A stretch of 64,000 nt of DNA, from contig NZ_FOVF01000004.1 of NCBI RefSeq assembly GCF_900115085.1, forward strand, positions 62,001-126,000, in the 5' to 3' direction. The notes under the pieces were generated by a model. That model was not told the DNA's origin. It worked only from the letters and a program-made list of their open reading frames with translations, and did no database searches. Made by a program: the position numbers and the translations under genes. This DNA comes from Dokdonella immobilis. GTDB taxonomy: Bacteria; Pseudomonadota; Gammaproteobacteria; Xanthomonadales; Rhodanobacteraceae. This document shows, piece by piece, positions 1 through 64,000 of this stretch (positions are counted from its first letter, which is position 1; each line of letters opens with the position of its first letter).

Positions 1-735
1 GATGATGCGCTCGACCGTCTTCATGTGGCGGAAGCGCCAGAGCTGGAACGATTCCTCGACATCGACGAGTTGCTCGCAGAAGTGGTACTCCGCCCAGAAT
101 TCATCGGCGTTTTCGTAGATGCGCTTGAACACCGGCACGAGATCGGCGCGGTAGCGATGCGGCTGCGACCAGTCGCGCTCGACGCAACCGGCCGGGATGG
201 CATGGCCGGAACGATGCAGGTAGCGCAGGAATTCGTCATACAGGCTCGGCGATTCGAGGGCCCGGCGCAGTTCGGCCTGGCGCGGTGGATCGTGTTCGAA
301 CACGGCGAGCATGTCGGCATTCTTGTTGCCGAGCAGGAACTCGATCATTCGGTACTGGTGCGACTGGAATCCCGAGGCCGGACCGAGCACGTGGCGGAAC
401 TCCTGGTATTCGGTCGGCGTCAGCGTTTCGAGGACGGCCCACTGCTCGAACAGCTGGCGCTGGATCTGCTTGACCCGGGCCAGGATCTTCAGGCACGAGT
501 CAGTCTGGTCGATCGCGAGCAGACCGATCGCCGCCTGCAGTTCGTGGATGACCAGCTTCATCCACAGTTCGCTGACGTGGTGCTGGACGATGAACAGCAA
601 TTCGTCGTGGTGCGGCGGATTGCTGATCGGACGCTGTGCCGAGAGCAGGGTCTCCAGTTGCAGATAACCGCCGTAGGTCAGGCGATCACGCAGATCGATT
701 TCGATGCCTTGTTCGAGTTCGCGCCGGTTTTCCAT
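1..735 (-). CDS. kynA: Tryptophan 2,3-dioxygenase, 3' end cut by window edge
   Basis: This haem enzyme opens the indole ring of L-tryptophan to N-formylkynurenine, the first step of the kynurenine pathway. The minus-strand frame is open from an ATG at 735 to the window edge (245 codons; the family is usually about 280 residues). It starts [20 protein letters not shown] and continues with the family motifs [15 protein letters not shown] and [14 protein letters not shown], where the histidine lies in the substrate/haem pocket, then [16 protein letters not shown]. At the cut end it reads [15 protein letters not shown], another hallmark; the missing part is the short C-terminus. It is divergent from the dehydrogenase operon. 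No strong ribosome binding site was found. Confidence 0.93.
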
Positions 736-1083
736 GGTTCGAGCGGTTTCCGTGAGGGCAAGGAGCAGGCCAAGCTACCCGAGCCGGAACACCATCGCCA
801 GTCCCGGCCATTCGCCCGCGCAGGGTCGGCCCATTGCTGCGGCGGGCCTTGCGCGTCGACGCAGCGCTTGCTATCAAGTACGGACTCGTCGTGGCGCAGG
901 GCCACGCATCGGCGCAGTCTCGAGCCGTCCGGCACTGGATCCGGATTCCGCACGAAACGTTCGCACCGTTCCCGCAGACCCGTCGGCTGTCCGGACGGTG
1001 CGCCGCGACGACACGTCACAGCTCCGGCCGATGCTTGGCCAATTCGCGCCGTCATTGCGAGGCGCGGTCCAGTGGAGAAACCC
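736..1083. promoter_or_regulatory. Divergent intergenic region kynA / pdhA
   Basis: This 348-bp stretch separates two divergent genes and should carry both promoters. No convincing sigma-70 box or operator palindrome could be picked out. The part near 1051-1063 (GTCATTGCGAGGCG) resembles the edge of a common proteobacterial REP-like sequence. Open frames across it are shadows of kynA. Confidence 0.4.
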
Positions 1084-2160
1084 GTGCCCATAGCCGCCAC
1101 CTTCGAAATCGAATACCTGCAATACCTCGACGCCGAGGGCAAGCTGGTCCGCGACGACCTGCCCGCATTCGCCCGCGACACCAAGCAACTGGTCAAGCTG
1201 TACCAGGAAATGCTCATGGTGCGTGTGTTCGATGCCAAGGCGATCGCCCTGCAGCGCACCGGAAAACTCGGCACCTACGCGCCTTGCCTCGGTCACGAGG
1301 CCACCTATCTCGCGATCGGCAGCACCATGCAGGAAGACGACTGCTTCGCGCCAAGCTATCGCGAATACGGCGTGCAGTTCCATCGCGGCGTCAAGCCTCG
1401 CGAATTGCTGATGTACTGGGGCGGCGACGAGCGCGGCAGCAATTTTTCCGGCCCGGCCCATGACTTCGCCTGGTGCGTGCCGATCGGCACGCAATGCCTG
1501 CACGCGGCCGGTTCCGCACTCGCCTTCAAGATCCGCAAGGAGCCGCGCGTCGCAGTCTGCACGATTGGTGATGGCGGTTCCTCGAAGGCCGATTTCAACA
1601 GCGCACTGAACGTCGCCGGCGCAATGTCGCTGCCGCTGGTCGCCGTGATCGTCAACAACGGTTGGGCAATCTCGGTGCCGCGCGACGCGCAGACCGGGGC
1701 CCGGACCCTGGCCCAGAAGGGCATCGCCGCCGGCCTCGAATGCCTGCAGGTCGACGGCAACGACCTGATCGCGATGCGCGCGGCCATGGACCACGCGCTC
1801 AAGCGCGCCCGCCACGGCCATGGCGGCATGGTCATCGAGGCGGTCACCTACCGCCTGTCCGACCACACCACGGCCGACGATGCGCGTCGCTACCGTTCCG
1901 AACAGGAGGTCAAGGACGCCTGGGCGCGCGAACCGCTGCGCCGCATGAAGGCCTACCTGATGTCGCTCAATGCCTGGACCGAGGACGAGGAGACGGCCTG
2001 GAAGGCGCAGTGCACGAAATACGTCGATGCCGAGGTCAACGCCTATCTCGAGACGAAGGCGCAACCGGTCGAGGCGATGTTCGACTACACCTATGCCGAA
2101 CTGCCGGCCGACCTGCTCGCCCAGCGCGAAGAGGCGATCGCCTGGGAGAAGCGCACGTGA
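1084..2160 (+). CDS. pdhA: Pyruvate/2-oxoacid dehydrogenase E1 component, alpha subunit
   Basis: This is the thiamine-diphosphate E1 alpha subunit, which with the beta subunit decarboxylates a 2-oxoacid and acylates the E2 lipoyl group. The 358-residue length fits the family. The TPP motif begins GDGGSSKADFN and ends VNNGWAIS. The sequence LGTYAPCLGHEATYLA is typical of the acetyl-transferring pyruvate dehydrogenase subgroup rather than the branched-chain enzyme, though that cannot be settled here. The GTG at 1084 is chosen because GGAG lies six bases upstream and the protein then starts VPIAATFEIEYLQYLDAEGK; the same frame is open further upstream only as an antisense shadow of kynA. It is first in a three-gene operon with E1 beta and E2. 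Confidence 0.92.
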   Translation: MPIAATFEIEYLQYLDAEGKLVRDDLPAFARDTKQLVKLYQEMLMVRVFDAKAIALQRTGKLGTYAPCLGHEATYLAIGSTMQEDDCFAPSYREYGVQFHRGVKPRELLMYWGGDERGSNFSGPAHDFAWCVPIGTQCLHAAGSALAFKIRKEPRVAVCTIGDGGSSKADFNSALNVAGAMSLPLVAVIVNNGWAISVPRDAQTGARTLAQKGIAAGLECLQVDGNDLIAMRAAMDHALKRARHGHGGMVIEAVTYRLSDHTTADDARRYRSEQEVKDAWAREPLRRMKAYLMSLNAWTEDEETAWKAQCTKYVDAEVNAYLETKAQPVEAMFDYTYAELPADLLAQREEAIAWEKRT

Positions 2161-2237
2161 ACCATACCGTCATGATCCGCAGCGCGCGGCGATCGCCGCA
2201 AAACGTCCGTTTGGGCTAGGCAAGAGGGAACGAAACC

Positions 2238-3218
2238 ATGGCCCAAATCACCCTGATCGAAGCAGTCACCCAGGCCCTGGCCTGGGAAATGAAACATGAT
2301 CCGAGCGTGGTCGTGCTCGGCGAGGATGTCGGCGTCAACGGCGGCGTGTTCCGCGCCACGCTCGGCCTGCTCGACAAGTTCGGCGCCGAGCGCGTGATCG
2401 ATACGCCGCTCGACGAGACCACGATCGGTGGCATCACGGTCGGTCTCGCCGCGCAGGGCATGAAACCGGTCGCCGAAGCCCAGTTCGAAGGCTTCATCTA
2501 CGGCATGCTCGAACAGATCATTTGCCACGCCGCGCGCCTGCGCAATCGCACCCGCGGGCGCATGAGCGTGCCGGCTGTGTGGCGCGCGCCCTGGGGCGGC
2601 GGCATCCGCGCCCCCGAGCATCATTCCGAAGCAAACGAAGCGCTGTTCACGAACGTGCCGGGCCTGCGCGTGGTCCTGCCATCTTCACCCGGTCGTGCCT
2701 ATGGCCTGCTGCTCGCTTCGATACGCGATCCCGATCCGGTCATCTTCTTCGAACCCAAGCGTATTTACCGCCAGTACAAGGAAGAAGTGCCCGACGATGG
2801 CGAAGCGCTGCCGCTCGATGTCTGTTTCGTTTTGCGCGATGGCAGCGACGTGACCCTGGTGACCTGGGGCGCGCAGGTCAAGGAAACCCTCGAGGCCGCC
2901 GATGCTCTGGCCGAGGAAGGCATCAGCGCCGAAGTCATCGACGTGGCCACCCTGAAGCCACTCGACTTCGACACGATCCACGAATCGGTGCGCAAGACCG
3001 GGCGCTGCGTGATCGTCCACGAAGCACCGCGCACGGCCGGATTCGGTGCCGAGATTTCCGCCCGCCTGGCCGAGCATGCACTCTACGACCTCGTTGCCCC
3101 GGTCGAGCGGGTGACCGGATACGACACCCACATCCCGCTGTTCCGCCTCGAAATGAAATACCTGCCGAGCGTCGAGAAGATCGTCGCCGCGGCGAAACGC
3201 ACCCTGGCCGTGAGCTGA
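2238..3218 (+). CDS. pdhB: Pyruvate/2-oxoacid dehydrogenase E1 component, beta subunit
   Basis: This is the E1 beta partner: it completes the thiamine-diphosphate site and carries the C-terminal transketolase domain. The 326 residues match the family. Motifs include VVVLGEDVGVNGGVFRAT near the N-terminus, DTPLDETTIGGITVGLA (cofactor and subunit contacts) and IHHE-like VIVHEAPRTAGFGAEIS near residue 260. The start has AGAGGGAA about seven bases upstream. The gene lies 77 bp after pdhA and 17 bp before the E2 gene, so co-transcription is very likely. Confidence 0.94.
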   Translation: MAQITLIEAVTQALAWEMKHDPSVVVLGEDVGVNGGVFRATLGLLDKFGAERVIDTPLDETTIGGITVGLAAQGMKPVAEAQFEGFIYGMLEQIICHAARLRNRTRGRMSVPAVWRAPWGGGIRAPEHHSEANEALFTNVPGLRVVLPSSPGRAYGLLLASIRDPDPVIFFEPKRIYRQYKEEVPDDGEALPLDVCFVLRDGSDVTLVTWGAQVKETLEAADALAEEGISAEVIDVATLKPLDFDTIHESVRKTGRCVIVHEAPRTAGFGAEISARLAEHALYDLVAPVERVTGYDTHIPLFRLEMKYLPSVEKIVAAAKRTLAVS

Positions 3219-3235
3219 GCCGACGGAGTCGATGC

Positions 3236-4612
3236 ATGAGCGAGACCAAGACATTCCATCTTCCCGATCTCGGCGAAGGCCTGCCCGACGCGACCATCGT
3301 CGAGTGGTTCGTCAAGCCCGGCGACGTGGCCACCCTCGATGAACCGCTGGTCTCGATGGAGACGGCGAAGGCCGTCGTCGAGGTGCCCTCGCCGTTCTCG
3401 GGCAAGGTCGTCAAGCAGCACGGCAAGGCCGGCGACGTGATCGAGACCGGCGCAGCGCTGATCGATATCGAACTCGATCCGAACCTGCCGCAGCGCGCCG
3501 ACGCCGAGTCGACCGGGCATCACCACGGCCCGCCGAAACCGGCCAAGGCCAAGGTGGATGCCGAGAATGCCGCGGAAATATCCGATGCGCCGGCAACCGC
3601 CGAAGACGAGCGCGCCGACTCGGGCACCGTGGTCGGGGCCATGGAAGCCGGCGATCGCGTGCATGCCGAGCAGGCCTCGAGCGTCGGTGGCGTCAAGGCC
3701 GTGCCGGCCGTGCGCGCACTGGCCAGGAAGCTCGGCGTCGACCTCGGCCGGGTCAGGCCGAGCGGCGCCGACGGCGTCGTCACCCTGAAGGACGTGAAGG
3801 CGGCCGCGGAGTCGGGAACGGCGCGGATCGGAACCTCACCTGCGCCAGCGCGGACTTCGCCTGAGCAATCCACGCCGCACGCCGCGGCCGCACCTTCGCG
3901 TTCCGCGGGCGAACGCACGGCGCTGTCCGCGTCGGGCAAGCCGATGCGGACCACGCCACCGACGCAGACCGCGAGCGGACAACCGGAACAGCTCAAGGGC
4001 GTGCGTCGCAACATGGCCCGCGTCATGGCCGCCGCGCACGCGCAGGTCGTGCCGACAACGCTCTGCGACGACGCCGACATCCACGCCTGGGCGCCGGGCA
4101 ACGACATCACCGTGCGCCTGATCCGCGCCCTCGTCCGCGCCTGCCAGGCGGTCCCTGCCCTGAACGCCTGGTTCGATGGCGAGAACCTGACCCGCACCCT
4201 GCATCCGCAGGTCGACATCGGCATCGCCGTCGACACCGACGACGGGCTGTTCGTACCGGCGCTGCGCAATGCCGACGTGCTCGACGCGAACGGCATCCGC
4301 CAGGCCATCAATCGCCTGCGCGACCAGGTCAGCAACCGCAGCATCCCGGCCGAGGAACTCAAGGGCTACACGATTTCGCTGTCGAACTTCGGTATCTTCG
4401 CCGGGCGTTATGCGACGCCGATCGTGGTGCCGCCGACCGTGGCCATCGTCGCCGCCGGCAAGGGCCGCCACCAGATGACCCCGGTCATGGGCGGATTCGA
4501 ATCGCACAAGGTCATCCCGCTGTCGCTGACCTTCGACCATCGCGCTGCGACCGGCGGCGAAGCGGCGCGCTTCCTGCGCGCCATGCTCGACGACCTGGCG
4601 CTGCCGAACTAG
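3236..4612 (+). CDS. pdhC: Dihydrolipoamide acyltransferase (E2) of the 2-oxoacid dehydrogenase complex
   Basis: This E2 core protein moves the acyl group from the lipoyl arm to CoA. It has 458 residues: an N-terminal lipoyl domain with the modified lysine predicted at Lys45 (METAK), an Ala/Pro-rich linker, an E1/E3-binding domain around residues 155-190 (VPAVRALARKLGVDL), a second linker at about 195-255, and the catalytic domain. In the catalytic motif His435 is present (FDHRAATGGEAARF), but the usual HxxxD aspartate is Thr439. The preceding gene ends 17 bp upstream. Downstream the gene faces ribBA across a repeat-rich gap. No E3 gene is adjacent; the flavoprotein at 25.1 kb is only a distant candidate. 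Confidence 0.92.
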   Translation: MSETKTFHLPDLGEGLPDATIVEWFVKPGDVATLDEPLVSMETAKAVVEVPSPFSGKVVKQHGKAGDVIETGAALIDIELDPNLPQRADAESTGHHHGPPKPAKAKVDAENAAEISDAPATAEDERADSGTVVGAMEAGDRVHAEQASSVGGVKAVPAVRALARKLGVDLGRVRPSGADGVVTLKDVKAAAESGTARIGTSPAPARTSPEQSTPHAAAAPSRSAGERTALSASGKPMRTTPPTQTASGQPEQLKGVRRNMARVMAAAHAQVVPTTLCDDADIHAWAPGNDITVRLIRALVRACQAVPALNAWFDGENLTRTLHPQVDIGIAVDTDDGLFVPALRNADVLDANGIRQAINRLRDQVSNRSIPAEELKGYTISLSNFGIFAGRYATPIVVPPTVAIVAAGKGRHQMTPVMGGFESHKVIPLSLTFDHRAATGGEAARFLRAMLDDLALPN

Positions 4613-4975
4613 CGTGCTCCGTCGCGGCGGCAAGCCTGCCTCGCCTCATGGCGGTGGGGGATGCATTGGCGCGAAAGGAATCAAAGACACTGGATCCCTG
4701 CCTGCGCAGGGATGACGAGCCAAAGGGCTGAAGGTGCCGTGCAGGTTCGCCGACTCCGACCGTCGCAAACCCCAGCCTGGCGAAATCCGCTGGTCTCCGG
4801 ATTCGATCCACGCTCGAACGGCTTCTTTTCTACCCATTGCCCCCAAGGCCGTGCGAGGGAAATCCGTTTGTCCCCGGATCGATGTCCGGGGCAGGCTCTG
4901 AGCCAGTCGAGGGATGAACGGCAATCTTCGGGAAATCCGTTCGCCGCCGGACCAGGTCCGACGGCGAACGGTTGG
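4613..4975. repeat. Repeat-filled gap between convergent pdhC and ribBA
   Basis: No gene is seen in these 363 bp. The stretch holds several hairpin-forming repeats. At 4694-4713, ATCCCTGC pairs with GCAGGGAT, a REP-like unit common in proteobacteria. Three related units start at about 4781, 4859 and 4931, each beginning with GAAATCCG and followed by a GGA...TCC inverted repeat. The second has CCCCGGA pairing with TCCGGGG (4872-4891). These repeats probably also end transcription from both sides. Confidence 0.75.
4938..4970. terminator. Strong 16-bp-stem hairpin, possible bidirectional terminator
   Basis: CGTTCGCCG-C-CGGACC pairs with GGTCCG-A-CGGCGAACG around a single-base loop, with one mismatch. 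It lies five bases beyond the ribBA stop codon and downstream of pdhC, where convergent transcripts must end. There is no long U run in either direction, so intrinsic termination is only plausible. Confidence 0.45.
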
Positions 4976-6100
4976 TCAGGAATTTTTCCGGGAATCCTGG
5001 CGGCTCGCGGCGGCGTCCTCGTAGCCGACGATCTCGAGGTCGAAGCCGGCCAGGCCGACCAGCTTGCGCGGCGTGCCGAGCACGCGCAGATGGCGCACGC
5101 CGAGGTCGGCGAGGATCTGCGCGCCAATGCCGTTGCGGCGCCATTCGCGGGCCGGGTCGCCATCCCGGTTCGGCGGCGTTCCGGCCAGGCAGTCGAGCAA
5201 GGCTTCGGTCTCGCCCGCTTCGCTGAGTACGACGACCACGCCGCGATCCTCGTCGGCCACGCGGCGCAGGGCCGCGGTCACGGTCAGGCCGAGATCGTCG
5301 CGGCGCAGATGCAGCACGTCCGACAGCGTATTGCGCACGTGCACCCGGGTCAGCACGGGCTTGCCATCGGCCACGTCGCCGCGCACGAGGGCGAAGTGCA
5401 ATGCCTTGTGCAGCAAATCGCGCCACACCACGAGGCGGAATGCACCGAATTCGGTGTCGACTTCGACGTCGCGCACGCGCTCGATCGTGTTTTCCGTTTG
5501 CAGGCGATAGCGGATCAGGTCGGCGATCGTGCCGATGCGCAGCCCATGCTTGCGCGCGAATGTCTCGAGGGCCGGACGCCGCGCCATGCTGCCGTCTTCA
5601 TCCATGATCTCGACGATCACGCCGGCCGGCTCGAGGCCGGCCATGGTGGCGAGGTCGCAGGCCGCCTCGGTGTGTCCGGCGCGCACCAGCACGCCGCCGG
5701 TCTGCGCGGCCAGCGGAAAGATGTGGCCGGGCTGGGCCAGGTGCTCGGGGCGCGCGTCCTTCGCCACCGCGGTGCGGATCGTGTGCGCGCGGTCGTAGGC
5801 CGATATGCCCGTGGTCACGCCCTCGGCCGCTTCGATCGAGACTGTGAAGTTGGTGTGATGCGAGGAGGTATTGTTGTGCACCATCGGCTTCAGGCCGAGC
5901 TGCCGGCAACGCGCCGCGGTCAGGGTCAGGCAGACCAGTCCGCGCGCCTCGCGGACCATGAAGTTGATGTCTTCCGGACGCACCTTTTCGGCCGCCATGA
6001 CGAGGTCGCCTTCGTTTTCGCGGTCCTCGTCGTCGAGGATCACGACCATGCGGCCGGCGCGGATGTCGTCGAGGATGTCGGGGATCGTGTCGAAGCTCAT
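4976..6100 (-). CDS. ribBA: 3,4-dihydroxy-2-butanone-4-phosphate synthase with degenerate GTP cyclohydrolase II domain
   Basis: The N-terminal half (about 1-200) is a complete RibB domain, which makes the four-carbon precursor of riboflavin from ribulose 5-phosphate. It carries DDEDRENEGDLVMAAE (metal-binding acidic loop), HHTNFTVSIEA and RAGHTEAACDLA. The C-terminal half (about 205-365) aligns with GTP cyclohydrolase II, for instance RVHVRNTLSDVLHL, but lacks the family's GDxFGSxxCDCG zinc-binding cysteines. It is therefore probably catalytically dead as RibA. Total length 374 residues. It is the last gene of the nrdR-ribD-ribE-ribBA set. No FMN riboswitch is seen upstream, where a hairpin repeat lies instead. 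Confidence 0.92.
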   Translation of the reverse strand: MSFDTIPDILDDIRAGRMVVILDDEDRENEGDLVMAAEKVRPEDINFMVREARGLVCLTLTAARCRQLGLKPMVHNNTSSHHTNFTVSIEAAEGVTTGISAYDRAHTIRTAVAKDARPEHLAQPGHIFPLAAQTGGVLVRAGHTEAACDLATMAGLEPAGVIVEIMDEDGSMARRPALETFARKHGLRIGTIADLIRYRLQTENTIERVRDVEVDTEFGAFRLVVWRDLLHKALHFALVRGDVADGKPVLTRVHVRNTLSDVLHLRRDDLGLTVTAALRRVADEDRGVVVVLSEAGETEALLDCLAGTPPNRDGDPAREWRRNGIGAQILADLGVRHLRVLGTPRKLVGLAGFDLEIVGYEDAAASRQDSRKNS

Positions 6101-6161
6101 GGCGGGTGTCCGTCAAATGGCATGAATGGCGCTTGCTACCTGGAAGTATGGCTGCCGGGGT

Positions 6162-6239
6162 TGTAGGAAGCGGCTTCAGCCGCGATGCTCTTCGTTGGAC
6201 ATCAGCAGCAGGAGCATCGCGGCTGAAGCCGCTCCTACA
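6162..6239. repeat. Inverted repeat of the TGTAGGAGCGGC family
   Basis: The arms at 6162-6190 and 6212-6239 are nearly perfect reverse complements. Each contains GCGGCTTCAGCCGCGATGCTC or its complement; the loop is about 21 bp. This family is abundant in Lysobacterales and Pseudomonas genomes. The right arm runs into ribE: the ribE stop codon (6235-6237) is made from the repeat's own CTA. A diverged relative lies at 32775-32851. Confidence 0.85.
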
Positions 6240-6849
6240 GGGGTTGTGTCTCGGTGTCGCGGAATTCGATCAGGCGCTCGGCGTAGCGCGCCATGCGATC
6301 GACCTCGATATTGACGGCATCGTCGATGTGGCGCTCGCGGAACGTCGTGACCTCTTGCGTGTGCGGTATCAGGTTGACGCCGAAGCGCAGGCCTTCGACC
6401 TCGTTGACGGTCAGGCTGACGCCATCGATGCAGATCGAACCCTTGCCCGCGATGTAGCGCGCCAGCGTCGCCGGAACCTCGAAAGTCCAGCGCTGCGAAC
6501 GCGCATCGGCCTGGATATCGACGACGCGACCGAGGCCGTCGACATGGCCCGAAACGAGGTGGCCGCCGAGGCGGTCGCTCAGGCGCAGCGCCTTTTCGAG
6601 ATTGACCGCCGCACCGGGTTCGAGCGCGCCGAGCGTGGTCAGCCTGAGGGTCTCCAGCGAGACGTCGGCGGAAAACCGATCGGTCGTGATGTCGAGTGCG
6701 GTCAGGCAGACGCCGGCGACGGCAATGCTGTCGCCGCTGCGCACGTCATCGAGCGCCAGCGTTGCGGTCTCGAAAACCATGCGCCGGTCGCCGCCGCGGA
6801 TTTCGCTGGACGCAAGATGGCCGATGGCCTGGACGATTCCGGTGAACAC
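6235..6849 (-). CDS. ribE: Riboflavin synthase, alpha subunit
   Basis: The enzyme dismutates two 6,7-dimethyl-8-ribityllumazine molecules to riboflavin. The 204 residues contain the expected tandem lumazine-binding domains: MFTGIVQAIGHL at the N-terminus, GDSIAVAGVCLTAL in the first barrel and GSICIDGVSLTVNEV in the second. The start codon is GTG at 6849, directly abutting the ribD stop (no gap), which implies translational coupling. The last codons and stop lie inside a dispersed repeat, so the C-terminus (TETQPL) has probably been reshaped by repeat insertion. Confidence 0.95.
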   Translation of the reverse strand: MFTGIVQAIGHLASSEIRGGDRRMVFETATLALDDVRSGDSIAVAGVCLTALDITTDRFSADVSLETLRLTTLGALEPGAAVNLEKALRLSDRLGGHLVSGHVDGLGRVVDIQADARSQRWTFEVPATLARYIAGKGSICIDGVSLTVNEVEGLRFGVNLIPHTQEVTTFRERHIDDAVNIEVDRMARYAERLIEFRDTETQPL

Positions 6850-7968
6850 TCAATTCTCCTCGGGACGCAGCAGCCAGCGGCTGTCCGTCCCCAGCATGCG
6901 CTGGTCGACGGTCTTCAGCTTCCAGCGCGCCGACATGTCGGTCAGCTGCGGCAGCCCCAGCAACGGGTTTGCGCGATCGCCCAGCAGCACCGGCGCGATG
7001 TACAGCAGAAGTTCGTCGACCAGGCCTGCGGCCAGCAACGCACCGCACAGGGTTGGGCCAGCCTCGACCTGGATCTCGTTGACCTGGCGCCGCGCCAGTT
7101 CGCCGAGCACGGCCTTCAGATCGAGACGATCGCCGGTCATTTCAACGCCGACGCGCTCGGCCGGACCGAAGTCGCGCTCGACTGGCGCGCCATCACGGGC
7201 ATGCACGAGCAGGGTCGGCGCAGTTCCGTCGAGCACGTGGGCATCCGCCGGCAGGCGCAGCCGACTGTCGAGAATCACGCGCAGCGGCGCGACCGCTGCA
7301 GCATCGGCGTCGTGTTCCGCGGCGTGTGGCAGGCGCACAGTCAGTCGCGGATTGTCCGCGCGCACGGTGCCGAGCCCGGTCAGGATCGCCGAACTACGCG
7401 CACGCCAGCGTTGCACGTCGGCACGCGCCGCCTCGCCGGTGATCCATTTCGATTCGCCATTGGCCAGCGCGGTGCGCCCGTCGAGACTCATCGCGAGCTT
7501 GAGCCGGACCCAGGGTCGGCCACGCTCGATGCGCGAGAAGAAACCGCGATTGAGCTCGCGCGCGAGCGGCTTCATCAAACCGGTTTCGACCGCGATAGCC
7601 GCAGCGCGAAGGCGTTCGATACCGCGCCCGTCGACCTCGGCAAACGGATCCTCGTGGGCGATCACGACGCGGGAGATGCCGGCGGCGACCAGGGCATCGG
7701 CACAGGGCGGCGTGCGGCCGTGGTGGGCGCAGGGTTCGAGCGTCACATAGGCAGTGGCGCCACGCGCCTGCGCCCCTGCTTCGGCCAGCGCGAATACCTC
7801 GGCGTGCGGGCCGCCCGCGCGTACATGCCAGCCGCGGCCGACCACATCCTCACCCTGCGCGATGACGCAACCGACGCGCGGATTCGGCTGGGTCGTGAAC
7901 AGGCCGCGTTCGGCCAGGCGCAATGCCGCGGCCATGTGCGCGTGGTCGATCGCGCTGCAGTCGCTCAT
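6850..7968 (-). CDS. ribD: Bifunctional diaminohydroxyphosphoribosylaminopyrimidine deaminase / uracil reductase
   Basis: RibD carries out the second and third steps of riboflavin synthesis: deamination of the pyrimidine, then NADPH-dependent reduction of the ribose side chain. The deaminase domain (about 1-145) shows PNPRVGCVIA, the zinc-site HAE in GGPHAEVFAL and PCAHHGRTPPC. The reductase domain (about 150-370) shows RPWVRLKLAMSLDGRTA and GGPT-like VEAGPTLCGALLAAGLVDE. The 372 residues are the normal length. It is 24 bp downstream of nrdR and abuts ribE. Confidence 0.95.
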   Translation of the reverse strand: MSDCSAIDHAHMAAALRLAERGLFTTQPNPRVGCVIAQGEDVVGRGWHVRAGGPHAEVFALAEAGAQARGATAYVTLEPCAHHGRTPPCADALVAAGISRVVIAHEDPFAEVDGRGIERLRAAAIAVETGLMKPLARELNRGFFSRIERGRPWVRLKLAMSLDGRTALANGESKWITGEAARADVQRWRARSSAILTGLGTVRADNPRLTVRLPHAAEHDADAAAVAPLRVILDSRLRLPADAHVLDGTAPTLLVHARDGAPVERDFGPAERVGVEMTGDRLDLKAVLGELARRQVNEIQVEAGPTLCGALLAAGLVDELLLYIAPVLLGDRANPLLGLPQLTDMSARWKLKTVDQRMLGTDSRWLLRPEEN

Positions 7969-7992
7969 CGGATCACCGGCACGATGCGCTTT

Positions 7993-8511
7993 TCAGCCCT
8001 TGCCCTTGCGCGCCATCGAGCCGCCGAGCAGGGGCAACTGCATGCCCTCGAGGGCCGGCAGGTCGCGTTCGAGCTTTTCGATCTCCTCGCGGAAGGCCTG
8101 CACGTCCTCGAAGCTGCGATAGACCGAGGCGAAGCGCACATAGGCCACCTGGTCGAGCTTCTTCAGTTCGCGCATGACGAACTCGCCGACCCGCAGCGAG
8201 GCTACTTCGCGTTCGCCGCTGCGGCGCAGGTCGTCGATGACGACGCGCACGGCGGCGTCGACCTCGTCGCTGGACACCGGCCGCTTCTGCAGGGCGCGAT
8301 CGAAACTGGTGCGCAACTTGCGCTCGTCGAAGGCCTCGCGACGGCCGTCGGACTTGACCACCGCCGGCAGCTTCAGTTCGGCCGTCTCGAAGGTGTTGAA
8401 GCGCTCCCCGCAATGCTCGCACTCGCGCCGCCGTCGGATCGTCGCGCCATCATCGGAGACGCGCGAATCGATCACCCGGGTGTCTTCATGCTGGCAGAAC
8501 GGGCAGTGCAT
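7993..8511 (-). CDS. nrdR: Transcriptional repressor NrdR
   Basis: NrdR represses ribonucleotide reductase genes in response to ATP/dATP. The 172 residues have an N-terminal zinc ribbon ([17 protein letters not shown] with [12 protein letters not shown]) and an ATP-cone domain (about 49-139: [20 protein letters not shown]). The ATG at 8511 is chosen because the zinc ribbon always begins at the N-terminus; an in-frame upstream extension would be translated from GAATCCC repeat DNA. It is transcribed with the rib genes, the conserved order in this order of bacteria. Confidence 0.95.
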
Positions 8512-8517
8512 CAGTGA

Positions 8518-8682
8518 GCCGGGATTCGGGATTCGGGATTGGGGATTCGAAACAGCGAGTGAGAGGGAATCTTGAAGGCAGACCGGGAGCATGCGGAGAA
8601 CGGGCTTCTATCGAATCCCGAATCCCGAATCCCGAATCCCGGCTTCAGCCCGAATCCCGAATCCCGAATCTCGAATCCCGGC
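8518..8682. repeat. GAATCCC / GGGATTC heptamer repeats in opposite orientation
   Basis: Between nrdR and glyA, copies of GGGATTC (8520-8549) face a longer run of GAATCCC units (8613-8680), separated by about 65 bp. The two arrays are complementary and could form a long hairpin. Such short tandem units are typical of intergenic DNA in Lysobacterales. The frames that cross them give IPNPESR-like peptides and are not genes. Confidence 0.9.
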
Positions 8683-8685
8683 CCC

Positions 8686-9939
8686 CTAGCCATACACCGG
8701 ATACGCCCTGCACTGCTCGGTGACCTTGTCACGCACGGCGCTGATGACGGTGTCGTCGTTCGGGGCGTCGAGGACGTCGGCGATCCAGCCGGCGAGATCG
8801 GCGCAGTCCTTTTCGCCATAGCCGCGCGTGGTCACGGCCGGCGTGCCGATGCGCAGGCCCGAGGTCACGAAGGGCGAGCGCGGATCGTTCGGCACGGCGT
8901 TCTTGTTGACCGTGATGTGGGCCTTGCCGAGCGCGGCTTCGGCATCCTTGCCGCTCGACTCGCGGCCGATCAGGTCGATCAGCATCAGGTGGTTCTCGGT
9001 GCCGCCCGAGACGATCTTGTAGCCGCGCGCCATCAGCGTCTTCGCCATGGCCTTGGCATTGGCCACGACCTGGGCCTGGTAGGCCTTGAACTCGGGTTGC
9101 AGGGCTTCGAGGAAGGCGACCGCCTTGGCCGCGATCACGTGCATCAGCGGGCCACCCTGGATGCCCGGGAAGACGATCGACTGCAGCTTCTTTTCGAGCT
9201 CCTCGCCGAGGCCCCTGGCGATGATGAATCCGCCGCGCGGGCCACGCAGGGTCTTGTGCGTGGTTGAGGCGACCACGTGCGCATGCGGCACCGGGCTCGG
9301 ATAGACACCGGCCGCGATCAGGCCGGCGACGTGGGCCATGTCGACGAAGAAGATCGCCCCGACCTTGTCGGCGATTGCGCGCATGCGCGCCCAGTCGACC
9401 ACCTGCGAATAGGCGCTGAAGCCGCCGACCAGCATCTTCGGCTTGTGCTCGACGGCCAGGCGCTCGACCTCGTCGTAGTCGATCAGGCCGTGTTCGTTGA
9501 CGCCATATTGCACGGCGTTGAACAGCTTGCCCGAGATGTTCGGCTTGGCGCCGTGGGTCAGGTGGCCGCCGTGGGCCAGGCTCATGCCGAGGATCGTGTC
9601 GCCCGGCTTGAGCAGGGCCAGGTAGACCGCCTGGTTGGCCTGCGAGCCCGAATGCGGCTGCACATTGGCGTAGTCGGCGTCGAACAGCTGCTTGAGGCGG
9701 TCGATGGCGAGGCGCTCGGCGATGTCGACGTATTCGCAACCGCCGTAATAGCGCTTGCCCGGGTAGCCCTCGGCGTATTTGTTGGTCATCACCGAACCCT
9801 GCGCTTCGAGCACGCGCGGACTGGCGTAGTTCTCCGAGGCGATCAGTTCGACGTGATCTTCCTGGCGGGTAGCTTCGGCCTGGATCGCTGCTGCCAGTTC
9901 AGGATCGAAACCCTCTATTCGCAAACCCTTGGAAAACAT
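8686..9939 (-). CDS. glyA: Serine hydroxymethyltransferase
   Basis: This PLP enzyme interconverts serine and glycine with tetrahydrofolate, the main source of one-carbon units. It has 417 residues, the usual bacterial length. Motifs are [19 protein letters not shown] near the N-terminus, [18 protein letters not shown], and the cofactor lysine in [13 protein letters not shown]. The ATG at 9939 ([12 protein letters not shown]) is preferred to a TTG six bases earlier because AAGGG lies seven bases upstream of the ATG. It is first in order before nrdR and the rib genes on the minus strand, though the heptamer repeats between them may separate transcripts. Confidence 0.96.
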
Positions 9940-10035
9940 CGACAAACCCTTGGCGGCCGTGGCGGGATGCGCATGTTACCGCGTTGCAGCAGGGATGTCG
10001 GAATCCGCGCCCCTGGGGCCAGATCCGGCGGGCGA

Positions 10036-10221
10036 AGGAGGGCCTGATCAGGCAGCAAAGGCGTCATGGCGTGCAGAAAACCGTCCACATCTGCACCGTG
10101 GCGAAGTGAGGGCTGCTCGCCTGGACGAGCCGCACAACGCATAGGGGGAGCGGTCTGGCCGCTACTTTTTAACGCCGAATCAATCGGTTAGGCGTCATCG
10201 CTTTTTGGCCAGATCCTGCCC
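10036..10221. repeat. Diverged, shortened copy of the three-stem inverted-repeat element
   Basis: This stretch aligns with the left part of the element at 12801-13087. It shares GAGGG-C-CTGA, AGCAAAG-CGTCATGGCG and TGGCGAAGTGA-GGCTG, then the linker AATCAATC-GTTNGGCG, then an end resembling the right terminus. The second internal hairpin of the longer copy is missing. The right end reaches the rimI stop codon (10221-10223). The terminal repeats are much less perfect than in the longer copy, so this is an old, decayed insertion. Confidence 0.7.
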
Positions 10222-10727
10222 TAGCGGCCCAGGGAAGGCGGCCAGGTCTCATGCCCGGGCGCCAGCAGTTCCATGGCCATGACGATGGCATCCTCGCGAC
10301 CGCGCGGCCCCGGGTAGTAGTTCGGGCGCTTGCCGATCTCGTTGAAGCCGGCGCTGTCGTAGAGGGCGATCGCGGTGGTGTTGGAGGGGCGGACCTCGAG
10401 GAACACCCGTTCGGCCCGATGCCAGCGGGCCAGGTCGAGCATTCTCGACAGGACACGGCGGCCATGGCCGCGGCCCTGCTCGGCCGGCGCGACGCACAGG
10501 TTGAGGATATGCGCCTCGCCGCCGGCCACCGAGAGCACGCCGTAGCCGATGATTTCGGCCGAACGCTCGAGCACCCAGCATTCGTAGCCGGCGGCCAGAC
10601 AGTCGCGAAAGATCCCGAAGGTCCACGGGAACGGATAGGCGGACAGTTCGATGCGCGAGATCGCTTCGAGGTCCTCGCGCCGCATGGCGCGAAAACTCGA
10701 GATCGGCTCCTGCAGGTTGGCAACCAC
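10221..10727 (-). CDS. rimI: Ribosomal-protein-alanine N-acetyltransferase RimI
   Basis: This GNAT-fold enzyme acetylates the N-terminal alanine of ribosomal protein S18. The 168 residues have the RimI pattern: SRIELSAYPFPWTFGIFRDC near residue 25, the acetyl-CoA loop in APAEQGRGHGRRVLSRML, and LEVRPSNTTAIALYDSAGF near the C-terminus. The start is probably GTG at 10727 (VANLQEPISSF). It follows the HolD-like gene by 12 bp, matching the holD-rimI neighbourhood of E. coli. Confidence 0.92.
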   Translation of the reverse strand: MVANLQEPISSFRAMRREDLEAISRIELSAYPFPWTFGIFRDCLAAGYECWVLERSAEIIGYGVLSVAGGEAHILNLCVAPAEQGRGHGRRVLSRMLDLARWHRAERVFLEVRPSNTTAIALYDSAGFNEIGKRPNYYPGPRGREDAIVMAMELLAPGHETWPPSLGR

Positions 10728-10739
10728 GGCCGCGTCCGC

Positions 10740-11225
10740 TCAGTCCGGGTGGCGGGCGCGTGGGAACTGCCGTGCGAGGCGCTTGATCTCGCCCCACAGA
10801 GCCTGCTTGGCTGCCGCCTCGCCCACCAGAGTCGGCGCGGCGCCGGCAACGACCCAGGCGATTTCATTCTGGCGCTGTGCAGGCAGGGCCGCGCCGAGGT
10901 CGCGGGCCAGGCGCTCGCCGAGCACGATCAGACCGCGCGCGTCGGCGATGGCACCGACATCGGCATGACTCGTCTGCACGGCCAGCCCGGCCAGCCGGCA
11001 GGCGCGCTGCAGATCGGCCAGGAAGCGTGTGGGGGCACTCTCGTGGCCGATGATCAGGATGTCGGTCGGGGCGTCCGCGCCCTGCCGTGAAGTGGCATCG
11101 GACAATGCCGGCGCTGGCGCAGGCGCAGTTGCATCGCTGGCCGGCTGCACGCGCGCAGCCGCGCGCGGCAGATAGACATCGACGCCGATCTCGGCGAGCA
11201 GGCGCAGGCCGTACTCATCGAGCAT
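10740..11225 (-). CDS. Putative DNA polymerase III psi subunit (HolD-like)
   Basis: HolD (psi) links the clamp loader to single-strand-binding protein through chi. Its sequence is poorly conserved, so this call rests on a pattern plus context. The N-terminus LRLLAEIGVDVYLPR resembles E. coli LQQLGITQWSLRRP, the C-terminus KQALWGEIKRLARQF resembles ARAALWQQICTYEHDF, and the gene sits directly before rimI as holD does in E. coli. An Ala/Pro-rich segment (about 25-45) separates the N-terminal peptide from the globular part (DILIIGHES). The ATG at 11225 overlaps the preceding lipoprotein gene by 11 bp. An unrelated lineage-specific protein remains possible. Confidence 0.6.
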   Translation of the reverse strand: MLDEYGLRLLAEIGVDVYLPRAAARVQPASDATAPAPAPALSDATSRQGADAPTDILIIGHESAPTRFLADLQRACRLAGLAVQTSHADVGAIADARGLIVLGERLARDLGAALPAQRQNEIAWVVAGAAPTLVGEAAAKQALWGEIKRLARQFPRARHPD

Positions 11226-11844
11226 GCTCGAGTTCCTGGCTCTTGATCAGGTCGGCGTGGAACTCGACGAAGATCTGGTCGACCGCCGCGAACATCGCTT
11301 CGGTGGCCGAGATCAGGCGCTTGTCGGCCGCCGGCACGTCGGCGTGGTAGATCTCGTTGGTGAGAGGAGTACCGTCGGGCCGGTCGGCGCGCAACCTCAG
11401 CACGACACTGGCGATGTGGCCGCCCTCGGGCGTCGGCACGCGCTCGAAGCGCAGGATCTCGCCGCTGATGCGCACCGCACCCTGGCTCGCGGCGAGCGCC
11501 TGGATCACCAGCGGTGCCATGTTGGCTTCGCGCAGTTCGATCTGCAGGCGGCGCTGCAAGAGGCGCGTCGGCGGATCGGTCCAGAGCTGGTAGTGGAACT
11601 GTCGCAGTTCCTCGGCAGCGGGATCGAGCGCGTAGATCAGGGCGCGGTCGGCATACAGGCCGTTGGCTTCGAACAGGCCGACCACGATCGGATCGACGAA
11701 CACGGGCTTTTCGCTGCGCGGAAGCTGCTGCGGCTTGCTCATGCGGAAGTAGGTGTGGTCGGGCACGCCCGGCACGTTGCCGCAACCGGCAAGGAAGAGT
11801 GCGGCCAGCAGCATCAGCAGGGCCATCGGTCCGGCAGGTCTCAT
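11215..11844 (-). CDS. ABC-type transport auxiliary lipoprotein (PqiC-like)
   Basis: This is an outer-membrane-facing lipoprotein that accompanies MCE-type lipid transporters. The signal sequence MRPAGPMALLMLLAALFLAGC ends in the lipobox LAGC with the lipidated cysteine at residue 21. The body (RLLQRRLQIELREANM, ISGEILRFERV) fits the ABC_trans_aux/PqiC fold of about 200 residues; total length here is 209. Its ATG overlaps the MCE gene stop as ATGA, so the two are translationally coupled. It occupies the place that MlaC holds in the classical operon. Confidence 0.8.
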   Translation of the reverse strand: MRPAGPMALLMLLAALFLAGCGNVPGVPDHTYFRMSKPQQLPRSEKPVFVDPIVVGLFEANGLYADRALIYALDPAAEELRQFHYQLWTDPPTRLLQRRLQIELREANMAPLVIQALAASQGAVRISGEILRFERVPTPEGGHIASVVLRLRADRPDGTPLTNEIYHADVPAADKRLISATEAMFAAVDQIFVEFHADLIKSQELEHAR

Positions 11845-12767
11845 GGCGCGTCTTCCTCCAGCTTGTCCGGTTCCGGCGAACGGATCAGTTGTCCGGGGTT
11901 GCGCCGGATCTCGCGACTGAACTCGTCGAGGTTGCGCGTCGCCGACTCGAGATGATGGGTGATCACGTCCATGCGGCTGGACAGGCTGGCCATGACCGTG
12001 GCGAGATCGGTGACCGCGCCGCGGATGTCGCCGCGATTCTCACGCGCCATGTCGGCCAGTTCGCCGACGGTATCGTCGAGGGTCTTGCGTGTTTCGCGCA
12101 GTTCCTTGCTGAGCCCCTCGACATTGCCGAGGATGCCGGCCACGGCCGCGCGGTTCTGCGGTTTGAGCAGGTCGTCGAGTGCATCCGAAGCGCCATTGAG
12201 CTTGCCGAGCAGGGTCTGCGCCTGGCCGAGGATCTCCGGCGCGCTGCTGTCCAGCGTGCCGGTGATCGAATCGACGCGCTGCGACAGCAGGGTGACCAGC
12301 GGCGTGATCTTGTCGCGGGTCAGGGTCGAAACCTGACCGGCCAGTTCACCGACCGCGGCGAACACGTCGGCGGTTTCCGCGCCCTTGATCTCGGCGCCGG
12401 GCGCGAGCACGGTCCGGCTGCTGCCTTCCTTGATGCCGACCGACATGTCGGCGAGCAGTCCGCTCGACTGCAGGCTGGCGACACTGTCGTCGGGGATGGT
12501 CCAGTCGCGGCGAACCGAAAGGGTGACCTGGTAGCGCGTGCCGCTGGTATTGCGCTGCGGCTCCACCTCGCTGACTTCGCCGATGCGGTAGCCCTCGTAG
12601 AACACCGGCGCGCCGTAGCGCAGCCCGGTCACGTTGCGGTAGTGCACGATGTAGTCGGTCGAAGCGCCGCTGCGGCCCGTTATCAGGGCCAAGCCGACCA
12701 GCAGCAGGACCAGCGCCACGGCAACGACGGCTCCAACCAGGACATAGTTGACGGTGTCGCGTTTCAC
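11841..12767 (-). CDS. mlaD: MlaD-family MCE protein
   Basis: This inner-membrane-anchored, periplasmic substrate-binding ring subunit belongs to an Mla-like phospholipid transporter. An N-terminal membrane helix spans about residues 8-30. The MCE domain (about 38-120) contains NVTGLRYGAPVFYEGYRIGEV. A long helical C-terminal region (about 135-290) follows, longer than in E. coli MlaD (183 residues) and closer to the MCE proteins paired with PqiC-type lipoproteins; total is 308 residues. The start is GTG at 12767 with GGGGAA nine bases upstream. A 287-bp repeat element separates it from mlaF, unlike the tight junctions elsewhere in the operon. Confidence 0.88.
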   Translation of the reverse strand: MKRDTVNYVLVGAVVAVALVLLLVGLALITGRSGASTDYIVHYRNVTGLRYGAPVFYEGYRIGEVSEVEPQRNTSGTRYQVTLSVRRDWTIPDDSVASLQSSGLLADMSVGIKEGSSRTVLAPGAEIKGAETADVFAAVGELAGQVSTLTRDKITPLVTLLSQRVDSITGTLDSSAPEILGQAQTLLGKLNGASDALDDLLKPQNRAAVAGILGNVEGLSKELRETRKTLDDTVGELADMARENRGDIRGAVTDLATVMASLSSRMDVITHHLESATRNLDEFSREIRRNPGQLIRSPEPDKLEEDAP

Positions 12768-12800
12768 GGTGCGCTTCCCCCCGAAGGTCGGTGCATTCTA

Positions 12801-13087
12801 GGGAGGGTCTGACCAAGTAGCAAAGCCGTCATGGCGTTCAGAAGGTTTTCCACATGTGCGGCGCGGCGAAGTGAAGGCTGGTTGCCTTGACGAGGCGCGC
12901 GGTGCATGTGGAGAGCCTTCTGGACGCCACCTTTTCAGCCTCCAATCAATCTGTTGGCGCGACGCCTGCCTGCGCGCAGATCTTTGTTGCGCCGCCTTGA
13001 AAGACGGCCAGTCCTTCTGCGTCGGCGCGTTGCGACCTGCACACAGGCAGACGTCGTGACGGCTTTGCTACTTGGTCAGACCCTCCC
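12801..13087. mobile_element. MITE-like element with 31-bp perfect terminal inverted repeats and two inner hairpins
   Basis: The ends 12801-12831 and 13057-13087 are perfect 31-bp inverted repeats beginning GGGAGGGTCTGACC. Directly inside the left end, 12832-12856 pairs with 12905-12929 (25 bp, three mismatches). Directly inside the right end, 12960-12979 pairs with 13037-13056 (20 bp, three mismatches). A 30-nt linker (12930-12959) joins the two hairpins, so the whole folds as a three-way junction. It has no coding capacity and no clear target-site duplication. It lies between mlaF and mlaD in an otherwise compact operon. A decayed copy is at 10036-10221. Confidence 0.85.
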
Positions 13088-13123
13088 TGGCGTCTGTTGG
13101 AAATCCGATGCGTTCGTGGCGTT

Positions 13124-13924
13124 TCATTCGGTTTCTCCGACCAGCCGCTGCAGGTATTCGTCTGCATCGACGTGGACCTCGCGCGGGCGCCGGTTGAGCA
13201 GGTCCTGGATGCGTTCGTTGTCGGCCGCGCGCACGTCCGCCGTGGTCCCCGTCATCAGCACGTTGCCCTGGTCGAGCACGGTGATCGTGTCGGCGATCTT
13301 GAACGCGCTGTCGAGTTCGTGGGTGACGACGACGATGGTCATGCGCAAGGCGTCGCGCAGGCGCAGGATCAGTTCGTCGAGCTCGGCCGAGACGACCGGA
13401 TCGAGGCCGGCCGACGGTTCGTCGAAGAAGAGCAGGCGCGGATCCATGACCACCGCACGCGCCAGCGCGGCGCGCTTGATCATGCCGCCCGAGAGCTGGC
13501 TCGGCATGAGGTCCTGGAAGCCGCCGAGATTGACCACCTCGAGCTTGAGCCGGCTCATGATGCGGATGGTCTGCTCGTCGAGGCTGGTGTGCTCGCGCAG
13601 CGGCAGGGCGACGTTGTCGCCGACCGTCATCGAGGTCAGCAGCGCGCCGCCCTGGAACGACACGCCGATGCGCTTGCGCACCTCGAGCTTTTCGCGATCG
13701 CTTGCCGTGGCCAGATCAGTGCCGAACAGCCGCACCGAGCCCGAGACCGGTCGGTTGAGGCCGAGCATGTGCCGCAGCAGGGTGCTCTTGCCCGAACCCG
13801 AGCCGCCCATGATCACGCGGATCTCGCCCGGATGGACGGTGAAGTCGACGCCATTGAGGATGCGCCGCTTGCCATACCAGGCTTCGAGCTTCTCGACTTC
13901 GATCAGGGGCGCAGGCGCAGTCAT
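13124..13924 (-). CDS. mlaF: Mla-type ABC transporter ATP-binding protein
   Basis: This ATPase drives the Mla-like lipid transporter. The 266 residues contain Walker A (GGSGSGKST, about residue 40), the signature LSGGMIKRAALARA, Walker B (RLLFFDEPSAGLDP) and a switch histidine in VVVTHELDS. The GGMIKR variant of the signature is typical of MlaF/Ttg2A rather than of importers. The ATG at 13924 overlaps the mlaE stop as ATGA. A larger open frame upstream is an out-of-frame shadow of mlaE. Confidence 0.94.
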   Translation of the reverse strand: MTAPAPLIEVEKLEAWYGKRRILNGVDFTVHPGEIRVIMGGSGSGKSTLLRHMLGLNRPVSGSVRLFGTDLATASDREKLEVRKRIGVSFQGGALLTSMTVGDNVALPLREHTSLDEQTIRIMSRLKLEVVNLGGFQDLMPSQLSGGMIKRAALARAVVMDPRLLFFDEPSAGLDPVVSAELDELILRLRDALRMTIVVVTHELDSAFKIADTITVLDQGNVLMTGTTADVRAADNERIQDLLNRRPREVHVDADEYLQRLVGETE

Positions 13925-14718
13925 CGGTTGAGGAAATAGGAAAAGATCATGTCGGCAACGATGATCCAGCAGATCGACAGGACCACCGCACGCGTCGTCG
14001 CGCGACCGACGCCCTCGGCGCCGCCGACCACCGAGAATCCCGTGCTGACCCCGATCAGGGTGATCAGCAGGGCGAATACGGCGCTCTTGGCGATGCCCTG
14101 GCCGAGATCGCCGGGATCGAGCAACGACATCGTCTGCAGCATGTAGGCGCTCGGCGTGATATCGAGCGCCGGCGCGCTGTACAGGGCCGCGCCGTAGATC
14201 GCCACGGCGTCGGCGAATACGGTCAACAGCGGCAGCATGATCAGCATCGCGATCAGGGCCGGCGCGACCAGGTAGCGGACCGGGTCGATGCCGATCACGG
14301 CCAGCGCATCGACTTCCTGGGAAACCGTCATCGAGCCGATGCGTGCGGCCAGCGCCGACCCGGAACGACCGGCGACGAGGATCGCGGTGATCAGGGCGCC
14401 GAACTCGCGCGTCACCGACTTGGCCACGGCAACGACGACTTGTGACTGCGCGCCGAACTCGCCGAGCGCGGAGACGAACTGGATGCCGAGCATGATGCCG
14501 ACCGTGAAGGCGAGCAGGCAGACGATCGGCAGGGCGTCGACGCCGATCTGGCGCATCTGCTCGAGCACCGCGCGCAGGCGCAGCGGCTGGCCGATGCGCC
14601 AGCCAACCATCGAAAGGTACAGCGATTCGACCAGCAACATGGCCGCATAGCCCATGCCGCTCAGGGCCCCAGCGGTGGCCCTGCCGAGCTTGCCAAGCGG
14701 TCGGGTCAGGGCTTCCAA
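13921..14718 (-). CDS. mlaE: Mla-type ABC transporter permease
   Basis: This inner-membrane permease of the lipid transporter has about five membrane segments in 265 residues. Motifs are IVCLLAFTVGIMLGIQF, REFGALITAILVAGRSGSA and the MlaE signature IGSMTVSQEVDALAVIGIDP, in which the acidic EVDAL stretch contacts the ATPase. The start is uncertain: a TTG at 14718 overlaps the STAS gene by 13 bp, and the next ATG would remove the N-terminal 21 residues, which look like a normal amphipathic MlaE start. It is coupled by ATGA to mlaF. Confidence 0.92.
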   Translation of the reverse strand: MEALTRPLGKLGRATAGALSGMGYAAMLLVESLYLSMVGWRIGQPLRLRAVLEQMRQIGVDALPIVCLLAFTVGIMLGIQFVSALGEFGAQSQVVVAVAKSVTREFGALITAILVAGRSGSALAARIGSMTVSQEVDALAVIGIDPVRYLVAPALIAMLIMLPLLTVFADAVAIYGAALYSAPALDITPSAYMLQTMSLLDPGDLGQGIAKSAVFALLITLIGVSTGFSVVGGAEGVGRATTRAVVLSICWIIVADMIFSYFLNR

Positions 14719-15059
14719 GCCGGTGCACCGGAAACGTTGGGAATGGCTTCGATGTCGGCGACGATCGGGAAGACGCGGTCGAGCCGGGCCAGCTCGAGCA
14801 CGGCGCGCACCGAATCGCTGACCGCGACCAGGGCAAAGCTGCTGCCCTTCGAGCGCGCATTCTGGAAGCCCTCGACGAGGGCCGCGATGCCGGACGAATC
14901 GATGTAGCTGACTTCGCTGAGGACCACGCCGACGCGCGTGCTCGTGCTCAACGCCTCGAGCACGGCCTGGCGGACCTGCTGCGACCAGGACAGGTCGACT
15001 TCGCCACGCAGCCGGATCAGCGTGCAGCCTTCGGCGGTTTCCTGTTCGATACCGTTCAT
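14706..15059 (-). CDS. STAS-domain protein (anti-anti-sigma / MlaB-like)
   Basis: This single 117-residue STAS domain holds LIRLRGEVDLSWSQQVR and the phosphoacceptor-type loop YIDSSGIAALVEGF, with Ser55 in the position phosphorylated in SpoIIAA/RsbV. Its place directly before mlaE is that of MlaB, the STAS protein that binds MlaF. But it is also coupled by ATGA to the phosphatase/kinase-like gene upstream, as RsbV-type antagonists are. It could serve either role or both. Confidence in the domain is high; the function is inference. Confidence 0.85.
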   Translation of the reverse strand: MNGIEQETAEGCTLIRLRGEVDLSWSQQVRQAVLEALSTSTRVGVVLSEVSYIDSSGIAALVEGFQNARSKGSSFALVAVSDSVRAVLELARLDRVFPIVADIEAIPNVSGAPAWKP

Positions 15060-16762
15060 TCGTGATCTTCCCCGTTCCTTCGCGTGAGGCTGATGCGCTT
15101 GTGCATGACCAGCCGGTTGCCCTTGCCGTCGGGCCTTGCCTGCAATGTCCAATCGTCCATTACCGAATCGATCAGCGCCACCCCGAGCCCGCCACTGCGA
15201 CATTCGCCGAGCGGTTTCGGCCGCACCCGCGCCGGATCGACCGGCGGCGCCGTGTCGAACAGGCGGAATTCGAGGATGCCGCCATCGCTGGTCAGGTGCA
15301 GATCGATATCGCCCGAATCGTCCGGACCGTAGGCATGGCGGATGATGTTGCAACAGGCTTCGTCGATGGCGAGGACGAGTTTATCGCGAATGCCGGTTTC
15401 GACGCCCGCATCGTCGAGGGTCGTGCGCAGCAGCGAGCGAATCTCGCGCATCTGCTCCGGTCGGGCCGGAAAGCGGCGCGTGAGCAGGACCTCGGGGCCT
15501 TGCGGATGGATGCGTTCGATCAGCAGCAGGGTGGTGTCGTCGACCAGGCGCAGGTGCTTGAGCTCCGAGAACATGCCGCGCAGGCGCGGTTCGGCGGATG
15601 CACCGGCATGGCGCTGGATCAGCGCACGGACGCCCTCCGAGCCGATGGTCTGGCGTTGCGCATCACGGACGTCGGTGACGCCGTCGGAAAAGCAATACAA
15701 CGACGCGTCGTCGAGGTCGATCTCGTGGCCGTCGAAGGTCATGCCCGGCAGGATGCCGAGCGGCGCGCCGCCGGACAGGTATTCGGTGAATTCGCCGCGC
15801 CGATAAAGCAGGGCCGGCGGAAATCCGGCCGCGGCGATGTGCACATGCCTGGCCAGGCGGTCGCTATGGCCGACCAGGGCACAGACGAAGCGCCCGTCGA
15901 GGCTGGTCTGGCAAAGCTCCTCGTTGACCCGCTCGAGCCACAATTCGGGCTCCGTTCCTTCCTTGCCTATCCAGCGCAGCAGCGAGGCGACACGGACCAT
16001 CAGCAAGGCCGCATCGAGGCCCTTGCCCGAGACATCGCCTATGAAGAAGCCGATACGCCCGTCGGGCAGGTCGAAGTAGTCGTAGAAGTCACCGGAGATC
16101 TCGTGCGCCGGCAGGTTCACCCCGAGCAGCGGGAACCCATTGCGCCGGCGCTTCGGCAGCAACGATTTCTGCATGCGCCGGGCCAGGTCGAATTCGCGTT
16201 TCATGCGCGCCTGCTGCACGAGTTCGTTGGCCATGCGTGCATTGTTGATGGCCAGCGAGGTCGGCGCGGCGATCAGGCGCAGGATCTCGGCGTCGTCGGC
16301 GGTGAAGACTCCACCGCTACGCTTGTTGACCACTTCGAGCGCGCCGATCGGCCCCTTGGCCGTGGCCAGCGGCGCGCAGAGCAGGCTGCGCGTGACGAAG
16401 CCGGTATCGCTGTCGGTCGAGTGATCGACCCGCGCGTCGTTGAGTGCATCGGCCACGACCTGGCTGGCATTTTCCGCCACCGCGCGGCCGACCACGCCCT
16501 GCCCGGTCGGAATGCGCAGGCCGGCGATATCGATCGGGCCCACGCAGACGCGGCATTCGAGCGTGGTGCCGCTTTCATCGAGCAGGAACAGCGAGGCGGC
16601 TTCGGCACCCATGAAGTCGGCGATCCGGTTGACCGCTTCGCTCAAGGTCTGGCGCAGGTCGAGCGAGACCGCCAGGGTTTCCGACAGATCGGCAAGGAAG
16701 GCCAGCGCACGCGCCTGATCGGCCGGGGCCGAATCATGCTGCATGGCTGGCACGCTGCTCAT
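15056..16762 (-). CDS. GAF - PP2C (SpoIIE-type) phosphatase - HATPase fusion
   Basis: This is a 568-residue cytoplasmic signalling protein. A GAF sensor domain spans about 25-180 (ADFMGAEAASLFLLDESG), a PP2C/SpoIIE phosphatase about 205-415 (ISGDFYDYFDL, GDVSGKGLDAALLM, FSDGVTDVRD), and a GHKL ATPase of the RsbW type about 430-560 (DEACCNIIRHAYG, SGGLGVALIDSVMDD). The domains predict both kinase and phosphatase activity toward a STAS partner, most likely the coupled downstream STAS protein. The ATG at 16762 overlaps the pssA stop as ATGA; the open frame upstream is a shadow of pssA. The inducing signal for the GAF domain is unknown. Confidence 0.9.
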   Translation of the reverse strand: MSSVPAMQHDSAPADQARALAFLADLSETLAVSLDLRQTLSEAVNRIADFMGAEAASLFLLDESGTTLECRVCVGPIDIAGLRIPTGQGVVGRAVAENASQVVADALNDARVDHSTDSDTGFVTRSLLCAPLATAKGPIGALEVVNKRSGGVFTADDAEILRLIAAPTSLAINNARMANELVQQARMKREFDLARRMQKSLLPKRRRNGFPLLGVNLPAHEISGDFYDYFDLPDGRIGFFIGDVSGKGLDAALLMVRVASLLRWIGKEGTEPELWLERVNEELCQTSLDGRFVCALVGHSDRLARHVHIAAAGFPPALLYRRGEFTEYLSGGAPLGILPGMTFDGHEIDLDDASLYCFSDGVTDVRDAQRQTIGSEGVRALIQRHAGASAEPRLRGMFSELKHLRLVDDTTLLLIERIHPQGPEVLLTRRFPARPEQMREIRSLLRTTLDDAGVETGIRDKLVLAIDEACCNIIRHAYGPDDSGDIDLHLTSDGGILEFRLFDTAPPVDPARVRPKPLGECRSGGLGVALIDSVMDDWTLQARPDGKGNRLVMHKRISLTRRNGEDHE

Positions 16763-17550
16763 TCCTCGCTGCGCTCGCTGTGACGCAAGGCACGCTGTTC
16801 GCGCCAGCGGCGCAGGCCCCACAGGGTCATGACCGGTCCCGACAGCACGTACAGCGCTGCGATGCCGAACAGGACCCGGGCCGGGTCGACCGCCAGGGCT
16901 ACGAAGACCAGCAGTGCGGCCGGAATCCAGATGAACGGCACGCGGTCCGAGGTAGGCCACGCCTTGAAGCTGAAATAGCGCACGTTGCTGACCATCAGCA
17001 GGCCGGCCACCACGGCGATGACCGGGGTGATGAACTGCACCTCGAGCCCGCTCATGTCGAACTTCTCGATGGTCCAGACGAAGGACATGCATAGCCCGGC
17101 CGCGGCCGGGCTGGCGAGGCCCTGGAAATAGCGCTTGTCGGCCACCCCGACCTGGGTGTTGAAACGGGCCAGGCGCATCGCCGCGCAGGCCGCGTAGATG
17201 AAGGCCGCGGCCCAGCCGATCTTGCCCCACAGCGATCCGTATTCGGTCAGCGAAGACAACGACCAGGTGTACATGACCAGGGCCGGGGCGAGGCCGAAAC
17301 TGACCAGGTCGGAAAGCGAGTCGTACTGCACGCCGAAATCGCTCTGGGTCCCGGTCAGGCGGGCCACGCGGCCGTCCAGCCCATCCAGCACGCCGGCCAC
17401 GAAAACGGCGAGCGCGGCGTCGGAATAACGCCCGCCGATCGCCGCGATGATGGCGTAGAACCCGGCGAACATGGCCCCCGTCGTGAACAGGTTGGGCAAC
17501 AGATAGATGCCGCGGGGTCGCTTGCGCGGACTGGTGGGTGTTTCTTCCAT
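16759..17550 (-). CDS. pssA: CDP-diacylglycerol-serine O-phosphatidyltransferase
   Basis: PssA makes phosphatidylserine from CDP-diacylglycerol and serine, the route to phosphatidylethanolamine. The CDP-alcohol phosphotransferase motif DGLDGRVARLTGTQSDFG, followed by QYDSLSDLVSFG, is complete (D-G-x2-A-R-x8-G-x3-D-x3-D). Several membrane helices and 263 residues fit the integral-membrane, Bacillus-type enzyme. The C-terminal tail LRHSERSEE is the familiar translation of a REP-like repeat. It stands at the head of a run that continues into lipid transport genes, which suggests shared membrane-lipid functions. Confidence 0.93.
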   Translation of the reverse strand: MEETPTSPRKRPRGIYLLPNLFTTGAMFAGFYAIIAAIGGRYSDAALAVFVAGVLDGLDGRVARLTGTQSDFGVQYDSLSDLVSFGLAPALVMYTWSLSSLTEYGSLWGKIGWAAAFIYAACAAMRLARFNTQVGVADKRYFQGLASPAAAGLCMSFVWTIEKFDMSGLEVQFITPVIAVVAGLLMVSNVRYFSFKAWPTSDRVPFIWIPAALLVFVALAVDPARVLFGIAALYVLSGPVMTLWGLRRWREQRALRHSERSEE

Positions 17551-17695
17551 GCCGACTGCCGTTCCGGAAAGTGTGTCGAGTTTAGCTTATCGTTGCGATT
17601 TATCGGCGAAGTGCTTGTAAGACAACGAAACTAGTGCTATCCAGTGCCCTGATTCCAAGGGCCAACTGTCGGCTCGCACCGACGCGGAGACCATC

Positions 17696-18097
17696 ATGAA
17701 GCCCAGCTTGTTCGTTATTGCCCTGCTCTGCCTTGTCGCCGCCCCTGCCGGCGCCCAGCAGGTTTACTCCTGGACCGATGCCAACGGTACCAAGCATTTC
17801 TCGGATACGCCGCCACCGCCGAACACCCCGACCGCCAAGAAGCTGGTCGTGCGCAACGGCGTCACCAGCGAGGAAGCCGAAGCGCCGGCGGACGCAGCCC
17901 CGAAGGAAGGCCCGACCATGGCCGCCGCGGCCGGCTACAGCCCCGAAGACATCACCCGCAACTGCGCGGCCGCGCGCAAGAATCTCGACGCCTACAATGC
18001 CGCCAAGCCCGGCGAAGATGCGGATCCGGAAACGCAGATCCAGTACCAGGAAAACATCAACAAGGCGATGTCGCAGATCAAGCTGTTCTGCGGCTGA
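17696..18097 (+). CDS. DUF4124 domain-containing secreted protein
   Basis: This is a 133-residue periplasmic protein with a signal peptide (MKPSLFVIALLCLVAAPAGA, cleavage after AGA). The DUF4124 motif follows at once: QQVYSWTDANGTKHFSDTPP. The rest is Ala/Pro-rich, then a helical tail with one cysteine pair (NCAAARK, LFCG). GGAG lies eight bases upstream of the ATG at 17696. It is divergent from pssA. DUF4124 proteins are widespread in this order but have no assigned role. Confidence 0.85.
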   Translation: MKPSLFVIALLCLVAAPAGAQQVYSWTDANGTKHFSDTPPPPNTPTAKKLVVRNGVTSEEAEAPADAAPKEGPTMAAAAGYSPEDITRNCAAARKNLDAYNAAKPGEDADPETQIQYQENINKAMSQIKLFCG

Positions 18098-18509
18098 TTC
18101 GCGGTCCGACCACGGCCGACGCGCGCGTCCGGACCTGCCCCGCCGGCGCCTGGAGCGAATCTCGCCCCGCCTGAAGTGCACCCGCATCTCGGCGCCGCCG
18201 CGCGCGCAGCGCCATCGATAGCCGGCTGTACGTTCAGGCACGACGCACCGGCAGCCTGGCGCCCTCTCACCTCGAGCCGAATGCCAAGGTCGTAATCCCG
18301 GCAGCGTGCGCGCGTGCGGCTTTTTTGCGGCAAGACGTTCGCTTTCGCCCCGTCGCGGCATTTCCCTCCCTGCAAAGCTGGGCGACCGGGATCTCGGTCA
18401 TTCTATCGGTCGGGATGTCCGCCCCGTGGATTTGCGCGTTGCGCGCCCCGCCGAATGTCGGGCGCCGATCGCGGTCGCCAGGATCGCAGGACAATGAGGG
18501 ACTGGGGAC
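18098..18509. other. Gene-free stretch before the LemA cluster
   Basis: These 412 bp hold no frame with a credible protein; the overlapping frames are Arg/Pro-rich shadows. The stretch should contain the terminator of the DUF4124 gene and the promoter of the LemA cluster, but no clear hairpin with a U run or sigma-70 box was recognised. Confidence 0.5.
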
Positions 18510-19178
18510 ATGCGCCGTATACAGACGATTTGCTTGTGCATGCTTTTGCCGTTCCTGTTCGGCGGCTGCGGCTACAACAGGATCCAGAGCGCCGATGAGG
18601 ATGTGAAGGCGCAACTTGCCGAGATGATGAACCAGTACAAGCGCAGGGCGGATCTCGTACCCGCCCTGGTCAACACGGTCACCGGCTACGCGACCCAGGA
18701 ACAGGAGGTGCTGATCCGCGTGGCCGAGGCACGCGCCCGGGTCGGCAGCATCCAGGCTTCGGAAGAACTCGCCGACGACGCGCCGGCGATGGCCCGTTTC
18801 CAGGCCGCCCAAGGCGAACTGTCCTCGGCCCTGTCGCGGCTGTTGATGGTCACGGAGAACTATCCGGTGCTCAAATCCGACGAACGCTTCCGCGACCTGC
18901 AGGTGCAACTGGAAGGCACCGAAAACCGCATTGCCGTTGCGCGAACCCGGTACGTGCAGTCGGTGCGCGACTACAACGTGCTGATTCGCGGGTTCCCAGT
19001 GAATACGACGGCGAGACTGTTCGGCTACAGCGTCAAGCCGAACTTCGAGGTCGCCAATCCGGACGAGATCGCCAGGCCACCGGAAGTGGACTTCTCCGAG
19101 CTGGCATCGCGGCGTTCGCTGTCTCCAGCGCCGACCGCTGCGCGGCAACCGCAAGCCGCACCTGACGCAACTGACTGA
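18510..19178 (+). CDS. LemA family lipoprotein
   Basis: The 222 residues start with a lipoprotein signal (MRRIQTICLCMLLPFLFGGC; lipobox FGGC, Cys20). The LemA core follows: GYNRIQSADEDVKAQLAEMM, NQYKRRADLVPALVNTVTGY and ENRIAVARTRYVQSVRDYNV, a helical bundle. The C-terminus is Pro/Ala-rich and disordered. LemA proteins are commonly encoded beside TPM-domain proteins, as here; their cell-envelope role is not settled. The next gene starts 11 bp downstream. Confidence 0.92.
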   Translation: MRRIQTICLCMLLPFLFGGCGYNRIQSADEDVKAQLAEMMNQYKRRADLVPALVNTVTGYATQEQEVLIRVAEARARVGSIQASEELADDAPAMARFQAAQGELSSALSRLLMVTENYPVLKSDERFRDLQVQLEGTENRIAVARTRYVQSVRDYNVLIRGFPVNTTARLFGYSVKPNFEVANPDEIARPPEVDFSELASRRSLSPAPTAARQPQAAPDATD

Positions 19179-19189
19179 CGGTCCTCGCG

Positions 19190-20083
19190 ATGAGCACCCC
19201 TGTTCGCCATTGGCAGGCCTGGGCCCTGGGTGTGGCCCTCGGCGCCTGCGCCGGGCAAGCCCTTGCCGCGGTTTCCGTGCCCGTGCTCAAAGCCCATGTC
19301 ACCGACACCACCGCGACCCTGAGCGAACAACAGAAGTCGGCGCTGGAGGACAAGTTGCGCGCCCTCGAACAGCGCAACGGCGCGCAATTGCTGATCCTGA
19401 TCGTGCCGACCACGCATCCGGAAACCATCGAGCAATTCGCCACGCGCGTTTTCGATGCCTGGAAGCCCGGCCGCAGCGGGATCGACGACGGCGTCTTGTT
19501 GCTGTGGGCGAAGAACGACCGCACCCTTCGCATCGAAGTCGGCTACGGACTGGAGGGCGCCCTCCCCGACGTGGAGGCCGGCCGCATCATTGCCGATACG
19601 CTGCGACCACGGTTTCGCGAGCAGCTTTACGCCGCCGGTCTCGACCTGGCGACCGATCAGCTGATCGGCCTGATCGACGGCGAAGCGCGTTCGTCGGCTC
19701 GCACATCGCGCGGCGGAACACGCTATCCGATCGGCGATTTCATCGATCGCTATTTTCCGGCCGTGTTCGCCTTTCCGTTCGTCATCGGCATCGTTTTCTG
19801 CTGGCCGAAGGGACGGGAATTTTCAGCGGCGCTGACCGCCACTGTCATCGGTACCGGCGTGACGTGGAAGATGGACTACCTGCCGCCGGAATTGCTGCCG
19901 GGGGCAGCCTTCCTCTACTTCCTTTCCGGACTGGTGTTCGCCTTCAACCTCATTCCGTTCGCTCGCATCGCACGGGGATTCGCAAGCGGGGATGGCATGG
20001 GCGGCTGGTCAGGTGGCGGTGGCGGCGGCAGCTGGTCGGGCGGCGGCGGTCGTTCCGGCGGCGGCGCATCGGGGAGTTATTGA
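19190..20083 (+). CDS. TPM-domain (YgcG-like) membrane protein
   Basis: A signal sequence (cleavage near AGQALAA) is followed by a TPM domain at about 30-160: LSEQQKSALEDKLRALE, GAQLLILIVPTT, GIDDGVLLLWAKNDRTLRIE and EVGYGLEGALPD. Membrane segments lie at about 190-205, 220-235 and 240-262. The tail is extremely Gly/Ser-rich (SGGGGGGSWSGGGG), the classic form of this family. Its 297 residues fit. It sits in an operon with lemA and two further TPM proteins; stop and next start overlap as TGATG. Confidence 0.9.
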   Translation: MSTPVRHWQAWALGVALGACAGQALAAVSVPVLKAHVTDTTATLSEQQKSALEDKLRALEQRNGAQLLILIVPTTHPETIEQFATRVFDAWKPGRSGIDDGVLLLWAKNDRTLRIEVGYGLEGALPDVEAGRIIADTLRPRFREQLYAAGLDLATDQLIGLIDGEARSSARTSRGGTRYPIGDFIDRYFPAVFAFPFVIGIVFCWPKGREFSAALTATVIGTGVTWKMDYLPPELLPGAAFLYFLSGLVFAFNLIPFARIARGFASGDGMGGWSGGGGGGSWSGGGGRSGGGASGSY

Positions 20084-20589
20084 TGAATCGCTGGCGTCGC
20101 CTGGCGGCAAACGCATTGGGTGCCTGGTGGGCGACCGAACGGTATTTCCCGGAAAGCAGCTTCGAGCGCATCGCTGCCCGCATCGCCGAATCGGAAACCG
20201 GCCATCGGGGCAATATCGTATTCGCCATCGAGGCACGAATCGGTCTGAAATCCGTTGCACGGGGCTGCACGCCGCGTCAACGCGCCGAGGAAGTATTCGC
20301 CCAGCTGGAAGTCTGGAACACTGCCGAAAACGCCGGGATCCTGGTCTACGCGCTGCTCGCCGAACGCGCCATCGAGATCGTGGCCGATCGCGGGATTGCG
20401 CGGGTCGTCCCCGACCCGCAATGGAGCAGGATCTGCCTGGATACCGCAGCAGCCTTCGCCCGCGGAGAGTTCCTGGCCGGCGCACTGACCGCAGTCGATG
20501 CCCTGTCCGGACTGTTGCGCCAGGCGCTGCCGGCGCTACCGGACATCCCGCGCGAAAACGATTTGATCGACCGCCCGGTGCTGCTGTGA
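20083..20589 (+). CDS. Second TPM-domain protein
   Basis: This is a 168-residue protein with a TPM-like core: SFERIAARIAESETGHRGNI, AEEVFAQLEVWNTAEN, GILVYALLAERAIEIVADRG and FARGEFLAGALTAVDALSG. No clear signal peptide or membrane helix is visible, so it is probably a soluble cytoplasmic or peripheral version of the domain. It begins in a TGATG overlap with the preceding gene and ends in the same kind of overlap with the next, so all three are translationally coupled. Confidence 0.8.
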   Translation: MNRWRRLAANALGAWWATERYFPESSFERIAARIAESETGHRGNIVFAIEARIGLKSVARGCTPRQRAEEVFAQLEVWNTAENAGILVYALLAERAIEIVADRGIARVVPDPQWSRICLDTAAAFARGEFLAGALTAVDALSGLLRQALPALPDIPRENDLIDRPVLL

Positions 20590-21518
20590 TGCAACGGAAC
20601 GCGCGTCGCGTGGGCCTGGCCGCCTTGCTTGTCGTCGGCGCCCTGCTGGGTTCGCAGGGAAGCTGGCCGGACGCATGGCCACGCGCCCTTCGTCGCGAGA
20701 CGCTCTGGGCCTCGATGTTGCTCGGGCCGATCGCCCTGATCGCCCTGCTTTTCCCGCAATGGCCGAAACCGGTCAAGCTCGCCGTGTCGCTCTCCGTCAC
20801 GGTTTCGCTTCTTCATCTGGCAAACGCCCCTTCGATCATGGTCTTTCTCGCCACCCCGCTGCTCGCCTTGCTGGCCATGCGCAGGGAGTGGAGCAAGATG
20901 TATCACGGCGGCCGGCGGCCGAAGAGCACGGTTCGCAGCGATGGTGAAACGCGCGCATCGGCCAGCCAGGGCGAGGTGGCAGCCGCGCCGAGCCGAACAA
21001 CGGCATCTCGCTGGCAGACCATTCGCCGCGTGATCGTGCATTCGTTGCTGGCACCGTTGCTGTCGGGGCGCTGGTACACCCGCACCCTGCAACAGGCCAT
21101 CGACCAGCGCATCGCCGAATCCGGACGCGGTCATCTCGGCAGGATATTCGTGGCGCTGGAGACGCGCTGGCCCGTCGTCGACATCCGTCGCGGACTTTCT
21201 CCGCTCCAGCACGCGCGGAACAGGTTTTCCGAAATGGGCGCATGGAATACCGAGCGGAACAATGGTGTCCTGATACAGATCCAGATGGCCGAGCGTGCAG
21301 TCACCGTGGTGGCGGATCGCGGCATTGCCGAGCGCGTCGAACCCAGGCAATGGCAGGTCATTGCCGACGAACTGTCGGCACGGTGCGCGCGCGGCGAATT
21401 CCAGGCCGGCCTGCTGGAAGCGATCGACCGCGTGGCTGCGCTGTTGCGCGCCTGTTTTCCGGCGACACTCGCCAGCGCGGACCTCAGCGGACGGGATGAC
21501 ATCCCGGTGCAACCATGA
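20589..21518 (+). CDS. Third TPM-domain protein, with N-terminal membrane helices
   Basis: This 309-residue protein has three predicted membrane segments within the first 95 residues ([41 protein letters not shown]). A charged linker follows, then a C-terminal TPM-like domain (about 160-290) similar to the second protein: [40 protein letters not shown] and [19 protein letters not shown]. The shared AESGxGHxGxI and AERAxxxVADRGIA blocks show the two arose by duplication. The end overlaps the next start by four bases (ATGA). Confidence 0.8.
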
Positions 21519-22057
21519 GCGCACGATTCGAATATTTCATGCAGCACTACGTGCCGACGTTTTTTGCCTGGCTGTTCTTCACTACTTTTGCCGCAGGCCT
21601 GCTGGGCATGGCCTGCGAAACGTTTCGCCTTCCGATGTGGGCCAGGCCAATCCTTGTCGCGGTGTTTGTCGTCGCCATCTGCTGGTACCTCGAAGCGCCG
21701 CCCTGGATGCTGCCCCTGTCCGGTATCTGCAGCGCACTGATCGCGCGGACCATCTCTGACGTCCAGTTCGAGCACTACATCCGTATCGGCAATCGGCCGC
21801 CCCTTCACGTCGATTATTCGAGCGTGAACGGTGGCCTGGCCGAGCGCTTTCGCGGCGAACTCGGCGCCATCCGTGAGGCCTCAGGGATGGCTCCCCGGAG
21901 CAGGCCACGATGCAGCCGGAACCGGATATTCGTGGGTCCGCTCGGCGCGGGATCGTCCAGGTGTGCTCACGCTGGTAGCGCGGGACGGGGTCGGCGTAGC
22001 GGTGAAACGCCGTGCGCTTCTGTAGAATCGCCGGTCCACCCGGACCGAACCGAAGCC
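21515..22057 (+). CDS. Small membrane protein frame with no stop before proS
   Basis: The frame starts [19 protein letters not shown] in ATGA overlap with the third TPM gene. It has about three hydrophobic segments ([43 protein letters not shown]) up to residue 90. After about residue 125 it turns into low-complexity Arg/Ser sequence ([14 protein letters not shown]) and never meets a stop, instead reading in frame into the proS coding sequence at 22058. The membrane part looks genuine. The rest suggests a lost stop, a frameshift near 21860 (a TGA exists there in another frame) or a sequencing error. No family was recognised. Confidence 0.5.
22003..22028 (+). promoter_or_regulatory. Possible proS promoter
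   Basis: TAGAAT at 22023-22028, preceded by TG, fits a sigma-70 -10 box 29 bp before the proS ATG. No good -35 box is at the right spacing. If real, the promoter lies inside the upstream frame and supports the start at 22058. Confidence 0.35.
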
Positions 22058-23755
22058 ATGCGCCTGTCCCGATTCCACCTCGCCACCGTCAAGGAAGTCC
22101 CCGCCGACGCCGAAATCATCAGCCACAAGCTGATGCTGCGCGCCGGCATGATTCGCAAGCTCGCCGCCGGCATCTACACCTGGTCGCCGCTCGGCCTGCG
22201 CGTGCTGCGTCGGGTCGAGACGATCGTGCGCGAGGAGATGAACCGGGCCGGGGCGGTCGAACTGCTGATGCCCTCGATCCAGCCGCAGGAGCTGTGGGAG
22301 GAAACCGGCCGCTGGCAGAAATTCGGCGGCCAGCTGCTCAAGATCAAGGACCGCAAGGAAGCCGGCTACTGCTATGGGCCGACCCACGAGGAAGTGGTCA
22401 CCGACTTCGCCCGCCACGAGCTGAAGTCCTACAAGCAGCTGCCGATCAACTTCTACCAGATCCAGACCAAGTTCCGCGATGAGATCCGGCCGCGCTTCGG
22501 CATCATGCGCGCGCGCGAATTCCTCATGAAGGACGCCTACTCCTTCCATGTCGATGCGGAAAGCCTGGCGGCCGAATACCGCAACATGTACGACACCTAC
22601 ACCCGCATCTTCACGCGCCTCGGCCTGCGCTTCCGCGCCGTCGACGCCGACACCGGCGCCATCGGCGGCAGCGCCTCGCACGAGTTCCACGTGCTGGCCG
22701 ATTCGGGCGAGGACGCGATCGCCTTCTCGAACGGATCGGACTTTGCGGCCAATGTCGAGAAGGCCGAGGCGCTGGCGCCCGCGGGCGATCGTCCGGCGCC
22801 CGCTGCGGCGATGCAGAGCGTCGACACGCCAACGCAGAAATCGATCGACGAAGTGTCGGCGTTTCTGGGCGTCGCGCCGGCACAGTGCATCAAGACCATC
22901 ATCGTGCGCGGCAACGAGGGCCTGGTCGCCCTGTGCCTGCGCGGCGACCACGAGATCAACGAGGTCAAGGCCGCGCGCCTGGACGAGCTGCCCGGCGAAT
23001 CGGTGCTCGCCGACGAGGCCGAGCTGGTCCGCGCCATCGGCTGCAAGCCGGGCTTCATCGGCCCGGTCGGCCTGCCCGATTCGATCCCGGTGATCGTCGA
23101 CCGCGCCGCTGCCGCGCTCGCCGATTTCGTCTGCGGTGCGAACGCCGAAGGCAAGCACCTGCGCAATGCCAACTGGGAACGCGACGCGCGCGTCACGCGC
23201 GTCGCCGACCTGCGCAAGGTGGTCGAGGGCGACCCCTCGCCGGACGGCCAGGGCAGCCTGTCGATCGCCCGCGGCATCGAGGTCGGCCACGTCTTCCAGC
23301 TCGGCAGCAAGTACGCCGAAGCGCTCGGCGCGACCGTGCTCGACGACCAGGGCAAGGCACGCGTCATGTCGATGGGCTGCTACGGCATCGGCGTCAGCCG
23401 CATCGTCGCCGCCGCGATCGAGCAGAACAACGACGAGGCCGGCATCCTCTGGCCCGAGGCGATGGCGCCCTGGCAGGTCGTGATCTGCCCGATCAACATG
23501 GCCCAGAGCGCGGCCGTGCGCGAGGAAGCCGAACGCCTCTACGAGCAACTCGGCGCGCGCGGCATCGAGGTCGCCCTCGACGACCGCGGCCTGCGTCCGG
23601 GCCCGATGTTCGCCGACGCCGAGCTGATCGGCATTCCGCACCGGATCGTCATCGGCGATCGCGGGCTGGCCGCAGGCACCTATGAATACCGGCGGCGTGG
23701 CGAGGCGGAGAACCGTTCGCTCTCGCGCGATGAACTGCTCGCCCTGTTCGATTGA
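22058..23755 (+). CDS. proS: Prolyl-tRNA synthetase
   Basis: This class II synthetase charges tRNA-Pro. The 565 residues match the bacterial type with a central editing (INS) domain, about 225-400 ([20 protein letters not shown] precedes it; the YbaK-like part includes [20 protein letters not shown]). Motif 1 region: [19 protein letters not shown]. Motif 2: [20 protein letters not shown]. Motif 3: [18 protein letters not shown]. The anticodon-binding domain follows (about 470-565). The ATG at 22058 is fixed by the conserved [19 protein letters not shown] start; the longer in-frame frame upstream belongs to another gene. Confidence 0.96.
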
Positions 23756-23806
23756 GCCCGGGTGCCACGGCGTACCGTGGCGCCCCACCTCCGCAAGGGG
23801 ACTCGC

Positions 23807-24580
23807 GTGAATCCCGGTGACCAGGGACCGCCACCCCCGGGCCCACACGCACGCCGTCTGCTCAGGCGCGAGCTGCGCTCGATCCTCGCGCCGGCACTCG
23901 TGGTCGTCCTCGTCATCATCGTGCTGGCCGTGGTCGGGCATGAGGCCGAACTGCATCTGCAGGCGATCGAGGACGGGATCGCCGCGCTCGGGCCCTGGGG
24001 TCGGCTGGCCTTCGTCGGCGTGCTCGTGCTTGGCACCTCGGCCTTGCTCCCCGAATCGGTGTTCGGCCTCGCCGCGGGGGCCCTGTTCGGGCTGGCATGG
24101 GGATTCGGCCTGACCCTGCTCGGCAACATCCTCGCCGCCGCGCTGCAGTACGGCCTGGCGGGCTGGCTGCTGCATGATCCTATCCAGGACGCCCTGCAAA
24201 GGCGCCCGCTGCTGCGCGCCCTGCAGGGCGCCGTCGTCCGCGAAGGCATGCGCTTGCAGGTCCTGCTACGCCTGACACCGCTGAATCCGGCCCTGATCAG
24301 CTACCTGCTCGGCGCTGCCGGTGTCCGCTTCGGCGGCTTCGTGCTGGCCAGCCTCGTGCTTGGCCTGCATTCGATCATCGAGGTCTGGCTCGGGCATGCC
24401 GGCAAGCAACTGGTGGCCAGAGGCCTGTCCGGGACTGCGGACCCCTGGCAGCACAACCTGCCGATGCTGGCCGGTGCCATCATTGGCATGGTGGCCATCG
24501 TCCTCGTGTCGAAGGCGGCACACCGCGCGGTGCTGCGATCGCTCGGCGAAGCACGCGAAAGCACCAGCGACGGGCGCTGA
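23807..24580 (+). CDS. VTT-domain (SNARE-associated, TVP38/DedA-like) membrane protein
   Basis: This 257-residue integral membrane protein has about five hydrophobic segments. The first is LAPALVVVLVIIVLAVVG (about 25-42). The VTT core (about 60-200) includes LPESVFGLAAGALFGLAWGF and LRLTPLNPALISYLLGAAGV, the R-x-x-P-x-N-P pattern of the superfamily. The GTG at 23807 is chosen over an upstream ATG because AAGGGG lies six bases before it. It follows proS by 51 bp. Related proteins move or scramble lipids; the substrate here is unknown. Confidence 0.85.
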   Translation: MNPGDQGPPPPGPHARRLLRRELRSILAPALVVVLVIIVLAVVGHEAELHLQAIEDGIAALGPWGRLAFVGVLVLGTSALLPESVFGLAAGALFGLAWGFGLTLLGNILAAALQYGLAGWLLHDPIQDALQRRPLLRALQGAVVREGMRLQVLLRLTPLNPALISYLLGAAGVRFGGFVLASLVLGLHSIIEVWLGHAGKQLVARGLSGTADPWQHNLPMLAGAIIGMVAIVLVSKAAHRAVLRSLGEARESTSDGR

Positions 24581-24737
24581 GCGGCCGGCAGTTTCTCGCC
24601 CTTGGTTCGGGTCGCTGAGATCGCGCCATCCCTGACGCGTGTCGATCCCGTTCGGTCTCGTTCGTCGGATAGGCAGGGCAGATCAGGCGGGCCGAGTTGG
24701 CTCTCTGCCTGCCTCATCCCCACGGCGAGAGACATTC

Positions 24738-24953
24738 ATGACTACTGACACAAAGGTTCAAGGGCCGGCTTCGTATTTTCCATCCATCGAGAAGAACTAC
24801 GGGAGACCCGTGGCGCACTGGTTCGAGGTGCTCGATTCCGTGAAAGACAGGAAGCACATGGAGCAGGTGGCTCTCCTCAAGTCCGAGCACAAGATTGGCC
24901 ACGGCCACGCAAATGCACTTGTCGCTTATTACAGAGCAAGGCAAGGGGCCTGA
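24738..24953 (+). CDS. DUF4287 domain-containing small protein
   Basis: This 71-residue soluble protein is recognised by ASYFPSIEKNYGRPVAHWFE and by LKSEHKIGHGHANALVAYYR at the C-terminus, both characteristic of DUF4287. The ATG at 24738 has GGCGAGAGA upstream; an in-frame extension from 24639 has no support. The role of this family is unknown. It stands alone between the VTT gene and the convergent flavoprotein gene. Confidence 0.85.
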   Translation: MTTDTKVQGPASYFPSIEKNYGRPVAHWFEVLDSVKDRKHMEQVALLKSEHKIGHGHANALVAYYRARQGA

Positions 24954-25061
24954 GAAGCGCACTCAAGCCGGGGCTGCATCTCGGCTACTCGGTTTGACGT
25001 GGGTGTTGGACGACGAGAGCCGGTTGCCGTGGCGCATCCGCCGTTGCGCCAACCGGCCGAT

Positions 25062-26540
25062 TCAGCCACCCGGCCCGCAGTCGATGCAGCGCAGCGGCGG
25101 TTTCGGTCCCATGCCGAGGGCGCGATTGAGTTCACGCAGGCCGGTGCGCAGGCCTTCCTCGATGACCGGATGGTAGAACGGCAGTTCGAGGATGTCGGTG
25201 ACGGTCATGCGCATCTGGATGACCCAGGCGAGCAGATGGGCCAGGTGCTCGTGCTCCGGTCCGATCATTTCCGCACCTAGGAGCAGGCCGGTCCCGGCTT
25301 CGCCGTACAGACGCATCAGGCCCTGGTTGACCATCATCACGCGCGAACGGCCCTGGTCCTCGAACGAAACCTGGCCGATCGCGAAGTCCACGCCCTCGGC
25401 GACCAGCTGCGCGTGCCGCTTGCCGACAAAGGCGATCTGCGGATCGCTGAAGACGACGCCCATCGGCGTGCGCCGCACGTGCTTGAAGACTCCTGGATAG
25501 CGCGCCGCGTTGTGGCCGGCCAGATGGCCCTCGTCGGCGGCTTCGTGCAACACGGGTCGATCGGCGGCGGAATCGCCGGCGACGAAGATGTGGCTGGCGC
25601 CGCATTGCATGGTCAGCGGACCGAACAGCGGAATGCCGCGTGCATCGAGGACCAGGCCGGTTTTCTCGAGACCGAGGCGGTCGAGATTCGAGGTGCGCCC
25701 GGTCGCCGCCAGCAGCCAGTCGTAGCGCTCGCTGCGGGCATTGCCGTCGTCGTCGACGAAGTCGATGACAACGGCATCGCCGTCGCGGTGAACACGAACC
25801 TCGCGGGCATCAAGGCTGGCCGGCAATTCGGCGGTGATCGTGCGTGCGGCATAGGCACGCACCTCGGGATCGGAAATGGAGGCGAGGCCTCCACCGCGAC
25901 CGAACAGGCGCACGCGCACGCCGAGCCGATGCAGGGCCTGACCGAGTTCGAGGCCGATCACGCCGGCGCCGAAGACCGCAACGGACCTGGGCAGGTCCTG
26001 CCATTCGAAGACATCGTCGTTGACGATCAGGCGGTCGCCGGCCGCATGCAGCATGGCCGGGATAAAAGGTCGCGATCCCGTGGCGAGAACGATCCGGTCG
26101 GCACGCAGACGCTGGATTCCGTCGGCCGCCGCCTCCGTTACATCGGCGTCGGTGGCCCGGTCGAGGCGCAGGCTGTGCGCGTCCTCGAAGCGCGCGTGGG
26201 CGCGGATGATGTGACTGGGGTCGAATCCCTGCATCGACTCGATGACAAAGCCGACGAAGCGATCACGCTCGCTCCTGACCCGGCGCATCAGGGCCACGCC
26301 ATCGACGCGGCCGACCTCCGCGGCAATGCCGAACGCCGGCAGTCGTTCGAGCCGGTGACGGGCCTCGGCCGGAGCGATCAGCAGTTTCGACGGCATGCAG
26401 CCGACACGTGCGCAGGTCGTACCGAACGGACCGCTCTCGATCAGGGCAATGCTGTCGGTATAGCGGCGCACTTCGCGGTAGGCCGACAATCCGGCCGTGC
26501 CGGCGCCGATGATCGCCACATCCACGTTGCTGGGGTTCAC
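25062..26540 (-). CDS. Dihydrolipoyl dehydrogenase-like FAD/NAD(P) disulphide oxidoreductase
   Basis: This 492-residue class I flavoprotein disulphide reductase has the FAD site VDVAIIGAGTAGLSAYREV, the redox disulphide GTTCARVGCMPSKLL (Cys-x4-Cys), the NAD site SVAVFGAGVIGLELGQAL, the second FAD motif HIFVAGDSAADRPVLHEAAD and the catalytic His-Glu pair in YHPVIEEGLR. The C-terminus extends past the usual end with RCIDCGPGG, adding a CxxC pair. The GTG at 26540 has GAGGTG eight bases upstream. No lipoyl-dependent complex is adjacent, so whether it is E3 of the pdh complex or a separate reductase is open. Confidence 0.88.
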   Translation of the reverse strand: MNPSNVDVAIIGAGTAGLSAYREVRRYTDSIALIESGPFGTTCARVGCMPSKLLIAPAEARHRLERLPAFGIAAEVGRVDGVALMRRVRSERDRFVGFVIESMQGFDPSHIIRAHARFEDAHSLRLDRATDADVTEAAADGIQRLRADRIVLATGSRPFIPAMLHAAGDRLIVNDDVFEWQDLPRSVAVFGAGVIGLELGQALHRLGVRVRLFGRGGGLASISDPEVRAYAARTITAELPASLDAREVRVHRDGDAVVIDFVDDDGNARSERYDWLLAATGRTSNLDRLGLEKTGLVLDARGIPLFGPLTMQCGASHIFVAGDSAADRPVLHEAADEGHLAGHNAARYPGVFKHVRRTPMGVVFSDPQIAFVGKRHAQLVAEGVDFAIGQVSFEDQGRSRVMMVNQGLMRLYGEAGTGLLLGAEMIGPEHEHLAHLLAWVIQMRMTVTDILELPFYHPVIEEGLRTGLRELNRALGMGPKPPLRCIDCGPGG

Positions 26541-26660
26541 GACTCGGGCACCTCGAGATCTGGCCTGGCCCAAGCATAGCGCCTCGATTCGACCTGAGGC
26601 GCCGAAACGATTCTGTTGGCCGATGCACGTTGCGGCCAACGGGTCCTGTTGTCAGCCGGC

Positions 26661-29485
<2,825 letters not shown>

Positions 29486-29489
<4 letters not shown>

Positions 29490-30061
29490 GCTTCGAGGCG
29501 CTCCTTGAGCCAGGCTTTCGAAAAACGAAGCTCGCGATCGACGGTGGGTACGGAGACGCCGATCGCCTCGGCGATTTCCTCGCGCTTGAGCCCGAGCAGG
29601 TAGTGGAACTCGATGATCTCGTGCTTGCGCGGATCGAGCTCGCGCAGTTCGAGCAGGGCATCGTGCAGGGCGCTGGCCTCGCCGCTGTCGGAAACGACAT
29701 GACCGGCCCCGGAAAGCGTCACGTGGAGCAGGCCGCCGCCGCGCTTGGCGCTGCCCGCGGCGCGGGCCGAGTCGATCAGGATGTTGCGCAGGGCGGCGCT
29801 GACGACACCGAAGAAATGCCGGCGGTCGCGCCAGTCGACGTTGGCTTCGAGCAGGCGGATGAACATCTCATGGGCCAGCTCGGTGGCCTGCATCGGACCG
29901 CCGGCGCCGTTCGCGCGCAGATGCTTGCCGGCCATGGCGCGGATCTGCGCATAGACCAGTTCGGTCAGGTTTTCCGCGGCCTTGGCGTCGCCGCGACTCC
30001 AGCCCTGGAGCATCCGGGTGACATCGCGGCGTGTGGTTTCGGGGCTGTTCTCGTCGTTCAT
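29486..30061 (-). CDS. ECF-type RNA polymerase sigma factor, kinase-linked
   Basis: This 191-residue sigma-70 family protein has region 2 at about 30-95 (ELAHEMFIRLLEANVDWRDR, RHFFGVVSAALRNILIDSAR) and region 4 at about 135-188 (FHYLLGLKREEIAEAIGVS, a helix-turn-helix). RAAGSAKRGGG between the regions is typical of the subgroup (TIGR02999-like) found beside Ser/Thr kinases. No anti-sigma gene is present; control is likely by the coupled kinase. It is first in the two-gene operon. Confidence 0.9.
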
Positions 30062-30391
30062 GCATGACCCGCCTTGACTGCAACGGCACGCGCCCGACAG
30101 CGGCCAGCCGACAGACCGGGTCCAGCGCGATGGCTGCGGCGCTCCGACGGCGCAGCCACGTTGGCGCGCAGCGCAGGATCATACGACTTTTTCCCGAAGC
30201 CTCCCGCCTGGCGGCGCCGCCCCGGCGGGGTTGCGCGGCGCCCCCGACGCTGCGGGTTCCTGAACGTCCGCTGCCCGGCCGATGCACGGCTAGGCACTCG
30301 ATGCTGCACCGCACCACCCGGTGCCGTATGATGACGGCCCCGTTTTCGCGGCCGCGGTTTTTCGCGTGCTCTTTTTCCTCCAGGAGTCACC
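30062..30391. promoter_or_regulatory. Divergent intergenic region with probable ppa promoter
   Basis: This 330-bp gene-free region lies between the sigma gene and ppa. A TATGAT box at 30327-30332 lies 59 bp before the ppa ATG, with a weak -35 candidate CTGCAC at 30304-30309 (17-bp spacing). No ECF-type promoter facing the sigma gene was identified with confidence. Confidence 0.45.
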
Positions 30392-30928
30392 ATGGCTTTG
30401 CAGCTCGTTTCCACCGGCAAGGACGTGCCGAACGAAATCAACGTGATCATCGAGATTCCTAAGGACGCCGAACCGGTCAAGTACGAGGTCGACAAGGCCA
30501 CCGGCGCGATCTTCGTCGACCGCGTGCTGTCGACGCCGATGCGCTATCCGTGCAACTACGGCTACATACCGCAGACCCTGGGCGGCGACGGCGACCCGCT
30601 CGACGTACTCGTGATCCTGCCGCTGCCCCTGGTTCCCGGATCGGCGATCCGCTGCCGCCCGGTCGGCGTGCTGCGCATGACCGACGAGGCCGGCGCCGAT
30701 GAAAAGCTGGTCGCCGTGCCGGTGCCGAAGGTGTTCGAGGGCTACTCACACATCAACGACATCGAGCAGGTCTCGCGCCACTGGCTCGACCGCATCGGCC
30801 ACTTCTTCGAGCACTACAAGGATCTCGAAAAGGGCAAGTGGGTCAAGCTCGAAGGCTGGGGCAATGCCGACGACGCCAAGTCCGAGATCCTTGCCGGCGT
30901 CGAGCGCCACCGCAAGAGCGCATCCTGA
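30392..30928 (+). CDS. ppa: Inorganic pyrophosphatase
   Basis: This family I soluble pyrophosphatase hydrolyses PPi to two phosphates. The 178 residues carry the signature DGDPLDVLVILPLP with the metal-binding aspartates, YEVDKATGAIFVDRVL near the N-terminus and HFFEHYKDLEKGKWVKLEGW near the C-terminus. CAGGAG lies five bases before the ATG. It is a single-gene unit. Confidence 0.96.
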   Translation: MALQLVSTGKDVPNEINVIIEIPKDAEPVKYEVDKATGAIFVDRVLSTPMRYPCNYGYIPQTLGGDGDPLDVLVILPLPLVPGSAIRCRPVGVLRMTDEAGADEKLVAVPVPKVFEGYSHINDIEQVSRHWLDRIGHFFEHYKDLEKGKWVKLEGWGNADDAKSEILAGVERHRKSAS

Positions 30929-30978
30929 ACATCGAAAGGCGCCCGCGCTGAGCCCGGCGCGTTCCGGCCTGCCGCGCC

Positions 30979-31254
30979 TCAGGCCAGCAGGTCGGCGTAT
31001 TCCGGGTGCTTCCTGAAGAACGCTTCGGCGTAGGAACAGGCCGGAACCACTTTCCAGCCGGCCTTGCGCGCCGTCGCCAGGGCGAACCGGGTCAACTCCC
31101 CGGCGATGCCGCGGCCACCGAGGCTGGCCGGCACGCCGGTGTGGGCGATCGTCATGGTGTTGCCTGACAGGCGGTATTCGAGGACGCAGTCCTGTCCCTC
31201 GACCACCGCGACAAAGCGCTGCGCGGATGACTCATGGGTGATTTTCAGGCTCAT
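30979..31254 (-). CDS. GNAT-like N-acetyltransferase (YjdJ/COG2388 type)
   Basis: A 91-residue minimal acetyltransferase fold: FVAVVEGQDCVLEYRLSGN, then TMTIAHTGVPASLGGRGIAG, where GGRGIAG is the acetyl-CoA loop, and PACSYAEAFFRKHPEYADLL at the end, matching the family's C-P-Y/S-aFxxxHPEyxdL signature. The ATG at 31254 gives the family's usual length; the in-frame extension upstream has no supporting signal. It converges on ppa. The substrate is unknown. Confidence 0.85.
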   Translation of the reverse strand: MSLKITHESSAQRFVAVVEGQDCVLEYRLSGNTMTIAHTGVPASLGGRGIAGELTRFALATARKAGWKVVPACSYAEAFFRKHPEYADLLA

Positions 31255-31392
31255 TGGTCGTTTCCTTCGGGCGCACAGCGCGGAGCCCCGAGAGTTTCTG
31301 AGCCGTCGCAAGGAGTCAAGGGCCCGGTGGGCGGACGGCGGCATCCGCCGGCTGCGGCAGTCGGTTTGCCGCCCCAAGGCGCCAGCTATCGA

Positions 31393-32061
31393 TTACTCGC
31401 TCTCGAAGCGCCGGATTTCCTCGAGCGCCGCCTGCGCGCGGACCAGGCTGCCGCCGGCCATGGCCTCGTGCATGGCCCGCACGAGTCGCGGGCGACCACT
31501 GCGCAATGCCCAGCGATGGAACATCCAGGTCGCCACCAGGCCGGCGAGCCCGACCGGCACCCAGACCGCGAGCAGCAGTGGGACACGAACGTAGAAGTCG
31601 CCTCCCGACAGCCAGGCGAAAAACACGACGGCGAACGGAATCCAGAACAGCCACCAGGACAATCCGACGATCATGCCGGCGCCGATGTAGAACGACCGGA
31701 GCCAGGCCAGGCGCCTCTGGATCGCCAGTACCGGCTCCGAATAGTCGAGCCGGCCGAGCATGCCGAGGGTGATGCCGGCCAGCGCTATCGCGAGCACCCC
31801 GTAGACATGCACGATGATGCCGCTGACCAGCAGGTGGGTTGGTGGATCGACCCTGTTCCATGCCGAAACGCCGAGCAGGATCATCGCTAGCCCGAGTGCG
31901 ATTTGACTGACCTGGCCCCAGAACAGCGGGCGCAATTCGCTGCGCGCCTTGTCCGATCGCGAGTCACGGAAAAGCCGCAGGTTCAGCGCATGCTGCTGTT
32001 CAAGGCGTCGATCGAGTGTCTGCCAGGCGGCTTTCATGTCGTCAAATTCCATCGTTGCCAT
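31393..32061 (-). CDS. Membrane protein paired with an ECF sigma factor
   Basis: This 222-residue protein has a charged N-terminal helix (MKAAWQTLDRRLEQQHALNL) followed by about four membrane segments in two pairs (IALGLAMILLGVSAW and IIVHVYGVLAIALAGITLG; then SFYIGAGMIVGLSWWLFWIP and VPVGLAGLVATWMF). It starts six bases after the sigma gene stop. Such membrane partners in this order are often annotated hypothetical. By position it may act as the membrane anti-sigma factor or as the main target, but no recognised anti-sigma domain is visible. Confidence 0.7.
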   Translation of the reverse strand: MATMEFDDMKAAWQTLDRRLEQQHALNLRLFRDSRSDKARSELRPLFWGQVSQIALGLAMILLGVSAWNRVDPPTHLLVSGIIVHVYGVLAIALAGITLGMLGRLDYSEPVLAIQRRLAWLRSFYIGAGMIVGLSWWLFWIPFAVVFFAWLSGGDFYVRVPLLLAVWVPVGLAGLVATWMFHRWALRSGRPRLVRAMHEAMAGGSLVRAQAALEEIRRFESE

Positions 32062-32067
32062 TTCTGA

Positions 32068-32595
32068 TTACCCGTTGAATGAAGTGTCGTTGCGGATGCG
32101 TTGTTTGAGGCGCGATATGCGCGTGGCGACGTTGGTTTCGCTCAAGCCGAGGATCTCGGCGATTTCGCGATACGCGCGCTCTTCCAGTACAAGCAGGAAC
32201 AGGGCACGATTGAGAGGTTCAAGCCGTTCCATGAACGCCTCGAGCGCACGCACGCGCTCATCGGGCCCGGCGATAATGCCGACAAGGGCTCCTTCGTGCG
32301 CGGATTCGTCGAGAGGCAGGGTGTGCAGGGCGCGATGCCCGGTTCTGCGCAGATGTGAAATCGCGACGTTCAACGCGATCCGATACATCCACGTCGAAAA
32401 TGGGCGCGATCCGTCGTAAGCGGGAAAGGCCCGCCACAACTGCGCGCTGATTTCCTGAGCCAGATCAGCGCGATCTTCGGCCAGGTTCGCATAGCTGTTG
32501 GCGACCTTGAAGACGATCTTGCGATGCCGCTCAAGCAGCTCCCCAAAGCGTTCGCGTTGCGATCCAACTGCCGTGAATGCCATCGTTCGCGTCAT
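32068..32595 (-). CDS. ECF-type RNA polymerase sigma factor
   Basis: This 175-residue sigma factor has region 2 at about 20-90 (RKIVFKVANSYANLAEDRAD, LAQEISAQLWRAFPAYDGSR, PFSTWMYRIALNVAISHLRR) and region 4 at about 120-172 (LLVLEERAYREIAEILGLSE, TNVATRISRLKQRIRND). The start is uncertain between ATG 32595 and ATG 32583; the AGGGG element abuts the first and lies about 12 bases from the second. It forms an operon with the membrane protein immediately downstream. Confidence 0.88.
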   Translation of the reverse strand: MTRTMAFTAVGSQRERFGELLERHRKIVFKVANSYANLAEDRADLAQEISAQLWRAFPAYDGSRPFSTWMYRIALNVAISHLRRTGHRALHTLPLDESAHEGALVGIIAGPDERVRALEAFMERLEPLNRALFLLVLEERAYREIAEILGLSETNVATRISRLKQRIRNDTSFNG

Positions 32596-32774
32596 CCCCT
32601 TGCCTGTCTGATTGTGGCCGTGTGCCTGCGTGATTCGCAGTGGAGCAGGAAAAATCACAGGGAGTCGGATAGCCGATGTTTTCCGCCAGTTTCGGGCCGC
32701 AAGCGGTTGACCCGGCCGGCCGATCCGAACGGGACCGCGGATGCTCTCCTGCCTGGAATGCGCACCACGTTTCT

Positions 32775-32851
32775 GTGCAGGAGCCCCCTTCAGGGGCGAA
32801 GCTTCTGTCCGGAATGGCGAAGGGCATCGCCCCTGGAGGGAGCTCCTACAA
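32775..32851. repeat. Inverted repeat, diverged relative of the TGTAGGAGC family
   Basis: The arms 32775-32799 (GTGCAGGAGCCCCCTTCAGG...) and 32827-32851 are imperfect reverse complements that end in CTCCTACA. It occupies the gap between the sigma gene and the DUF2333 gene, and shares the GTAGGAGC...TTCAG...C layout with the repeat at 6162-6239. Confidence 0.75.
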
Positions 32852-32888
32852 GGGCAGCGCAGGTTTGCCTGTTGCCCTTTGCGCTCGC

Positions 32889-33905
32889 TCAGCCGCGCCT
32901 GAGCAGCTCGCGCAATTCGATCAGCGCCGCGTTCGCGCGCGAGATGTAGTTGGCCAGGACCAGCGAATGGTTGCCGAAGAAGCCGAACGGCGAGCCGTTC
33001 AGCACGATCGGGCTGCCGAGCGGCTTCTGCGCCTCCTCGATCTCGCGCACCACCTGATCGAGGCTGACCATCGCGTTCTTGTCGCGCAGCACCGGGCCGA
33101 AATCGACGCGGATCGCCTCGAGCTGCTCGCGCAGGGCCCAGGTGTAACCACGGGCCTCGTAGAAGTTGTCGTCGATTTTCGTCCAGGGTGTCTTCACCAC
33201 GCGCGAGCTCGCCGTCGGCTTGGACTGCTGCGCATTCGGATCGTTGGCCAGGTCGGTGTCGATGCGCATCTGGCCGACACTGGCCGAGAGCCGTTGCGAA
33301 AGAGAGCCGAGCCGGGTCGACACGACCGAGAGGAAGTCGACCAGGTTGTCGGCACGTGCGTAGAACTGGGCATCGTCGGTGTCGTTGTCGGCGAGGCGCG
33401 TGGCGTAGCTGTCGATACGTTCGATCGCCTTGCGGTACTGGCTCTCCGAACTCGGCAGCAGCCAGCGGTCGTTTGGGGAACTGATCAGCGGTTCGGCCTC
33501 TTGCAGATCCTTGTCCTCGACGGACTGGGTCTGAGAACGGCTGAACTCGTTGCGCAACGCGCGGGTCAGGTCACGCGAGGCCGTGACCACGCCGAATTCC
33601 CAGTTCGGGATATTGTCCATGAGCAGGCCGGGCGGCAGCTTGTCATTGCTCAGGTAACCGCCGCGCTTGTCGAGCATGACCTGGATCGTGTCGATCAGCG
33701 CACTGGTCGTCGCCGAGCCGACCACGACCGGCTGCTGTCTGGCCGTCGCCCGCGCCTGGGTCGCCTTGATCGGATCGAAATGATCGGGCTCGGTATCCCA
33801 CCACCACATCATTGCCAGCACGAACAGCGCATAGGCAAGAATCAGCACCAGCGCGCCACGAAAAATCCATGACGGGCGTGGGCCAGCTCGGTCCGGGGTA
33901 TCCAT
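32889..33905 (-). CDS. DUF2333 family membrane-anchored protein
   Basis: These 338 residues have a single N-terminal membrane helix (about 15-37: GALVLILAYALFVLAMMWWW) and a large periplasmic helical domain. Motifs include LDKRGGYLSNDKLPPGLLMD, NIPNWEFGVVTASRDLTRAL and FGFFGNHSLVLANYISRANA, which are characteristic of DUF2333. The ATG at 33905 has AGGAGA seven bases upstream. Neighbours give no hint of function. Confidence 0.88.
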   Translation of the reverse strand: MDTPDRAGPRPSWIFRGALVLILAYALFVLAMMWWWDTEPDHFDPIKATQARATARQQPVVVGSATTSALIDTIQVMLDKRGGYLSNDKLPPGLLMDNIPNWEFGVVTASRDLTRALRNEFSRSQTQSVEDKDLQEAEPLISSPNDRWLLPSSESQYRKAIERIDSYATRLADNDTDDAQFYARADNLVDFLSVVSTRLGSLSQRLSASVGQMRIDTDLANDPNAQQSKPTASSRVVKTPWTKIDDNFYEARGYTWALREQLEAIRVDFGPVLRDKNAMVSLDQVVREIEEAQKPLGSPIVLNGSPFGFFGNHSLVLANYISRANAALIELRELLRRG

Positions 33906-34091
33906 GGGACTCTCCTGCGTTGACGGCTTCGATCCGGTTGCTGCCGCTGCCCGCGCTGACGCTCGCGGCCACCCGGATCGGTAGCGTTCATCATCGCATG
34001 AACCGCCTGAATCGCCGATATGGGCAGCCGCCCGGTTGCGGTGCAGCCCGCCATTCCTGTTGACTCCGCAACACCGGGCCAAATGTCACGC

Positions 34092-34129
34092 AAAAAAAAG
34101 ACCCTGCCGCCATTGAGGGCCGGCAGGGT
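34092..34129 (-). terminator. Rho-independent terminator of the TonB receptor gene
   Basis: Read on the minus strand, ACCCTGCCG and CGGCAGGGT form a nine-bp stem followed by eight consecutive Ts. It lies 19 bp beyond the receptor stop codon, a textbook intrinsic terminator. Confidence 0.9.
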
Positions 34130-34147
34130 GTCGTGGAGAGGCGGAAA

Positions 34148-36862
34148 TCAGAACTTGTAGGTCACGCCGAGCAGGTACTGGCGGCCGTATTTTTCGGTGC
34201 GCTGGGTCAACAGGCTGTCCGGGAAGATCTCGCGGTACGGCTCGTTGGTCAGGTTGTTGATCTGGAACAGGATGGTCATTCCATGCAACGCCGAATCGTC
34301 GCTGAAGGTGTAACCGGTCTGGAAATCGAGTACCGAATCGCCGTCGATCAGGCGGGGCGCACGGTCCGCACCGAAACCCTGCACCTCGCCGAGGAAGTTC
34401 GACCGCGAGCGCTGGCTGATACGAGCCTGGAATCCGTAGTTCTCGTAGTACAACGAAACGTTGCGGACGACCCTGGACAGACCCGGCACCGAAATGTTCG
34501 GACCGTCTTCAATCAGCTTGATGGCACTGCGCGTATTGGAATAATTCGCTACAAGGCCGAAACCTTCGAGCCTGGGCGAGAACATGTCGAATGGAATGGA
34601 CAGCGCGAACTCGATGCCGCTGATCATGCCGCCATTGCCGTTGACAGGGCGCGTGTAGTAACCGACCGGCAAGACTTCACCGTCGTAGCCATCGGGAACG
34701 GGCAAGCTCGAGGCGTCGAATGTGCCCTGTTCCGGCTTAACGTAGGTCTTGAGATCCTTGTAGAAGTAGGCCGCACTGAAGTAGCCACGCTTGCCGAAAT
34801 AGTGCTCCCACGAAAGATCCAGTGCGTTGGCGATCCACGGCTTCAGCTCCGGGTTGCCGCCGTCACGAGTCCACAAACCCGCATTCTGTCCGTCCAGGGT
34901 CAGACTGGTGTTGTTGTTGGCACGGAGCTGGTCGAGGCGGGGGCGAGCGGCCTGGCGACCGAGGCTGAATCGCAAGGTATTGTCCGCGGGCAACTCGAAC
35001 GCCAGGTTCAGGCTGGGCAGGTAGTCGGTGTAGGTGTCTCCGCCTGAGAATGGCACCGCATTGGCGGCATCACCTTGCAGGACCTCGAATCCGTCCGAGG
35101 TCTGGTCGACCGAAACCGCCTGCACGCCGATGTTGCCGCGTACCGGAATGGAACCCAGATCGGTGCTCAGGTTGAACTGCACATAGCCCGTGGTCACCTT
35201 CTCGTTGATCTTCCACTGCTTGTTGACGATGTCGGCGTTGATGTTGTCGCGGAAGTTGTAGAACTGCGCGAGCACCGGATTGATCTGATAGCTGAGGCTG
35301 CCAGGAACGCCGGCAAAGCCGAGGTCGACCGGCGCAATCAGGAAGTTCCCCGGCACCGTCGTCTCGTCGTTGATCAAGTCAAGGAAGGCTTCCGGAACGC
35401 TGCGCTGTTTCTCGCGATCCGAGTAGTTGACGCCGAACTCCATGCTCGAGAACGCGCCACCGCTGAAGGCACGCTCCGCGCTGGCCCGGAACGAGGTCAA
35501 CTGGTCCTTGATCTGCGGCGTCTTGATGTACCCGTCCTGGCCCCAGCCTCCCGGATCGGTCAACACGATGACGTTCGGGTCCGTGTAGTCGAGGCCATAG
35601 TCAAACGTGGGAAAGCCGGTCCGATCCCACTGGAAGTCAACGGTATCCGTCACTCCGGCGCGTGTACCGGCGTACATTTCAAGAATGCTCTCGTCTCGGT
35701 CGGCCTTTGAATGGCTTACGTCGATCTCAGCTGTCCAGTCGTAAGACAGCGTGAACTTGTTGTTCCAGCCGATCGCAAAGAGCTTGTCATTGCCTTCGTT
35801 CAGATCGTTGCGCAGGACCGGTCGGACATTGGTGAATGTTCCGGATGTGATCACGCCATTCTGGGCGTTTGCGTTTTGCAGAGAAGCGCCTGACCAGCCG
35901 AGCGGCGTTTCCATGAAGCGTGTCGTCTCGGCCTTGTCAAATTTCGAGTAGTAGACATCGAGCATTGTCGAGTAGCGATCGCTGGCGTTGAACTCGAGCA
36001 CACCCATCAGGCCCTGGCGCACATTGCTGGTGGACGTTCCCTGCACCTTGGCACCGCCGAGAACATAATTGCCGTTGGCGCCGCCCACATCAGACGGGTA
36101 GCCCCAGGATTCCCAGCGCTGAGCCTGGCCAGGCGAATCGAGACGGGCATAGCCGAGCGCGATGCCGAGCTTGTCGTCCATGAACTGGTCGACGTAGAAG
36201 GCGCTGACGCGGCTGCCGATGTCGTCGGAATCGCTGTTGACCTTGCCGAGCGAGTTCTTTTCGCCGCGTGCGTTGAGCGAAACCACACGCTCCTGGAAGC
36301 TCAGCGGGCGGATCGTACGCAGGTCGATCGTGCCGGAAAGACCCTGGCCGACCAGCGAGGCATCCGGGGTCTTGTAGACGACCACCTGGTTGATCAGCTC
36401 GGAGGGGAACTGGTCGAACTCGACCGTGCGGTTGTCGCCGACGCTGACCTGCTCGCGTCCATTCATCAGCGTCGTGCCGAAGTCACCGGACAGGCCGCGG
36501 ATGCTGACCGTCGAAGCGCGCCCTGCAACACGTTGCGCCGCGAGTCCGGTCAATCGCGCCAGCGAGTCGGCGATCGACACATCGGGCAGCTTGCCGAGAT
36601 CCTCGGCCGAAATCACTTCGACGATCTTGTCGGAATCGCGCTTGACCTCGATCGCGCTTTCGATGCCGGCGCGGATGCCGGAGACCTTCACGGTTTCCAG
36701 CGTGTTGGATTTTTCTTCTTCTGCCTTGCTGGCCGCCGCGTCGACATCGGCAGCGGACGAATCCGGCGTGTCGCTGGCGTCCTGGGCCCGGGCCGGGACC
36801 GACATGGCCATGATCGCCGAGACCAGGGCGACGCTCAGCATGTTGCGCTTCAGATACACCAT
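34148..36862 (-). CDS. TonB-dependent outer-membrane receptor
   Basis: This is a 904-residue energy-coupled outer-membrane importer. The signal peptide (MLSVALVSAIMAMSVPARA) is followed by an acidic linker and the TonB-box region (SNTLETVKVSGIRAGIESAI). The plug domain (about 65-170) has VSIADSLARLTGLAAQRVAG and STVSIRGLSGDFGTTLMNGR. The barrel runs to the end with the expected terminal aromatic residue (LLGVTYKF). It belongs to the large receptors common in Xanthomonas and Caulobacter. Divergence from an amylase gene suggests import of maltodextrins or related glucans, which is inference. A palindrome at 37004-37017 and a leader hairpin at 36899-36926 may regulate it. Confidence 0.92.
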   Translation of the reverse strand: MVYLKRNMLSVALVSAIMAMSVPARAQDASDTPDSSAADVDAAASKAEEEKSNTLETVKVSGIRAGIESAIEVKRDSDKIVEVISAEDLGKLPDVSIADSLARLTGLAAQRVAGRASTVSIRGLSGDFGTTLMNGREQVSVGDNRTVEFDQFPSELINQVVVYKTPDASLVGQGLSGTIDLRTIRPLSFQERVVSLNARGEKNSLGKVNSDSDDIGSRVSAFYVDQFMDDKLGIALGYARLDSPGQAQRWESWGYPSDVGGANGNYVLGGAKVQGTSTSNVRQGLMGVLEFNASDRYSTMLDVYYSKFDKAETTRFMETPLGWSGASLQNANAQNGVITSGTFTNVRPVLRNDLNEGNDKLFAIGWNNKFTLSYDWTAEIDVSHSKADRDESILEMYAGTRAGVTDTVDFQWDRTGFPTFDYGLDYTDPNVIVLTDPGGWGQDGYIKTPQIKDQLTSFRASAERAFSGGAFSSMEFGVNYSDREKQRSVPEAFLDLINDETTVPGNFLIAPVDLGFAGVPGSLSYQINPVLAQFYNFRDNINADIVNKQWKINEKVTTGYVQFNLSTDLGSIPVRGNIGVQAVSVDQTSDGFEVLQGDAANAVPFSGGDTYTDYLPSLNLAFELPADNTLRFSLGRQAARPRLDQLRANNNTSLTLDGQNAGLWTRDGGNPELKPWIANALDLSWEHYFGKRGYFSAAYFYKDLKTYVKPEQGTFDASSLPVPDGYDGEVLPVGYYTRPVNGNGGMISGIEFALSIPFDMFSPRLEGFGLVANYSNTRSAIKLIEDGPNISVPGLSRVVRNVSLYYENYGFQARISQRSRSNFLGEVQGFGADRAPRLIDGDSVLDFQTGYTFSDDSALHGMTILFQINNLTNEPYREIFPDSLLTQRTEKYGRQYLLGVTYKF

Positions 36863-37003
36863 TTCCAACCCCCAAGAACTGCGAACCCCGAATACTGTCA
36901 GGCGGGGTGGAACCACCCTCCGCCTGGTCGATTGCGCTCTCGTAACCTGCTTCCCCCGAGCGCCGGATGATGGTATCCCCAGCGTTTCCGGCGTGACCGT
37001 TCT

Positions 37004-37017
37004 TGCATACGTATTCA
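37004..37017. promoter_or_regulatory. LacI-type operator-like palindrome between TonB receptor and amylase
   Basis: TGCATACGTATTCA is a 14-bp palindrome with one mismatch and an ACGT centre, the form of LacI-family operators. It lies between the two divergent starch genes, 142 bp before the receptor start and 155 bp before the amylase start, and could control both. No regulator gene is in the window. Confidence 0.45.
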
Positions 37018-37171
37018 TGGCCGTTTGCCGCGCAGAGGTCATAAAAGAAGGACGTGATCAGGCAGCGTCGCGCTTGCTGCGTTGCCGCAAGGCGCAGGCG
37101 GTCGCGCTTTCGCAAGTACGCGCACCCGCCGCGCCTGGCCATTTTGCGCTGGAACCAAGAAGGGACATCCG

Positions 37172-39808
37172 ATGCAACCGATCCTTGCCCTGCTTCGCCT
37201 GATCGCGCTGACACTGCTGATCGCACCGGGTTTCACATCCGTTGCCGCGGAGCCCGCGTACGCTGCGCACGACTGCGATCGCGGCTCGTTGCAGATGCCA
37301 TCGCCGGACTGGCGCGACCAGATCATCTACTTCGCCATGATCGACCGCTTCGACGATGGTGATGCGCGCAACAATGACCAGGGCGCCGGCGAGTACGACC
37401 CGGCCGACGGTGCGCGCTTCAGTGGCGGCGACCTCGCCGGCCTGAGCCGCCGCCTCGACTACATCCGGGACCTCGGCGCAACCGCATTGTGGATAACGCC
37501 GCCCGTCGCCAACCAGTGGTGGGATGCGCGGGTCGGCTATGGCGGCTACCACGGCTACTGGGCCGAGAATTTCGAGAAGGTCGACGCGCACTTCGGCACG
37601 CTCGAGGACTACCGCACGCTCGCACGCTGCCTGCATGCGCGGAAGATGGCCCTGGTCCAGGACATCGTGGTCAATCACGTCGGCAACTTCTTCCGCTACG
37701 ACGGCGCCGTGGATGCGCTGGATCCGACTCGCCACTTCGCCATCAACATCGATGCGAAGCCGCACAGCGCGCCGACCCAGTTCCCGTTCTCGCTGAACGA
37801 CGTGCGCCGCAAGGCCGACCGCGAGGCGGCGATCTACCACTGGACGCCTCGCATCGTCGATTTCAGCGACCGCAATCAGGAACTGAACGGGCAACTGGCC
37901 GATCTCGACGACCTCAATACCGAAAGCCCTGCCGTGCGCACGGCCCTGCGCAAGAGCTATGACTACTGGATCCGCGAGGTCGGCGTCGATGCGTACCGGG
38001 TCGACACGGCCTTCTATGTGCCGCCGGCCTTCTTCGCCGATTTTCTCCACGCCGACGAGCCCGGCGCGCCGGGCATCCTGCGCGCCGCGCGTGCCAGCGG
38101 GCGCAGGGACTTCCTGCTATTCGGCGAGGGCTTTGGCCTCGATTCGCCCTATTCCGAGGATATCGCCCGGCGCATCGACCGCTACATGCGCGACGAAACG
38201 GGCAAGCCGCTGCTGCCGGCGATGATCAACTTTCCGCTGTACGGCAGCACGCTCGATGTATTCGCGCGCGGCCGGCCCAGTGCCGTGCTTGGCCACCGCA
38301 TCCGCAGCATGATGCGCGTGCATGCCGATCCGCATCGCATGCCGAGCTTCGTCGACAACCACGATGTCGAGCGCTTTCTTGCCAGCGGCAGCGAGGCCGG
38401 ACTCAGGCAGGCGCTGTTGACGATCATGTCCCTGCCCGGGATTCCGGTCATCTACTACGGCACCGAACAGGGCTTCCGCGAGCAGCGCGCAGCGATGTTC
38501 AAGGGCGGCTTCGGCGCCAACGGTCGCGATCACTTCGATCGCGATGCGCCGATGTACCGCTATATCCAGCGCTTGAGCGCACTGCGCCGCACGCATCCGG
38601 TGCTCGCGCGCGGCCGGCCGAAGGTACTCGCCGAGAATGCCGCGGGGCCGGGCGCTTTGGCCTGGTCGACGGGTGAAGGCGAACAGACCGTGCTGGTCGT
38701 GCTCAATTCCGCCGACCACGAAACGTTGCTGGCCGACTTCGACAGCGGGCTCGCCGCCGGCACGCGGCTCGAACCGCTGTTCGCGATCGACGGCGAAGCC
38801 GAGGCGCTCACGGCAGGGGCCCATGGGCGCCTGACCCTGCGCCTGCCGGCACGCAGCGGCACGGTCTGGCGCATCAGCGGCTACGGCAGCAGCACCCAAC
38901 AAACCGTCGCCGCCCTGACTCTCGACGGGCCAGGGCAGCGCAGAGTCGACGGCGATCTCGTCCTGTCCGGCAGCGCAGGCCGGCTGCGCGAACTGCGCCT
39001 CGTCGTCGACGGCAATCTCGACAGCGCAGCGCGCGTCGAGGTCGGTGCCAAGGGCCATTGGCAAGCCCGACTCGACACGGCCGAGTTCATCGATCCGGCG
39101 ATCGAACACACGGTCGTCGCCTGGTCCGGGCAACCGACGGCGCTCTCGAAGCCCGTGCGCTTCACCGTACGACGCACCTGGCAGGAACGGATCGCCGTTG
39201 CGGACCCGGCCGACGACGACCACGGCCCGCGCGGCCGCTACGTCTACCCAACCGATCCGGACTGGACCCGCAACCGGCCGCTCGACCTGCGCGGCGTGCG
39301 CATTGCGACATCGGGCGGATCGCTGCGCATCACCCTCGAGATGCGTACCCTGATGGCCGCATGGAATCCGGCCAACGGCTTCGATCATCTGGCGCCGACC
39401 CTGTTTCTCGAAATGCCCAGCCGCGCCGGTGGTGCGACGGTCATGCCCCTGCAGAACGCCCGCCTTCCGGAGGGCATGCGCTGGCACTACCGGCTGCGTG
39501 CCGGCGGCTGGAGCAATGCGCTGTTCGGCGCGGACGGGGCCTCGGCCTCGAACGAGGGCACGCCTCTCGGCCCTGGCGCCGACCTGCGCGTCGATCGCGA
39601 GCGGAACACGCTGACCTTCACCCTTTCTTCCGCCGCCCTGGGTCGACCGATGTCGCTTGCCGGCGCAAGACTCCATATTGCCAGCTGGGACTACGACGGC
39701 GGCTATCGTCCGCTCGCAGCGACGGCCGACAATCATCGATTCGGCGGAGCGCAGTCGGCCAGCGACCCGCTGGTCATGGACGAGATCGGGCCGATCACGA
39801 TTCCGTGA
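37172..39808 (+). CDS. Secreted GH13 alpha-amylase with C-terminal glucodextranase-type domain
   Basis: This 878-residue enzyme is predicted to cleave alpha-1,4-glucans in the envelope or outside the cell. A signal peptide (ALTLLIAPGFTSVAA) is followed by the GH13 barrel (about 45-470): DQIIYFAMIDRFDDGD, the nucleophile Asp278 (YRVDTAF), acid/base Glu319 (FGEGFG) and Asp398 (VDNHDVERF). After an all-beta region (about 470-680) comes a domain beginning DDDHGPRGRYVYPTDPDWT, with WNPANGFDHLAPTLFLEMP, resembling the C-terminal binding module of glucodextranase. RBS AAGGGA lies seven bases before the ATG. It is divergent from the TonB receptor. Confidence 0.9.
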   Translation: MQPILALLRLIALTLLIAPGFTSVAAEPAYAAHDCDRGSLQMPSPDWRDQIIYFAMIDRFDDGDARNNDQGAGEYDPADGARFSGGDLAGLSRRLDYIRDLGATALWITPPVANQWWDARVGYGGYHGYWAENFEKVDAHFGTLEDYRTLARCLHARKMALVQDIVVNHVGNFFRYDGAVDALDPTRHFAINIDAKPHSAPTQFPFSLNDVRRKADREAAIYHWTPRIVDFSDRNQELNGQLADLDDLNTESPAVRTALRKSYDYWIREVGVDAYRVDTAFYVPPAFFADFLHADEPGAPGILRAARASGRRDFLLFGEGFGLDSPYSEDIARRIDRYMRDETGKPLLPAMINFPLYGSTLDVFARGRPSAVLGHRIRSMMRVHADPHRMPSFVDNHDVERFLASGSEAGLRQALLTIMSLPGIPVIYYGTEQGFREQRAAMFKGGFGANGRDHFDRDAPMYRYIQRLSALRRTHPVLARGRPKVLAENAAGPGALAWSTGEGEQTVLVVLNSADHETLLADFDSGLAAGTRLEPLFAIDGEAEALTAGAHGRLTLRLPARSGTVWRISGYGSSTQQTVAALTLDGPGQRRVDGDLVLSGSAGRLRELRLVVDGNLDSAARVEVGAKGHWQARLDTAEFIDPAIEHTVVAWSGQPTALSKPVRFTVRRTWQERIAVADPADDDHGPRGRYVYPTDPDWTRNRPLDLRGVRIATSGGSLRITLEMRTLMAAWNPANGFDHLAPTLFLEMPSRAGGATVMPLQNARLPEGMRWHYRLRAGGWSNALFGADGASASNEGTPLGPGADLRVDRERNTLTFTLSSAALGRPMSLAGARLHIASWDYDGGYRPLAATADNHRFGGAQSASDPLVMDEIGPITIP

Positions 39809-39841
39809 CGCGCGGTTTTCCGGCGCGCAGGCAGGATTCGC

Positions 39842-40570
39842 TCAGCCTGCGTCGCTTCCCGCCGCCGCTGCGCGACGACAGACGAAGAAGCCGTTCCAGG
39901 TCAGGCGTCCTCTGGCCGGATCGACGCACAGGCGTTCGGGCGCCTCGATGTCGCTGGAATGGAAGAGCGCGCCACCGTCATAGAAGATCATCCGGTTCCA
40001 CTTTGCTTCGACCGTGCCGACTTTCTCGAACCAGTCATTCGATGCCACCGGATAGGACGGCGGAATACCGTACTTGCGCGTGAACTCGGCCGGCGCGAGC
40101 TGGCCCGATTCGTGGATCAGCATCGCCGTTTCATGCGCATCGCGGCGCGGCACGAAGAAGGCCGTGCCGCCCTGCGCGGCATCCTTGAACAGATAGGCGA
40201 CCGACGCGGCGATGACGCGGTCGGGACCGACCTCGAGGCGATCGCGATGGCAGATCCACTGGCGCGGTTCGAGTTCGTCGACGGGCCGCGTCGCCATTGC
40301 CAGCCGGCTGTACATGCGCATGGTCCGCCGCGCACCGAGGCGAGCGCGGATGTGTTCGGCAAAAAACGCATCGAGCCTGGCCGACAGCTCGTCGGGCATG
40401 CGCAACTCGAGCCCCGGATAGGCATTGAATGGCGCCGACTCGAAGGCATCGCGATGTTCCGCGGCCAGCGCGACCCAGCGTCCGGGATCACTCAGTGCGT
40501 CGTCGATCACGTGGACGCGCACGCCCGCCGTGAGCGCAACGGTCTGGATGGTCGGCCGGGAATTGAACAT
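39842..40570 (-). CDS. DUF6445-like protein of a carbohydrate-uptake locus
   Basis: This 242-residue soluble protein resembles the DUF6445 proteins encoded with TonB receptors and tryptophan-halogenase-like genes. It carries an HxD motif (WICHRDRLEVG), a GGTAFFVPRRD strand pair and a distal histidine (YDGGALFHSSDIEAPE). This layout recalls 2-oxoglutarate/Fe(II) oxygenases of the prolyl-hydroxylase type, so an oxygenase role is possible but unproven. The ATG at 40570 gives a clean N-terminus (MFNSRPTIQTVALTAG). It converges on the amylase gene with a 33-bp gap. Confidence 0.65.
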   Translation of the reverse strand: MFNSRPTIQTVALTAGVRVHVIDDALSDPGRWVALAAEHRDAFESAPFNAYPGLELRMPDELSARLDAFFAEHIRARLGARRTMRMYSRLAMATRPVDELEPRQWICHRDRLEVGPDRVIAASVAYLFKDAAQGGTAFFVPRRDAHETAMLIHESGQLAPAEFTRKYGIPPSYPVASNDWFEKVGTVEAKWNRMIFYDGGALFHSSDIEAPERLCVDPARGRLTWNGFFVCRRAAAAGSDAG

Positions 40571-40955
40571 CGCCACTGCCCTCGTCGATCCGGTCAGCAT
40601 GCATGCCTGCAATCGCAATTGCCATGGAAGCCCCGGTCCGGTTCGACGACGCGTGCCTGCGGCGCACCCGATTTCGGGAATCGAGGTCCGATGCTGTCCC
40701 TGATCGCTCCCGCCGTCAGCGCCGGACGACACCGTCGACGCGGCCGCCCGCGGTTCCCGGTCGCCGTGCCCGGTCTGTGCGTGTACGGCCTGCCGCTCGT
40801 CCATGCCGGGCTGTTCGCGCCGGACTCGCAGGGCTGGCCGATGGCCATTGCGGCAGCCGGACTTGTGTCATCGAGGCAGGGTGACTTTGGCCATGCGCCG
40901 TGGTGCGGTGGATGCGTCAGACTCCGCGCGCCCCGCCACCCCAAGGAATTCCCGA
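40571..40955. other. Divergent gap between DUF6445-like and DUF1579 genes
   Basis: This 385-bp stretch has no well-supported gene. A frame from 40691 encodes a mildly hydrophobic peptide (LCVYGLPLVHAGLFAPDSQG) but lacks a ribosome binding site and runs out of frame into the next gene. The palindrome GCATGCATGC near 40598-40607 is the only notable site. Confidence 0.4.
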
Positions 40956-41549
40956 ATGACACTTGCGCTCCCCGGTCCCCGTTTGCTGCTGGCTTTCACC
41001 AGCGCCCTATTGCCGCTCGCGGCGCTTGCCGCGTCTCCGGCGCCCGAACAGGCCCCCACGATCCCGGCCGAGGTCTATGCACCGATCGCGATGGAAGCGG
41101 GCACCTGGGACGCCGAGATCACGTTCTACGAGAAGGACAAGCCGTCCGGCACGGCCACCGGCGTGCAGGTCAATACCTTGCTGCTCAATGGCCACTGGAT
41201 CACCAACGATTTCACGATACCCGCCAACGGCAAGTTTCCGGCCTACCAGGGCCACGGCGTCTGGGGCTACGACCCGGTCGCCAAGACCTATGTCGATACC
41301 TGGGTCGACACCAATGACGGCGCCGTGCGCACCGACTATGGCTACTGGCAGCCGGACGAGAAGATCATGACCTGGTCGTCCAAGCAGAACGACGGCAAGG
41401 GCCATTTCGTCGACTACCGCATCGTCGAGGAATTCAAGGGCGACACGCGCATCTTCACGTTCACCCAGCTGGGCATCGTCACGCCGAATCCGCACCCCCT
41501 GGTGCGCATCGTGTTTACGCGGCGCGCCGAGGACAAGGCGGCCGGCTGA
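40956..41549 (+). CDS. DUF1579 family secreted protein
   Basis: These 197 residues begin with a signal peptide (LLLAFTSALLPLAALAASPA). The mature part, IAMEAGTWDAEITFYEKDKP and TLLLNGHWITNDFTIPANGK followed by YQGHGVWGYDPVAKTYVDTW, fits DUF1579, a lipocalin-like beta-barrel family of unknown role. AAGGAA lies seven bases before the ATG. The stop codon sits in the loop of a GCCGGC-TGAA-GCCGGC hairpin (41541-41556), which may terminate transcription. It converges on the DUF3224 gene. Confidence 0.82.
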   Translation: MTLALPGPRLLLAFTSALLPLAALAASPAPEQAPTIPAEVYAPIAMEAGTWDAEITFYEKDKPSGTATGVQVNTLLLNGHWITNDFTIPANGKFPAYQGHGVWGYDPVAKTYVDTWVDTNDGAVRTDYGYWQPDEKIMTWSSKQNDGKGHFVDYRIVEEFKGDTRIFTFTQLGIVTPNPHPLVRIVFTRRAEDKAAG

Positions 41550-41573
41550 AGCCGGCGCCATCGACCCGGGTGC

Positions 41574-42071
41574 TCAATCCGTGGGCAGGGTGTATTCGAG
41601 ATCGTAGCTGTGCTTGCCGGCTGCCATGGTGATGCGCAGCCGGCCTTCGATACCGGTGAGCTGGCCTGTTCCCGAGTCGGGTACGACGCGGATGCTCCAG
41701 TCGCGCGGCACGCCGTCGACCATGACCGCGCTGTGCAACAGGGCGAAGCTGCCCTCGCGACCGTCAAGCGTTCCGCTGACCTTTTCCAGAGCCACGTACG
41801 CACCGGATTTCGAGCCGTCGCCCGCTGCCAGCATTTCGCCGCGGCCGCTGCCCTCGATGGCTCCGTGGTAACGCTTGTCGAGCGCGATGCGGGCGAAACC
41901 AGCCGCCTCGGCATCGGGGTTGTCGGCCCTCTGCGGGGTGATCTTGACGTCGAAATCGCCGTGGGCCTGCATGGTTCCTGACTCCTTGGGTGCGCAATAC
42001 GATGGGGTCGATGCGGACATCCAGACGATAGCGCAGACCAGCGACCCGAGCGGAACCTGGGGAAATCTCAT
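41574..42071 (-). CDS. DUF3224 family secreted protein
   Basis: This 165-residue protein has a signal peptide (VPLGSLVCAIVWMSASTPSYC) and a DUF3224 domain: GDFDVKITPQRADNPDAEAA, ALDKRYHGAIEGSGRGEMLA, GSFALLHSAVMVDG, and a final GIEGRLRITMAAGKHSYDLE. These small beta-barrel proteins bear some likeness to allene-oxide-cyclase folds, but have no known function. The ATG at 42071 is chosen because the signal peptide begins there. Confidence 0.82.
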   Translation of the reverse strand: MRFPQVPLGSLVCAIVWMSASTPSYCAPKESGTMQAHGDFDVKITPQRADNPDAEAAGFARIALDKRYHGAIEGSGRGEMLAAGDGSKSGAYVALEKVSGTLDGREGSFALLHSAVMVDGVPRDWSIRVVPDSGTGQLTGIEGRLRITMAAGKHSYDLEYTLPTD

Positions 42072-42268
42072 GCGAATCTCCGGATGGACCTGGGGCGCGC
42101 ATGAGACACCGGATCGCCGCGCGTTGATTGGATAAACGCGACAATCGGCCGGTATCGGCGCGGGCCCGGTCAAGCTCGCCGCACTTCGGCACATCGTGCC
42201 GCGCTGCGCGCTGGCGCCTGCGGGCCAGGCCCAACGGCAAACGGTCGTGCCAGGCGCGAAATCGATGC

Positions 42269-42291
42269 TTTCCTACACGCCGTGTAGGAAA
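42269..42291. promoter_or_regulatory. Perfect 10-bp-arm palindrome with an extra half-site
   Basis: TTTCCTACAC and GTGTAGGAAA flank a GCC loop. A third partial copy TCCTACACGCC follows at 42294-42304. The site lies 122 bp upstream of the first 59-residue gene and 198 bp upstream of the divergent DUF3224 gene. It could be an operator or a short repeat. Confidence 0.45.
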
Positions 42292-42412
42292 TCTCCTACA
42301 CGCCAACGCGGCAAAACCCCGACGACGGGCCTGACACGTTTCTTCACACTGTCGATCCGGCTCGTTCGCAATGGCGATCCGGACCGGCAACCGCACCACC
42401 ACGAGAACGCCC

Positions 42413-42592
42413 ATGCGACAGGAAGCACGCGAGACCTTGACCGCGATCAGGACCCTCACCCGGCTGGAGGCGTGGATCCGTTGCGCCAGGGCCGAACTGG
42501 CCAGCACCCCCGGTGACGAACTGCTTGCCGAGTTCATCCGCGTCAATGAAAGGCTGCTGGCCGAAGAGCGGCGCAAACTGCTCGCGGCGTGA
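42413..42592 (+). CDS. Small protein, 59-residue family, copy 1
   Basis: This is one of three paralogues in the window, each exactly 59 residues. It begins MRQEARETLTAIRTLTRLEA and ends ERLLAEERRKLLAA. The sequence is almost entirely helix-forming and highly charged, with no signal peptide or membrane segment. Fixed points across the copies are the MR start, TRLEA, the A[RK]AEL block, FIRxNE and KLLAA. The shared start position supports the ATG at 42413. The family was not recognised. Copies 2 and 3 lie at 49691 and 49981. Confidence 0.75.
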   Translation: MRQEARETLTAIRTLTRLEAWIRCARAELASTPGDELLAEFIRVNERLLAEERRKLLAA

Positions 42593-42676
42593 GCCGCGCC
42601 GGGCCAAGCCGGCGCCGCGCCGATCGTCCTGTCCGGCCCTGGGCCGATCCCGAATTTGTGCCCTGCCCTGTTCCCC

Positions 42677-44218
42677 TCAATCGAAGTCGGTCTCGAAGAC
42701 CACGTCGAATGCCGGCGAGAATTCGCTCGTATGCCCGTCCGCATCGGTCGCCGTGGCGACGAACGGTAACGCGCGAGCGCCTGCGGGCACGGTCAGCACG
42801 ACTGACCGCGGCGCCTGCGCACTCGACTCGGGATAGCTGTCCTGCGCCAGCCATGTGCCGGATCCGCCTTGTGCGTCAAGATAGAAATCGATGCGCAGCG
42901 GATACGGCGCGTTGGCGGGGCTCGTGTCGACCCGATAGGTCACCGACAACTGGTCGCCGACCTGGCTCGCCGCTACCACCTCGGGCCAGTTCTGCCCATT
43001 GTTCGCACCGCCGTCGGCATCCTCGGGATCGTTCGGTGTCGGGCCATTCGCGCCGATGTCGATGTTGGCGCGACCCGGGCCGTGGTTGCCATGGATCGCA
43101 TTGGCGCGGCTGTCGAACGACTCGCTCGCGCCATTCGCCGACGCGATGATGCCGACCCCGCTGTTGAAGGCGATCAGGTTGGCCTGGCCGGGCCCGAATC
43201 CGCCGATGATCGCCGCGGTCGAATCCGCCAATGCACCCGACACCTGGATGCCGCCGCCGAATATCGCCGCATTGGCCTGGCTGAATCCGTTCGGGACCGG
43301 ATGCAGGCCACTCCAGTCGGTGCCGATGTAGTTGCCCTGGATCTCCAGCCCGACATATTGGCTGGCGCCGCTCTGGCGCGCGATGTTGATCGCGAACGAG
43401 CGATTGCCGGAAATCACGTTGCGCGAATCGGGCGATGCGCCACCGATACGGATGTTGGCGCGGTTGCTCGGGATGCGAATGGCCGGGCCGTTGCCGGACG
43501 CTCCGTTCGGGATCGCTGTCGTGCCGCTCGCATCGGTGCCGATCAGGTTGCCTTCGACGATGGCCGGACCATCGATCAGGACGCCGAAGTTCGCCCCACC
43601 CGACAGCAGATTGCGCTGCCATGGCTGGATGCCACCGACCTGCGCCGAACTCTGGCCCGTGCGCAGCGTGCTGCTGCTGTTGCCGGTGCCGGCCAGGGCC
43701 TGGCCGGTTATCGTGGTGCCAATGAAGTTGCCGTAGACATTCACCTGCGAATTGCCGGCGAGATTGCTGTTGCCGGCGATCGGCTGGGAGAAACCGTGCA
43801 GGGCGAGCCCTTGCACGGTCACCGTGTAGAACGCCGCACCGTTGGCAAGAAGGAAACCGTTGCCACCGGATCCGACGAGCTCGATCGCGAGGACGGTATC
43901 GAGTCCGCCCTGGTCGGGCGTGCGCGTATTCATCTGGCTGCCGGCCTGGCTGTAGCCGTCCACGATGAGGCTGCAGGTGATCGATGGCAGGCTGCCGGTC
44001 ACGGCGATGGCGTGCGGGCCGCTGCCGGGAATCGCGAACTCGACGCGGTTGCTGCCGCAGGCGCCGTTGGCATCGAGCATCGCCTGGCGCAGGGAACCGA
44101 CGCCGGAATCGTTCGTGTTGACGACCGTGAAGGTGCTTGCCTCGGCGCCAGACCAAAGGACCCACAGCAGCATGGCGAAGGCCGCGCGCGAGGGCAGGAA
44201 CGGGAAGGATCGAATCAT
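42677..44218 (-). CDS. Secreted right-handed beta-helix repeat protein
   Basis: This 513-residue exported protein has a signal peptide (FAMLLWVLWSGAEA) and then a CSLREA-like start (TFTVVNTNDSGVGSLRQAML). A long repeated region rich in NLIGT, GNYIGTD and NVISGN steps (about 60-390) is typical of parallel beta-helices. A fibronectin-like C-terminal part (about 400-500) ends in FDVVFETDFD. The start could also be 21 bases upstream. The neighbouring FG-GAP protein has a similar C-terminal tail. It probably acts at the cell surface; no catalytic residues were recognised. Confidence 0.8.
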   Translation of the reverse strand: MIRSFPFLPSRAAFAMLLWVLWSGAEASTFTVVNTNDSGVGSLRQAMLDANGACGSNRVEFAIPGSGPHAIAVTGSLPSITCSLIVDGYSQAGSQMNTRTPDQGGLDTVLAIELVGSGGNGFLLANGAAFYTVTVQGLALHGFSQPIAGNSNLAGNSQVNVYGNFIGTTITGQALAGTGNSSSTLRTGQSSAQVGGIQPWQRNLLSGGANFGVLIDGPAIVEGNLIGTDASGTTAIPNGASGNGPAIRIPSNRANIRIGGASPDSRNVISGNRSFAINIARQSGASQYVGLEIQGNYIGTDWSGLHPVPNGFSQANAAIFGGGIQVSGALADSTAAIIGGFGPGQANLIAFNSGVGIIASANGASESFDSRANAIHGNHGPGRANIDIGANGPTPNDPEDADGGANNGQNWPEVVAASQVGDQLSVTYRVDTSPANAPYPLRIDFYLDAQGGSGTWLAQDSYPESSAQAPRSVVLTVPAGARALPFVATATDADGHTSEFSPAFDVVFETDFD

Positions 44219-44320
44219 CGCTCTGGGCACTCCGGCCATCTGGGGTTTGCCTGGCGGGATTCGCAGCGCCAGGTCGAACGCGCGTTCCTGCGTCGACCCT
44301 CGCCGCGGATCCCTCTGCGC

Positions 44321-45721
44321 CTACTGGAAGCCGTTCCGGAAGATCACGTCCGGCTGGAACTCCTTCCACACGCCGTTGCCGGTTTGCGGGGGCGGGAAAT
44401 TCGCATCGGGCGCGCCGACGAACGCGTGGTCTCCCGACATCACGACACTCCTTCCGAGCCCGTCGCCACCGTGCGCGAGCTGGCCGAAACCCAGCACGCT
44501 GTCGGTCCAGACCGTCTGGCCGAGAAATTCGAACTGTCGATAGACGCGAGCGGTGCCTTCATGGGCGACCGTGCCGGTGCTGTTCGGGCAGCCCATAATG
44601 AACTGGCCGTAGACTTCATCGACACTGAGGCTGGCTCCGCACAGTCCGCCGACCGTCGCCGGCGGACTCGGAAAATACTCGGCGAGGTAATCGTATCCAA
44701 TGATGAAGGCCGGCTTGAAGATCGTGACCGAGCCGACCCGACCGGCGCCATTGTCGCGCCCTGTCGCGCCGACGTAGACAAAGTTGGCGTCGATACCGAC
44801 GCTCGTGCCGAACACCTCGAACGCGCCCGGCGGCTGCGCCGCAAGGGTGCCGACCTCGATCAGGCCGCCATCCGTCGTCTGCGACGTGCTCGGAGCGTAG
44901 ACGTGCGCGGCACCGGCGAGCAGGTTGGCGCCCTGCGATTCACCGGGCGCGCCGGCGATCACGAGGAAGGCCTGGTCCGTGATCTGCTTGATCGCCACCG
45001 ACGCTCCGAGCGCGGCCCCGCTGCTACCGCAGCGCAGCGACGGAACATTCGGAAAGTTCTCCCAGGTCGTATTCGACGCGTTGTACCGGTAGGTCGCGAT
45101 GCAGCCGCTGCCGCCGCCGGCATTCGGTACCGATGCGACGGCCATGATGCCGTCGATCGCGACGTCACTGCCGAAGTTGCCGCCGTTGCCGGTTCGCGCT
45201 CCTCGGAAGGTCAGGGTCGGGGTGCCGCTGTCGACCCAGAATTCGATGCGGCCGGCACCGCTTGTTGCGCCGTTTGTGTAGTCCGGCGCACCGACGAGAA
45301 CGGTCCCATCATCCACCGCGATGCTCGCACCGAAATGCGCACCGGCCTGCGACACGTTCGAGAACAGCGAGCCGACATATTCCCAGCCATTCGGCGCCGG
45401 ATCGAAGATCTGCACTTCTCCCGCATCGGCCATGGCGCCCACGTCGCGATCGGGAACACCGACATAGACGCGCGTGACGACGCGCGTATTGTTGCTCCCG
45501 AGTACCGTGCGAATCGCAATGCTGGTGCCGAGATGATCGCCCTGCAGACCGAAGAATCCCTGGGCGCGGGGAATCCACGTCTCGGCATCGGCCCGCTGCG
45601 GCAAGCCCGCGCCGGCGGCGAGCCACACAGTGGCGATCAGCGCCAGCCGCGCCGTGCTTCGCATGTGGCGAAGGCCCCGGCAGGCTGACGTCTGCAGGCA
45701 CGTTCCTTGTTCACGAATCAT
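44321..45721 (-). CDS. Secreted FG-GAP repeat protein
   Basis: These 466 residues form a seven-bladed FG-GAP-type propeller: repeated units such as HFGASIAVDDGTVLVGAPDY, NFGSDVAIDGIMAVASVPNA and GLGRSVVMSGDHAFVGAPDA. The signal sequence (LALIATVWLAAGAGLPQRADA) is preceded by a long N-region. The ATG at 45721 is taken because AGGAG lies nine bases upstream; an internal ATG at 45664 would give a standard signal peptide but has no ribosome binding site. The tail PDVIFRNGFQ resembles that of the beta-helix protein downstream. The likely location is extracellular or surface. Confidence 0.82.
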   Translation of the reverse strand: MIREQGTCLQTSACRGLRHMRSTARLALIATVWLAAGAGLPQRADAETWIPRAQGFFGLQGDHLGTSIAIRTVLGSNNTRVVTRVYVGVPDRDVGAMADAGEVQIFDPAPNGWEYVGSLFSNVSQAGAHFGASIAVDDGTVLVGAPDYTNGATSGAGRIEFWVDSGTPTLTFRGARTGNGGNFGSDVAIDGIMAVASVPNAGGGSGCIATYRYNASNTTWENFPNVPSLRCGSSGAALGASVAIKQITDQAFLVIAGAPGESQGANLLAGAAHVYAPSTSQTTDGGLIEVGTLAAQPPGAFEVFGTSVGIDANFVYVGATGRDNGAGRVGSVTIFKPAFIIGYDYLAEYFPSPPATVGGLCGASLSVDEVYGQFIMGCPNSTGTVAHEGTARVYRQFEFLGQTVWTDSVLGFGQLAHGGDGLGRSVVMSGDHAFVGAPDANFPPPQTGNGVWKEFQPDVIFRNGFQ

Positions 45722-46142
45722 CTCGGTACTCCTTCCACGCGGAATGGGGTTGTGATGGGCGCTCGCGCCGGAAAGTCGGATCGAACCCATCGCCATGGCG
45801 ATGGATGCGCCGGATGGATTTCCAGCGAAGCTGCTCAGGCAGACGTCGAAACGCAGGCGTTCGGATCATGCGGCGTATCGCCAGCCGTAAAGTCCGGGTC
45901 GGCCGGCAGCGGGATCGATCACGCCGCCCGGCACGCCGAGGCTCATCGATCGGCCGCAGGCCACGCTCTGCCTCACCCAATCACGACCCGAGGAAAGCTC
46001 CGCCAGCGAAAGCCGCCCGCACCGCGGAGCCGCGGCGCGTTCGATCCGGGATCAGCGATGCAGAGGTGTCACGCGCACGGCGCGACGGAAAGCAGGGTTG
46101 GAACGGATCACCCCGGAAACAGCATCCGCGGCGATCGAGCGC
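45722..46142. other. Gap between FG-GAP gene and the second kinase gene
   Basis: This 421-bp stretch has no credible gene. It holds an 18-bp perfect palindrome, CCATCGCCATGGCGATGG, at 45787-45804, 66 bp upstream of the FG-GAP start, which could be an operator. No terminator with a U run was identified for the kinase gene, whose stop is at 46143. Confidence 0.5.
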
Positions 46143-48797
46143 TCAGCGCTTGCTGTCGGCGTGCGTCGCCGAGACGACTGCCGCCAGCTCGTGCGTGCGC
46201 GGGTGTTCGGTGCCATAGACACGCCGGTAGACCGCCAGCGCATCGTGACGAAACGCGAGCGCGCGCTCCGTCGCGCCGCCCGCGTCCTCGATGTCGGCGA
46301 GCAGGCGGTCGATCTCGGCGAGCGTGACGCTGGCGGCGGACTTGCCGGCGAGCAATCGGGCCCGGGCCGCCCGGGCCTCGGCCTCGCCCTCGTCGCGACG
46401 GCCGCTGCGTGCCAGTGCCGCGCCGTGCGCGGCCCCGGCCAGATCGAGATGGCCGTCCGCGCCGGCCGGTCCAGCCAGCTCGCCAATCGCCGCCTGCAGG
46501 GTTGCGAGGGCCTGAGGACGATCGAGCGCGAGTTCGACGCGACCGAGCATGAGGGTCACCTGGCCGCGCATCGGATGCGCGGCCGCGTCCATGATCCGGT
46601 GCGCCTCCTCAAGCGCGGCGAGCGCCGCGTCATCGTCGCCGCCCTCGTGCAGCGCCACCCCGAGCGAGGTCAGCACGATGCCGAGCATCGGCGCATCGGG
46701 TGCAAGCGTCGCTCGCGCGCGCTGGACCGCATCGCGGAGCGTGGCGATTCCGGCCTCGGCGTGTCCGGCGAAGGCCTGGGCCAGGCCGAGCGTGTTCTCG
46801 ATGTAGATGCGACGCGCATGATCGGGCCCGAGCCTGCGCACGAGCAGGTCGTCCGCGCGCATGGCCAACGATTCGGCTTCCGCATAACGCTCGAGTGCGC
46901 CGTCGTCGGTGGCGATGTTCATGAGATCGGTGGCGACATCCGGACCGTCGGCGCCCTGCAGGGCCTCGCGCTCTCCGAGGATGCGCCGGTGCAGTTCGAG
47001 CGCATGCGCATGATCGCCGACCTGGTTGTCGAGCCGGGCCAGCGCGACCAGCAGTTCGATGCGCGCGTTGCGATAGTCCGGCCCGGCGTCGCGCAAGAGC
47101 GGCTCGGCCTCGGTGAAGTCTGCGCGCGCAGCGGCGATGTCGCCGAGTTCACGCTTGACGTAGCCGAGTTCGACCAGCGCGTTGCCGAGTATCGGCGAAC
47201 GATCGCCGAAGTTGCGTCGCAGCTCGGCGACGTTGGTCTCGAGGATGGCCACCGATTTCGCGTTGTCGCCGATCTGGCGCAAGCCGAGCGCGATCACGCT
47301 GCGCAGTTCGGCCTGCATGTCGGGCGCGTCGGCGAAATCGTGCTCGACACGATCGAGTGCGGCGGCCAGCAGGTTGCCGGTCTGGCCCTGCCCGCCACGA
47401 CTGGCCGAGAACGGATTGACGTCGCGGATCAGGTTGACGAGGAACGTGCGGCTGCGCTCGGAGCGCTCCGCTTCGAGGCGTGCGACATGCGCCTGCCATG
47501 AGACGAGCAGGATACCGGCGGCGAGGCCGAGGATCGCCAGGATCGAAACCGCGACGCCGACGCGGTGACGACGGGCGAACTTGCGGCTGCGGTAGGCCAG
47601 CGAATCGGGTCGTGCGAGGATCGGACGGTTCTCGCGGTAGCGGTGGATGTCCTCGGCCAGCGCGGCCACCGAGGCATAGCGCTCGGTTGGCTGCTTCTTC
47701 AGTGCGCGCGCGACGATCGTCTCCAGTTCGCCGCGCAGGGCGCGTCGCCATTCGGCCGGCGTGGACGAACGCGCCTCGGCACGCGCCGTGGCGACCTCGC
47801 CGGCGCCGCCGGTCGCGCCCGACAGTCGCCGAGGTTCGCCCTCGAGGATCGCGCGCGCCCACTGCGCCGGCGACGAGCCACGATCGGCATACGGCCCTTC
47901 CCCGGCCAGCAGGACGTAGAGCAGCACGCCAAGCGAATAGACGTCGCTGGCCACCGTGATCGCCGCATTCTCGATCTGTTCGGGCGACGCGTATTCGGGT
48001 GTCAGGGCGACACCGTCGGCGAGCGTCAGCTCGGTCTGCTCGGGTGCATCGCGATCGTCCTCGAGCAGCTTGGCCACGCCGAAGTCGAGAAGCTTGACCT
48101 CGCCGTCGTCCTGCACGAGCACGTTCGACGGCTTGAGATCGCGGTGCACGACGAGGTGCGAGTGCGCATAGGAGACCGCGGCACAGACCTGCTCGAACAG
48201 GCCGAGCCGTCTGTCGATCGACAGCCGGTGGCGATCGGCCCAGGCATCGATGCGCTCGCCCTCGATCCATTCGAGGACCAGATAGCGTTGCCCGCGTTCG
48301 CTCTCGCCGGCATCGAGCAGGCGTGCGATGTGATCGTGTGCGAGCCGGGCAAGGATGCGCCCTTCGCGCTGGAATCGTCGGCGTGCCGGCGCACCCTCGT
48401 TCGAACCCCGCAGCAGCTTGATAGCCGCATGGGCGTGGTACTGCCCGTCGACGCGTTCAGCCAGCCAGACCTCGCCCATGCCGCCGCGCCCGAGCAGGCT
48501 CACGAGTCGCCACGGCCCCATGTGCTCGCCAGCACGATCCACGCCCTGGCCCTCGTTTGGCTCCGCATGCAGGCGCCGGATCGCGGTCCCTTCCATGAAC
48601 TGCGCCGCGGCGCCGCCACGGTCGGCGCGCACGAGCGCGTCGACGCGTTCGTACAGCTGCGGATCGATCGCGCGCAGGCGCTCCATGAAGCCGGCGCGCG
48701 CGCCCGTGTCCTCGATCTGCATCCATGCCTCGAATTGGCGCATCGCCTCGCGCGTGCGGTCCAGCCGCTCGCCATCCCTGTTCCGCTCTTCGCCCAT
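46143..48797 (-). CDS. Membrane Ser/Thr protein kinase with TPR sensor region (second)
   Basis: This 884-residue kinase has the same layout as the one at 26.7 kb. The N-terminal region is about 95 residues; the kinase domain (about 96-390) has GRGGMGEVWLAE, Lys127 (AAIK), HRDLKPSN (218-225), DFG (238-240) and SPEQ. One membrane helix lies at about 413-433. A helical TPR-like region (about 450-870) follows. The ATG at 48797 has GGAGGA seven bases upstream. The related ECF sigma gene lies 118 bp upstream, so the pair is less tightly coupled than the first. The sensor regions of the two kinases differ strongly, implying different signals. Confidence 0.92.
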   Translation of the reverse strand: MGEERNRDGERLDRTREAMRQFEAWMQIEDTGARAGFMERLRAIDPQLYERVDALVRADRGGAAAQFMEGTAIRRLHAEPNEGQGVDRAGEHMGPWRLVSLLGRGGMGEVWLAERVDGQYHAHAAIKLLRGSNEGAPARRRFQREGRILARLAHDHIARLLDAGESERGQRYLVLEWIEGERIDAWADRHRLSIDRRLGLFEQVCAAVSYAHSHLVVHRDLKPSNVLVQDDGEVKLLDFGVAKLLEDDRDAPEQTELTLADGVALTPEYASPEQIENAAITVASDVYSLGVLLYVLLAGEGPYADRGSSPAQWARAILEGEPRRLSGATGGAGEVATARAEARSSTPAEWRRALRGELETIVARALKKQPTERYASVAALAEDIHRYRENRPILARPDSLAYRSRKFARRHRVGVAVSILAILGLAAGILLVSWQAHVARLEAERSERSRTFLVNLIRDVNPFSASRGGQGQTGNLLAAALDRVEHDFADAPDMQAELRSVIALGLRQIGDNAKSVAILETNVAELRRNFGDRSPILGNALVELGYVKRELGDIAAARADFTEAEPLLRDAGPDYRNARIELLVALARLDNQVGDHAHALELHRRILGEREALQGADGPDVATDLMNIATDDGALERYAEAESLAMRADDLLVRRLGPDHARRIYIENTLGLAQAFAGHAEAGIATLRDAVQRARATLAPDAPMLGIVLTSLGVALHEGGDDDAALAALEEAHRIMDAAAHPMRGQVTLMLGRVELALDRPQALATLQAAIGELAGPAGADGHLDLAGAAHGAALARSGRRDEGEAEARAARARLLAGKSAASVTLAEIDRLLADIEDAGGATERALAFRHDALAVYRRVYGTEHPRTHELAAVVSATHADSKR

Positions 48798-48915
48798 GCG
48801 TGGATCCTCCCCGATCACGAGCGACCTGGCGCGCCCGACACCCGCGCATCGGCATCGATGCGCCTCCCTGCAGCGACAGACGGATTCGAGGGTCGCGTCC
48901 GGATCATGATCCTGC

Positions 48916-49467
48916 TCAGGCCGAGACGATGTAGTCGAAGAGGAATGCTCGCGCACGCCGCCAGTCGCGCTTCACCGTGGCGATCGAAATCTCCAGCACA
49001 TCAGCGACCGTCTCCTCGGTCAGTCCGCCGAAATAACGGAGTTCCACGACCTGGTGGGCGCGCGGGTCCGCCGATTCCAGCGCCAGCATGGCCTCGTCGA
49101 TGGCAGGCAGCAGGCTTTCATCGGCGAGCAGGTCGGCCAGGGTGTCGCCCAGCGGCTGCAACGCTTCGCCCCCGCCGCGCTTCTGCGCGCCGCGCTCGCG
49201 CACATGGTCGACAATGACGCTGCGCATGACCTTGGATGCGTACGCATAGAACACGCGCCGGTTCCGGTCCGGCAGGTTCGAACCCTCGGGCAGACGCAGA
49301 TAGGCTTCATGCAACAGGCCGCCGGGGTCGAGCGAAATCGTTCCGGCCTGGGCCAGGTGACTTCTGGCCAGGCGCATCAGCTCCGGGTAGAGAAGCCGGA
49401 ACAGCGGTTCGCGCGCCGCATCATCGCCGGCGGCCGCACGCTGCAGCAACTGGGTGACCTCATGCAT
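48916..49467 (-). CDS. ECF-type RNA polymerase sigma factor, kinase-linked (second)
   Basis: This 183-residue sigma-70 family protein has region 2 at about 20-90 (PGGLLHEAYLRLPEGSNLPD, RVFYAYASKVMRSVIVDHVR), the subgroup marker RERGAQKRGGGEALQPL, and region 4 at about 128-178 (RYFGGLTEETVADVLEISIA). Like the first kinase-linked sigma it lacks an anti-sigma neighbour. It differs clearly from the first copy, so the two pairs are old paralogues or separate acquisitions. Confidence 0.9.
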   Translation of the reverse strand: MHEVTQLLQRAAAGDDAAREPLFRLLYPELMRLARSHLAQAGTISLDPGGLLHEAYLRLPEGSNLPDRNRRVFYAYASKVMRSVIVDHVRERGAQKRGGGEALQPLGDTLADLLADESLLPAIDEAMLALESADPRAHQVVELRYFGGLTEETVADVLEISIATVKRDWRRARAFLFDYIVSA

Positions 49468-49690
49468 CGCGTACTACCTTCCGGACCACGGACTCCGTGC
49501 CGATGATCGCACTCCGCGGGCCCGAATGCAGGCACTGCGAGCACCACGCGCTGACCTGCCCGACCACGTTCCGCCATGGCTGGGCCGCACCGGCGCGACT
49601 TCCGCCTCGGGCCTGCAGCGCAGGCACGGGAAAAATAGTGCACAATGAACCATCGGGATGGCAGGACCCGCCCGTGCAGGGAGCCGTTTC

Positions 49691-49870
49691 ATGCGCACCG
49701 AAGCCCGCAGTATACTGAGCCAGATCCGGGCCCTGACCCGTCTGGAAGCCTGGATCCGCAGTGCCAAGGCGGAACTGGACCACGCACCCGACGACGCATT
49801 GCTCGCCGAATTCATCCGGCTCAACGAGCAATTGCTGATTGAGGAACGCGAGAAGCTGCTCGCGGCCTGA
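49691..49870 (+). CDS. Small protein, 59-residue family, copy 2
   Basis: These 59 residues begin MRTEARSILSQIRALTRLEA and end EQLLIEEREKLLAA. It is identical to copy 1 at 42 of 59 positions by direct count. AGGGAG lies nine bases before the ATG. It is followed 110 bp later by copy 3 in the same orientation, forming a tandem pair. It is predicted soluble and helical. The family was not recognised. Confidence 0.75.
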   Translation: MRTEARSILSQIRALTRLEAWIRSAKAELDHAPDDALLAEFIRLNEQLLIEEREKLLAA

Positions 49871-49980
49871 AAGGCATGTCGGGCATGCGGTGCCGGCGGA
49901 GAGATCCGATCGCCGCGCCTGTGCACGGGCAAAGGAGCTCCCACCAGACTCGTGAAACCGCCCTTCCGGGATCGATAGCC

Positions 49981-50160
49981 ATGCGACAAGAAGCGATACA
50001 GACCCTCAATCAGATTCGGCGCCTGACCCGGCTCGAAGCCCTGATCCGCTGCGCCCGCGCCGAACTGGCCAGCATCCCCAGCGACGAGCGCCTGGCCGAT
50101 TTCATCCGCACCAATGAAGCGCTTCTGAAGGCCGAGCGCGAAAAGCTGCTCGCCGCCTGA
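49981..50160 (+). CDS. Small protein, 59-residue family, copy 3
   Basis: This third paralogue, again exactly 59 residues, begins MRQEAIQTLNQIRRLTRLEA and ends EALLKAEREKLLAA. It shares the CARAELAS block with copy 1 more closely than with copy 2. No strong ribosome binding site is evident (GGGATCG lies about nine bases upstream). The frame stays open upstream to 49876, but similarity among the copies begins at this ATG. The upstream spacers of the three copies do not look alike, so selection appears to act on the protein. Confidence 0.75.
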   Translation: MRQEAIQTLNQIRRLTRLEALIRCARAELASIPSDERLADFIRTNEALLKAEREKLLAA

Positions 50161-50296
50161 ATTCCCCGCCGCGGCCTGCTCTGGAGCGCCGCTTCCTGCA
50201 GAGGCTTCGCAGGACGAAGCAGGCCGACGCATGCGCCTCTGCCCCCAACCGAACGGGGCTGACGCCGAAGCCGATTTCCGCAGACCGGAAATACGA

Positions 50297-50329
50297 ACGC
50301 CCCCGCCGAGGGAGGGGCGGCGGGGGCGT
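50297..50329 (-). terminator. Probable terminator of the fasciclin gene
   Basis: ACGCCCCCGCC and GGCGGGGGCGT form an 11-bp perfect stem about 40 bp beyond the fasciclin stop codon. The bases that follow on the minus strand (TCGTATTTCC) are only mildly T-rich, so efficiency is uncertain. Confidence 0.6.
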
Positions 50330-50370
50330 AAGGTCGAGCCTGTGATCAATCCGCTCGACAGGACCTGGGC

Positions 50371-50865
50371 TTACTCCTTCGGGAGCAGCACGGTATCGAT
50401 GACGTGGATGACGCCGTTGGAGGCTTCGACGTCGGCCGTGGTGACCGTGGCGTTGTCGACCATGACCTTGCCGTCGACGACCTTGATCGCGACGGACTGG
50501 CCGTTGACCGTCTTGGCGCTGTCGAGCTTGACCACGTCGGCCGCCTTCACGTTACCGGCGACGACGTGGTAGGTCAGGATCGCGGTCAGCTTGGGCTTGT
50601 CCTTGAGCAGGCCCTCGACCGTGCCGGCCGGCAACTTGGCGAACGCCGCGTCGGTCGGCGCAAACACGGTGAACGGGCCGGGGCCCTTGAGCGTGTCGAC
50701 CAGGCCGGCCGCTTCGAGCGCGGTGGCGAGGGTCTTGAACGAACCGGCAGCGACGGCGGTGTCGACGATGTCCTTCTTGGTGTCCATTTTGTTCATGTCT
50801 CCAGCGAATGCAGTCATTGGCGCAGCGGCGACCGCCGCGGCGAGGATCAGGGAGGTGAGATTCAT
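50371..50865 (-). CDS. Secreted fasciclin (FAS1) domain protein
   Basis: These 164 residues have a signal peptide ([16 protein letters not shown]) followed by a single FAS1 domain: [37 protein letters not shown] (H1-type box), [16 protein letters not shown] and [15 protein letters not shown] (H2-type box). The conserved YHVV is present. TGGAGT lies seven bases before the ATG. It is divergent from a B12-binding MerR regulator, the usual clue for control by that regulator. Bacterial FAS1 proteins are adhesion-type secreted proteins; this one's partner is unknown. Confidence 0.92.
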
Positions 50866-50948
50866 GGTCGTACTCCAGTGGGGGTGGGGAAGAGAGCAAT
50901 GAACGGTGTCTAGCGTTTGTCCATGTATTGGGGAGCGTTCATGGAGCC

Positions 50949-51024
50949 TGTACACTACATGTCCAACTATTTGGTGTCAACATCGCCAATTTACTTGGAC
51001 AAGTTTCGTTAATATCTGGACAAG
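50949..51024. promoter_or_regulatory. Cluster of TGGACA/TGTCCA half-sites upstream of the MerR regulator
   Basis: Direct repeats CTTGGACAAG (50994-51003) and TCTGGACAAG (51015-51024) are 21 bp apart, two helical turns. An inverted TGTCCA is at 50960-50965 and TGTACA at 50949-50954. The region is AT-rich for this genome and includes TTAATAT at 51009-51015. It lies between the fasciclin and regulator genes and is a good candidate operator for the regulator. Confidence 0.55.
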
Positions 51025-51050
51025 AACCCGTCGGCTGCCTACCATTAGCC

Positions 51051-52019
51051 ATGCCTGATCCAATACCCGCCTTTCATTCGGTCCGCGTCGCGTCGCGTCG
51101 CACCGGCCTCAGCCCGGACCTGCTGCGGGCCTGGGAAAAGCGGTATCACGCCGTGGCGCCAGCGCGCACGGCAGGCGGACAGCGCAACTACACCGATGCG
51201 GACATCGAGCGCCTGAAGCTGCTGGCCCAGGCGGTCGCGGCCGGCCGCCAGATCGGCCAGGTGGCCGGACTCTCCGAAACCGAATTGCGCAGCCTGGTCG
51301 CCGCCGATGCGCCGCAAGGCAACTCGCCCGAACCGGCCGATTCGAACGACGCGGTCGCCACCGCCCTGCTCTCCGGTGCATTGGCGGCGGCCGAGGATTT
51401 CAATGCCTCGACGCTCGAGGCGGCCTTGCGCACCGCGGCGCTGCGCCTGCCTTCCGACCAGGTGCTCGACCGCGTGTTCGGCCCCCTGCTGCTGGCCATC
51501 GGCACGCGCTGGCACGAGGGCACGTTTCCCCCGGCGAACGGGCATCTGGCCACCACCGTCATCCGCCGCGTGCTCAACTGGATGACCGATTTCCCGCTCG
51601 TCGCCGACGATGCGCCGCGCATCGTGGTCGGCACACCGGCCTTCCAGATGCACGATCTCGGCGCGATGCTGGCGGCCACGGCGGCGGCCAGCAATGGCTG
51701 GCGCGTGACTTTTCTCGGTGCCAGCCTGCCGGCGGAAGAACTGATCCGGGCCGCGCGCATGGCCGACGCCGATGCGGTGGCCCTCTCGATCGTGCATCCG
51801 ACCGACGACGTCCGCGTCGCCAGCGAGATGCGCGCGCTGCGCGCCGGCTTGCCCGATCGGGTCGCGCTGGTCGTCGGCGGTGCCGGCGCTGGCGCCTATG
51901 CCGGGGTGCTCGACGAAATCGGTGCGCGGCGACTGCCTTCGATCGCCTCCCTGCGCAGCTGGCTACGCGAGCGCCAGCAGCAGCCGGATACCGCGCTCGT
52001 TGCGGGGCATCCGGCCTGA
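51051..52019 (+). CDS. MerR-family regulator with cobalamin-binding domain (CarH/LitR-like)
   Basis: These 322 residues hold an N-terminal MerR helix-turn-helix (about 8-78: VRVASRRTGLSPDLLRAWEK, GGQRNYTDADIERLKLL), a four-helix B12-binding cap (about 100-185) and a Rossmann B12-binding domain (about 188-305: FQMHDLGAMLAATAAASNGW). In CarH, light-sensing adenosylcobalamin contacts W-x9-E-H and a later histidine; here Trp154 and His165 have the right spacing, but the Glu is Gly164. His201 fits the lower ligand. A light- or B12-responsive repressor is likely but unproven. The ATG at 51051 is the natural start of the MerR domain. Confidence 0.85.
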   Translation: MPDPIPAFHSVRVASRRTGLSPDLLRAWEKRYHAVAPARTAGGQRNYTDADIERLKLLAQAVAAGRQIGQVAGLSETELRSLVAADAPQGNSPEPADSNDAVATALLSGALAAAEDFNASTLEAALRTAALRLPSDQVLDRVFGPLLLAIGTRWHEGTFPPANGHLATTVIRRVLNWMTDFPLVADDAPRIVVGTPAFQMHDLGAMLAATAAASNGWRVTFLGASLPAEELIRAARMADADAVALSIVHPTDDVRVASEMRALRAGLPDRVALVVGGAGAGAYAGVLDEIGARRLPSIASLRSWLRERQQQPDTALVAGHPA

Positions 52020-52059
52020 CCGGGTCATCGCAGCCGGCCGGATTTCCGCCAGCGGTTCC

Positions 52060-52463
52060 TCAGCCTGCGCCGGCTGATCGCTCCAGGGTCTGCCTGGCCA
52101 CGGCGAGTCCCTGTGCTCGATCATGCCGGCCACGGTCCCGGCCATCGTGTCGGGCAGCAGGTCGGCGATCCAGACGAACCGGCAGACATTTCGCCCGGCG
52201 CCGAAGATCTGCGCCGATGCACTGTAATGGCGCAACGGCGGATCGACGATGGCCCAGGCCAGGCGGCGCTCCTCGTCGTCGATATCGAGAATCAGCTCGC
52301 GTCTGACCTGCCGAAGGTGACTATCCGGGCACCCGGTTCAAGTCGCGTATCGACGACGAACCCGGGCACGAGTCGGCTATGCAAGGCCCCGACATCCCGC
52401 ACCGCATCCCAGACCCGAGCGGCCGGCGCCCGGATCAGGACTTCCCTGCGGACGGACGCCATG
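52060..52463 (-). pseudogene. SRPBCC family gene broken by two frameshifts
   Basis: From the ATG at 52463 the frame reads MASVRREVLIRAPAARVWDA and continues to IVTFG, then hits an early stop. The homologous sequence resumes in a second frame (VRRELILDIDDEERRLAWAI) and runs through FVWIADLLPDTMAGTVAGMI to about 52117. After EHR, a third frame (LAVARQTLERSAGAG) gives the natural end and a stop at 52060-52062. The pieces together match a SRPBCC/polyketide-cyclase-like protein of about 134 residues. Two small indels (near 52305 and 52112) are needed, so it is a decayed gene or has sequencing errors. It is adjacent to the VOC gene (one base apart). Confidence 0.7.
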
Positions 52464-52464
52464 C

Positions 52465-52836
52465 TCAGGCCACCGGCGCCATGCAGACCGCTTCGACATT
52501 GTTGCCGTCGGGATCGATCAGGAACGCCGCATAGTAGGTCGGGCTGTAGTCGGCGCGCAGGCCCGGTGCGCCGTGGTCGCGGCCACCGGCGGCGAGCCCG
52601 GCCGCATGGAACGCGTCGACCGCGCGCCGGTCTCTCGCGCGAAAGCCGACGTGGACCGCATTGCCACCTTTACCGCCGCCGGCGTAAAGCCAGAGCGAGG
52701 GTGCCCCCTTCGGCCCGAGGCCGGCACTCGATTTGTCGTGCGAGTCGAGCACATGGCCCAGTGGCGACAGCGCAGCTTCGTAGAAGCGCACGCTTGCGTC
52801 GAGGTCACGCGTCTTGAATCCGATATGGTCGTACAT
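52465..52836 (-). CDS. VOC family (glyoxalase-like) protein
   Basis: These 123 residues form the paired beta-alpha-beta fold of the vicinal oxygen chelate family: MYDHIGFKTRDLDASVRFYE (metal His4), HVGFRARDRRAVDAFHAAGL, and the C-terminal DPDGNNVEAVC with the metal-binding glutamate. GGAGAG lies four bases before the ATG. The next gene downstream is the broken SRPBCC gene, with the AraC regulator upstream on the same strand, suggesting one small operon. The substrate is unknown. Confidence 0.88.
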   Translation of the reverse strand: MYDHIGFKTRDLDASVRFYEAALSPLGHVLDSHDKSSAGLGPKGAPSLWLYAGGGKGGNAVHVGFRARDRRAVDAFHAAGLAAGGRDHGAPGLRADYSPTYYAAFLIDPDGNNVEAVCMAPVA

Positions 52837-52872
52837 GGTCTCTCCGGTTCGGTGATGAATCCGGGAGAGAGA

Positions 52873-53718
52873 TTACGGAGCGGCGCGCGCTCCGACTTGG
52901 AGAAAATTGCGCTCGCCGCGCGCGGCCTGGCGAAAGCGTCGCGGCGACACCCCGGCGGCACGATGGAACGTGCGCACGAAATTCGACAGGTCGCCGAATC
53001 CCGAATCGAAGGCGATGTCGGTGACCGGCCGGTCGCCATCGGCGAGCTGCCGCGCCGCACGGCGCAGGCGCGCGCGGACGAGATACTGGTGCGGGGTCAC
53101 GCCGAGCACCTTGTTGAACACGCGCAGGAAGTGGAAAGGACTCAATCCTGCGTCGTCGGCGAGGTCCTCGAGGCGCACGGCTCCGGTCGCGTTCGCGTCG
53201 ATCCACAGTGCCGACTCGACTGCACGCCGCTGGTCACGGGCGCTCTCGTGCACGGGCGCGCGGCGCCGACCGGCCATCGTCTCGACGAAGCGCGCGGCCA
53301 GCAGCAGGCCGACTTCGTCGACGCCGAGATCGCTGCGTCCCGCGCACGCCGCCTGCGCGAGTTCACCGAGCACGACCAGACCCGGCAACGGCGCAACACT
53401 GCCGACTTGCCAGGCCCTCGACGAAGGTGCGAACGGCTCGACGGCCTCGGGCGAGAACTGGAACGAGAGGCATTCGTCGCCGCCGTCATGGTGGTCATGC
53501 GTGCAGCAGTATTCGTGGCCGGCATGGCCGATCATCAGCGAGCCGGCGACCAGGTCCGATCTCCGGCTGCCGATGCGACAGCCGAAGCTGCCCCGGCGCA
53601 CGTACGAAATCGAATGCCGTGCATGCTGCTCGGTAAACGGCCGATCGCTCGACGACGCCGTGCAACGGTAGTCGATGACGAGGACCGATTCATGATGCAG
53701 GATGGTCACGGCCGGCAT
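52873..53718 (-). CDS. AraC family transcriptional regulator
   Basis: This 281-residue regulator has an N-terminal cupin-type sensor domain (about 10-130, with [19 protein letters not shown], a His/Cys-rich loop that could hold metal) and a C-terminal AraC DNA-binding domain (about 170-270) with two helix-turn-helix motifs: [20 protein letters not shown] and [20 protein letters not shown]. It lies 36 bp upstream of the VOC gene on the same strand and probably controls that operon. The sensor ligand is unknown. Confidence 0.92.
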
Positions 53719-53864
53719 GGCGCATGGTAGCCCAGCGCAGGCGCGACGAATACGATCGCCCTGGCGGCGACCGAATGCCGCCCGGGCAGCGTTCGGATAG
53801 ACTGCGCAGGCGTACCCGGGCCCTCCGGAAGTCCACTCCGCAACCCTGCTCGAGGCCCATCGTC

Positions 53865-54719
53865 ATGCCAGTCGAATGCCGCGGAACCGGGCGCCTGCCG
53901 AGACTGCGGACGCGCGTGTTCTGCCTCGTTGCGATCTGGCTGGCGCCGATCCCGGCCTTGGCCGCGTCGACCGCCCCGGCCTATGTCGATCCGGTCTACC
54001 GCGATGCATTCGAAGCGTTCGCCTGTACGGCCGGCGACGATCCGCATCCAAACGAGGGCCTTTTCGAGGAACCGGGTGTCGGCGGATGCGCCGACGGCAT
54101 GGTTCCGGTCGCGTCGTTCTGCATCGACCGCTACGAAGCCGCCCTGCTCGACGTCACGATTCCGGCGGCACCGGTGGCATGGTCACCCTATCGCAACCCG
54201 GGAACGACAGCCGTGCGTGCGGTCTCGGCGCGTTTCGCGATCCCGCAGGGCACGATCAGCGGCGATCAGGCGGCTGCTGCATGCCAGGCCGCCGGCAAGC
54301 GCCTGTGCAGCAACAGCGAATGGCTGCGCGCCTGCCAGGGACCCGACATGCTGACCTTTCCCTACGGCAATACGCGCCTGCCCGGCGTCTGCAACGATGC
54401 GCGCTCGACGCATCCCGTCGCCGACTACTTCGGCACGCCTGGGCCGTGGACACCCGAACAACTGCAGCATCCGTGCATCAACCAGCAGTGGAATACGGTC
54501 GACCGCGCCGGCGCCAATGCGCAATGCGTCAGTGCGGAAGGGCCGTACGACATGATGGGCAATCTCAACGAATGGACGTCTGATCCGGCCGGCACCTACC
54601 GCGGCGGCTTCTATCTGGACACCCAGATCAATGGCAACGGATGCCTGTATCTGACCACCGCGCACGACACCGAGTATTTCGACTACAGCACCGGCTTCCG
54701 CTGCTGCGCGGATCCCTGA
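53865..54719 (+). CDS. Secreted FGE-sulfatase (SUMF1-type) domain protein
   Basis: This 284-residue protein has a signal peptide (FCLVAIWLAPIPALAA) and then a FGE-sulfatase fold: MVPVASFCIDRYEAAL, ISGDQAAAACQAAGKRLCSN, SEWLRACQG, YDMMGNLNEWTSDPAG and TGFRCCADP. The core motif EWLRACQGP and the GNLNEW block are typical of the family. Whether it can oxidise a sulphatase cysteine is doubtful, because the domain is used widely for other roles. Near the N-terminus, PVYRDAFEAFAC resembles the C-terminal tails of the two secreted proteins at 42.7-45.7 kb. The ATG at 53865 is the best start for a signal peptide. Confidence 0.8.
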   Translation: MPVECRGTGRLPRLRTRVFCLVAIWLAPIPALAASTAPAYVDPVYRDAFEAFACTAGDDPHPNEGLFEEPGVGGCADGMVPVASFCIDRYEAALLDVTIPAAPVAWSPYRNPGTTAVRAVSARFAIPQGTISGDQAAAACQAAGKRLCSNSEWLRACQGPDMLTFPYGNTRLPGVCNDARSTHPVADYFGTPGPWTPEQLQHPCINQQWNTVDRAGANAQCVSAEGPYDMMGNLNEWTSDPAGTYRGGFYLDTQINGNGCLYLTTAHDTEYFDYSTGFRCCADP

Positions 54720-54909
54720 AGGCGCCCTCGCACCGTCTCACTGCGCGATATCGGCTATTGCGCACGGTTCCTGGTCGACTCGACCGACTCGGTCATTTCG
54801 GGTGGGCAATGGAACGTGGTCGGCAACGTCGCCTTCCTTCTGATTTTCCTCGTCCCGGGCCTGCGCTTGCCCCGGGCGGCGCTGACGGCGACCACCCAGG
54901 CAGCCGGTT

Positions 54910-55860
54910 TCAAGGTGCCGAGCCGGGAGCGAGCAGGAAGGTCATCGGAATGTCCAGGCGCTGCGCCCACGAGGTCTCGCTGTGCTCGGCGCCAGGGAAG
55001 ACACGGCTCATGAAATCGGTGGCGACATAGCCCTTGGCGCGGATCAGTGCGTCGACGACGCGTTGACGGTCGGCGTAGCTCTCATCGAGCGTGCGCGTGC
55101 CGTGGTCGAAGTAGATGCGGTGCCGGCCGGCTTTCGGAAAATGCGTCTCGATGTAGCGGAAAAACGTTGCCGGTACCGGGTTGTCCGGACCGTCGCCCAT
55201 ACGACCGGGCCAGTGCGTCGACAGGCAGGCGGCGGCACCGAAGACCTCGGGATACTCGGCCAGCGCATACATGGAGATCAGTCCGCCGAGGCTCGACCCC
55301 ATCAACAGGGCGTCTTCGCGACGCGGGCTGACCTTGAAGTGGCTGTCGATGTAGGGCTTCAGCTCGGTCACGAGAAAACGCAGGTAGCGATCGGAATGGA
55401 CGGGACCGGAAAACAGCTTCTGGCCGTCGCCGTAGGTCGTGGCCAGCAATTCGTCGCGATCCTTCGGCGCGAGTTCCTGCAGGGGCTTCTGCGGGAAATA
55501 CTCGACGGCGCGCGCCGCACCTCCGTTCCAGATCCCGACGATGATGAACGGGCGCGCCCTGCCCGACCTGATCAGCTCGCCGGCAATCTCGTCGGCCTTC
55601 CATTCCTGGTGGTTCCAGGTCGTCGTCGCGTCAAACAGCATCTGGCCGTCGTGCATGTAGAGCACGGCGTAGGGCGCCGCCTTCGGGTAGCCATCGGGCA
55701 GCCAGACATCGACGTTGCGCGGCGGGATTTGCTTCGACGGAAAATCGGCGAGGCGCTCGATGCGCCCCGAGGCCACGATGGGCAACTCGGTGGCGTGGGC
55801 GCAGGCGCACGCGAGCAGCAGCGTCGGGAAAAGCAGATCACGGATCTTGCCTGTATTCAT
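54910..55860 (-). CDS. Secreted esterase/alpha-beta hydrolase (enterochelin-esterase-like)
   Basis: This 316-residue hydrolase has a signal peptide (LLFPTLLLACACAHA). The fold is of the esterase D / YieL type: NVDVWLPDGYPKAAPYAVLY, MHDGQMLFDATTTWNHQEWK, the nucleophile elbow LLMGSSLGGLISMYA (GSSLGG) and a C-terminal histidine in FPGAEHSETSW. Such esterases are encoded in TonB-receptor carbohydrate loci and may remove acyl groups from glycans. It lies upstream of nothing in the same operon, separated from the GH97 gene by a repeat-bearing gap. Confidence 0.88.
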   Translation of the reverse strand: MNTGKIRDLLFPTLLLACACAHATELPIVASGRIERLADFPSKQIPPRNVDVWLPDGYPKAAPYAVLYMHDGQMLFDATTTWNHQEWKADEIAGELIRSGRARPFIIVGIWNGGAARAVEYFPQKPLQELAPKDRDELLATTYGDGQKLFSGPVHSDRYLRFLVTELKPYIDSHFKVSPRREDALLMGSSLGGLISMYALAEYPEVFGAAACLSTHWPGRMGDGPDNPVPATFFRYIETHFPKAGRHRIYFDHGTRTLDESYADRQRVVDALIRAKGYVATDFMSRVFPGAEHSETSWAQRLDIPMTFLLAPGSAP

Positions 55861-55980
55861 TAGCCTTCCCCTCTGGTAAGTGCAGCCGCCGTCGACGAGC
55901 AGCGCACACCCGTCGTCCTTGCGCCGGCAGGGACACAGCGACTTCTACTCGGTGCTGCAAGGAGGCGAGCCCCTGCCTGC

Positions 55981-56090
55981 GTAGGTTGGTGGTGAGCAAA
56001 GCGAACCCCAACGTCGCCGCACGCTCGCCCATGCCATGCGCGCTGAAGATCGCGAATCGTTGGGGTTCGCTGACGCTCACCCCAACCTAC
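55981..56090. repeat. Inverted repeat of the TAGGTTGGGGTGAGC type
   Basis: The arms 55981-56013 and 56058-56090 are near-complementary 33-mers containing GCGAACCCCAACG and its reverse complement; the loop is 44 bp. This repeat type is dispersed in many proteobacteria. It lies between the GH97 gene and the esterase gene and may stop transcription between them. Confidence 0.8.
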
Positions 56091-56128
56091 GGGATGGCGG
56101 GATCGCGGTCCTGGTGGCGGTCGAAGCT

Positions 56129-58168
56129 TCATTGTTTGTCTTTCGGATTGAAACGGATCGCCTGGCCGCCGCCCGCGGCGAGGCGCAGGGTCAGCGTGTC
56201 GGTACTCGTCACTTCGCGCTTTTCGGCGGTAAACGCAAACGGATTCGACTGCCAGTTTGCGTCGTCGCCGTCTCGGTAGATCTCTGCGATGTAGATCCGC
56301 CCCGGATCGAGGAATGAAAGCGGCACCGACAGCACGCGGCCGTTCCCGTCGGTGAGGCTGCCGAGGAACCAGTCCTCACTGTTGCGATCCTTGCGCACGA
56401 TCGTCACGTAGTCGCCGACTTCGCCGTTGAGCACATGCGTCTCGGACCAGTCGACCGCGACATCCTTGATGAACTGGAAGGCATCGGCGTGCTTGATGTA
56501 ATTCTCGGGCAGGTCGGCGGCCATCTGGATCGGGCTGTACAGGACGACGTACAGCGCGAGTTGTTTGGCGATCGTCGTCTGCACGGCCTGGCCGCGGCCT
56601 TCCAGGCTCAGGATGCCCGGGGTGAAGTCCATCGGCCCGGCCAACATGCGCGTGAAGACGAGGTTGACCTCGTGTTCGGGCGGGTTCGGCGGATTGCCCC
56701 AGGCCGCGTATTCCATGCCGCGCGCGCCTTCGCGCGAAACCCAGTTCGGATACGTGCGACGCAGGCCGGTGTCCTTGATCGGCTCGTGCGGATTGATCGC
56801 GATGTGGCGCTTCGCGGCCTCTTCAACCACGCGCAGATGATGGCGCGCCATCCATTGCCCGTCGTGCCATTCACGACGGACCACGCCATCGCCGTCGTTG
56901 CGCTCGATCTGGCCGGCATCGGCGACGTAGCCCGACTTGACCACATCGATGCCGAGCCGCGCATACAGGTCGAGCGCGGCATCGAGCTGTTTCTCGTAGT
57001 GATTGACTGCGCCGCCGGTTTCGTGGTGGCCGATCAGGTGAACGCCCTTCTTCTTTGCATACGCAGCGAGGCCCTCGAGGTCGAAGTCGGCGGTCGGCGT
57101 GGTGAAATCAAAATCATTGCCATTGCCGAACCACTGGCCGTCCCAGCCGGTGTTCCAGCCCTCGACAAGTACGCCGCGGAAGCCGTTGTTCGCCGCGAAG
57201 TCGATATAGCGTTTCGTGTTCGCCGTGGTCGCACCATGGGTCGGCCCGGTCGCCCAGCTCGACTTGTTCAGATGCATCTCCCACCAGACGCCAACGTACT
57301 TGGCCGGCTTGAACCAGCTCACGTCGCCGAGTCTGTTCGGCTCGTTGAGGTTCAGTTCGAGATTTGATTCGTAAAGGCCCGCCGCGCTGTCGGCGATGAC
57401 CAGGGTACGCCACGGCGTCGCGAACGGCGCCTGGCGCCGGACTTTCCAGCCTTCCGAAGCCGGCGCGAGTTGCGCGCGGAACCGCTGGCCCTCGACCCGG
57501 CGCAGCCACATCCCGGCGTAGTCGACCAGGGCCGCTTCGTGGAAGGCGATGTGCAGGCCATCCCCGGTGCGGATCGTCATCGGCGTATGCGCCTGGCCGA
57601 CCTGGTCGAGCGGCGTGCGGTTGTACAGATACTCGTAGCGATTCCACTCGCCACCGGGAATCCACCACGCGGTCGCCTTCGGCACGACTGCGAATTCGGT
57701 CAGCTCGTCGTCGATGACCACGTCCTTGAGCTGCGGCTGATCAGGGAACGCATAGCGGAAGCCAACCCCGTCGTCGTAGACGCGAAAAACGAGATCGAGG
57801 CTGCGCTTGAGCTTGACCTGCTCGGTGAAGCGCGCCGTGAGCTCGGTATAGTGGTTGCGCACGGTGCGGGTTTCGCCCCAGGGCTGCTCCCAGGTCTCAT
57901 CGACGCTGCGCGTGGCCTGCGTGGCAAGGGCGAAATTGCGCTCGAGCTTTTCCGTGTTGCGCAGCAGGAAGCCGAGCCGCGATGACGCAATGACCGGGAC
58001 GCCGAAGCGGCTGACCGCATAGCTGATACGGCCCTCGTCGAGGCTCAGCTCGACATGCAGGACCTTGTCGGGTGAGTCGACCATGGCGACGACCTGGGGT
58101 GGTTCGGCGTGTGCCGATATCCATCCCATGAGGCCACAAACGACCAAGCCGACGAAAATCTTCTTCAC
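56129..58168 (-). CDS. GH97 family alpha-glucosidase (SusB-like)
   Basis: This 679-residue enzyme is expected to release glucose from maltodextrins in the envelope. After a signal peptide (IFVGLVVCGLMGWISAHA) comes the N-terminal beta-sandwich (about 25-270), the TIM barrel (about 280-570) and a C-terminal beta domain. Inverting-type catalytic glutamates are visible in IGHHETGG, INPHEPIKDTGL and EGARGMEYAAW, matching SusB. The start is GTG at 58168 with AGGAGG five bases upstream. Neighbours are the esterase downstream and the halogenase-like gene upstream. Confidence 0.93.
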   Translation of the reverse strand: MKKIFVGLVVCGLMGWISAHAEPPQVVAMVDSPDKVLHVELSLDEGRISYAVSRFGVPVIASSRLGFLLRNTEKLERNFALATQATRSVDETWEQPWGETRTVRNHYTELTARFTEQVKLKRSLDLVFRVYDDGVGFRYAFPDQPQLKDVVIDDELTEFAVVPKATAWWIPGGEWNRYEYLYNRTPLDQVGQAHTPMTIRTGDGLHIAFHEAALVDYAGMWLRRVEGQRFRAQLAPASEGWKVRRQAPFATPWRTLVIADSAAGLYESNLELNLNEPNRLGDVSWFKPAKYVGVWWEMHLNKSSWATGPTHGATTANTKRYIDFAANNGFRGVLVEGWNTGWDGQWFGNGNDFDFTTPTADFDLEGLAAYAKKKGVHLIGHHETGGAVNHYEKQLDAALDLYARLGIDVVKSGYVADAGQIERNDGDGVVRREWHDGQWMARHHLRVVEEAAKRHIAINPHEPIKDTGLRRTYPNWVSREGARGMEYAAWGNPPNPPEHEVNLVFTRMLAGPMDFTPGILSLEGRGQAVQTTIAKQLALYVVLYSPIQMAADLPENYIKHADAFQFIKDVAVDWSETHVLNGEVGDYVTIVRKDRNSEDWFLGSLTDGNGRVLSVPLSFLDPGRIYIAEIYRDGDDANWQSNPFAFTAEKREVTSTDTLTLRLAAGGGQAIRFNPKDKQ

Positions 58169-58533
58169 GGTATCCTCCTGCTTTATTTCGAGCGCGATGA
58201 CTCCGGATCACGCTCCGCTTTCTGCCCCGCGTTGACACGCGACCCGCTACGCCCGACCACCCTCATCCGCTCGTCAACAAGCACCAGGCTGGCGGCAGCT
58301 TCTCCCGCCAGCGGGAGAAGCATCCGACTCGGACATTGCCGGGCCTGGGAATTGAGGTACTCGTGAAGCTGTCCTTCGACTTCGCTGCGCTGCGCTCAGG
58401 ACGAACGGAGGGATGGGCTCTTGCTGCTCGTCCTCCCGCTGGCGGGAGACCAATACTTCCTTTCCTTCTCCCGCTGGCGGGAGAAGGTCCCGGAGGGGGA
58501 TGAGGGTGGGCTTTTGATTTTCTGCAAACGAAT
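58169..58533. repeat. Repeat cluster between halogenase-like and GH97 genes
   Basis: This 365-bp gene-free stretch contains three inverted-repeat units built on CTCCCGCYRGCGGGAG: 58299-58320, 58432-58450 and 58464-58487. Between them lies a TCCTTCGACTTCGCTGCGCT-type unit (58372-58416), another common dispersed repeat. No promoter was recognised among them. The repeats may attenuate transcription before GH97. Confidence 0.8.
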
Positions 58534-60072
58534 TCACGCCGATGCCCGACAGTGTCTGGAAATGAACTCCGCATGGCTCGGCATCGCCGCAGCGGCGCGC
58601 TCGAGCACGGCGCGGGTGCCTTCGACCATCTGCACGATTTCGGCTTCGCCGAGCATGTCGACCATCGGGTGGTAGCGCTCGGGGACGATGCCCTGGCCGA
58701 CCATGACCTGCAGCCAGCCGACCTCGGTGAACAGTTCCTCGTGCTCGCGGAACAGGCGCGCGCTGCTGCGGAACAGGTCGATCTTGTGCCTCAGCGTATC
58801 GGGGATCGCCATCTCGCGGCAGCGCTGCCAGAACGGTTCGTCGCGGGCATTGGCCAGGTAGTGCAGGATCAGGAAATCGCGGCTGCGCTCGAACTCGAAC
58901 CGGGTCTGGCGGTTGTACTCGTCGATGGTCTGCTCGGCGAAACCGCGGTCCGGAAACAGCGCGACGAGTTTGGCGATGCTCGACTGGATGAAATGGATGC
59001 TGGTCGACTCGAGCGGTTCCATGAAGCCGCTGGAAAGGCCGATCGCGACGCAGTTGCGGTTCCAGAATCGCTTGCGCATGCCGGTCGTGAAGCGCAGCGG
59101 CCGCGGATCGGCCAGGGCCTCGCCGTCGAGGTTGGCGAGCAGGATCGCCGCGGCTTCGTCGTCGCCCATGAAGTCGCTGCAATAGACATGGCCGTTGCCG
59201 GTCCGATGCTGCAGCGGAATGCGCCATTGCCAACCGGCCGGACGCGCCGTGGCCCGCGTGTACGGGGTCGGATCGGGCACGCTCGCGCACGGTACGGCCA
59301 TCGCGCGATTGCATGGCAGCCAGTGGCTCCAGTCCTCATGGCCGGTGTGCAGGGCCTGCTCGATCAACAGGCCACGGAAGCCCGAGCAGTCGATGAACAG
59401 CTCGCCCTCGATGCGCTCGCCGCTGTCGAGCACGACCGCTTCGATGAAGCCGTCCTCGCCGCGCAGGATCGTGTCGACGATCTTGCCTTCGGTGCGCACG
59501 ACGCCGAGCTTTTCGGCGTAGCCGCGCAGGAAGCGCGCGTACAGGCCGGCGTCGAAATGGAAAGCGTGGTAGACGTTGGTCAGCGGCGAGTTCGGCTGGC
59601 CGGTGCCGCGCATGAAGCGACCGAGCCGCGCGGCGACCTGGTTGAACGTATAGCTGCCAAGCTCGGCGACCTTGCCGAGCTGGTGCAGCTTGAGCCAGTA
59701 CTGGTAGAACTGGACAAGGCCGAGATCGCGTCCGCCGACGACGCCGAAGGCGTGCATGTAGCGTGACCCGGGTCGGGTCCAGTCGACGAACTCGATGCCG
59801 AGCTTGAAGGTGCCGCGCGTCTCGCGGACGAATTCGTCCTCGTCGATGCCAAGCGTGGCGTTGAACAGGCGGATCTGCGGAATCGTCGCTTCGCCGACGC
59901 CGACGATGCCGATCTCGTCGGATTCGACCAGGCGGATCGCGACGCTGCGCCCGATCAGCTTGGCCAGTGTCGCGGCGGTCATCCAGCCGGCGGTGCCACC
60001 GCCGACGATGACGATCTTCCGGATGCGGGAATCGTGCACGGGTTCGCTGCTCCTCGAGTCGGTCGCGTTCAT
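58534..60072 (-). CDS. Tryptophan-halogenase-like flavoprotein
   Basis: This 512-residue FAD-dependent protein of the tryptophan halogenase family has the dinucleotide site [20 protein letters not shown], the motif [11 protein letters not shown] and the halogenase signature GWQWRIPLQ (WxWxIP). In Xanthomonas and Caulobacter, such genes accompany TonB receptors and glycoside hydrolases, where their substrate is not known; true halogenation has not been shown for most. Its ATG is coupled to the pullulanase stop by ATGA, placing it in the symporter-pullulanase-halogenase operon. Confidence 0.9.
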
Positions 60073-62810
60073 TCGATCACAAAGACCACGGCGCTGCGTG
60101 CCGGCACATGGAAGCGCCCGCTGCCGGCGTCGAAGCGCGCTTCATCGCGGACCCGGGCATCGGCGGCTTCGGAACCTGCCTGCGCGGGATGCAGTTGCCA
60201 TGGCCTGTCGCGCTCGCCCTGCGCGCGAAAATCCGCGGCGTGCAGATCGACGTTGACGAAGACCATCAGTTCGCGGAAGCGCGTTCCGGCCAGCCCGTCT
60301 CCATCGAGATGCGCGACGACCAGGGTAGCGATCTGGTCGGGCCCGGTGTTGAGGAAATGCAGGCGCTTGCGCACTTCTTCGGCGCTGCGCAGGCGAAACA
60401 GCGAAGAACTCGCACGCAGGCGCAGAAGGTCGAAGAATGCATCACGCGTCCACTGGATGACTTCGGAAGAAGGCTTGAGTGCGGGATCGGCGAGCAGCGG
60501 GCGCAGCAGCGGCCAGTCCTTGCCATTGTCGGCGGCCGGCGGCAGGCCGCTGCCGAAGCCGTTGTCGCGGAAGCGCCAGTCGATACGGTTGAACCAGTCG
60601 CCCGAATCGTAGCTGTTGCGATCGAGCGACTTGCTGCGCAGGCCCTCGATACCGGCGGGGAAATAGGCGATGCCCTGGCTGAACATCGGGATTGCCGCGG
60701 CGAGAATCTGCACGCGGGCGCGCTCCTCGGCCGAGGTCGACGGCGGCAGCTTGAGGACATTGATGTCGAACAGGGTCGGGTTGTCGTGGTTCTCGACGTA
60801 GTTGACCACCTCGCCCGGCTCGCTCGCATAGCCGGCCGGCTGGCCGGCGTAGTCGATATGGTCCAGCGTTTCGACCTGGCCCGTGGCCACCTGCATGCTG
60901 AAATCGCGCAAGGTTCCGGCCAGTCCAACGCGGACCAGATCGGCGGCCCGCAGCAGGTCGGCTCGCGTCGCGCGACCCTGTGCCTGCGTGTTCGGCGCGT
61001 AATGCAAGCCATTCACGTAGCCTTGATTGGCCAGCAGGTCGAGGCCGCTGTCGCAACAGCCGCCACCGCGCACGGCATCGCGGGCCCGGTCGGAAAAGGT
61101 GGCGATGCCGCTGCCGTTGAGGGAACGCTGCGAGGCCTGCACGAAGCGCGCTCCGTCGGCCACTTCGCCGAAATTCCAGCCCTCGCCGAGCAATACCACG
61201 TGCTGGCCACGCGCGCTGTCCGCAGCGACCTGCACGGCTTCCATGGCGGCGCGCGGCTGGTGGCCCATCAGGTCGAAGCGGAACGAATCGATGTGGTAGG
61301 CGCGCGCCCAGGTCGCCACCGAGTCGCGCATCAGCCGGGCCATCATGCGCTGCTCGGTGGCCGTGTTCGCGCAGCAGGTCGAGCGTTCGATCGCGCCGTT
61401 CGCATCGAGCCGGTGGTAGTAGTCGGGCACGATGCGGTCGAGCACCGATTTCCCGTCCTGGCCGGCCGCGCTGGTGTGGTTGTAGACAACGTCCATGCCG
61501 ACGCGCAGGCCGATCCCGTGCACGGCCATGACCATGCGCCGGAACTCGCGGATGCGCACGCGCGGGTCGGCCGCATCGCTTGCGTAGCTGCCTTCGGGCG
61601 CGGTGTAGTGCAGCGGCTCGTAGCCCCAGTTGTAGCAGTCGCGCTCGCGTGTCGCCGCGATCATCGCCTGCTGTTGTTCGCCGGCCGGCGGCCCGTTCGG
61701 CCACGGGGTCGGGCAGCCGGTCTCGGGAATCGTCGCGATGTCGAACACCGGCAGCAGGTGCAGGTCGGTCATGCCGGCCACGGCCAGCGCGCGCAGGTGG
61801 CGCATGCCGTCGCTGGCCGCGTCGGTGAAGGCGAGGTACTTGCCGCGATGCGCGGCGGGCACGCTGGCATCATTGACCGAGAAATCGCGCAGGTGCAGTT
61901 CGTAGATGCGCATGTCGGTCGCCGCCGCGATCGGCGCCGGGCTGCGATCGGCCTTCCATTCGTCGGGCATCGTATCGGCAGCATCGAGGGAGCCGATCCA
62001 GCTGTGCTTCGAGTCGGCGTCCAGACTCAGGCTGTAGGGGTCGGTGACGCGATTGCGCACGAGGCCGTGGCCACGCACGTAGCCATCGACCAGCAAGGTG
62101 TAGGTCTGGTTGGCTCGATCGCCGTGCAGGCCAATCGACCAGACCCCGCTCTTCCTGTCGCGCCGCATCGGCAGGACCTGCGTCGCCGCCGGACTTTCCG
62201 CGGCATGCAGGCACAGCGCGAGGCGTCGTGCGGTCGGCGCCCACACCGCGATGCGGGTCTGCGCCGGCGTGATCTCGACACCGAGCCGCTGCTGCTCGGC
62301 GGCTTCGGCATACAGCGTGTCGAGCGCGGCGGCGGGCTGCAGATGGGTGGCGTCGAGGACGCGCTCGCCGGCATCGACTTCCGCCAGCACCAGTTGTGCG
62401 CGCAGGTAATCACGCAGCCGGGACCGATCGTGCTCGCGCAGGCCGAGTTCGACACCGGCGCCGAGATAGTTGAAATGTGTTGCGAGGTCGGCCGCCAGCG
62501 GCCCGGTGGCGAGCTCGAGCCGGAGCGTTCGCCCGGCACCGCGTACGCGCTCACCGATCGTGGTCTCGATACGGCCTCGATCCGACACGAACAGCCGGTA
62601 ACGGCTGTGCGCCGGCTTGCCCGGCCAGCGCAGGCGCCCGGCATCGAGCCAGACCGCTCGCGCATCCACTGGCGAACCCGCGTGGACGGGCTCCAGCACC
62701 GTCGCGAATCCGGCGCTGCGGCAGTCGGCAGCGGACGGTGGCGCAGCCACGCCGGCAGCGGCGACCATCAGGCCGGCGACCAGCAACCACCATCGCCCGC
62801 GCTCGGGCAT
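60069..62810 (-). CDS. Secreted type I pullulanase (GH13)
   Basis: This 913-residue debranching enzyme acts on alpha-1,6 links in branched glucans. It has a signal peptide ([16 protein letters not shown]), N-terminal beta domains (about 30-290, with [20 protein letters not shown], a CBM48-like start) and a GH13 barrel (about 300-760). The pullulanase signature [18 protein letters not shown] is present. Catalytic residues lie in [19 protein letters not shown] and VENHDN. A C-terminal beta domain follows. The ATG at 62810 overlaps the symporter stop as TGATG; the larger frame upstream is a shadow of the symporter gene. Confidence 0.93.
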
Positions 62811-64000
62811 CACGCGGACTCGGCAACCGCGACGGTCCTGCCCGCAAGGCGGTCGATCAGGAGCATCACGAGCAGGGTCGCGGCCAGCGTGATCGCCATC
62901 AGGTGGATGTAGTGCAGCGGCGACCAGACGAAGGTGAATACCGCATACAGCGCGGCGCCGAAACCGATGCCGATCTTGACCGCATGGGCGCTGCCGTGGC
63001 GCATGAACACGGCGGCGAGGAAGGCTGCCAGCACCGGCATCGAATAGAGCCCGTTGAGGCGCTGCAGGGTGTCGACGATGCTTTGCGCGTGCTCGAACAC
63101 CGGCACCATGGCCACGCCGACCAGCGCAAATGCAGTGGCCACGCGCTGACCGATCTTCCTGACGTCGGCGTGGGCATTGACCAGCGGCACGTGCAGGTCG
63201 CAGGTGTACAGCGCGGCTGCGGAATTGAGGCAGGAATTGAAGCTCGACAGCACGGCGCCGACGATCATCGCGGCGAACGCGCCCGAGAGCCACGGCGGCA
63301 GCACGTCGCCGACCAGTCGGCCGTAGGCGATATCGCCGATGTCGCCGTACAGCTTGTAGGCGATCACGCCCGGGAATACGACGATCAGCGGAATCACGAG
63401 CTTGAAGGCGGCAGCGGCATAGATGCCCTTCTGCGCCTCGCGCACCGACTTCGCGGCCATGGCGCGCTGGGCGATCACCATGTTGGTGCCCCAGTAGAAG
63501 ATGTGGATGAACAGCATGCCGGTGAGCAGGGTGTGCCAGGGAATATCCGACTCGTCGCTGCCGATCAGCGACCAGCGTTCGGCCGGCACGCCGGACAGGT
63601 CCCAGTGCACGGCGGCCAGGGCGAACACGGTCACGGCCAGGCCCATGACGAGCAGGCCGACGCCGTTGAAGGTGTCGGAAATCGCGATTGCGCGCAGGCC
63701 GCCGAAGGCCGCGTAGAGCAATCCGCCGAGGGCGAAGGCCGCGGCGATGACGATGATCGGCAGGTCGAGCGCGAACATCGACTTCATGAACACCGCACCG
63801 GTGTAGAGCACGACCGGCAGCAGGATGAACATGTAGCCGACCAGGAACAGCACCGAAACGAGACGGCGCAGGCCCGGATCGCCGAGCCGGCGTTCGAGCA
63901 GTTCGGTCGTGGTCGTGCAGTTGTAGCGGTAGTACATCGGCACCAGCACGTGGGCGAGCACGAGCAGGCCGGCCGCGGCGCCGAATTCCCACCAGGCGAC
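62810..64000 (-). CDS. SSS-family sodium/solute symporter, N-terminus beyond window
   Basis: The minus-strand frame is open to the right edge (VAWWEFGAAAGLLVL), so the N-terminal helices are missing; 396 residues are visible. It is an integral inner-membrane protein with about ten helices here. Family motifs are YRYNCTTTTELLERRLGDPG, GLRAIAISDTFNGVG and AMIVGAVLSSFNSCLNSAAA. The latter matches the sodium-site region of SglT-type sugar symporters. Being first in the operon with pullulanase and halogenase suggests it takes up glucose or maltose released in the periplasm. Confidence 0.9.
   Translation of the reverse strand, partial: VAWWEFGAAAGLLVLAHVLVPMYYRYNCTTTTELLERRLGDPGLRRLVSVLFLVGYMFILLPVVLYTGAVFMKSMFALDLPIIVIAAAFALGGLLYAAFGGLRAIAISDTFNGVGLLVMGLAVTVFALAAVHWDLSGVPAERWSLIGSDESDIPWHTLLTGMLFIHIFYWGTNMVIAQRAMAAKSVREAQKGIYAAAAFKLVIPLIVVFPGVIAYKLYGDIGDIAYGRLVGDVLPPWLSGAFAAMIVGAVLSSFNSCLNSAAALYTCDLHVPLVNAHADVRKIGQRVATAFALVGVAMVPVFEHAQSIVDTLQRLNGLYSMPVLAAFLAAVFMRHGSAHAVKIGIGFGAALYAVFTFVWSPLHYIHLMAITLAATLLVMLLIDRLAGRTVAVAESA

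Follow-up and report, generated by a model that had tools for sequence, protein, structure and literature searches.

The window analysed here, a stretch of 64,000 nucleotides from the genome of Dokdonella immobilis, contains three short reading frames of identical length, which raises the question of whether they encode a genuine protein family and, if so, in which process such a small protein might act. Each frame translates to 59 residues plus a stop on the forward strand, at positions 42413-42592 (copy 1), 49691-49870 (copy 2) and 49981-50160 (copy 3, 110 bases after copy 2), as had been claimed in a sequence-only reading of the window. That reading was also accurate in giving 42 of 59 identical residues for copies 1 and 2 (the same value on recount), in the motifs it named as common to the copies, which were found in the frames, and in describing the flanks as unlike, their ungapped identity being 0.18-0.37 versus 0.66-0.72 within the frames. 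Copies 1 and 3 share 44 of 59 residues and copies 2 and 3 share 39 of 59, and the three pairs have 122, 127 and 116 of 177 nucleotides in common.

A lineage-restricted family of 59-residue proteins

The genome of the strain (4.64 Mb in 78 contigs), queried with copy 2, returned copy 2 itself (E 1.3e-31), copy 1 (E 3.3e-19) and copy 3 (E 1.6e-14), and the matches to copies 1 and 3 are far beyond chance. One more copy is present, an N-terminally truncated remnant (G000:C56:13321-13461, minus strand) with an in-frame stop just upstream, which adjoins an HTH-regulator-like frame. The frames of copies 1 to 3 stay open upstream and would encode 73, 70 and 94 amino acids from earlier ATG codons; the 59-residue start is supported because it is conserved among relatives. 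Of the 16 family sequences scanned, 12 have a loose Shine-Dalgarno-like motif approximately 10-14 bases ahead of the start codon; it was not found for copy 3, L040, L041 and L049, and the start used for L040 and L041 lies one codon inside the likely ATG. No sigma-70-type site was detected at copies 1 to 3 by a promoter scan.

The proposal that the frames represent real, selected proteins, together with the two checks suggested for it, dN/dS and a gene on the other strand, was examined by codon-based comparison, and the proposal stood. For 11 close orthologue pairs the mean pN/pS is 0.21 in frame and 1.51 in antisense frame -1, and for the three window pairs it is 0.39 and 1.03, respectively; frames +2, +3 and -3 give 1.56, 3.12 and 5.63. 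Averaged over all 120 pairs, the in-frame value rises to 0.46, as synonymous sites there approach saturation. Differences at codon positions 1, 2 and 3, summed over all pairs of the 16 family sequences, amount to 1969, 1523 and 3452, and the Jukes-Cantor dN/dS values between the window copies (0.22/1.56, 0.23/0.87 and 0.34/1.04) indicate old copies under purifying selection. It is true that none of the 16 sequences has a stop in antisense frame -1, and that antisense frame -2, with a lowish pN/pS of 0.37 for close pairs and 0.57 for window pairs, is open in seven of them, all from Dokdonella; against this stand the stops that break frame -2 in the other nine of 16, the pN/pS of 1.51 in frame -1 and the codon-position pattern, leaving a negligible probability that the frames are non-coding or the shadow of a gene on the opposite strand. 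A chance or antisense frame is ruled out by the codon-position and six-frame tests, and we regard it as virtually certain that the 59-residue frames form a real coding family.

The family had been described as matching nothing known, and it indeed matches no curated family in Pfam, NCBIfam, PHROGs or PADLOC. Copies 1 to 3 gave no family at E <= 10 in Pfam, PHROGs and PADLOC; in NCBIfam copy 2 alone gave a match (E 0.088, 12.5 bits versus a cutoff of 202), and all 16 alignment members searched against Pfam returned two families, each hit by a single member (E 0.17 and 0.2). Copy 1 was without match in 50,697 phage and 72,556 plasmid records, a pattern-based scan of IMG/VR found no relative of the protein, and no description of the family appeared among the open-access papers listed on Dokdonella, Rhodanobacteraceae, GlnK/AmtB small proteins and Xanthomonas glnK/amtB promoters. 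The family, whose members have 59-60 residues, is thus unannotated in the libraries searched, and it is lineage-restricted.

Its taxonomic range was determined at several depths. A single-protein search with copy 2 detected 7 of 40 relative genomes at E <= 0.01. With a profile, the family is present in 6 of 10 Dokdonella genomes, and 26 of 233 genomes of the taxonomic family match at E <= 0.01, 16 of them clearly (E <= 3.9e-14) and ten weakly, E-values not being independent for genomes whose sequences built the profile. The 16 clear members are distributed over Dokdonella (6 genomes), Tahibacter (8) and Pseudolysobacter (2); L036 (E 2.1e-5), a possible further member, is located in a genome that also has a clear one. 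Six of the weak matches (L025-L028, L030 and L033) belong instead to one larger protein family, presumably YCII-like, and three more (L029, L032 and L034) are without further support. The order sample gave matches in 11 of 398 genomes, all within the same taxonomic family, and the class and phylum samples in 3 of 369 and 3 of 398, in each case the genome of the strain itself, a genome of the Tahibacter group and a match near E 1e-3. A contig scan with copy 2 alone as the query found no relative locus, and one with the alignment profile found 13 titled loci. In one further genus (g32), genome G058 (L031) matched with E 0.0062 using a profile lacking its sequence, and G057 was absent from the matches listed by that search at E <= 0.01. 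In a single hhalign comparison, the proteins L051 and L052 of g32 align with the family over 55 columns (probability 95.1%, E 3.1e-8), which also lends support to the weak match L031; their matches in the order sample were obtained with a profile holding the L031 sequence and were left out as independent support. By sequence, L051 and L052 are distant homologues, similar over the whole length, and the searches gave clear members in no genus other than Dokdonella, Tahibacter and Pseudolysobacter. In trees, copies 2 and 3 have long branches and fall within the Dokdonella clade; the support values (0.96 and 1.00) apply to that clade and not to the branching order within it. The sequences of copies 2 and 3 mark both as old paralogues.

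AlphaFold2, applied to 16 sequences, predicts helices at residues 3-31 and 36-58 (mean pLDDT 95.8, pTM 0.76), and we consider it highly probable from this model that the protein folds as a helical hairpin. The invariant columns of the alignment (A5, L9, I12, R17, A25, A27, E28, L29, P33, L38, F41, I42, E46, L48, E52 and L56) are hydrophobic and charged. Size and fold suggest that the hairpin, predicted as a single chain, self-associates, perhaps as a dimer. Fold searches were uninformative for function because only generic helical arrangements were returned: the best Foldseek E-values were 1.6 (PDB) and 0.76 (viral), and VIA-align reached Z 9.1, with designed hairpins and mixed proteins, where helical arrangements below about Z 13 may be meaningless. 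Among the VIA-align rows, structure 2q0o (which we take to be TraM), IcmR and a DUF683 protein were only tied and are not evidence. Sequence-profile searching of the PDB gave five matches (best E 0.0041), namely four designed proteins and one RNase P subunit (E 0.27). Small helical hairpins are known from the Spo0E-like phosphatases, whose signature is SQELD, and from Rop/ROM, which forms an antiparallel dimer as a four-helix bundle. The 59-residue protein resembles both in size class and in its helical hairpin; none of the 16 members matched the Pfam model of either, SQELD is absent from the alignment, and ROM appeared in Foldseek as a chance-level row (2ijj, E 4.7, TM 0.44).

A palindromic box upstream of family and P-II genes

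Upstream of copy 1, 114-129 bases before its start, lies the palindromic box GTAGGAAATCTCCTAC (42284-42299), which overlaps TTTCCTACACGCCGTGTAGGAAA (42269-42291) so that together they comprise three half-sites. The palindrome TAGGAAATTTCCTA occurs within 2 mismatches, 115-455 bases upstream, in 16 of the 21 family copies examined (the C56 remnant and L036 aside), these being copy 1, the 13 titled loci, L023 and L024. For each of these 16, the score of the box was reached by none of 200 mononucleotide shuffles; at L021 the best match has 4 mismatches (10 of 200 shuffles). Upstream of copies 2 and 3, L051 and L052, the best TAGGAAATTTCCTA match has 6 or 7 mismatches, and copies 2 and 3, which are diverged paralogues without the palindrome, are probably differently expressed.

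The genome of the strain contains seven exact GTAGGAAATNTCCTAC places versus none for a reversed control. Four further places, found at one mismatch, were not used because the control gave 6 matches versus 11 at that level. Together, the ten Dokdonella genomes have no match to the reversed control, and one of these genomes is without box. In the open-access papers searched the 14-base palindrome was not found, and a 12-base part of it occurs in three papers, which concern eukaryotes.

The second gene at which the box recurs encodes a P-II protein, a nitrogen regulator. The best-matching P-II gene has a box within 2 mismatches in the 300 bases upstream in 14 of 22 genomes, comprising 10 of 10 from Dokdonella, 2 of 2 from g32, 1 of 2 from Pseudolysobacter and 1 of 8 from the Tahibacter group. 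At the remaining loci the mismatches number 3 (L121 and L118), 4 (L119) and 5 to 7 (L113-L117); five of the eight Tahibacter P-II genes have nothing box-like within 300 bases, and G244 (L117) has an exact box, but 324 bases upstream. In the own genome one of the seven exact boxes stands before the P-II gene, which matches PF00543 (E 4.7e-33) and NF007946 (184.2 bits; cutoff 181). This gene neighbours ubiK (NF047835) and a comM-like gene here and in G002, G003, G009, G058, G063 and G066, and the comM-like neighbour is also found in G244. A second P-II gene, which in the own genome adjoins AmtB-like and glnA-like frames, has a box within 2 mismatches at none of the eight loci examined (3 mismatches at L130, 4 at L131). 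G236 has a box in front of a gene for an ammonium transporter (TIGR00836, E 3.9e-137). Four of the ten Dokdonella genomes have the boxed P-II gene and no 59-residue gene. Among the box loci looked at within the taxonomic family, only the P-II gene and the 59-residue gene recur as neighbours in more than one genus. The box is probably an operator, a putative binding site for a common regulator of copy 1 and the P-II gene, and on these upstream sequences we lean slightly towards common control of the two genes.

The box is not confined to nitrogen genes. Other boxes of the own genome precede a RAYT-type transposase gene (Y1_Tnp at cutoff; NF047646, E 1.8e-9, below cutoff), an integron integrase gene (TIGR02249, E 1e-144) and a fragment of a RAYT gene, and two more are at ambiguous places. 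In the Dokdonella genomes G001 and G005 a box is located between EamA-like and nucleotide-sugar-dehydrogenase-like genes.

Genomic neighbourhood and the sigma/kinase locus

Copy 1 and its orthologues are solo genes. To their left, in Dokdonella, a DUF3224 protein is common to the window, L037 and L038, and a second common protein is found in L038-L041; the Tahibacter group has a GspH/FimT-like pilin frame and uvrB upstream in six of seven loci (L042-L047). Copy 1 occupies a position that is common to other Dokdonella genomes. Copies 2 and 3 had been placed in tandem beside a kinase/sigma locus; the neighbours are real, but they adjoin these two copies only. The frame at 48916-49467, divergent from copy 2, scores over the cutoff of the ECF sigma model TIGR02999, and the one at 46143-48956 resembles Ser/Thr kinases, with model scores that stay under the respective cutoffs. 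Both belong, with copies 2 and 3, to a segment of 7.68 kb (42603-50280), in place of which L037 carries 2.36 kb of unlike DNA between aligned flanks (window 40869-42602 with L037 4434-6190 at 83% identity, and window 50281-53733 with L037 8548-12016 at 85% identity). Copies 2 and 3 thus lie in a strain-variable segment.

This arrangement bears on two other explanations. The tandem copies could control the ECF sigma factor and the Ser/Thr kinase encoded next to them, for instance as anti-sigma-like small proteins, as the divergent sigma gene 223 bases from the start of copy 2 would suggest. We consider this improbable, since no match (E <= 1e-3) to the sigma factor or the kinase of the window was found at another 18 loci of the family, six of them spanning just about 3 kb, copy 1 is located elsewhere, and the segment is strain-variable. 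A functional link of the family to the kinase/sigma locus is not supported. Less probable still is an origin from mobile elements, with the protein as a phage or plasmid accessory or as one partner in a toxin-antitoxin system: an HTH-regulator-like frame adjoins the remnant that is the fourth copy, and some boxes are near RAYT, integrase or a YefM/YoeB-like pair, but the phage, plasmid, IMG/VR, PHROGs and PADLOC searches were without match and part of the left neighbourhood is kept across the Dokdonella loci.

Proposed role and the box across the order

Our best guess, to which we give a probability of roughly one in three, is that the 59-residue protein is a nitrogen-linked, protein-binding modulator made together with P-II. 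A candidate common regulator would bind the palindrome upstream of copy 1 and of the P-II gene, so that both respond together with nitrogen status as the signal; the hairpin, cytosolic and perhaps dimeric, would attach to a partner protein and modulate it, much as other small nitrogen-regulated adaptors do. The operator role, the nitrogen signal, the cytosolic site, protein binding and the partner are all points that we infer. Several observations run against a nitrogen model: a P-II box within 2 mismatches and 300 bases is present in only one of eight Tahibacter genomes, the second P-II gene has none within 2 mismatches at the loci examined, four Dokdonella genomes combine a boxed P-II gene with the absence of a 59-residue gene, the g32 homologues are without box, and across the order the box also stands beside unrelated genes, sometimes between convergent ones.

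Precedents for such a modulator exist. In Methanosarcina mazei, the 61-residue sP36 binds AmtB1 and GlnK1 and is proposed to mediate the inhibition of AmtB1 by GlnK1 (PMC10714827). The likeness lies in size, in the link to P-II and ammonium transport and in the proposed protein-binding mode (PMC10714827); sP36 differs in being archaeal and in that its partners and membrane relocation were experimentally shown, whereas here there is only the common upstream palindrome. Among cyanobacteria, IF7, PipX and PirA are small nitrogen-control proteins, IF7 having 65 residues and a gene repressed by the nitrogen regulator NtcA (PMC7760959). These resemble the 59-residue protein in small size and proposed nitrogen control; they belong to another phylum, have known targets, and are likened by description, not by sequence.

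The palindrome common to the 59-residue gene and the P-II gene is new and offers the first clue to function, and the work adds an unannotated small-protein family under selection with a partner made testable through the P-II palindrome. Two questions are opened by it, namely what binds the order-wide palindrome and whether P-II signalling here includes a dedicated small protein, as has been shown for an archaeon and for cyanobacteria.

The box may instead define a general, non-nitrogen regulon of a NarL/FixJ-type response regulator, with the hairpin modulating another part of that response, for example a sigma factor, a kinase or a process at the membrane. We rate this competitor slightly above the nitrogen-linked reading, possible though short of probable. 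The half-sites of the box resemble the heptamer TTTCCTA, placed back to back at the core, and inverted TTTCCTA heptamers form a high-affinity BvgA site (PMC4314077); the likeness to a BvgA/EvgA-type regulon, and with it the regulator type, is one of sequence resemblance only. Exact boxes occur in 14 of 117 genomes (5 of 26 genera) of the family sample, and the order sample has boxes in 60 of 388 genomes versus 3 of 388 for the reversed control, beside unrelated genes, among them one for an 82-residue protein. Since the three control-match genomes are all in family f9, some f9 boxes may be chance. Against a general regulon, the P-II and 59-residue genes recur within the own family in more than one genus.

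Outside the own taxonomic family a nitrogen-only operator was not upheld. At 29 box loci (28 places, L140 and L147 being the same one) from f8, f9 and f10 only, none of them from f2, none of P-II, AmtB, the 59-residue protein, comM, ubiK, glnA and RAYT is present, and the varying neighbours across the order point to an order-wide element with changing neighbours. In L161 and L163 the box is approximately 110 bases before the gene of the 82-residue protein, which is unrelated to the 59-residue family (hhalign probability 0.2%, E 0.33). In a fuller version of the nitrogen-linked reading, which we judge unlikely, an operator and a regulator not yet described would couple production of the hairpin to that of P-II, and the hairpin would bind P-II itself, AmtB or some other protein targeted by P-II; the order-wide operator would have recruited unrelated small helical proteins elsewhere, such as that of L161 and L163. 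In L146, L148, L156 and L164 the stop codon of an oxidoreductase-like gene marks the start of the box, and elsewhere the box lies shortly after that gene; the box is followed by a prpB-like gene (L154, L156, L157 and L160) or an rpoH-like gene (L152). A promoter role is doubtful at L146, L148 and L164 because the box is there between convergent genes, with a thiolase-like gene on the far side. An LpxL-like acyltransferase gene is located approximately 320-330 bases after a box, and in L162 an integrase-like gene follows shortly after it.

A strain-variable segment bordered by family genes

The window contains a strain-variable segment of 7.68 kb (42603-50280), in place of which the Dokdonella locus L037 carries 2.36 kb of unlike DNA. 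The left edge of this segment lies 11 bases past copy 1 of the 59-residue family and the right edge 120 bases past copy 3, so that family genes are located at or in both edges. The paralogues may have been sites of recombination, or the segment may mark a hotspot for insertions.

A fourth copy of the family

A fourth copy is located on the minus strand of contig C56 of the D. immobilis genome (13321-13461; loci L015 and L004); it misses its N-terminal part, has an in-frame stop upstream, and is probably a remnant. It is convergent with a plus-strand frame resembling HTH regulators (L004, 1168-1485), and 12 bases separate the stop codon of the copy from the end of this frame.

Variable surroundings of the palindromic box

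In the Dokdonella locus L041, 455 bases (5545-6000) separate the box from the start of the 59-residue gene, both of which are retained; the intervening DNA looks like an inserted repeat element. Exact boxes were also found a short way upstream of an integron integrase gene (TIGR02249) in the D. immobilis genome (L060, 483-498) and, in a genome from a different family, of a gene resembling integrases (L162, 1508-1521). RAYT-type genes or fragments lie immediately downstream of boxes in two Dokdonella genomes (L056, L057, L072 and L075), and in the Dokdonella genome G006 two boxes are 212 bases apart.

In two genomes from another family than that of Dokdonella, an exact TAGGAAATTTCCTA box is located approximately 110 bases upstream of a minus-strand gene for an 82-residue protein (L161, 1176-1421; L163, 1217-1462); the two proteins share 54% identity and have no relationship to the 59-residue family. 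At four loci from another family of the order (L146, L148, L156 and L164), the box starts precisely where an oxidoreductase-like gene ends, at its stop codon, and the next gene is convergent in three of them.
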